Assembly (NCBI GenBank): GCA_012522085.1
Contig: JAAYLE010000115.1
Location: 1-33,658, forward strand
Source of the DNA: Bacillota bacterium
Lineage (GTDB): Bacteria; Bacillota; Limnochordia; JAAZLZ01
DNA: 33,658 nucleotides
Direction: 5' to 3'
In this document: piece by piece, positions 1-33,658 of the stretch
Layout of the letters: each line of letters begins with the position of its first letter
Numbering within the stretch: position 1 is the first letter of the stretch
Position numbers and translations under genes: made by a program
The notes under the pieces: model-generated
Database searches by the model: none
Told to the model about the DNA's origin: nothing
What the model saw: the letters and a program-made list of their open reading frames with translations, nothing else

Positions 1-6
1 AGGGTG

Positions 7-128
7 TTTCCCGGTGGTGATAGCGGAGGGGCCACACCTGTTCCCATTCCGAACACAGCAGTTAAGCCCTCCAGCGCCCATGGTACTGCCCTGGAGACGG
101 GGTGGGAGAGTAGGTCGTCGCCGGGAAA
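7..128 (+). rRNA. rrf: 5S ribosomal RNA
   Basis: Typical bacterial 5S core (ccattccgaacacagcagttaagc...ggtactgcc...gggagagtaggtcgtcgccggga); terminal stem tttcccgg (7-14) pairs with ccgggaaa (121-128). Confidence 0.95.
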
Positions 129-136
129 ATAATTGC

Positions 137-211
137 TCCTCGGTAGCTCAATGGTAGAGCACCCGGCTGTTAACCGGGTGGTTGCAGGTTCGAGTCCTGC
201 CCGGGGAGCCA
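137..211 (+). tRNA. tRNA-Asn(GTT), CCA encoded
   Basis: Acceptor tcctcgg/ccgggga, anticodon stem cccgg-ctGTTaa-ccggg, T-arm ggttcgagtcc, 3' gCCA. Confidence 0.95.
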
Positions 212-235
212 TTTTTTATTGCCAGCTTGGTCTTT

Positions 236-270
236 TGGCCCCTTGGGTAAACTCGAGGGGCCATGTTTTA
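236..270 (+). terminator. Likely terminator of the 5S/tRNA transcript
   Basis: 8-bp inverted repeat TGGCCCCT (236-243) / AGGGGCCA (256-263) followed by tgtttta. Confidence 0.6.
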
Positions 271-592
271 TATGCCTGGCGAGCGTCGAACGCCCTGCAG
301 GTTGGACGCGATCGGGGCTGGCGTTGAGCACACCGCACCAGACGCTGTTTACGCGGCGATCCCGAAGAGTTCCGTCATCGATTCGCCGCGCCTTTGGCGG
401 ATCCTGTATCTAAAGGGCGCCTTCCGGTGGCGCTACCGCGGCGGTTGATAGCCTGAAGGTGCCGGGGGGAGGGCAGCAGGAGAAATCGCCGGGGGGAAAG
501 GAATGGGGTAGGCGGGCATTGAATACGTGTGATGATGGAGCACGGGGTGCCTAGTACAGGTTTCCCCAGGAAAAGGTAAGGAGGGTCGGTCG

Positions 593-1801
593 TTGGTTCA
601 GAATGTTATCATTTCTCTTGGGCATGCGGTGATCGATTTCTACATGAACATGCTTCCTTCCCTCATGCCCTTCATTATGACGAAGTATGGCTTAACCTTT
701 ACCCAGGTTGGGCTAATCATTGCGGTGAGGGCCGCGGCCGGTTCGTTCACACAGCCGCTGTTTGGGTTGTTCGTCGACCGGAAGGGGAGCGGCAGGACGC
801 TGATTTTGAGTCTCATTTGGACATCGGTCATCATGTCTTTGATCGGGGTTGCCCCGGGCTACTGGTGGCTTTTGGTGATCACCGCCTTCGGCCCCCTCGC
901 TTGTGCTCTCTATCATCCCCTCGGTTCGGCTTTGCTGCGTGAAGGCAGTGCACCGGAGAGTGTTGGCACTTTGACTTCGTTATACATCGTGGCGGGCAGC
1001 GTTGGCTATGCTCTTGCCCCGATAGTGTCTGTCGCGATTGTCTCCCGACTGGGTTTGCCCGGGACGCTTTTTTTATGTATCCCGGGACTGGCCGTTGCCG
1101 TTGTTCTGATCGCCATGGGCGTTCTCGATGCCAGGCTGGGCCGGGAAACCGCCATACCCGTTGAAGCGGCTTCGGAGAAAGATGGGGCGAAGTCGATCTT
1201 TGACCGCAGCCAATGGCTTGCTTCCTCGGGGCAGGTCCTCATGCTAAGCACTACTGCCATCTTGCGATCATGGGCGTACGTAGGGCTGGTCAACTTCCTC
1301 CCCATCTATTATGTATCGAGGGGCTACAGCCCTGAATACGGCAGCTACATGCTCAGTCTGTTTCTAATATCGGGATCTGTCGGCACTCTGCTGGGCGGGC
1401 GCTTGTCCGACCAGTGGGGGCGGCGTCCGGTTACTGCCGGCTCGCTGGTATTGGCTCTTTTTTGCCTAGCCAGCTATCTGCACAGTAGCGGTGCTGCGGA
1501 AATCATCCTGCTGGCGGCGACGGGATTCACCCTCTTGTCCTCCATGTCGGTGACCACTGTTCACGCCCAAGAGCTCATGGTTGGTCATACGGGCATGGCA
1601 GCCGGTTTGATGATGGGGCTGGTCTATGGACTGGGCGGGATTGGCGCTTCTTTCAGCGGCCGGATCGCGGATGTCTACAGCTTGCATACGGCCCTCCTGA
1701 CGCTGGTAGTCGTTCTTATTCCCGCGATCATCACTGTTTTAGTGGTGCCGGATCCTCACTTGGATGCGCTCAAGTCTCAGGAAGCCTCCTCCGGTGTCTA
1801 G
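593..1801 (+). CDS. MFS transporter, fosmidomycin-resistance (Fsr)-like
   Basis: 402-aa ORF with about 12 hydrophobic segments; N-terminus SLGHAVIDFYMNMLPSLMPFIMTKYGLTFTQVGL resembles Fsr-type MFS proteins; TTG start after ggagg-type RBS. Confidence 0.8.
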   Translation: MVQNVIISLGHAVIDFYMNMLPSLMPFIMTKYGLTFTQVGLIIAVRAAAGSFTQPLFGLFVDRKGSGRTLILSLIWTSVIMSLIGVAPGYWWLLVITAFGPLACALYHPLGSALLREGSAPESVGTLTSLYIVAGSVGYALAPIVSVAIVSRLGLPGTLFLCIPGLAVAVVLIAMGVLDARLGRETAIPVEAASEKDGAKSIFDRSQWLASSGQVLMLSTTAILRSWAYVGLVNFLPIYYVSRGYSPEYGSYMLSLFLISGSVGTLLGGRLSDQWGRRPVTAGSLVLALFCLASYLHSSGAAEIILLAATGFTLLSSMSVTTVHAQELMVGHTGMAAGLMMGLVYGLGGIGASFSGRIADVYSLHTALLTLVVVLIPAIITVLVVPDPHLDALKSQEASSGV

Positions 1802-3024
1802 CTGCTTGGCGCTTGTTTTTCCTGAAAAGTGCCTCGCCAGCGGAGCAGCAGTCCGGTGGTCGAGAGGAGGAGAACCCCGGCGAGCAAGAAGGAGTTGTCG
1901 ATGCCCACTAGCTGGGAGGTAATGCCAAAAAAGACTGGATTGACAAATTGGGCCAGGCGGTTGCCGGTCATTCTGATCCCCATGGCAAAACCAAGTTCAT
2001 GGGGATCTGTGTTGGCGGCAACCGCGATCATGCTGAGGGGCTGGGTAAGCCCCATCCCTGCTCCCATTAGGCCGGAGGCCAGGGCGAGGGGCCAAAAGCT
2101 GGACAACAATGGCGTCAGCAAGACCCCGGCAGCCATCAGGGCCATGCCGCCCAGCAGGCTGAAGTAGTGGCCAAAGCGTTCACAGATCATGGGGATGAAC
2201 AACCGGATGGTGATGGCCATTAGAGAGCGGACGGAGAGCAGAACGCCGATAATAGTCACCGAGAAGCCGAGGTGGTCGAGATAAAGGGGGTAGAAAGCGT
2301 CTCGGAGGCCCTCGACGAACAGGACTACGAAACTAGACGCAATGGCTGTTTTCACCCCATCATTGGCCAGCAGCCTCGGCACTTGGTGCAAATCGCCCAC
2401 AAAGCTTCGACTTGCGGCGTGGACCTCCCTTGTCTCCCGCAGGTTTACCGCCATGAGGATCGGTATGACCGAGATCAAGGCGCTAATGACGATTGTCGGC
2501 CGGTATCCCAGAGCATCCACCAGCCGGCCCCCGATCAAGGGGCCGAACAGCTGTCCGGCGGAAGATGCGGTGGTAAACAGGCCGAAATGTGCGTCCCTGT
2601 CCCTGCCCTCCCCTATAGAGCCGATGAAGGTTTGGATGGCAACTATCACTAGCAGCTGGGAGATCCCCATGATTGCCTGGCTGATGCTCAAGACCACCAG
2701 GTTCGGGACGGATGAGGCCAAGAACAGCCCAGCGGCCCCCCCAATGGACCCTAAGAGGATCAACCGCTTCGTACCCCATAAGTCTGTTAGAATGCCCGTG
2801 GGAATGGCAAGAAAAAAGGGCAGAACAGCAAAAGATGAGACCACTAGCCCCACCGCAAGGGTTGAAGCCCCCAAGGATGCAGCATAAAGGGGGATGAAGG
2901 GCTTAACCGCAGTAAGGGCAGTAAAGCTCAGGACGGTAATGAGGTTGATCAGCAGCAGTTGGCGGCCCATCTCTCGCGGGGCCGGCGCATTCTGCAATGA
3001 GAGGTTCTCCTGGGGCAAGTCCAT
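1798..3024 (-). CDS. MFS transporter (multidrug efflux type)
   Basis: 408-aa ORF, polytopic; MFS loop motif GILTDLWGTKRLILLG. Confidence 0.85.
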   Translation of the reverse strand: MDLPQENLSLQNAPAPREMGRQLLLINLITVLSFTALTAVKPFIPLYAASLGASTLAVGLVVSSFAVLPFFLAIPTGILTDLWGTKRLILLGSIGGAAGLFLASSVPNLVVLSISQAIMGISQLLVIVAIQTFIGSIGEGRDRDAHFGLFTTASSAGQLFGPLIGGRLVDALGYRPTIVISALISVIPILMAVNLRETREVHAASRSFVGDLHQVPRLLANDGVKTAIASSFVVLFVEGLRDAFYPLYLDHLGFSVTIIGVLLSVRSLMAITIRLFIPMICERFGHYFSLLGGMALMAAGVLLTPLLSSFWPLALASGLMGAGMGLTQPLSMIAVAANTDPHELGFAMGIRMTGNRLAQFVNPVFFGITSQLVGIDNSFLLAGVLLLSTTGLLLRWRGTFQEKQAPSS

Positions 3025-3386
3025 ATCAGTCCCCTTGGCAAGTCTTAGGTTCGATTGTTCTCATCCGCACCTCAACTTCTACGGTGGAGGTTGATTTGCC
3101 TGCAAGCGGATTGTGGACTTTCAAAATCTTGCATTGCTTTGCTAAGGCGGCTAAAATGATTTCCTTATTACGACCCGGCGATTCGACCCCTTATCATTGA
3201 GGGCGGATCCCGTTCAAGAGCTGAACCGTCTTCCCCTTCAAATTGGATATTTCCTTCATGATGCCTTGAGCACCTTGATCTGGAAGGTGCGGGATGATCT
3301 CGTCCCCCGCCCTCGTTCCAGGAGGAATTCCGAGTCGGCGAGCAGAAGTACCCATGGAATTACTAGACGAGGGAGGCCTACGATCC

Positions 3387-4532
3387 ATGAACTCTGCCGA
3401 ACGAATCTTGACGGCCCTCGACCATAAGGAACCGGATCGCATTCCTTTTGATTTGGGGGCTACCCATAGCACCGGGATCAATGTTCACGCTTATAGTGCT
3501 CTGCTGAAGCATTTGGGCATAGAGGACGAGGTGAAACTCACCAACCTCTCTTCCCAGCTGGCCGACGTTGGGGATCAGCTCCGCGATCGGTGGAAGATTG
3601 ATACCAAGGGGCTTTTCCCCCGCAGCCCATCGACGTGGAAGCTCAAGATAGAGGAAGAGGGAGACTACCTGAGCTACTACGATGAATGGGGCATTAAGTG
3701 GATGATGCCAAAAGAGGGCGGCCATTACTACGACATGAGAGAGCACCCTCTGCAGGGCTGCACCATTGAAGACTTGGATAAGTTCCCCTGGCCCAATCCT
3801 CGCGACGCGGCGCGGGTTGAAGGACTTAGGGATGAGGCGATCAAGGCGAGGGAATCTGGCCGCGCCGTGCTTATGGGCGGAACAATCGGGAACGGCTTCC
3901 TCCATACGGGGAATTGGCTCGAAGGCTACGAGGACTTCTTCTCCGATCTGGCCGGTGACCCCGATAAGGCATGCAAGTTGATGGATAAGGTGTTGGAGCT
4001 CAAGTTGGAGTATTGGGACATGGTGCTGGAGGAGATAGGCGATCTCATCCACATCGTGTGTGAACTGGACGACCTGGGCACCCAGGGCGGACCGCTGATT
4101 TCTCCAGATATGTATCGCCGGCTGATCAAGCCGCGGCAGCAGCAATTGTACTCGTTCATTAAGAAGCGAGCTCCCCATGCAAAAATTTTCTACCACTCCT
4201 GTGGAAGCGTTTACCACTTCATCGGCGACCTGATCGAAGCAGGTGTTGACATCCTCAATCCCGTGCAGGTAGCGGCAGCCGACATGGACTCAAAGCGGCT
4301 AAAGAAAGAATTTGGCAATGACATCGTCTTCTGGGGAGGCGGCGTTGATACCCAGCGGGTGCTTCCCTATGGCACGCCCCAAGAGGTTAGGGACGAAGTG
4401 AAGCGGCGGATAGACGATCTTGCGCCAGGAGGAGGCTTTGTGTTCGCCACGGTGCACAATATCCAGGGAGATGTGCCTCCGGAAAATATTGTGGCGATGT
4501 GGGAAACCCTGCAGGAGTACGGACGCTATTAA
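3387..4532 (+). CDS. Uroporphyrinogen decarboxylase (URO-D) family protein / putative corrinoid methyltransferase
   Basis: MNSAERILTALDHKEPDRIPFDLG start, HSCGSVYHFIGDLIEAGVDILNPVQ and FVFATVHNIQGDVPPENI motifs; ATG 3387 preceded by gagggagg. The ORF track extends upstream to 3294. Confidence 0.85.
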   Translation: MNSAERILTALDHKEPDRIPFDLGATHSTGINVHAYSALLKHLGIEDEVKLTNLSSQLADVGDQLRDRWKIDTKGLFPRSPSTWKLKIEEEGDYLSYYDEWGIKWMMPKEGGHYYDMREHPLQGCTIEDLDKFPWPNPRDAARVEGLRDEAIKARESGRAVLMGGTIGNGFLHTGNWLEGYEDFFSDLAGDPDKACKLMDKVLELKLEYWDMVLEEIGDLIHIVCELDDLGTQGGPLISPDMYRRLIKPRQQQLYSFIKKRAPHAKIFYHSCGSVYHFIGDLIEAGVDILNPVQVAAADMDSKRLKKEFGNDIVFWGGGVDTQRVLPYGTPQEVRDEVKRRIDDLAPGGGFVFATVHNIQGDVPPENIVAMWETLQEYGRY

Positions 4533-4533
4533 A

Positions 4534-4577
4534 CGAAAACTGGTACGGGACGTCGGTTCGTCCCGTACCAGTTTTCG
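4534..4577. terminator. Strong 19-bp hairpin immediately after the URO-D stop
   Basis: Perfect inverted repeat cgaaaactggtacgggacg (4534-4552) / cgtcccgtaccagttttcg (4559-4577), loop tcggtt. Confidence 0.75.
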
Positions 4578-4701
4578 GGGCAGGTTTAAACGCTGATGCC
4601 CGCCCCATCACGTCAGCCGCCACAGCCGACCGTTCGCACTAGGATTATCGGCAAGCCTGCCGAGAGACTTGAGATAAAAATTACAGATATATTTTCTTAC
4701 A

Positions 4702-4777
4702 CGGCCTGAGATGGAAGGAATTTATTTCCGAAAGGAGAATAAATTAGTACAATATCAATCAGGCCGCTCTGGGGAGC
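4702..4777 (+). other. Candidate structured 5' leader RNA upstream of the small ORF
   Basis: Nested pairing: cggcctga (4702-4709)/tcaggccg (4759-4766) encloses aatttatt-tcc[gaaa]gga-g-aataaatt (4719-4745, GNRA loop); then gctc[tggg]gagc (4766-4777). Confidence 0.4.
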
Positions 4778-4830
4778 AGCACGCATCTTTATCTAGAACG
4801 GCTTAAGTTCTTACAGGGAGGTGAAACCAA

Positions 4831-4911
4831 ATGAAGTGGCGCATCATGTATTATCTGATGGCTATTGCTTCTTTCGTGATTGCTTCGGGAGCCGGTTGGA
4901 AGTGGAACTAG
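4831..4911 (+). CDS. Small hydrophobic protein, 26 aa (MKWRIMYYLMAIASFVIASGAGWKWN)
   Basis: ATG 8 nt after gggaggtg RBS; single hydrophobic segment; hairpin follows. Below the ORF-track size cut-off. Confidence 0.55.
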   Translation: MKWRIMYYLMAIASFVIASGAGWKWN

Positions 4912-4961
4912 GACGGGGTGCCAGCCCGATCACATGAGGTGAGCCGCCACAGCACACCAGC

Positions 4962-5018
4962 GCCCGCAGGAAGCGATCAGACCTGCCCGAAATAGGGAGC
5001 GCTCCTGCGGGCTTTCCC
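4962..5018 (+). terminator. Likely terminator after the small ORF
   Basis: Inverted repeat gcccgcaggaagcg (4962-4975) / cgctcctgcgggc (5000-5012) then tttccctcc. Confidence 0.5.
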
Positions 5019-5088
5019 TCCTTGACGTTCGTTCTTGGAGGTTGTTGCCGCTAAGTGCGCAATATGATCGGGTGGGAGGTTAGGCTTC

Positions 5089-6378
5089 GTGTCCGATGCA
5101 TCGACTCGGCTGTTGACCCTATACGTCTCATTGACGTCTTTGGTGGCGCTGCCTTTTCTGGTCAACGCGCTGCCTGCTCTGCCCGGGGTGTTGACCCCTA
5201 GCTTTCTGTTTTTCTGGTTTTTTACCTCCGTCGCCGAGAAATGGCCTGTGACTATGCCCCTGAGGAATCTGGGCGACCAAGAAGGCCAAGCGGTTGCAGT
5301 GTCGACAGCCTTTTATTTCGCAGCCATCATTGTCTTTGGGACCGATACTGCTGTCCTGATGGCTGCGCTCGCGGTTTGCACCGGTGAGATACTCCGGGGC
5401 AAATCATTCATGAAGACTGTTTTCAACGTGAGTCAGTATGTTATCTGTACGGCGGCCGCCGGACGGGCTTATGAACTGTTTGCCGCTCCCGGTCCTTTTA
5501 TGCTCGCGGAGGATTGGCCGGGACTCTTGGCTGCGGCGCTGGTTTTCATGGGCTTGAATGTGTTTTTCACCCTAGGCGCCGTCTCTCTCTCCCTGGGAAG
5601 GTCTCTGATTGAGATTTGGCAGATGACCAACAAGACGGTTGTGGTCCATGACATTGCCCTGTATCCTTTGGGCGCCATGGCTGCCTTCGTCTACCAACGG
5701 GAGCCTTTGGCCATTGCCTTGCTGTTCTTGCCTCTGCTCATCATCCACTATGCCTTTAGAACCTTCAGCAATCTGCAGGTGGAGACCAGGAAAGTCCTCG
5801 AGGCATTAGCCGACAGCATTGATATGCGGGATGGTTATACATATCGACACTCCCAACGGGTTGCCGAGTGGGCGGAGCGGATAGGGGAGGCGATGGGTCT
5901 GCAGGCGGAAGACACGAGCTTGATCGTGTCGGCAGCCCGGATTCACGATCTAGGCAAGGTGTCCTGGGACAACGACATCTTAGCTAAACCGGGACCGTTG
6001 ACGCCGGAAGAATGGGAGTTTGTCAAACGGCACCCTTTAGTTGCGGTGGATATGCTCAAGGACTTGAGCCTTTACCGGGATGGAGTGCCTTTGATTCGTC
6101 ATCACCATGAACGATATGACGGCAGGGGCTATCCTGATGGACTTAAGGGCGAGGAGATCCCCCTAGGAGCTCGGATCATTACGGTGGCCGACGCATATGA
6201 TGCGATGACCACCGACCGACCATACAGGGGAGCCTGCAGCCCCAATGAAGCCTTGGAGCGGCTGCGGGAAGGAGCGGGCGCTCAGTTCGACCCTAAAGTG
6301 GTGGAGGCCTTTTGCCAGGTTTGGGCAGCCGAGGAGAAATCCCTCGAGCCCTCTGGACAACTGCGGCTGGCCCGCTAA
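5089..6378 (+). CDS. HD-GYP domain protein with N-terminal membrane sensor region (putative c-di-GMP phosphodiesterase)
   Basis: HD-GYP motifs: HSQRVAEWAERIG, HDLGKV, RHHHERYDGRGYPDGLKGEEIPLGARIITVADAYDAMTTDRPYR; several N-terminal hydrophobic segments. Confidence 0.92.
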   Translation: MSDASTRLLTLYVSLTSLVALPFLVNALPALPGVLTPSFLFFWFFTSVAEKWPVTMPLRNLGDQEGQAVAVSTAFYFAAIIVFGTDTAVLMAALAVCTGEILRGKSFMKTVFNVSQYVICTAAAGRAYELFAAPGPFMLAEDWPGLLAAALVFMGLNVFFTLGAVSLSLGRSLIEIWQMTNKTVVVHDIALYPLGAMAAFVYQREPLAIALLFLPLLIIHYAFRTFSNLQVETRKVLEALADSIDMRDGYTYRHSQRVAEWAERIGEAMGLQAEDTSLIVSAARIHDLGKVSWDNDILAKPGPLTPEEWEFVKRHPLVAVDMLKDLSLYRDGVPLIRHHHERYDGRGYPDGLKGEEIPLGARIITVADAYDAMTTDRPYRGACSPNEALERLREGAGAQFDPKVVEAFCQVWAAEEKSLEPSGQLRLAR

Positions 6379-6403
6379 GACGAAACCGGTTAGGAGGACT
6401 TGT

Positions 6404-6961
6404 GTGTTCATTCCATTCCTTGTGGGTGCAGTCCTAGCTGCGTCATTATTGACTGGAGGCTCCCTCAAAGGGCTCGTCCAGGCCAAAATCCGGGGGAGCG
6501 TTCTTTTTTTCCTGCCCCTTTTGTTCCAGATCGTCCTGTTTCGATGGGGCGAAGACCATGTAGCTATTGGTCATATAGGAACCTATGTGCTCCTCTTGGC
6601 TGCGGTCCTCTTCAATCTCCACCTGCCCGGCATGAAGGTCATGATGTTGGGTCTTCTCAGCAATTTCCTGGTGATCGCGTACAACGGCGGCTTCATGCCC
6701 ATGTCCTTAGATGCTTTGCGGGGCGCAGGCCTATTGGAAGTGGCCGAGTACTTGCAGGGGGGCGGCACGCTCCATAACGGAATCGCCATGTCCGAGGGGA
6801 CGCGTCTGTGGTTCTTGGGGGACATCTTCTATCTGCCCCCTCCTTTCCCATTTCCCAATGTGGTCAGCGTTGGGGATCTGCTTCTGGTCGTCGGAGGCGG
6901 CATTCTCTGCTGGCAGCTGACCCGCGTCGCGAGGAATCGGCGAAGTCAATCCCACTCCTGA
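6404..6961 (+). CDS. DUF5317-like membrane protein
   Basis: GTG start after taggaggac; FIPFLVGAVLAASLLTGGSLKGLVQAKIRGSVLFFLPLLFQIVLF, conserved NGGFMPMS and FLGDIF-PPPFPFPNVVSVGD. ORF track extends too far upstream (6245). Confidence 0.75.
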   Translation: MFIPFLVGAVLAASLLTGGSLKGLVQAKIRGSVLFFLPLLFQIVLFRWGEDHVAIGHIGTYVLLLAAVLFNLHLPGMKVMMLGLLSNFLVIAYNGGFMPMSLDALRGAGLLEVAEYLQGGGTLHNGIAMSEGTRLWFLGDIFYLPPPFPFPNVVSVGDLLLVVGGGILCWQLTRVARNRRSQSHS

Positions 6962-7146
6962 AAAAAGCTCCTCTAGAATGGGAACGTCACTGAAGTTGAT
7001 CGGCGCGTAACCGGCGCGCAGGAAAGATTTCTTCGCCGTCAGGAACTGAGGGAGACTATTTCCGCGTCGCGGTGTCCATGCAGCCCTCCGATGGGAGAGT
7101 TGATCGCCGCCGGGAAGGGGGCCAGTCACAGGCCCCGCTATCGTTC

Positions 7147-7632
7147 TTATCCCAAGACTGATGCGGCCAGCCCCGCCAGGAGGGGAAGGAGGCAGGTCAA
7201 AGAAAGCCGCAGCGCGGTAAATCTCGGCCCCATCAGGGGAAGCTCAAAGGGAAACAGGGACAGATTGGCTATGGACCAGGCCGTTACGAAGGCAACGCAG
7301 GGCCCAAGACCTGCTCCGGCGCGAAAGAGTCCTCCAATGATAGGAAAGATCACGTAGGGCGGTCCGGCAACGAGGACCCCGGCCGCAATGGCGATGACGA
7401 TCGCCTGCAGCCCCGCTTCCTGGCCCAGCCAGGCGCTGATCAGCTCCGGGGAGATCAGGGCATCCAACAAGCCGACAATCAAGAAAGCCGGGAGTAGGCT
7501 TGGCCCCATCATTCTCAGAAGACGAAGACCTTCCGCAAGCCCCTGGCGAGTCTGCTCCGGGCCGACTCTCTTGTTGGCCGCTAGGGTCAACAAGGCGGCG
7601 GCGGCAAACATAACAATGGTGATAGTGAGCAT
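7147..7632 (-). CDS. Half-size permease, ArsP/DUF318-like, copy B
   Basis: 161 aa; GPSLLPAFLIVGLLDALISPELISAWLGQEAGLQAI...GPPYVIFPI parallels the upstream copy. Confidence 0.65.
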   Translation of the reverse strand: MLTITIVMFAAAALLTLAANKRVGPEQTRQGLAEGLRLLRMMGPSLLPAFLIVGLLDALISPELISAWLGQEAGLQAIVIAIAAGVLVAGPPYVIFPIIGGLFRAGAGLGPCVAFVTAWSIANLSLFPFELPLMGPRFTALRLSLTCLLPLLAGLAASVLG

Positions 7633-7633
7633 A

Positions 7634-8158
7634 TCAGGAAGCCTCCTTGTCGGGCAGTCCGGGGGCCGTTGGCGCGATCAAGGAAGCGACGACGGCCAGC
7701 AGCAGTGGAAAGAAGCACGTAAGTCCAAACCGGACCATGGTGAGCCGGGGCCCCAATAGGGGGAACTCCACCAACAGCCTTTCCAGGCTCGAGAGCTGCT
7801 TGCCCAGAACGAAGGCCATGAGGGGTCCCATGCCGATGCCGGACTGGAGAAGCGATAGGGCGATCGGGTAGTAGACGTACGGCCCGCCTGGGATCAAAGA
7901 ACCGGCCAGCCAGCCGATGAACAGCCCCCGCCAGCCTGCCTTGTGCCCAAGCCAATGGTTGATCAGCTCCGTAGTGATCAAGCGCTTCATCAGACCAGCG
8001 GCCAGGAAAGCGGCGGTGACCATGGGGACAACCCGAAGGAGCTGTTTAAGACCAACGGTCAAGCCGCGCCCGGCAAGGGAGGGCCCGCCCTTCCACAAGG
8101 CATAGCCCAACAGGACGGCTGTAATGAAGAAAAGGGCAGTGTTCGTCTTTCTCTGCAC
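7634..8158 (-). CDS. Half-size permease, ArsP/DUF318-like, copy A
   Basis: VPMVTAAFLAAGLMKRLITTELINHWLGHKAGWRGL...GGPYVYYPIA; probable GTG start at 8158 just after AGGAGGT (ORF track gives 8185); TGA-T-ATG junction to copy B. Confidence 0.65.
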   Translation of the reverse strand: MQRKTNTALFFITAVLLGYALWKGGPSLAGRGLTVGLKQLLRVVPMVTAAFLAAGLMKRLITTELINHWLGHKAGWRGLFIGWLAGSLIPGGPYVYYPIALSLLQSGIGMGPLMAFVLGKQLSSLERLLVEFPLLGPRLTMVRFGLTCFFPLLLAVVASLIAPTAPGLPDKEAS

Positions 8159-8386
8159 ACAACCACCTCCTGGCTCTTTGATCATGAGACTTAGCCGTAT
8201 GGGATTAGGATTCCTTGAAAGGGAGGGGAACTTGTCCGGACTTTGATTAACGGCTTTCGTGTTTTTTTGTTCATTTTGGGACGAAGAATCACATAGAAGT
8301 AGAAGGAGACTCCCTGTTTTCGTTGAATATAGTCCTATGGATAAGAAAAACGCAAATCAAGGAGAACAAGCAGGGGGGAAAGGGTT

Positions 8387-9337
8387 GTGACAAGGAAACT
8401 ATTGGCGTCTTTGATGATAGTCTTGATGCTGGCCTTTGGGGTTGGGGCATCGCCCATTAAGATCGGCATCACCCAGATTGTGGAGCATCCTGCCTTGGAT
8501 GCTGCCCGGCAGGGATTCATTGATTGTTTGACAGATGCAGGCTATGGCGCTGACAAGGTCATCTACGACATCCAAAACGCCCAAGGGGATCGCTCGATTG
8601 CCTTGACCATCGCCGAAAAGTTCGTCGCCGACAAGGTGGACTTGATCCTGGCCATTGCTACGCCCACTGCCCAGGCCGTGGCCAAAGCAACATCGACGAT
8701 ACCTGTCCTCATCACTGCTGTCACCGATCCGGTGGCCGCGGAAGTGGTGCAGTCGATTGAAAAGCCGGGAACCAACGTGACGGGGACCTCCGATTTAACG
8801 CCTGTTGCCAAACAGTTGGAGCTTCTGAAGAGAATTGCCCCCGAGGCTAAGCGGGTCGGCGTGCTCTACAACGCGGGGGAGATCAACTCGGTGGTTCAAG
8901 TGGAAGTTGCCCGGCAGGCGGCCCCCGAAGTCGGCTTGGCCCTGGTTGAGGCTACCGTGAGCACCACCGGAGAGGTCCTCCAGGCGGCCCAAAGTCTAAT
9001 TGGCCGGGTCGATGCCATTTACGTGCCGACGGACAACACGGTGGTGGCCGGGCTTGAATCGGTGATGATGGTCGCCGAGGGCAACAAGCTGCCCTTGATC
9101 GTCGGCGAAGGAGACGCAGTCCGCCGAGGGGGCCTGGCGACAGTCGGGATCGACTACTACAAACTGGGCTACCAAACGGGGAAAATGGCTCTCAGGATTC
9201 TCCAGGGAGAAGATCCGGCGGAAATGCCTATTGAGTATCAGGAAGACATCAATTTGATTGTCAACCTGGACGCAGCGGAGCGCATGGGCGTTGAGCTGAG
9301 TCCAGAGCTTCTAGCAGAAGCGGAGATCGTAAACTAG
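8387..9337 (+). CDS. ABC transporter substrate-binding protein (PF04392-like, TrpX/unknown substrate)
   Basis: Signal peptide then SPIKIGITQIVEHPALDAARQGFIDCL..., PVLITAVTDPVAAEVV, GTSDLTPVAKQLELLKRIAPEAKRVGVLYN. Confidence 0.9.
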   Translation: MTRKLLASLMIVLMLAFGVGASPIKIGITQIVEHPALDAARQGFIDCLTDAGYGADKVIYDIQNAQGDRSIALTIAEKFVADKVDLILAIATPTAQAVAKATSTIPVLITAVTDPVAAEVVQSIEKPGTNVTGTSDLTPVAKQLELLKRIAPEAKRVGVLYNAGEINSVVQVEVARQAAPEVGLALVEATVSTTGEVLQAAQSLIGRVDAIYVPTDNTVVAGLESVMMVAEGNKLPLIVGEGDAVRRGGLATVGIDYYKLGYQTGKMALRILQGEDPAEMPIEYQEDINLIVNLDAAERMGVELSPELLAEAEIVN

Positions 9338-9391
9338 CGAGCATCGAGGGGCGGTTTAACGCCCCTCCCTTTCGGATAGGGAGGCAGAGGG

Positions 9392-10339
9392 ATGTCCTTT
9401 AGTGTGATAAGCGGATCGATTGAACAGGGTCTGGTCTTTGCCATCATGGCCCTGGGTGTTTACTTTTCGTCCCGGGTGCTAAATTTCCCCGATTTGACCG
9501 TGGACGGGAGTTTCCCCCTGGGGGCGGCAGTGACCGCAGCTTTGATCACCCGGGGATGCGCACCTTGGCTGGCAACATTGATGGCTTTGGGAGCCGGTCT
9601 CCTGGCCGGGGCGAGCACAGGACTGCTCAACACCAAGCTGCGCATTTCGGGAATGCTGGCGGGCATATTGACCATGACCGGCCTTTACTCTGTCAATCTG
9701 CGGGTTATGGGCCGTTCAAATCTGCCCCTGCTCAGGCAGCCGACGATTCTAACGAGGCTGGCCGAGTATATCGGGTCCGATTTGCAGGTGGCTTTGATCG
9801 CCTTCGTCGTCATCAGCCTAGCGGTCAAGCTGTTCCTCGATTGGTTCCTGCATACGGAGGTGGGGCTCGCCATCCGGGCGACGGGCGATAATCCGCAAAT
9901 GATCCGCAGTCAAGGGGTTGATACCGATGCGGTCAAGGTGTTGGGCCTTAGCATGGCCAATGCCCTGGTAGCCTTTTCCGGCAGCCTGGTCGCCCAGCAC
10001 CAAGGATTTGCCGATGTGGGCATGGGCATCGGCACCATTGTCGTCGGGCTGGCATCGGTTATCATTGGCGAGGTGCTGTTGCGGCCCCGGACAGTGTTTT
10101 GGGCCACCACATCAGTCCTGTTCGGTTCCGTAGTCTACCGCGTCGCTGTCTTCCTAGCCCTGCGCATGGGTTTTGCCCCTACGGACCTGAAAATCGTTAC
10201 AGCTGCTCTAGTGGTTCTGGCCCTGTCGGCGCCAGTCCTCAAAGAGAACCTAGCACTCCCCGCGGTTCAGGGCCTTAAGTCCCTAGCTGGGAAAAGAGAG
10301 GCGGTGAGGACCAGTGTTAAGGATGGTCGGCCTTTATAA
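9392..10339 (+). CDS. ABC transporter permease
   Basis: Polytopic 315 aa; VYFSSRVLNFPDLTVDGSFPLGAAVTA typical of the permease partner of PF04392 binding proteins; in operon. Confidence 0.9.
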   Translation: MSFSVISGSIEQGLVFAIMALGVYFSSRVLNFPDLTVDGSFPLGAAVTAALITRGCAPWLATLMALGAGLLAGASTGLLNTKLRISGMLAGILTMTGLYSVNLRVMGRSNLPLLRQPTILTRLAEYIGSDLQVALIAFVVISLAVKLFLDWFLHTEVGLAIRATGDNPQMIRSQGVDTDAVKVLGLSMANALVAFSGSLVAQHQGFADVGMGIGTIVVGLASVIIGEVLLRPRTVFWATTSVLFGSVVYRVAVFLALRMGFAPTDLKIVTAALVVLALSAPVLKENLALPAVQGLKSLAGKREAVRTSVKDGRPL

Positions 10340-11111
10340 GACATTCAATCTGGGCGTCAACAGCATCTGCGCCCTGAAGGACATCAACCTGCACGTCAAA
10401 CCTAAGGACTTCATCACGATCATTGGCAGCAACGGTGCGGGGAAGTCAACCCTGCTCAGCATCGCGGCGGGCGTCTATCCCCCTGATGAAGGGACGATTT
10501 ATATCGACGGGACTGATGTGACGCGTCTGCCCGAACATTTGCGGGCCAGCTTCGTCGGCAGGGTCTTTCAAGACCCTCTCCAAGGGACGGCCGCTTCCAT
10601 GACCATCGAAGAAAACCTGGCCTTGGCTGAATGCCGGTGCAAAGGGCGCACCTTGGGGATCGGGGTCAACAGGAAGAAAAGAGAGCAGTACAGAGAACTC
10701 CTGTCTCTTTTGGGGCTGGGCCTAGAGGATCGTCTGTCCGACCCCGTCGGCCTTCTATCCGGCGGGCAGCGCCAGTCCTTGACTTTGCTCATGGCGAGCC
10801 TGGGTCAGCCGAAGCTCTTGCTCCTCGATGAACATACCGCATCCCTAGATCCCAGAACCGCGGAGCAGGTTCTTGAGCTCACCCAGACTATCGTTCACAA
10901 GCATGGGCTCACTGTGTTGATGGTAACCCACAACCTTTCCCATGCCTTGAAAATGGGCAACCGAACCATCATGCTAGACAAGGGCGAGATCATCTTAGAT
11001 ATCTGCGAGCCCGAGCGAGGGGAGTTGACGGTGGATGACCTCCTCGGCCGGTTCGCCCAGGCCAGGGGAGAGAGGCTCCTGGACGATCGCCTGCTCCTGG
11101 CGGCCAGGTAG
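10323..11111 (+). CDS. ABC transporter ATP-binding protein
   Basis: Walker A GSNGAGKSTLL, signature LLSGGQRQSLTL, Walker B LLLLDEHTASLD. Overlaps the permease end (alternative GTG start 10314). Confidence 0.95.
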   Translation: MVGLYKTFNLGVNSICALKDINLHVKPKDFITIIGSNGAGKSTLLSIAAGVYPPDEGTIYIDGTDVTRLPEHLRASFVGRVFQDPLQGTAASMTIEENLALAECRCKGRTLGIGVNRKKREQYRELLSLLGLGLEDRLSDPVGLLSGGQRQSLTLLMASLGQPKLLLLDEHTASLDPRTAEQVLELTQTIVHKHGLTVLMVTHNLSHALKMGNRTIMLDKGEIILDICEPERGELTVDDLLGRFAQARGERLLDDRLLLAAR

Positions 11112-11127
11112 AGGCAACAAAATTGAA

Positions 11128-11166
11128 ACAATATTGCATATAGCACAATATTGCATACAATACAAT
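11128..11166 (+). promoter_or_regulatory. Direct repeat acaatattgcata x2 with promoter-like elements
   Basis: acaatattgcata at 11128-11140 and 11145-11157 (17-bp offset); TTGCAT (11134-11139), 16-bp spacer, TACAAT (11156-11161). Confidence 0.35.
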
Positions 11167-11223
11167 AAGATTGCTCCAAAAGGAAACTCCATCTCGTCGA
11201 GTTGACGGCCGAAACGTTGGAAA

Positions 11224-11310
11224 GGGCCTCGGAGACGGGCTTTAGGCTAGTTGCAGCATATGCAACTATATTGCGTATGCCGCAACTAGGCTCAGCCCTA
11301 ACCTAGGCCC
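11224..11310. repeat. Long nested imperfect inverted repeat, possible bidirectional terminator or structured RNA
   Basis: Arms ctagttgcagcatatgcaa (11247-11265) / ttgcgtatgccgcaactag (11271-11289), 17/19 matched; flanked by GGGCT/AGCCC and GGGCCT (11224)/AGGCCC (11305-11310), then ttgttt. Confidence 0.6.
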
Positions 11311-11314
11311 TTGT

Positions 11315-12505
11315 TTAGTGGGGAAACCGGGTTTGGTAGAGTATGCCCAAGAGAACGAGGAGGGCCCCGGAAACGATCAGGATCGCCTCCACCGACACGA
11401 CATCGGCCAACGGGCCGAAAAAAAGGATGGCAACCGGCATAGCACTAGCAGAAATGATCTGGACGATGGAGAAGACCCGTCCCAGCATGGTCAACTGGGC
11501 CACTTCTTGAATCAACACCGTAGCGGCCGTAGCCATGACCGGCATGAAAAAGCCGGCTGTGCCCATGGTCAGCAGGTACATGGCGAAGTTTCGCGCCATC
11601 CCCAGCAAGCCGAAGGTCGCACCAAAGGCGACTAGACAGAGGGCGATAGTGCGAATCTTGTCCCTAAACTCGCCGCGAAGGGAGACAAACAGGCCGCCCA
11701 CAATTGTGCCGGCCGTCCAGAACATTTCATTGGCTGTGAGCCTCCAAATCTCACCCCCAAAGCTTCGCTTGACCAGGAGCGGGGTCAGAACCGCTGCCGG
11801 AGTGATGAGGAAAAAATAACATGCGTAGCAGATAATGATGCCCCGCAGCAAAGGATGGCTGAAGGTGTAGCTGATGCCTTGCTTGAGTTCGGCCAGGACG
11901 GGCGCGGGGGCATCGTTCCGCTGGACTTTCTCCACTTTGATGAAGCTGAGGACCAAGATGGCAAGTGTCGCCGTGACCACATCCAGCATGAAAGCCCAAG
12001 TGATGTCCACCGACAAGATGAGGCCTCCGACGGCAGGGGACAATAGCATCAACACGGAACTTGCCGTCTGGTTGATTCCCTGGACCCTGGTCAGGCCTTC
12101 TTGGGGCACGAGCTGCGGAAAGATCGCGTTTACCGCGGGGGTTTGGATCCCCGAGCCAATGGAGCGGACAGCCGATGCTGCGAGCAGTACTTCTATGCGC
12201 TGGAGGCCCGACCAGAAGGCGAGCGCAAGTCCCAAAGTAGCTAGCGCGATAAAGGCGTCAGCAGCCATAATCAGGTGTTTGCGATTGTACCGGTCTGCCC
12301 ATACGCCGCCCCAAAGGGAGATGACCACTTCAGGGAGTATGGCACAGACAGTGGACAAGCTTAGCCATACTCCCGAAGAAGTTGCCAAGGTAATGTGCCA
12401 GATGATGGCAAAGACCACAACCGAAGAGCCGAACAGCGATATATTCTGGCTGATGAGAAACAAGACAGTCTCTCTGTTGAACAGAGGTCGGCTACCCGCC
12501 TCCAT
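11315..12505 (-). CDS. MFS transporter (macrolide-efflux-like)
   Basis: 396-aa polytopic ORF; FGSSVVVFAIIWHITLATSSGVWLSLSTVCAILPEVVISLWGGVWADRYNRKHLI. Confidence 0.88.
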   Translation of the reverse strand: MEAGSRPLFNRETVLFLISQNISLFGSSVVVFAIIWHITLATSSGVWLSLSTVCAILPEVVISLWGGVWADRYNRKHLIMAADAFIALATLGLALAFWSGLQRIEVLLAASAVRSIGSGIQTPAVNAIFPQLVPQEGLTRVQGINQTASSVLMLLSPAVGGLILSVDITWAFMLDVVTATLAILVLSFIKVEKVQRNDAPAPVLAELKQGISYTFSHPLLRGIIICYACYFFLITPAAVLTPLLVKRSFGGEIWRLTANEMFWTAGTIVGGLFVSLRGEFRDKIRTIALCLVAFGATFGLLGMARNFAMYLLTMGTAGFFMPVMATAATVLIQEVAQLTMLGRVFSIVQIISASAMPVAILFFGPLADVVSVEAILIVSGALLVLLGILYQTRFPH

Positions 12506-12669
12506 AGAGCAGCGTCACCCTTTCTTGTTGTCCGAGGGCAGGATAGGCCGCAAGAACAGATGCCCTACGAGTGTAGCAGATAGACTTGCCAGTTGCCGGG
12601 CCCCGGTCGCCTGTCAGGGAGAGGGGCCGCCCGGATTAGCGTCTCCAACTATCGAATGGACATATCCAT

Positions 12670-12694
12670 CCTGGGCTGAATGTTCCAGCCCAGG
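12670..12694. repeat. 8-bp perfect hairpin in the leader of the minus-strand MFS gene
   Basis: cctgggct (12670-12677) / agcccagg (12687-12694). Confidence 0.4.
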
Positions 12695-12762
12695 CGGACA
12701 AACTAGGGCTTTGTTGGCGTCGCCGATGGTGCCGGTGCTATTGTACCAATCGCAAATAATTT

Positions 12763-14469
12763 TCAATATTCGCAATGTAAGTCAAACTCCTCCATGAGCT
12801 GGGCGAGGACCGGATCGGGAATCTGATGGATCCGGCATCCTGCCCGGTAGTCAAAGAGCAAGCCTAAGGGCTTCCGCAGCGGCGCATCGGGACGGGTCAC
12901 ATCGAAAGGAAAGATCTCTAGACGCAGGGAGTTTTTGGCTCCCGCGGGAGCAATGTCTGGAGCCAGCTCCAACAGGCGTGGCAGGGCTTGTCTTGGGAGC
13001 GGGCTGCCCTTGATGGCTGGGGGAAGGGCCATCTTTCCGGAAAAGCGCCGAAAATCGTATCGCAGTAGAGCGGCCAAGAAGGCGGGCGAGCTGCCAAGGG
13101 TCTGCCCGAACTGAAATAGCTGGTCGTAAAGGGCGGGGACTTGCTGCTCGAATCGATCGAGCCCCTGGGCTTCCCGAAACTTTCCCAGAGACAGGAAAAG
13201 GTCAAAGGGAGGCAGCAGGGAGGTGAGATGGGCAAGGGTCGTCGGGAAGCGGCCCGAGTTGTAGAACCGTTCCACCGTCCGCTCGAGGAGCTTGAGGTCC
13301 AGGATGAACCCGTAAGGCATCGCCTTTGTTGTCAGGATCTCGTAGGGCGGATGGTCCGCATAGATGAGGCCGAAGCGATGGGCATCCCGCCGCAAGTCGG
13401 TCCCCGGGAGGACTTTGAGGAAATTCAGCTGCAATCGGTGAGGCTGCAGGTGGTAGACTTCGTTGAAAGACCGGGCGAAGGACGCAGGAGTTTGCTCGGG
13501 CAGGCCGGCGATGAGATCGAGGGTCAGGTGAACGTTGGTCTCCCGGCGAAGCCTGACCAGGGCGTCCCGCGGCCGGCCCCAGTCCGTTGAGCGGTTCACC
13601 GCGGCGAGGACTGCCGGATCTGTTGACTGGACGCCCACTTCAAAGTTGAACCGTCCCTCCGGAACTTGCGCCAGGAATCGCAGCATGTCATCATCCAGCA
13701 GGCGTCCTTCGATCTCAAAATGGCACGGCGGGCCGGTCCTTGCCAGTATATGGCTCCAGATGGCAAGGGTGCGCTTTCGATCGAGGTTAAAGGTTCGGTC
13801 AACGAACTTGATTTCCCTCGGTCCTGCGGTCATGACCCGGTTGAGACGGTGCTTGACCTGACCCAGGGGGAAATAGGTCACTCCTGGAGTGCGAGATGAC
13901 AGGCAGTAGCTGCACCGAAAGGGACAGCCCCGGGAAGATTCGATGTAGGCAATCCGGTTCTTTAAGTCATCGGCCTTTCCGTAGGGGAGCACAGGGATGG
14001 GGGCTGCTGCCGCCGGCGGCCAGTAAACGATGCGGCTCCCCACCCTTCCCGCAAGGCCCGGTATGCCGGCAAGTTCTTCTCCCCGCTCCATCCTCCGCAG
14101 GAGCTCTAAGAAGGGGGTCTCGCCCTCGCCGCATACAATCCAATCGATGTAGGGGTGGTCCCTTAAGATTCCCTCCGGATCAGCGCCTGCTTCCGGCCCC
14201 CCCAGGACGATGACTAGATCCTCTTGCACTTTTTTCAAGATGGAGGCCGTCTGGAGGGTGGGGACGATGTTCCATATGCTGCAGGAAAAGCCGATGGGGT
14301 TGCACCCTTGTTGATAGATGTCCCCGGCAATGAAGCTTATCGGCTCGCTGACCTGATACTCCCGGTATTGGATCTCCGGGAACTCGCCTTGGCAGTGGGC
14401 GTGCAAACAGCGCACGGCCAGACACGTTTGGATGTACATGGAGTTAATGGCAACGAGCAGTGGACGCAT
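12763..14469 (-). CDS. B12-binding domain radical SAM protein (DUF4080-like)
   Basis: Radical SAM motif ESSRGCPFRCSYCLSS; N-terminal cobalamin-binding-like region; FNFEVGVQSTDPAVLAAVNR. Confidence 0.9.
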   Translation of the reverse strand: MRPLLVAINSMYIQTCLAVRCLHAHCQGEFPEIQYREYQVSEPISFIAGDIYQQGCNPIGFSCSIWNIVPTLQTASILKKVQEDLVIVLGGPEAGADPEGILRDHPYIDWIVCGEGETPFLELLRRMERGEELAGIPGLAGRVGSRIVYWPPAAAAPIPVLPYGKADDLKNRIAYIESSRGCPFRCSYCLSSRTPGVTYFPLGQVKHRLNRVMTAGPREIKFVDRTFNLDRKRTLAIWSHILARTGPPCHFEIEGRLLDDDMLRFLAQVPEGRFNFEVGVQSTDPAVLAAVNRSTDWGRPRDALVRLRRETNVHLTLDLIAGLPEQTPASFARSFNEVYHLQPHRLQLNFLKVLPGTDLRRDAHRFGLIYADHPPYEILTTKAMPYGFILDLKLLERTVERFYNSGRFPTTLAHLTSLLPPFDLFLSLGKFREAQGLDRFEQQVPALYDQLFQFGQTLGSSPAFLAALLRYDFRRFSGKMALPPAIKGSPLPRQALPRLLELAPDIAPAGAKNSLRLEIFPFDVTRPDAPLRKPLGLLFDYRAGCRIHQIPDPVLAQLMEEFDLHCEY

Positions 14470-14511
14470 TGGGCGGGCCTCCGGCGTGGAATCCTCTCGC
14501 GAAGACTTCGA

Positions 14512-14536
14512 GGGGAAGGTTGTGTTAACCTTCCCC
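14512..14536. terminator. 10-bp perfect hairpin between the DUF1015 and radical SAM genes
   Basis: ggggaaggtt (14512-14521) gtgtt aaccttcccc (14527-14536); no clear T-tract. Confidence 0.45.
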
Positions 14537-14562
14537 GTTAGTTATGCCCTCGTCCGGGACGT

Positions 14563-15816
14563 TTACGCCCAAGTATACATTACTAGCCCGGAGAGGAGTT
14601 TGGGAAAGAAATAGGTGGACTTGGGCGGCATGATGCTGCCGCTGCGAGCCACGGTCATGATGCTCTCAACTGGCGTTGGATTGAGCAGAAAAGCAGTCAG
14701 GTAGCTGCCTTTGTCCACCAACTTGACAGCCGTATGGACATCCTGGGTAAAACCAAGGCGGCTCGGTTGAGAAAGACCATCGAGGAGGCCCGCATGGAGG
14801 ATCGATACATCCAGCCTGCGGCATGCCGGTGCGTAGCTCTCCAGCTCCTTGAGGGCCGCCGGCGATCGCAGACTCAAGAGGTAGCTTCGGTCCCTGCCCC
14901 CGTAGCAGATGAAGCTGCCCGGGCGCTGGGCGAGGATGGCCGGGTACTTGCCGGGGGGATCGTCCGCTGGCAGCCGCTCGATGTTGAAAGTGCGGGAGGC
15001 CCGGTTAAGCTTCGTTTCTGTCGCCAGCATCTCCCCAACCAGGCGGTGGGTGGGCAGGATGGTCAAGTCCTCATTGGCGCTGAACAAAGCGGCTAAAATG
15101 TAATCGTAGGGCTGATCGGAGCCGCCTGCCCGCCGCCGGCTGTACTCTAACGCGGACTCGTAACGGTGGTGGCCGTCGGCGATGAATACCTGCTTGTGGG
15201 CAAAGTAGGATTGCAGATAGCTAATAATTGCTGGATTGTAAATCGGCCACAGCCGATGGGTGACCTCCTCCTCGTCAGTTACTTCGATTGTTGGCTCCAT
15301 CTGGATCTGGGCCCGCAGGAGATCATCGACTGATCCGGAACCGTCTTCGTAGAAGCAGAAGATCTGGCTAAAGTTGGCCTGGGTCTCCTCCAGCAGACGG
15401 AGAAGGTCCGCCTTCGGCCCCGGGAAAGTCCTCTCATGGGGCAGTACGACCTGGTTCTCGTACTCCTCCAGCCTGAGCAGGCAGATCAGTCCTAGCCTGC
15501 GCCGGATCCTCCCGGGGGGAGAGGTGAATTGTTGCTCGTAAACATAAAAACCTGGCTGTTCGTCCTGAATCAGGATTTCCTCCGCTCGCCATCGCCTCCA
15601 GCACCGGGCGGCCCTGATGAAGCGATTCTCTCCGTGATGATCCCCATTCCGGTCCAGTCCCAGGATCAAACGGATCGAGTTGTACGGAGATGCTTCATGA
15701 TATTTCTGCCGATGGCAGGGATCAATAAGATCGTAAGGCGGGGTGACTACTCCCCGATAATCAACAATAAACTCCGGGTTGTAACGAACAGCACGGAAAG
15801 GCTTGATAACGGCCAT
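14563..15816 (-). CDS. DUF1015 family protein
   Basis: MAVIKPFRAVRYNPEFIVDYRGVVTPPYDLID..., FIADGHHRYESALEY; ORF track extends upstream to 15855. Confidence 0.9.
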   Translation of the reverse strand: MAVIKPFRAVRYNPEFIVDYRGVVTPPYDLIDPCHRQKYHEASPYNSIRLILGLDRNGDHHGENRFIRAARCWRRWRAEEILIQDEQPGFYVYEQQFTSPPGRIRRRLGLICLLRLEEYENQVVLPHERTFPGPKADLLRLLEETQANFSQIFCFYEDGSGSVDDLLRAQIQMEPTIEVTDEEEVTHRLWPIYNPAIISYLQSYFAHKQVFIADGHHRYESALEYSRRRAGGSDQPYDYILAALFSANEDLTILPTHRLVGEMLATETKLNRASRTFNIERLPADDPPGKYPAILAQRPGSFICYGGRDRSYLLSLRSPAALKELESYAPACRRLDVSILHAGLLDGLSQPSRLGFTQDVHTAVKLVDKGSYLTAFLLNPTPVESIMTVARSGSIMPPKSTYFFPKLLSGLVMYTWA

Positions 15817-15951
15817 AAGGCAGGCTCCTCTCAGCTCACGCTCAACTTGGCTCATCCTAAACTCTGCTAGTCTGGAGTGTAATTACATGATAATACATCT
15901 AGAGGCTGAAATCAACACATAGATTCCTGGGATTGCCCTTCCGGCGCTTGG

Positions 15952-16764
15952 CTAGGTCTCTGACGGGAGATTTCGGAAAGCCAAGACCTCCAGAGCGGGA
16001 GTCCGATCGCCGCTGCAGCTGATCATCCTCGGCCCCCGGAGGAATCGCAGCCTGAAGCCGTATTCCCTGTAGAGCTTGATGATTCGGGGGGTTGCCTGGT
16101 TGGACAGCACCACTGGCCCCGGGTGTCCTGCCAGCCACTGGACCAGGCGGACCTGATCATCCCAAGTGAACCCGGAGCTGGCATATTGGGTGAACTCCAC
16201 ATCATAGGGAGGGTCCGCGTAGACGAAATCCGAAGGCTCCAGCTGCAGGCCCGCAAAGTCGCCGCAGACAAAATCCCAGTCGGCAAAGACCTGTCGATAA
16301 GGGGAGAAATCCCTGGTGTAGTTGATCTTCTTGTACTTGCCGAAGGGAACGTTGAAGAACCCCTGCCGGTTGAAGCGGCAAAGACCGTTGTAGCCTGTGC
16401 GGTTGAGATAGTAAAAAAGTTCAGCTGCTTCTTTGGAATCGGCCCGGCCTGCGGCCAAGAGCTGGTTAAACCGATCCCTGTGGGCGTAAAAGAGCTCCTC
16501 GTCATTTTCCATCGGCAGCGAAATATAAAGGCCTTTCTGCAGCCAGCGGAAAAAGTTGATCAAATGGAAGTTGATATCGTTCAGCAGGGCTCGCCCGGGG
16601 CGAAGGCCCAAAGTCACGGCCAGGCCGCCGCAGAGGGGTTCGACCAGGCGGCGGCTTTGATACGGCTCCCATAGGGAGCGAAGGTGGGGAACAAGCCATC
16701 GCTTGCCGCCGGCCCACTTTAGGGGCGGCCTAAGACCGCGACGGGTGCTCTGGGAAATAGACAT
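15952..16764 (-). CDS. dam: DNA adenine methylase, Dam/MT-D12 family
   Basis: PPLKWAGGKRWLVPHL (motif I), LVEPLCGGLAVTLGL, LLNDIN, FVYADPPYD (catalytic DPPY). Confidence 0.9.
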   Translation of the reverse strand: MSISQSTRRGLRPPLKWAGGKRWLVPHLRSLWEPYQSRRLVEPLCGGLAVTLGLRPGRALLNDINFHLINFFRWLQKGLYISLPMENDEELFYAHRDRFNQLLAAGRADSKEAAELFYYLNRTGYNGLCRFNRQGFFNVPFGKYKKINYTRDFSPYRQVFADWDFVCGDFAGLQLEPSDFVYADPPYDVEFTQYASSGFTWDDQVRLVQWLAGHPGPVVLSNQATPRIIKLYREYGFRLRFLRGPRMISCSGDRTPALEVLAFRNLPSET

Positions 16765-16871
16765 ATGGACCTCCCTTGCCGTCGGAGAATGCTGATGCTT
16801 ATCATCTTACTTGGACACAACGCGCCCGGATACCTGTCAAGATGAAGCGGGCCGAGTTGCGGCCCGCAGCA

Positions 16872-17633
16872 TTATTTCGCCGATGATCCGCCATCGACGG
16901 CCAAGACGGCGCCGGTTACGTAGCGGGCTTCGGGAGAAGCAAGGTAGAGCGCAGCGTGGGCGATTTCCTCGGGAGTGCCCAGGAAGGGAGTCATGCGGCG
17001 GCTGATGAACTCCTTGCGGATCTCTTCCGGCCTGGGATGGGATGCGATGACTTTAGCGACCATCGGGGTCTCTACGGTGCCCGGGCAGACGACATTTACC
17101 CGGATGCCATCGGGGGAGTGATCGGCCGCCATCGCCTTGGTCAATCCGATCAAGGCTGCCTTGGCGGTGCAGTAGGCGGCGCGGCTGCGCAGCCCCTTGA
17201 GTCCCGCCTCCGAGGAGACGTTGATGATCACTCCCGATTTCCTCTCTAGCATGTGGGGAAGAACGAAACGACTGACCAGGTAGGCGGAGGTGACATTGAC
17301 ATGGAAGACATCATTCCAGTTGGCCAAATCTGTCTCTGGAATGGTGCCGTTGAACACAACCCCTGCGTTGTTGACTAGAATGTCGATTTGGCCAAATCGG
17401 TCGAGGGCGTCCGCGACCATCTTCTTGACCTCCTCCTCGTCGGTGAGCTCTGTGGGGAGGAAGACGGCCTCTCCGCCCTTTGATTCGATTTCGGACACAG
17501 TCTCGCGGCCCCGTTCTTGGTTTCGGCCCACGACAACCACGCGAGCCCCTTCTTGAGCAAAAAGCAGCGCAATGGCCTTGCCGATCCCGGATGTGGCTCC
17601 AGTCACGATGGCTGTCTGTCCCTGCAGTCTCAT
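16872..17633 (-). CDS. SDR family oxidoreductase
   Basis: TGATSGIGKAIA, NNAGVV, YCTAKAAL (YxxxK), C-terminal YVTGAVLAVDGG. Confidence 0.92.
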   Translation of the reverse strand: MRLQGQTAIVTGATSGIGKAIALLFAQEGARVVVVGRNQERGRETVSEIESKGGEAVFLPTELTDEEEVKKMVADALDRFGQIDILVNNAGVVFNGTIPETDLANWNDVFHVNVTSAYLVSRFVLPHMLERKSGVIINVSSEAGLKGLRSRAAYCTAKAALIGLTKAMAADHSPDGIRVNVVCPGTVETPMVAKVIASHPRPEEIRKEFISRRMTPFLGTPEEIAHAALYLASPEARYVTGAVLAVDGGSSAK

Positions 17634-17678
17634 AGCTGTCGCGCCCCAAAGCGGCTTGGAGCGCCATCCACCTCCCTG

Positions 17679-18524
17679 CTAGTCTAATAGTTTCTCGCAG
17701 TACTTGACCCAAACGTGTTGGGGATCTTCCCTCCAGGCTCCATAAAGCCTCTGATCGCCGGCAATGGCCCAGAAGTAATAAACTTCGTAGCCCCCGGCCG
17801 CACTGACTGGATGATAGCCCCGGGGGATGAGCCCGATGTCATTATTCTCAATGACGAAGACTTCATCGAAGGGCTCGGGATCGTCCTTATCGGTGTAGAC
17901 GCGCATGACGCCGAATCCCTGGGGAGGGTTGACCTGGAAGAAGTACACTTCTTCCGCCGGCATCTCGTAGGGCGGGTTCTCAGAGTCATGTTTGTGGGGA
18001 GGGTAGCTGGACCAGCCGCCGGGAGCGGCGAAGGTCTCGCCAACGAGCAGACGGTCCGCCTGGATGTTGTCGCCTAGGCAGTTGTAGACCCGTCGTCGCC
18101 AATTGCTTGCCCCGGCCGCGCTCATCGCGGCGTCTTCGGGTCGAATGAGGGCGGGCGCCGTATCCACGCGGGCTGGGGCGGAGACCAACAGGACATCTAG
18201 CCGCGGTGAGCGCCGACTGATGGTGAAGGTGCTCTCCCTGGGAATGTAGACGGTCGTGGGGCCTCCCTGAAAAACGTCTCTGCGGCCGCCGATGTTCGGA
18301 TAGTCCAATTTAAGGCCGGTCTTAGTGGACACCCGGACGGCGGCTTTCCCTCCTAAGATGTGCAAAGCTGCTTCCCTGTCTTCCGTAGAGCCCTCGTACA
18401 TGCCTTGCTCGGGGGTGAGTAGGATGCGGCTCAGCCTAATCAGTTTCAAGGGGGAATTGTTCTCATCGACTAGAACATAACAGCCGGGGCTTGGGGGCTG
18501 CCCTTTTATTAGGTACTTGCTCAT
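17679..18524 (-). CDS. iolB: 5-deoxy-glucuronate isomerase, IolB-like
   Basis: GGWSSYPPHKHDSENPPYEMPAEEVYFFQVNPPQGFGVMRVYTD and IGLIPRGYHPVSAAGGYEVYY. Confidence 0.88.
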   Translation of the reverse strand: MSKYLIKGQPPSPGCYVLVDENNSPLKLIRLSRILLTPEQGMYEGSTEDREAALHILGGKAAVRVSTKTGLKLDYPNIGGRRDVFQGGPTTVYIPRESTFTISRRSPRLDVLLVSAPARVDTAPALIRPEDAAMSAAGASNWRRRVYNCLGDNIQADRLLVGETFAAPGGWSSYPPHKHDSENPPYEMPAEEVYFFQVNPPQGFGVMRVYTDKDDPEPFDEVFVIENNDIGLIPRGYHPVSAAGGYEVYYFWAIAGDQRLYGAWREDPQHVWVKYCEKLLD

Positions 18525-18647
18525 GGAACTGACCTCCTGTTAGTTGATGTTCCTTAGCAGCCGGTGGATTGTGGCAAACATTGCTAAGATATTAATTCTT
18601 TGCCTCCCGAGGAAAACCTGCCCGCAGGCAGACCGGTCTCCTCGTCC

Positions 18648-18701
18648 TTAACAAGTTCTTGACAATCCCTTGAAACTATCTTGAGGAACTGGTGTTATCA
18701 T
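18648..18701 (+). promoter_or_regulatory. Four-hexamer 11-bp direct-repeat array plus -10, candidate OmpR-family regulator promoter
   Basis: TTAACA 18648, TTGACA 18659, TTGAAA 18670, TTGAGG 18681, exact 11-bp steps; TATCAT at 18696 (alternative TGTTAT at 18693, 17 bp after TTGAAA). Confidence 0.55.
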
Positions 18702-18743
18702 GAACTTGCCGTTCGAGTTAAACTAAGACAAGGGGGTCAGCAA

Positions 18744-19535
18744 ATGAGAACCAAGCTGATGACAATTACAGGCGTGCTGCTGATTGCTCTGCTGGCAGTC
18801 ACCGGGGGTGGACTGGCCAGGCGCGGCCCGGGCCCTCTGGGTCGAGATGCGGGGTTGGGGGTTTGCGTGGACGTTGCGGAAGCCCTGGGGTTAACCATCG
18901 ATGAGTACATCAAAGCCCGTCGAGAAGGCAAATCGATCGCTGAGCTGGCAGAAGATCAGGGACTGACTGTGGATGAGTTGAAGGCTAAGCTTCTAGAGGG
19001 GCCCCGGGCCTTCGTTGAGGAGCAGCTGGCCGCCGGACGCATGAGTGAAGCCAAGGCCGTCTACATGCTGGAAGTGATAGAAGAACGAGTTGGTCTTTGG
19101 CTGCAGGATGGAGGAGCAGGTCCTTTCTTTGGCAACTGGAGAGGAGGCGGATACGCTCGGAGGATGGCAGTTGTCGGCCGTGGACTGGCCAGGCGCGGCC
19201 CGGGCCGTTTTGGCCGGGGCGTGGGGATGGCGGTTTGTATTGACATTCCGGAAGCCCTGGGTTTGACCATCGATGATTACATCAATGCCCGTCGGGAAGG
19301 CAAGTCCGTCGCTGAGCTGGCCCAGGACCAGGGATTGACGCTGGATGAGCTGAAGGATAAACTTCTGGAGAGGCCGCGGGCTTTCATTGAGGAGCAGCTG
19401 GCTGCCGGACGCATCAGCGAGGCCAAGGCGGCCTACATGCTGGAAGTGATGGAAGAGCGGCTGAATCTTTTCCTGCAGGATGGAGAGGCGGGTCCTAGAC
19501 GGATGTATCGGGGCTTCGGACCTAGGCGCAGATGA
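18744..19535 (+). CDS. DUF2680-like secreted protein with internal duplication
   Basis: Signal peptide MRTKLMTITGVLLIALLAVTGGG; two about 105-aa repeats (...EALGLTIDEYIKARREGKSIAELAEDQGLTVDELKAKLLE...). ORF track starts too early (18681). Confidence 0.7.
   Translation: MRTKLMTITGVLLIALLAVTGGGLARRGPGPLGRDAGLGVCVDVAEALGLTIDEYIKARREGKSIAELAEDQGLTVDELKAKLLEGPRAFVEEQLAAGRMSEAKAVYMLEVIEERVGLWLQDGGAGPFFGNWRGGGYARRMAVVGRGLARRGPGRFGRGVGMAVCIDIPEALGLTIDDYINARREGKSVAELAQDQGLTLDELKDKLLERPRAFIEEQLAAGRISEAKAAYMLEVMEERLNLFLQDGEAGPRRMYRGFGPRRR
18810..19496 (+). repeat. Intragenic tandem duplication (units from 18810 and 19182)
   Basis: DNA ggactggccaggcgcggcccgggcc occurs at 18810 and 19182 (372-bp offset); 81 of 105 aa identical by hand alignment. 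Confidence 0.85.
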
Positions 19536-19536
19536 T

Positions 19537-19562
19537 AACCCGGTGCATCGCACCGGGTTTTT
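19537..19562 (+). terminator. Rho-independent terminator
   Basis: aacccggtgc atc gcaccgggtt followed by ttt. Confidence 0.85.
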
Positions 19563-19637
19563 CCTTGTATCGCCTGCCGGGAGGAACAGGGGCTGGAATG
19601 AGGAATCCTGTCCTTAGAGGACCAGGGAAGGAGGAAC

Positions 19638-20366
19638 GTGGATATGCAGCAGGCGCCCTCCCGACGGATCCTAGTCGTTGAGGATGAACCGAAAATGCTC
19701 GCCATGATATCCCAGTTCCTCGAAGGTGAAGGATGGGAGGTCTACGGTTCGGGGACGGGGGAGGAGGCCTTGAAGCTGATGTCAGAGGTTGCTCCCGATC
19801 TAGTCATCCTGGACTGGATGCTTCCGGGCATGAGCGGTTTGGATGTCTGCCGCAGGATCAGGGCCGAGTCTAAAGTGCCCTTGATCATGCTGACGGCCAA
19901 AGCTGACGAGGTAGACAAGCTCCTAGGCCTTGAGCTTGGTGCGGACGACTACATCACCAAGCCGTTCAGCTTGAGGGAGCTTTCGGCCCGGATCAGAGCA
20001 GTTCTGCGCCGCAGCTTTGGGGCATGGAGGGAAGAAAGACTCAGGCTCGGAGACCTGGTGATCGATCTAGATCGGTACGAGGTGCGCAAGGCTGGTGTCA
20101 AAGTGCAGCTGACTCCGACGGAGTTTAAGATACTGTCGATTTTAGCGTCGAGTCCCGGGCGGGTGTACAGCCGCCTGCAGCTGGTGGATGCAGCTTTGGG
20201 TGAATCCTACCAGGGCTATGAACGGTCGATCGACACCCATATCAGCAACTTGAGGAAGAAATTAGGGGATGACTCGGCCCAGCCCAAGTACATCGATACC
20301 GTTTACGGGGTGGGCTACAGGATGCTTGCCGCCAAAGGGGATGCCGATGATTCGCTGGAAAGATAG
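19638..20366 (+). CDS. OmpR-family response regulator
   Basis: Receiver LVVEDEPKMLAMI, VILDWMLPGMSG, ADDYITKPFS; winged-helix C-terminus YERSIDTHISNLRKKLGDD. Confidence 0.95.
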   Translation: MDMQQAPSRRILVVEDEPKMLAMISQFLEGEGWEVYGSGTGEEALKLMSEVAPDLVILDWMLPGMSGLDVCRRIRAESKVPLIMLTAKADEVDKLLGLELGADDYITKPFSLRELSARIRAVLRRSFGAWREERLRLGDLVIDLDRYEVRKAGVKVQLTPTEFKILSILASSPGRVYSRLQLVDAALGESYQGYERSIDTHISNLRKKLGDDSAQPKYIDTVYGVGYRMLAAKGDADDSLER

Positions 20367-21726
20367 CATCCAATGGAAAGTAGTCGGGGCCCTTGTTTTC
20401 ATCGCTCTGCTGGCGACCATCGCCGCGATGCTGAGCAGCATGGCCTTGACCAAGACTTTCTTCACCCGCTACCTGGATCGCACCCGCTACGGGCGATCCG
20501 AACAGCTGGCAGAGGTATTGGCCGCCTACTACGAGCGGGTTGGCAGCTGGCAGGATGTGGATGAGCTGCTGCTTGGCTGGTCCGGCCGCATGGGGCGGAT
20601 GGCGCCCGGAAGGCGGCTGGTTCGGGAGCGTCTCGTGCTGGCTGACGAAAGGGGAGTTGTGATCGTCGATTCCTCCGGCCGCTCCCTGGGGGAGATCATC
20701 CCCAGAGCGCAGCTAACGCAAGGCGCCGAAGTGATCGTCGACGGCCGCCGGAGGGGAACCGTATTCCTCATGACCGTTGCAGGGATGGCCCTTGGGAACA
20801 TGGAAGAAGAATTCTTGTTCTCCTTGCGCCGCTCTGCCTGGACGGTGGGCGCAGGAGTGGTTTTGGTAGCGGCTTTCGTCGGCCTGCTTCTTTCGAAGCG
20901 CCTTGTCGGCCCGCTGGTGACCCTGGCGCAGGCGACCCGCCGTTTGGCCGGCAGGGACCTTGCTTACCGGGTCCCTGTAGAATCCGAGGATGAGATCGGA
21001 GAGCTCGCTCGGGCCTTCAATGCGATGGCGGCCAAGCTCGAGGAGACGGAGGAGCTTCGCCGGAACATGATCGCTGACTTGGCCCACGAACTGAGAACGC
21101 CAATCAGCATCCTCCGGGGCAACTTGGAATCCCTGCAGTGGCAGCTCCAGGAAGCCACCCCCGAGCTCATCATTTCGCTCCATGATGAGGCGGTCCGTTT
21201 ATCTCGCCTTGTATCTGATTTGCAGTCTCTGGCCGTCGCCGAGGCAGGAGAGTTGAAGCTGAACCGGGAGCAGGTGGACCCGGGCGAATTGGTGGGAGGC
21301 TTATCAATGGTTTTCGCCGTGGAGGCAAATGCTAAGGGAGTCGACCTGCAGGTGGACATCGATGAGGATGTGCCTGCCCTTTGGGTGGATAGGGACCGTC
21401 TGCGGCAGGTGCTGCTCAACTTGTTGACTAACGCCCTCCACCACACCCCAGCCGGAGGCCGGGTAGGGCTTAGGGCTCATCGGCAGGATGGAGGCGTCCG
21501 GTTGGTAGTCAGCGACACCGGACCGGGCATCGGGCCCGAGGAGATTCCCCGGGTCTTTGACAGGTACTATCGGGCTCCTGCCCAGGACCCCGGGGGGGTT
21601 GGGCTGGGACTGGCCATAGCCAAGGCGTATGTCGAGGCCCATGGGGGCACGATATGGGTGGAAAGTGAACTAGGGCGGGGGACTAGCTTTTATGTTGAGC
21701 TGCCGGAAGGAGCGAAAGACCAATGA
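20341..21726 (+). CDS. Sensor histidine kinase, BaeS-like (HAMP, HisKA, HATPase)
   Basis: HAMP region, DLAHELRTPISILRGNLE, LLTNALHHTPAGG, DTGPGIG, GVGLGLAIAKAYVEAHGG; 26-bp overlap with the regulator gene. Confidence 0.93.
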   Translation: MPMIRWKDSIQWKVVGALVFIALLATIAAMLSSMALTKTFFTRYLDRTRYGRSEQLAEVLAAYYERVGSWQDVDELLLGWSGRMGRMAPGRRLVRERLVLADERGVVIVDSSGRSLGEIIPRAQLTQGAEVIVDGRRRGTVFLMTVAGMALGNMEEEFLFSLRRSAWTVGAGVVLVAAFVGLLLSKRLVGPLVTLAQATRRLAGRDLAYRVPVESEDEIGELARAFNAMAAKLEETEELRRNMIADLAHELRTPISILRGNLESLQWQLQEATPELIISLHDEAVRLSRLVSDLQSLAVAEAGELKLNREQVDPGELVGGLSMVFAVEANAKGVDLQVDIDEDVPALWVDRDRLRQVLLNLLTNALHHTPAGGRVGLRAHRQDGGVRLVVSDTGPGIGPEEIPRVFDRYYRAPAQDPGGVGLGLAIAKAYVEAHGGTIWVESELGRGTSFYVELPEGAKDQ

Positions 21727-22319
21727 GGGTGCTGGGGATAGGGGCCAGCCCCCGCAAGGGAAACAGCGAAGCCTTGCTTGATGAAGCGCTGTCGGCGAAG
21801 CACATCCAAGGGGAGAAGGTAAACCTGCGGAAACTGAAGCTGAATCCTTGCCTTTCTTGCGGTCGCTGTGAGAAAAGGCCGGGGTGCGTCTTCAAGGATG
21901 AAATCAGCGCCCTTTATGATCGCCTTTACGACTTCGAAGGGATCATCTTCTCCTCACCCGTCTATTTCGGCAGCCTTGCCGCCCAGGCCAAAGTGTTCAT
22001 CGATCGAGCGCAATTTGCATGGGCCGGCCGCCATCTTATGCAGCGTTCCCGGGGTGTGAAGGCGGTCTTGTTGGTCGTTGCCGGGATGCGGAATCGACCT
22101 GATTTCTTCCGCAACGCGGAGGAAATCTTCAAGATTTGGTGCATCTGCCTAGGCTTGGAATACAGAGGGGGGCTCTATTTCCCCGGGGTCGATGCCGTTG
22201 GGGACTTAACCGCCGATGATCGGCGGCGGGCCCGGGAGGCGGTGCGGCTGCTCTTGGGGGGCAGAGAAGGAAGTCCTCCCTCCTCTGTGGAAGTAGGGGA
22301 GCAACCGAATTCTCTTTGA
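21723..22319 (+). CDS. Flavodoxin-like NAD(P)H-dependent FMN reductase / iron-sulfur flavoprotein
   Basis: GIGASPRKGNSEALLDEAL, CLSCGRCEKRPGCVFKD, FSSPVYFGSLAAQAKVFIDR; ATGA overlap with the kinase. Confidence 0.85.
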   Translation: MRVLGIGASPRKGNSEALLDEALSAKHIQGEKVNLRKLKLNPCLSCGRCEKRPGCVFKDEISALYDRLYDFEGIIFSSPVYFGSLAAQAKVFIDRAQFAWAGRHLMQRSRGVKAVLLVVAGMRNRPDFFRNAEEIFKIWCICLGLEYRGGLYFPGVDAVGDLTADDRRRAREAVRLLLGGREGSPPSSVEVGEQPNSL

Positions 22320-22332
22320 AGGGGGATCAGGG

Positions 22333-22869
22333 ATGAAGGACCTCAAAGGCACAAGGACTGAGGCTAATCTGTGGGCGGCGTTTGCTGGGGAGTCCCAGGT
22401 CCGCAACAAGTACACCTATTTTGCCAGTGTCGCCAAGAAAGAGGGCTACGAGCAGATAGCCGCGATTTTCTTGGAGACAGCGGACAATGAGCGGGAACAT
22501 GCCAAGATGTTTTTCAAGAAGCTGAATGGGATTGGCGATACGGCGGCCAACCTGGCGGCGGCTGCTGCCGGCGAGCACGAAGAATGGAGCGACATGTACA
22601 AGGAATTTGAACAGGTCGCCAGGGAAGAGGGCTTCGATGAGATAGCCGCACTCTTCCATGAAATCGCTGAGGTGGAAGAGGAGCACGAGAAGCGCTTCCG
22701 GGCGCTGCTTAGCAACCTGGAGACCGGCAAGGTCTTCAAGAAGGACGCCCCCATCAGGTGGCGCTGCCGCAACTGCGGCTACGTCCACGAAGGGCTCGAG
22801 GCGCCCAAGGTGTGCCCGGCCTGCGCCCATCCGCAAAGTCACTACGAAGTTGCCTGTGACAACTATTAA
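22333..22869 (+). CDS. Rubrerythrin
   Basis: Ferritin-like diiron motifs (ETADNEREHAKMFF, EVEEEHEKRF) and C-terminal rubredoxin WRCRNCGYVHEG...CPACAHPQ. Confidence 0.95.
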   Translation: MKDLKGTRTEANLWAAFAGESQVRNKYTYFASVAKKEGYEQIAAIFLETADNEREHAKMFFKKLNGIGDTAANLAAAAAGEHEEWSDMYKEFEQVAREEGFDEIAALFHEIAEVEEEHEKRFRALLSNLETGKVFKKDAPIRWRCRNCGYVHEGLEAPKVCPACAHPQSHYEVACDNY

Positions 22870-22910
22870 TCAGGGAGGGGGTCCCCCTCCCTCCTTTAAA
22901 TGAGGGGTAG

Positions 22911-23822
22911 ATGGTGCGGATTATTAGTCTACTATTGTGTTTTGTTCTGCTCGCCGGAGGGGCCTGCGCCAACGAGCTTGAGCTGGTTGAAGACGGTTCC
23001 TTCATAGCCAAAAACTCGCCCTGGCAGGCGATAGGAGCTGATGAAGCAGGCCAGTTCAGCGGGGACGGCTGGGACGGGCCAGGCTGCGGGCGGCTTTGGC
23101 GCGGCGATCGGGGCGAAGCTTTCTGGAGCCAGGAGATAAAGGAGTTTGATCCCTCAGCCCGCTACCGGCTGACGGGGTACGTGCGGGTGGAGGAGCCGGC
23201 AAGTGCATATCTCGGCGTGGAGATCACCGGGAAGGATGGCACGCCCGCCTATCGCGGCGCCATGATGCAGGTCAGTCCTGCCGACGGGTGGGTGATGCTC
23301 GAGCACATCTTCCCGGGAGCGGAGGCGAAGGAGGTTAAGCTTCTTGCCGGGGGAACCTTTGTCGGAGGGATGTTTTGGGATGCAATTGAACTAAGGCGCG
23401 TCGAATCGGAAGCCGAGGCCATCGCCAGGCGCTTGCAGGCCCTTTGGGATGAGCATGGCCGCGTCTACACAGGGCTGATCATTGATGCCCGGGGACTGCG
23501 GATGCAGCGGGGCATGTCGCCCCGGGTCTATGCCAAGGACGGGCGGGAAGTATACGGGACCGCCCATGTCAGCGCCGATGTCCTCTTAGAGCGGGGCATC
23601 GCCGGCTACAGCAGGAGCCTCGATGAAGCAGTCCTCCATCCCCTCTTGTCCGTGAGTCCCGAGTTTCCCTACACCTTAGGACTAATCCTGCCTGCCTTGG
23701 AGGTTATTGGCCCCACCAGGTCCAGCGTAGTCATCAGCAATGAAGGCGCCGACCAGATACAGCGCTGGACCCAGGTCTATGATTTCCTCAGCGAAGGTCG
23801 GGTCATCTTCGTCATCGATTAA
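22911..23822 (+). CDS. Secreted hypothetical protein; CBM-like N-terminal half plus conserved C-terminal GLIIDARGL...VYG...VIFVID domain
   Basis: Signal peptide; SARYRLTGYVRVEEPASAYLGVEI; VYTGLIIDARGLRMQRGMSPRVYAKDGREVYGT...VVISNEGADQIQ...GRVIFVID. Confidence 0.6.
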   Translation: MVRIISLLLCFVLLAGGACANELELVEDGSFIAKNSPWQAIGADEAGQFSGDGWDGPGCGRLWRGDRGEAFWSQEIKEFDPSARYRLTGYVRVEEPASAYLGVEITGKDGTPAYRGAMMQVSPADGWVMLEHIFPGAEAKEVKLLAGGTFVGGMFWDAIELRRVESEAEAIARRLQALWDEHGRVYTGLIIDARGLRMQRGMSPRVYAKDGREVYGTAHVSADVLLERGIAGYSRSLDEAVLHPLLSVSPEFPYTLGLILPALEVIGPTRSSVVISNEGADQIQRWTQVYDFLSEGRVIFVID

Positions 23823-23824
23823 GC

Positions 23825-24511
23825 TTAGAAAAACAACATGGCTAGACGGCTGAAGGCGTCGGTGTACAGCATTATGCCGATGATGATCAGAAACAGGCCG
23901 TTGATCATGGTGATGGTGCGGCCTTTGCTCAGGAGCGTCCGCAAACGTTGCTGCCAATACTGGAGAGAGAGCGCGATAAGCATGAAGGGAATTCCCATGC
24001 CTAGGGAGTAGGCGGCCAGCAAGGCGATTCCCTGGCCGAGGGTCTGGGCAGTGCTCGCATAGAGTAGAATGGCTGCCAGGATGGGCCCGACGCAGGGGGA
24101 CCATCCCGCGGCGAAGGCCATTCCAATGAGGAAGGAATTGAGGCCGCCCCTCGGCGGGGAGACGCGCAGTCGCCGCTCCTGTCCTAGGAAGGGCAGGGAA
24201 AGCCAGCCTCCTGTATGGAGTCCAAGGACGATCACCAAAAGCCCAGCTGCTCGGCGAAGCAGTCGCTGATGGCGCAGGAGGAGCTGCCCCAGCATGGTGG
24301 CCGACGCGCCCAAGAGGATGAAGATTAGAGAAAAGCCGGCGACAAAAAGAAAAGCATTGAGCACCACCGAAGTCCGGTCGGCTTCCTTGCCTTCACTGAC
24401 GGACAGGCCGGCCAGATAAGTCACATAGACCGGCAGCAGGGCCAGGACGCACGGCGAGGCCAGGGACAACAGGCCGGCGGTCAAAGCGATGAGCAAAGAT
24501 ACCTGCGGCAT
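23825..24511 (-). CDS. ccdA: Cytochrome c biogenesis protein CcdA
   Basis: GLLSLASPCVLALLPVYVTYLAG and FAAGWSPCVGPILAAIL. Confidence 0.92.
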   Translation of the reverse strand: MPQVSLLIALTAGLLSLASPCVLALLPVYVTYLAGLSVSEGKEADRTSVVLNAFLFVAGFSLIFILLGASATMLGQLLLRHQRLLRRAAGLLVIVLGLHTGGWLSLPFLGQERRLRVSPPRGGLNSFLIGMAFAAGWSPCVGPILAAILLYASTAQTLGQGIALLAAYSLGMGIPFMLIALSLQYWQQRLRTLLSKGRTITMINGLFLIIIGIMLYTDAFSRLAMLFF

Positions 24512-24522
24512 GGGCAGACCTC

Positions 24523-25023
24523 CTAGGAGTCAATCCCGGTGAATTTCAACAAGGCCGGCAGATCCATGGGGCCGATGTATTTGTTGCGGACAACTCCCAG
24601 TTCGTCAATGTAGAAGCTGGTGGGAATAAAGCGAACCAGATAATCCGCGAAGACGGCGCCCTTTTCATCCCGGAGCTGGAGCCAGCTGTAGCCGCCTTCC
24701 TCGATGAACTTGGCAATCGCATCGCGGCTCTCCTGGGCGTTGATGCCGATAACCACTACTTTTTCCCCGTGGGCGTCGACGAATTCCTGGATCGCGGGCA
24801 TCTCCGCTCGACAGGGGGGACACCAGGTCGCCCAAAAGTTCAGGAGAACCCGTTGTCCTCGCAAATCGCTGAGGCGGTGAATATTGCCGTCCAGGTCGGA
24901 TAGCTGAAAGTCAGGCGCCCGCTGCCCGACCTCCGGCCCGACAGGCAAATCCTTAGGCTGGGCCCATGCTGCGCCTGCCATCAGCAGTACACATGTTGTT
25001 AAAGCCAGCAACTTGTTCCACAT
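24523..25023 (-). CDS. TlpA/ResA-like thiol-disulfide oxidoreductase
   Basis: Signal peptide; APDFQLSDLDGNIHRLSDLRGQRVLLNFWATWCPPCRAEMPAIQEF (WCPPC). Confidence 0.93.
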   Translation of the reverse strand: MWNKLLALTTCVLLMAGAAWAQPKDLPVGPEVGQRAPDFQLSDLDGNIHRLSDLRGQRVLLNFWATWCPPCRAEMPAIQEFVDAHGEKVVVIGINAQESRDAIAKFIEEGGYSWLQLRDEKGAVFADYLVRFIPTSFYIDELGVVRNKYIGPMDLPALLKFTGIDS

Positions 25024-25062
25024 TTCGTTCCCTCTCTTTTCAGGTTTTCTGGAGTGAGTAAT

Positions 25063-25091
25063 ATTGTACCACCGGCGGCTGGCTGTGTCCA
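25063..25091 (-). promoter_or_regulatory. Promoter of the resA-like/ccdA operon
   Basis: On minus: TGGACA - 17 bp - TACAAT (plus coordinates 25086-25091 and 25063-25068). Confidence 0.6.
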
Positions 25092-25295
25092 CGTTGTGCA
25101 GACCGTTGCCAAGGCCCCTTCCGGAGGGCTGTTTGCAGGGATCCTTAAACGAGTGCTATAATATCGTTAGGGACGACGATGGGAGCCCCTGCGCAGCAGG
25201 GCCCTTTTTCGTGCGTTCTAGCTTCACAGATTTGACATTATTCTATGATACAATGCGCTTGTTAGCAAGGGCTCCGCTTTGGGAGGTAGCGCGCA

Positions 25296-26006
25296 TTGAA
25301 ACGCATTTTGGTTGTGGACGATGAGCCCAATGTCTGCGAGCTGGTCCAGCTGTACCTGGAGAAAGAAGGTTATCGAGTCTACTTAGCCCACGACGGGCAG
25401 GAAGCCCTCGACATGATCTTCAGTCGGACGCCCGACTTGATTGTGCTCGACTTGATGCTTCCGGAGGTGGATGGCTGGGAGGTCTGCCGACGGGTGCGCA
25501 AGGCTATGTCGACGCCCATCATCATGCTGACTGCCCGAGGCGAGGATGTTGACAAGATCTTGGGCTTGGAGCTTGGGGCCGACGATTATTTGACCAAACC
25601 ATTCAATCCGCGGGAGCTGGTGGCTAGGATCAAGGCCGTCTTGCGGCGAGCAGGTCCGGAAGAGCCGGAGCCGGCCAGGGCCATGTGGTTCCCGGGCTTA
25701 GAAATAGACTCGCTGGAGCATAAGGTCCGTTTGAACGGCAAAGGTGTGACTTTGACCCCCAAGGAGTTTGACCTGTTGTGGCTCATGGCCAGCAATCAAG
25801 GGCGTGCCTTTTCGCGGGCGCAGCTTCTAGAGCAGATATGGGGATATGACTTTTTTGGCGATGAGCGAACCATTGATGTGCACGTGAAGCGCCTCCGCCA
25901 GAAAATCGAACCCGAGTCCCATCCCTACCGCTATGTCCAGACCGTTTGGGGTGTGGGCTATAAATTTGAGGTGGTCAGATGCGCAGCCTCTTCGGCAGAC
26001 TCCTGA
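25296..26006 (+). CDS. OmpR-family response regulator, ResD/PhoP-like
   Basis: RILVVDDEPNVCELV, LIVLDLMLPEVDG, ADDYLTKPFNPRELVARIKAVLRR, winged helix DERTIDVHVKRLRQKIE; TTG start. Confidence 0.94.
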   Translation: MKRILVVDDEPNVCELVQLYLEKEGYRVYLAHDGQEALDMIFSRTPDLIVLDLMLPEVDGWEVCRRVRKAMSTPIIMLTARGEDVDKILGLELGADDYLTKPFNPRELVARIKAVLRRAGPEEPEPARAMWFPGLEIDSLEHKVRLNGKGVTLTPKEFDLLWLMASNQGRAFSRAQLLEQIWGYDFFGDERTIDVHVKRLRQKIEPESHPYRYVQTVWGVGYKFEVVRCAASSADS

Positions 26007-27754
26007 GCAGCTACTTGATCATCATTCTACTGACAGCCCTCAGTGTAGGGTTCAGTCTTTCCCGCTTTTTCACAAATTACTACAGGATGGTGCTGGGAGA
26101 AGAACTTACCCAGCAGGCTGAACAATTAGCCAGCCGCCTGGCGATTCCGTTGGAGCTGGATGAGGAAGTCGACGTAGAATATATGATAGATTCCTTTGAA
26201 GACTGTATCGGGGTCGGCGTCTGGCTGGTGGACAACCTAGGCATAGTGCGGGAAACCTCCGAGCGGTACGCCGATTGGCGGGGGGCGCGGATAGAGGGGT
26301 CTTTGCAGCGGGAGCTGGCCGCTGGCCGGACTGTTGTCTACCGGAGGGGGGAAGGCCCCCTCGCGGAGGGGATCATTACCGTGGCCGTCCCCATCAGAAC
26401 AGCCGATGGGGTGGGAGGGGGAGTACTGCTCCATTACCCCGTGCGGGGCATTGCGCGAACCCTGCGGGCGGTTAGACCCTTGTTTTACCGGACGTTGATG
26501 TGGGCAGTGCTCCTATCCGTCGGGGTGGGATTCTTCATGTCCCGCAAGCTCGCCAAGCCCTTGCAGGAGATGACCGCTATCTCCCTGGAGATGTCTCGCG
26601 GCAATTTTGACAAGCGGGTCCAGGAAGTCTCTCAGGATGAGGTAGGCCAACTGGCTAGGGCCTTCAACCATTTGGCCGAGGAGCTTGGCCGCAGCATCCA
26701 TGCCTTGACTCAGGAGAAAAGCAAGAGCGAGTCCATCTTAGTGAGTATGACCGACGGGGTGATTGCCTGTGATGCCGAAGGCAGGGTCATGCTCATGAAT
26801 CCAAAGGCCGTGGAATTCTGCGGTCGGCCGGAAGCATCGGCCATCGGCGAGGACTTGCGGGAGGTCATCCCGGATCCACTGGTGGTGGAGAGTTTTCAAG
26901 AGACGCTGGCTAGCGGCCGAAGATGCGAGCTTGAGGTCGAGCGGGGCAGCAAGGCTTTCCTGGTGCGCATTTCGCCGATTACCGGTCCGGGGGGGGAGAA
27001 CTGGGGTTCAGTTGCCCTGCTGAATGATATCAGCAGCCGCCGGGAGCTGGAGGAGATGAGACGCCAGTTTGTTGCCAACGTCTCGCATGAGCTGCGCACT
27101 CCCCTGACTTCAATCAGGGGATTCCTGCAGGCAATCCTTGACGGGGTGGTGACTGACCCTGCTTCGGTGCGGAAGTACATGCGCATCATGCTGGCCGAGT
27201 GCCTCCGCCTCATCAGGTTGTCCAACAGCCTGTTGGATCTATCTCGAATTGAAGGGGGCAGCATCGAACTTTATCGGGAAGAGGTGGAGCTTGGTCCCTT
27301 AGTGCAGGAAATCTTCGACCGGCTGCTGCCGGCCATTGATGACAAGGAGCTGAAAGTAAGCCTTGGTATTCAACCGGGCTTCCCGCCCCTGCTTGTGGAC
27401 CGGGACCGGATGGCTCAGGTGATGCTTAACATTATCGACAACGCTGTCCGCTTTACTCCCAAAGGGGGTCGGATCCTAGTCCAGGCGGCTGTGGAAGACG
27501 GCCGGGCTGTGATCAGGGTCAGGGATACGGGGCCGGGCATCGATCCGGAGGAATTGCCTTTGATTTGGGAGCGTTTCTACAAAGGCGACAAGTCCCGTCG
27601 GTCCGGGCCCGGGGGAACGGGTCTGGGGCTGGTGATTGTCAAACAGCTGGTAGAAAAGCACGGCGGATTTGTCGATGTCGAATGTCCTCCTGAGGGTGGT
27701 GCAGTATTCATAGTCTCCTTGCCCCTTCGCCAAGAAGTTGGGGTCGTGAGATAG
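25979..27754 (+). CDS. Sensor histidine kinase, ResE/PhoR-like (extracytoplasmic region, HAMP, PAS, HisKA, HATPase)
   Basis: FVANVSHELRTPLTSIRGFLQAILDG, IDNAVRFTPKGG, DTGPGIDPEELPLIWERFYKGDKSR, GTGLGLVIVKQLVEKHGG. Confidence 0.94.
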   Translation: MRSLFGRLLSSYLIIILLTALSVGFSLSRFFTNYYRMVLGEELTQQAEQLASRLAIPLELDEEVDVEYMIDSFEDCIGVGVWLVDNLGIVRETSERYADWRGARIEGSLQRELAAGRTVVYRRGEGPLAEGIITVAVPIRTADGVGGGVLLHYPVRGIARTLRAVRPLFYRTLMWAVLLSVGVGFFMSRKLAKPLQEMTAISLEMSRGNFDKRVQEVSQDEVGQLARAFNHLAEELGRSIHALTQEKSKSESILVSMTDGVIACDAEGRVMLMNPKAVEFCGRPEASAIGEDLREVIPDPLVVESFQETLASGRRCELEVERGSKAFLVRISPITGPGGENWGSVALLNDISSRRELEEMRRQFVANVSHELRTPLTSIRGFLQAILDGVVTDPASVRKYMRIMLAECLRLIRLSNSLLDLSRIEGGSIELYREEVELGPLVQEIFDRLLPAIDDKELKVSLGIQPGFPPLLVDRDRMAQVMLNIIDNAVRFTPKGGRILVQAAVEDGRAVIRVRDTGPGIDPEELPLIWERFYKGDKSRRSGPGGTGLGLVIVKQLVEKHGGFVDVECPPEGGAVFIVSLPLRQEVGVVR

Positions 27755-27772
27755 TGTCGAAGTTTCGTTGCT

Positions 27773-27826
27773 TTCATAGGTTTTTCATAAATCCTTAATA
27801 CTTTCGTCATATATTTAGTGTATAAT
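27773..27826 (+). promoter_or_regulatory. Four-hexamer 11-bp direct-repeat array plus TATAAT upstream of codY
   Basis: TTCATA 27773, TTCATA 27784, TTAATA 27795, GTCATA 27806, exact 11-bp steps; TATAAT 27821-27826; no good -35. Confidence 0.6.
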
Positions 27827-27881
27827 GTTCACGAAATAGTATAGATATTGCAGAGGGCACATTTGAAGGGGGAATGAAGTC

Positions 27882-28673
27882 TTGGAGAAACTGCTAGAGA
27901 AGACCCGCGAGTTGGCAAAGGTGACTGCCCGGGAGACTGCCCAGGGCGGCGGCATGAAAAGCCTCACCAGGGCTATGGCTGACCTGTTGGGCGACGTCAC
28001 CGTGTATGTTTTTGGGAACAAGGGCGAGATCATTGAAGCTGCAATCCCCGATGGCGAGCAGTGTCCTTTGATGGAAGAAGGACGACTTTCCGCCCGGATG
28101 GCTGCCCAGGTTCTGGTGGCCAGCGAAACGGAGAGCTTTGACAATACAGATGGGACATGCCCATTCACCAACGAGAAACAGGTCTGCCCATACGTACCTC
28201 AGGAAGGCGTGTATGTGCCCCTGTGGCTGGGCGAAGAGCGGCTTGGCACCTTGGCTGTGATGGCCGGGGAGGGGGGCCTCAACGAGGGCCAGTTGATCCT
28301 GGCTGAGATGGCGGCAGTGATCCTAGGCATGACCATGCTCAACGAACGGCGGCGGCGGGAGCTCCAGCAGTCGCGGGAGCGCTTCATGGCGGAACTGGCC
28401 ATGGAGAATCTGTCGTACACCGAATTGATCGCTGTAAATGCCATTTTGGAGGAGCTTCCCGGCCGGGAAGGCATCGTGGTAGCCAGCAGGATCGCCGATC
28501 GGGCAGGCATTACCAGGTCGATCTTTGCCTCCGCCTTGCGCAAGCTGGAATCGGCCAATGTCATCCACACTCGCTCCTTGGGGATGAAGGGGACCTATAT
28601 CCAGATTTTGAACGATTCAATCCTGGAGCTCTTGGAGAGCAGCGGCCCCCAGGGACAGCCGAAATATGCCTGA
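27882..28673 (+). CDS. codY: GTP-sensing pleiotropic transcriptional regulator CodY
   Basis: N-terminal LLEKTRELAKV...GAF region; DNA-binding GIVVASRIADRAGITRSIFASALRKLESANVIHTRSLGMKGTYIQILND; TTG start after aaggggg. Confidence 0.95.
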   Translation: MEKLLEKTRELAKVTARETAQGGGMKSLTRAMADLLGDVTVYVFGNKGEIIEAAIPDGEQCPLMEEGRLSARMAAQVLVASETESFDNTDGTCPFTNEKQVCPYVPQEGVYVPLWLGEERLGTLAVMAGEGGLNEGQLILAEMAAVILGMTMLNERRRRELQQSRERFMAELAMENLSYTELIAVNAILEELPGREGIVVASRIADRAGITRSIFASALRKLESANVIHTRSLGMKGTYIQILNDSILELLESSGPQGQPKYA

Positions 28674-28726
28674 CGGCCGGTGATGGACAAGTATATAAGA
28701 CCGAACTCAGACCCGGAGAACTCACC

Positions 28727-28755
28727 CCAAGGAGGCCAGCTGTCGGCCTCCTTGG
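28727..28755 (+). terminator. Probable terminator after codY
   Basis: Perfect 11-bp hairpin ccaaggaggcc / ggcctccttgg; weak T-tract. Confidence 0.55.
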
Positions 28756-28980
28756 CAATTGTGGGATCATCTCCCGCGAGGAAAATAGCTACTGGTCGCT
28801 TAATAAACCTTGTATAATATGAGTATGCAATGCTTTGTACAGGGCGAAAGGAGGTATACGCTGCGGATATCGCCAGTAGTCTGGGGTCGGTTGACAAGGC
28901 GACAGGATGTTTGGTGATTATTCGCTGAGAGGAGGAATGGCGCTATTAACCCGTTATCATGGTTTTTGCGCCGGTCGAGA

Positions 28981-30093
28981 ATGAAAAGGAGTAGACTTCG
29001 CTTCTCTTCCCGCTTAGTCTTGGCATTGATGATGTTGTTGGTTTTGATGCCCGTCGGCGATCTGGGGCTGGCCCGGGATTGGGAGACGGTTTTTGCCCAG
29101 CCTTATGCGGTTGCGGATGTGGTCGACAAGGTGGGTCCTGCGGTTGTCTTTATCAAGGCTGAGTTCCAGGCCGTTACCCAGCGGCGCAGTCCCTTCACGG
29201 ACCCGATGTGGTTCTTTCCTTTTCCTCAACCAGGACCCAGGGAGAGCGCTGGTACGGGCTTCATCATCAGTGAAGATGGTTATATCTTAACGAACCAGCA
29301 TATCTTTGATCCGCCCGAGCGGCTGGAGAAGATTTACGTCAGCGTGTTGAATCATGAGGAGCCTTTCGAAGCGGAGCTTATAGGATGGGATTACGATCTG
29401 GACCTGGCCATCTTGAAGATCGACGCGGAGGAAGAGCTTCCCGTAGCTGAGCTCGGCAATTCCGACGAGGTCCGGGTAGGCGAGTGGGTGGTGGCCATCG
29501 GCAACCCGTATGAGTACGACCACACGGTCACCGTTGGGGTCTTGAGCGCCAAGGGCCGCCGGATCGCCATTCAGGATACGGAGCGGGGCCAGGCGAAGGT
29601 TTATGAGAACCTGATGCAGACTGACGCGGCCATCAATCCGGGCAACAGCGGCGGACCTTTGCTCAACCTCAAGGGCGAAGTCATCGGGATCAACACCGCC
29701 GTGCGGGCCGCCGCCCAGGGAATTGGCTTTGCCATTCCAATCAATGTGGCCAAAGAAGTAGTGGACGACCTCATCCAGAAGGGCAAGGTGGTCCGGCCCT
29801 GGATCGGGATTGGCTACTTGCCCGTCGATGATTCGGTCAGGGAGTATTTCGGGCTGCCTTCGAGCACGAAGGGCATTGCCATCGTCGATGTCTACCCCGA
29901 CAGTGCGGCATCCAAGGCGGGTCTGCGGGTCGGCGACGTGGTGATTGAGGTTAACCGCAAGCCCATTGAGGATGCCGACCAGTTCAGGGAGGCCATCAAG
30001 GGCCTGAAGCCGGGCGACACCCTCTTCTTCATCGTCCTGCGGGATGGCAGGGAGCGGCTGGTGAAGATCGTCGTTGGGGAAATGCCCAGGTAA
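28981..30093 (+). CDS. HtrA/DegP-like trypsin-type serine protease with PDZ domain
   Basis: GTGFIISEDGYILTNQHI, LDLAILKID, DAAINPGNSGGPLLN, C-terminal PDZ GIAIVDVYPDSAASKAGLRVGDVVIEVN. Confidence 0.95.
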   Translation: MKRSRLRFSSRLVLALMMLLVLMPVGDLGLARDWETVFAQPYAVADVVDKVGPAVVFIKAEFQAVTQRRSPFTDPMWFFPFPQPGPRESAGTGFIISEDGYILTNQHIFDPPERLEKIYVSVLNHEEPFEAELIGWDYDLDLAILKIDAEEELPVAELGNSDEVRVGEWVVAIGNPYEYDHTVTVGVLSAKGRRIAIQDTERGQAKVYENLMQTDAAINPGNSGGPLLNLKGEVIGINTAVRAAAQGIGFAIPINVAKEVVDDLIQKGKVVRPWIGIGYLPVDDSVREYFGLPSSTKGIAIVDVYPDSAASKAGLRVGDVVIEVNRKPIEDADQFREAIKGLKPGDTLFFIVLRDGRERLVKIVVGEMPR

Positions 30094-30094
30094 T

Positions 30095-31159
30095 CTAGGC
30101 CTGAAGTGCGGCGTACTCCTCAGCTGTTAAGGGATCTTGCGGTTCCAGGGAGCTTAAGAGGCGGCGGGCAGCGGGAAACGGCAGCTGCCCCAAGGCCCAG
30201 ACCGCATGGGCGCGAATAACGGGCCGGGGATCGTGGAGGACCTCGGCCAGGGGGGCGACAGCCTCGGGGTGTTGACTGTTCCCCAGGGCGATAATGGCGT
30301 TTCGTTGGAAGACGGTCAGCCCCCGCCAGCCGATGGCGCTCCTCCCCAGGCCTGCCGCCCATGCCTCCTTGTCCATAGTCAGGACTTCGACCAGGTTCGG
30401 ATAGGGAGCCCCAGGCAAGATGTCTCCCGCCGCCGTCGGGGCTCCTTGATTATGGGGACAGGCTTCTTGGCAGCGGTCGCATCCCCCCAGGGCGCTGCCC
30501 ATCAATGGGCGCAGCTCCCGGGGGATCATCCCCTTCATTTGGGTCAGATGGGAGACGCAGCGGTTATAGTCCAACCCTGACGGAGTGAGGGCCCCGGTGG
30601 GACAGGCCTTGATGCAGCGGCGGCACTCCGTGCAGCGGGAAGCCGTCGGGGGATCGGGCTCAAGCTCGATATCTGTCAGGATTTCACCCAAGACAACCCA
30701 TGAACCGCGGCCGGGAACGAAAAGACTGCGGTTTAGGCCGTACCAGCCCAGGCCCGCGTTGTAGGCGGCAAAGCGGTCGATGATCGGGCCCGTGTCCGCG
30801 GAGATGATGAACCTGCTGCCCCTTTCCTTAACGAGGAAGTTGGCCAGCTGCTGGAGCTTCTCCTTGAGCAGCAGGTGATAATCTCCGATCCAGGCATACC
30901 GGGCCAGGACCCCGTGGAGAGACTCTGGGGGGGCGGGAGCAGGCCTGAGGTAAGGTATGGCGATGGCAATTACGGAGCGGGCATCGGGGAGAAGCTGGCT
31001 TGGGCTTTGCCCCCAATCGCGGGGCAGGAAGGGCGGAAGCTGATCCCTTCGCTCCTCCAAGAAGGGGGCGATCGCCTCCAAATTAGCCGCAGGGCTGATG
31101 CCCAAATGGTCAATCCCGATTTCTGAAGCATATTCTTTTAACAAGCTGGCCAGTCTCAT
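30095..31159 (-). CDS. queG: Epoxyqueuosine reductase QueG
   Basis: IGIDHLGISPAA, CTECRRCIKACPTGAL and CDRCQEACPHN Fe-S motifs, C-terminal HEAT-like repeat. Confidence 0.94.
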   Translation of the reverse strand: MRLASLLKEYASEIGIDHLGISPAANLEAIAPFLEERRDQLPPFLPRDWGQSPSQLLPDARSVIAIAIPYLRPAPAPPESLHGVLARYAWIGDYHLLLKEKLQQLANFLVKERGSRFIISADTGPIIDRFAAYNAGLGWYGLNRSLFVPGRGSWVVLGEILTDIELEPDPPTASRCTECRRCIKACPTGALTPSGLDYNRCVSHLTQMKGMIPRELRPLMGSALGGCDRCQEACPHNQGAPTAAGDILPGAPYPNLVEVLTMDKEAWAAGLGRSAIGWRGLTVFQRNAIIALGNSQHPEAVAPLAEVLHDPRPVIRAHAVWALGQLPFPAARRLLSSLEPQDPLTAEEYAALQA

Positions 31160-31233
31160 GGTTCAGCTCCTCTCCAGTCCAAGTATAGCACAATTAAGGC
31201 CGATTCGGCGCTGGCAAGAAGGGAGGCGCCTCG

Positions 31234-32106
31234 TTGGGGACGCTGTTGATACGGTTGGCGATTATTGGCCTCTTATGCGGTCTAGGCTTCAATTTAAGCC
31301 GGCTGCTTTCCCGGGGTCTGTCCCGATTCGCTGGTCCTCGCGCCTGCCGGTGGATAAGCGGCATGCTCGCCGTCCTCTTCAGCGTCGGGCTCATCCTCTC
31401 GGCATCATGGTTCTACGTTTACTACGGCTTTGGCTATCAGGGCGACATATTCCGGAAGGCAAAGACGGACAGGAAAATTGTCGCCTTGACCTTCGATGAT
31501 GGCCCAAGTCCCTTGTATACGCCGCGGATCCTCGATATCTTGGCAGAGAAGCAGGTGCCGGCCGCCTTCTTTATGGTAGGCGCCCACGTGGACAAGTATC
31601 CCGACATTGCGGCGCGCATCGCCGCCGAAGGCCATGAGCTGGGGAGCCACACCTATGATCATGTCAATGTGCCCACCCTGCCCACGGCCCGGCTTTCCGC
31701 GCAGCTCTTGAAGACGAATATTGCTATCCTCAACGCAACGGGCGATTATCCTTTGTATATACGTCCGCCCCGGGGCCTTTACGATGGACGCTTCCGGCGT
31801 TTGTCCGAACTTTTGGGGCATCAAATCGTCCTGTGGAGCCTTTCGGCCCAGGACTGGATGGAGCTGATGACCGTTGACCGGATTGTCAAGCGCATCCTAA
31901 CCAGGGTCCGTCCGGGGGACATTATCCTTTTCCATGATAGCGGGGCTCTGTTGCGCAAGGAGGGGGCCAGCAGGGAGTCGACGGTCGCGGCGCTGCCTCT
32001 GATTATCGAAGGGCTGTGGGAGAGGGGATATCAGATAGTGCCCCTTGCGGAGCTGCTCACCCTGGCTCATCCCGAAGAAGAGCCGATTCCCTATATGCCT
32101 GAATGA
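31234..32106 (+). CDS. Polysaccharide deacetylase family protein
   Basis: KIVALTFDDGPSPLYTPRILDILAEKQVPAAFFMVG, ELGSHTYDHVN, IRPPRGLYD, ILFHDSG. Confidence 0.95.
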   Translation: MGTLLIRLAIIGLLCGLGFNLSRLLSRGLSRFAGPRACRWISGMLAVLFSVGLILSASWFYVYYGFGYQGDIFRKAKTDRKIVALTFDDGPSPLYTPRILDILAEKQVPAAFFMVGAHVDKYPDIAARIAAEGHELGSHTYDHVNVPTLPTARLSAQLLKTNIAILNATGDYPLYIRPPRGLYDGRFRRLSELLGHQIVLWSLSAQDWMELMTVDRIVKRILTRVRPGDIILFHDSGALLRKEGASRESTVAALPLIIEGLWERGYQIVPLAELLTLAHPEEEPIPYMPE

Positions 32107-32130
32107 AAAAGCCCCGGCCAAAGGCCGGGG
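32104..32130 (-). terminator. Rho-independent terminator of ackA
   Basis: On minus: ccccggcc ttt ggccgggg ctttttc. Confidence 0.85.
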
Positions 32131-32136
32131 GGTGAA

Positions 32137-33351
32137 TCAGCCTCGTTGTTGAACTGCCTTGGCGGACAACTCGGCGGTCTCTCTGGCAATCATCAGTTCT
32201 TCGTTGGTGGGTACGACCCAAACGCTGACACTGGACTCTGGCGTCGAGATTTCCTTTTCCTTGTCTTTGTCCTCATTGCGTTCTTTCGAGATTTGCACGC
32301 CAAGGCCAGCCAGCTGGCTGCAGACGTGAGACCGCAATAGAGGCGAGTTCTCGCCGACACCGGCGGTGAAGACCAGGCAGTCCAAGCCTCCAAGCACTGC
32401 AGTGTAGGCGCCGATATGTTTGACGATGCTGTGGACATAAGCTTTAAATGCTTGGATGGCCCGCTCGTTGCCTTCTTCCACGGCCGCTTCAATATCCCGC
32501 ATATCATGGCTGATGCCGGACATGCCCTTCAATCCGCTTTGCTTGTTCATCAGATCATTGCACTCTTGGGTTGTCAGGCCCTCCCGCTCCATTATGTAAA
32601 GGGGAATGGAAGGATCGATGCTCCCGCACCGGGTGCCCATGATGAGCCCCTCTAGAGGAGTCATGCCCATGCTGGTATCGACGCAGCGGCCGTCCTTAAT
32701 GGCGGTGATGCTGGCGCCGTTGCCGAGATGGCAGGTGATCATCTTCAATTCTTCTAAAGGCCGGTTAAGGAGCTGGGCAGTCCGAATGGCCACGTATTTG
32801 TGGGATGTGCCATGGGCGCCGTAGCGCCGGATTTTGTACTTCTCGTACAGTTCATAAGGAAGGGCGTACAGGTAGACATGGGGCTCCATGGTGGCCAAAA
32901 AAGCCGTGTCGAAAACGGCCACCTGCGATGCTTCAGGCAGCAGCTCCTGGGCCGCTTCGATGCCCACCACCGCATGGGGGTTGTGCAATGGGGCAAGTTC
33001 TCCGCACTCGGCGATCAGCTCTTTGTTCCGCTGATCGACGAGGACTGGTTCGGTGAAGTACGCACCGCCGCTGACGATGCGGTGCCCCACGGCGTCAATC
33101 TCCTGAACGCTGGTTAGGATCCCGTATTTCGGGTCGGTGAGCAGATCCATCGCCCGGGCGATAGCCACCTGGTGGCTGCGGACCGGGGTAGTAGTATGAT
33201 ACCGTTCTTTGCCGCGGGCATCATGGGTGATCAAAGCATCATCCAAGCCGATTCGTTCAACCCTGCCCTCGGCTAGGACCGTCTCGTCGGTCATATCATA
33301 CAGCTTGTACTTCGCAGACGAGCTTCCACAGTTTAGAACTAATACTTTCAT
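32137..33351 (-). CDS. ackA: Acetate kinase
   Basis: MKVLVLNCGSSSAKYKLYDM, FDTAFLATM, MGMTPLEGLIMGTRCGSIDPSIP, TAGVGENSPLLR. Confidence 0.97.
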   Translation of the reverse strand: MKVLVLNCGSSSAKYKLYDMTDETVLAEGRVERIGLDDALITHDARGKERYHTTTPVRSHQVAIARAMDLLTDPKYGILTSVQEIDAVGHRIVSGGAYFTEPVLVDQRNKELIAECGELAPLHNPHAVVGIEAAQELLPEASQVAVFDTAFLATMEPHVYLYALPYELYEKYKIRRYGAHGTSHKYVAIRTAQLLNRPLEELKMITCHLGNGASITAIKDGRCVDTSMGMTPLEGLIMGTRCGSIDPSIPLYIMEREGLTTQECNDLMNKQSGLKGMSGISHDMRDIEAAVEEGNERAIQAFKAYVHSIVKHIGAYTAVLGGLDCLVFTAGVGENSPLLRSHVCSQLAGLGVQISKERNEDKDKEKEISTPESSVSVWVVPTNEELMIARETAELSAKAVQQRG

Positions 33352-33493
33352 AAGCGGCCGGCAGACTAAGCCGACTCCACCCCCCCTTAAAGACAGTTAT
33401 ACACCATAACGGAGTGGGGACTACATATGGGCGCCCCATCCAGGGAACGATGAAAAATCAAGCTCTCCTGCAATTCGGCTAGATTTCCATCGT

Positions 33494-33526
33494 GTGTATT
33501 GTAACACTTTGTGTATTCTAACACAA
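33494..33526 (-). promoter_or_regulatory. ackA promoter with duplicated GTGTATTsTAACAC boxes
   Basis: gtgtattgtaacac (33494-33507) and gtgtattctaacac (33511-33524); on minus TTGTGT - 17 bp - TACAAT lies inside the repeats. Confidence 0.5.
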
Positions 33527-33658
33527 GCGCTCATTTTCCTGCGACTGTGTCAAGAGTTTGTGGGTAAGTCTCCCGATCCCCGAATGGCTGTCAAAGATGA
33601 TTATCAAATGTTGCAATCGTGACTCAAACGATGTAGAAAATGTGACATGCCTCCCGAC

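Follow-up and report, generated by a model that had tools for sequence, protein, structure and literature searches.

A tandem 11-bp operator at the promoter of a CodY-like gene is the likely binding site of the linked WalR-like response regulator

A tandem array occupies the position of the −35 element

In the 33,658-nucleotide stretch of DNA analysed here (the window), a gene for a divergent CodY paralogue is preceded by four hexamers at 11-bp steps, which most likely form the tandem operator of RR1, an OmpR/PhoB-family response regulator encoded at 25296..26006 on the plus strand. On sequence grounds, RR1 probably activates the CodY-like gene through this array, activation being drawn from the geometry of the promoter. 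The four half-sites lie on the plus strand and read TTCATA (27773..27778), TTCATA (27784..27789), TTAATA (27795..27800) and GTCATA (27806..27811), the last being proximal to the promoter and having CTTTC immediately on its 5′ side. Read directly from the sequence, the step is exactly 11 bp and the array spans 27773-27811. A perfect consensus −10 element, TATAAT (27821..27826, plus strand), stands 9 nt 3′ of half-site 4, separated from it by the spacer TATTTAGTG. The start site predicted from this −10 element lies at about 27833, which would place the half-sites at approximately −60 to −55, −49 to −44, −38 to −33 and −27 to −22.

This promoter carries no −35 element at 15–19 nt spacing; the hexamer 17 nt 5′ of the −10 element is ATACTT, and a consensus scan returned zero plus-strand sigma-70 promoters at this site. 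Sequence and promoter scan thus confirm the four hexamers, the TATAAT and the missing −35 element described in the first-pass annotation, as well as the fit of the first three hexamers to the B. subtilis PhoP consensus TT(A/C/T)A(C/T)A, which GTCATA matches at 5/6 positions. At the 11-bp period, the array scores 22/24 matches to this consensus. When the intergenic region was shuffled 2000 times with its dinucleotide content preserved, 0/2000 shuffles reached this value and the best scored 20; 0/600 reached it when periods of 7–15 were tested, whereas the array itself scores 16–17/24 at periods other than 11. A repeat-finding tool reported no inverted or simple repeats in the array region, the array copies being too short for it. 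The array begins 18 bp after the stop codon of the RR1 sensor kinase gene, and the CodY-like gene downstream is preceded by a plausible ribosome site.

The downstream gene encodes a divergent CodY paralogue

The target gene (27882..28673, plus strand) starts with TTG and encodes 263 amino acids. Both Pfam domains of the product score above their cut-offs (CodY GAF, 56.0 bits; HTH_CodY, 79.5 bits), while both NCBIfam CodY equivalog cut-offs are missed (213 of 255 and 185.8 of 267.2 bits). In the alignment, the sequence of its recognition helix throughout the genus (three species) is SIFASAL, where all other CodY proteins read have SVIVNAL or SVVVNAL. The SVIVNAL stretch contacts DNA and is reportedly conserved across all CodY proteins (PMC10415144). 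With the equivalog cut-offs missed and the recognition helix changed, the gene is better described as a divergent CodY paralogue than as the codY of a global GTP/BCAA regulator, as had been proposed earlier. In B. subtilis CodY, Arg-61 pairs with the carboxylate of isoleucine (PMC5314169); the paralogue has no arginine at this place, and neither do the other aligned CodY proteins of the class. A canonical-type CodY is encoded elsewhere in the genomes of both congeners (G001 and G002). It was not found in the source genome of the window (G000), where this copy probably sits in an assembly gap. The GAF segment of the paralogue also contains three cysteines (EQCPLMEE, CPFTNEKQVCPY) that are invariant across the three species and might form a metal site.

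RR1 and its kinase are closer to WalR/WalK than to phosphate systems

By profile models and tree, RR1 is WalR/MtrA/PhoB-like. The closest curated models are YycF, MtrA and PhoB, all of them under cut-off; the best, YycF, gives 254.5 of the 340 bits required. Profile models and gene order identify the product of 25979..27754 (plus strand) as the RR1 sensor kinase, WalK/PnpS-like, with the HAMP-PAS-HisKA-HATPase domain order of WalK. WalK is also its best model, although the cut-off is missed (373.7 of 725 bits), followed by PnpS, likewise below cut-off; its extracellular domain was not identified by Pfam. An HtrA/DegP-like protease, assigned from domains and gene order, is encoded at 28966..30093 on the plus strand. 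In three genomes of family f11, htrA precedes the RR1 orthologue, in an operon of the order htrA-RR-kinase. No further close RR1 orthologues were found among 73 genomes of the class.

The earlier assignment of this pair to PhoP/PhoPR did not hold. PhoU-adjacent regulators from five genomes (G008, G016, G020, G024 and G028) form a clade separate from the RR1 orthologues (support 99/97), and both types coexist in the same genomes. RR1 is therefore not the phosphate regulator of the PhoB/PhoP type. Within the genus, PhoU domains occur only in one 566-aa protein, which by its size appears to be of the Na/Pi-cotransporter type, and no RR1-type element was found near its gene. A phosphate regulon was accordingly dropped as the regulon of the array, since the PhoU-linked regulators belong to the other clade and this transporter gene lacks a site.

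The element is conserved in the genus and recurs at orthologous promoters

The genus was sampled with three genomes, namely the source of the window and its two congeners, and regulons were scanned by pattern searches of the genomes. Searched with a tolerance of 3 mismatches, the four-hexamer pattern gave one match per genome in all three, always before the CodY-like gene, and the controls gave 0. The array of G002 is a perfect series (TTCATA/TTCATA/TTCATA/GTCATA) and that of G001 reads TTCACA/TTCATA/TTCATA/GTCATA, so that TTAATA at half-site 3 is a deviation of the source genome from both congeners. Because the three species are near-identical in the array and its flanks, this conservation is weak evidence alone and shows mere persistence. 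The gene order kinase-codY-htrA-queG is identical in the G001 and G002 assemblies, and the locus therefore did not arise from misassembly. The expectation that relatives would share the array was borne out within the genus and at the operons of RR1 orthologues, but not at other codY loci: upstream regions of 33 other codY genes in the class contained an array-type site in none (0/33), which means that the codY wiring is genus-restricted.

The RR1 operon carries the same two-half-site element at its own promoter, TTCACA-N5-GACATT-N9-TACAAT (25223..25254, plus strand), spaced from the −10 element as in the codY-like promoter and with weaker half-sites. This direct repeat-N9-(−10) arrangement is found in all three genus species, for example as TTCATA-N5-GTCATC-N9-TAGAAT in G002. 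A third promoter with the element, kept in all three species (L114, 4774-4805), precedes genes for a 56-aa CxxC mini-protein, a HAD phosphatase and an SbcD-like Metallophos protein.

In other families, the same element can be seen by eye at the promoters of RR1-orthologue operons, with GACACA-N5-GTCACA-N9-TAAAAT in G003, GTCATC-N5-GACACG-N9-TAGAAT in G017 and TTCACT/TTCATG/TTCATA-N9-TATAAT before htrA in G020 (family f11). Two motif comparisons were carried out. In the forward direction, a motif built from the codY arrays of the genus alone was scored over seven loci encoding an RR1 of at least 60% identity, with 14,304–23,938 positions each, and the promoter of the RR1 operon (or of htrA-RR-HK) ranked first in six of the seven loci and second in the remaining one; these loci span three other families. 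In the reverse direction, a matrix built from the seven RR1-orthologue promoters alone was scored over the 67,254 positions of the window, and the codY-like promoter came first (24.9 bits) and the RR1 promoter second (20.5 bits); the next ranks were other registers of the codY array, and the best position outside both promoters reached 11.7 bits. These ranks carry a mild circularity, as the three f11 training promoters had been located by a hand-made score on which the codY array had had an influence, an effect that the whole-locus ranking limits. For RR1 relatives of at most 59% identity, no convincing site was seen at their own operon promoter.

Across eight genomes outside the genus, the RR1 element occurred 14 times, compared with 2 for a reversed control. 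In family f11, RR1-type elements (L155, L156, L164, L165 and L166) precede TolC-like, HlyD-like, SIMPL and DUF2680 genes. Outside the genus, elements also stand before htrA-RR-kinase, and the listed targets are an outer-membrane efflux protein, an HlyD-type adaptor, a SIMPL protein and DUF2680 secreted proteins. This gene content suggests an envelope-type regulon.

Proposed mechanism and alternative explanations

The assignment of RR1 as binder rests on the periodicity and uniqueness of the array, the element at the RR1 promoter, the cross-family ranks in both directions and the recurrence of the element at envelope genes outside the genus, and also on the TTGAMA half-site at the operon of the sole full OmpR-type regulator recognised besides RR1 in G000 and G002. 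An OmpR-family operator in activator position, as first annotated, is thus supported, and the cross-family ranks make the linked regulator at 25296 its most likely binder. Activators of the PhoB type bind at such positions as two head-to-tail dimers, whose contact with sigma substitutes for a −35 element. Likewise, two dimers of phosphorylated RR1 would line up along a single face of the helix, filling all four half-sites. The distance from the proximal half-site to the −10 element is fixed at 9 nt, and bound RR1 would replace the missing −35 element and recruit RNA polymerase, activating the CodY-like gene. Through the element at 25223, RR1 would also switch on its own operon. The signal would be the state of the cell envelope, to judge from the WalK-like kinase, the HtrA linkage and the envelope targets in relatives, and a surface signal may in this way switch on a regulator of the metabolic type.

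RR1 might instead bind the array and repress the CodY-like gene. There is a precedent in S. aureus, where YycF, a WalR-type regulator, binds the codY promoter and lowers its expression (PMC9593060); regulation of this kind has thus been described, although the first-pass annotation knew of no description. In addition, no terminator was found on the plus strand between the RR1-kinase operon and the CodY-like gene, so the latter could be read from that operon. However, the promoter has no −35 element, the half-sites lie exactly where an activator would replace one, and their spacing equals that at the RR1 promoter and at the promoters of relatives, which renders repression unlikely. The likeness to S. 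aureus consists in a WalR-family regulator at a codY promoter, binding being predicted here; the S. aureus case involves repression and unlinked genes, whereas here the geometry is that of an activator and the kinase gene is immediately followed by the target, which encodes a divergent paralogue of CodY.

It is quite improbable that the array chiefly serves the RR1-kinase operon and that control of the CodY-like gene is incidental. Its closeness to the kinase stop codon would agree with such a role and recalls the PhoP boxes just behind phoR in B. subtilis, as cited in PMC6232261, and in G004 the kinase gene is followed by a similar array that leads into no clear protein-coding gene. Nevertheless, the array of the window, unlike the phoR 3′ boxes as cited there, stands at a set distance from a consensus −10 element directed into a gene that has a credible ribosome site, and the operon is provided with a separate site, at 25223. 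The G004 array (L132, 5867-5921) comprises TTACCA, TTCATA, TTAACA and TTCACA at 11-bp steps, N9 and TACAAT, directly 3′ of the orthologous kinase gene, and is possibly followed by a small RNA.

Only two full OmpR-type regulators were recognised in G000 and G002, both lying inside the window in G000, namely RR1 at 25296 and RR2 at 19638-20366; G001 gave two further weak OmpR-type domain hits. The operon of RR2, which encodes a secreted protein, RR2 and a BaeS-like kinase, is itself preceded by a 4 x 11-bp array (18648-18701: TTAACA/TTGACA/TTGAAA/TTGAGG, N9, TATCAT). This array is almost unchanged in G001 and G002, although the whole aligned stretch is only 76–79% identical there. Despite the shared geometry, its half-sites (TTGACA/TTGAAA/TTGAGG) are of the type TTGAMA, unlike those of the codY array, which match the promoters of RR1 and its orthologues; RR2 was therefore rejected as binder of the codY array and is a very remote candidate. 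A regulator-free reading, in which an A+T-rich UP-element or bent DNA (34% G+C in a window of 58% G+C) lies 5′ of a strong −10 element and the periodicity is due to chance, is practically negligible, as no same-composition shuffle reached the periodicity and the element recurs independently in other families.

Relation to known systems

The proposed RR1 operator combines features of two known types. Like the B. subtilis PhoP-box and the E. coli PhoB Pho-box, it consists of tandem 11-bp direct repeats for at least two dimers, located at about −20 to −60 from the predicted start in the place of the −35 element, and its half-sites resemble the E. coli Pho-box core CTGTCAT (PMC4415409). Unlike in Pho systems, RR1 is not linked to PhoU/Pst, as judged from the PhoU domains examined, and in relatives its predicted sites precede envelope rather than phosphate genes. 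The WalR (YycF) box, TGTWAH-N5-TGTWAH (PMC9210968, PMC9593060), shares the 11-bp spacing of hexamers; further likenesses to the Wal system are YycF and WalK as the nearest models and the htrA linkage. However, each half-site of the array matches TGTWAH at only 4/6 positions, and the array was rejected as a WalR box owing to this poor match. Moreover, wal operons are reportedly not autoregulated (PMC9210968), whereas the RR1 operon carries its own site. Combined, the RR1 protein appears closer to the WalR type, the operator architecture to the Pho-box, and the half-site differs from the WalR box.

More speculatively, an envelope-stress two-component system could have captured a duplicated CodY under its own tandem operator behind the kinase gene, with the paralogue diverging in DNA recognition and effector pocket to give a dedicated two-tier relay from an envelope signal to a second regulon. 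We consider this a tentative scenario. These results provide a testable operator/regulator pair from an uncultured anaerobe lineage and define a DNA motif for an htrA-linked regulator present in several families of the class. They also suggest that control of CodY-type regulators by envelope signals can extend beyond the one case reported from S. aureus. As neighbours with the same promoter geometry and different half-sites, the RR1 and RR2 systems may be useful for specificity studies.

The predicted start of the CodY-like transcript is covered by AATGTTCACGAAATAGT (27824-27840), an imperfect TTC/GAA palindrome that is nearly invariant in the three species and could be an autoregulatory site.
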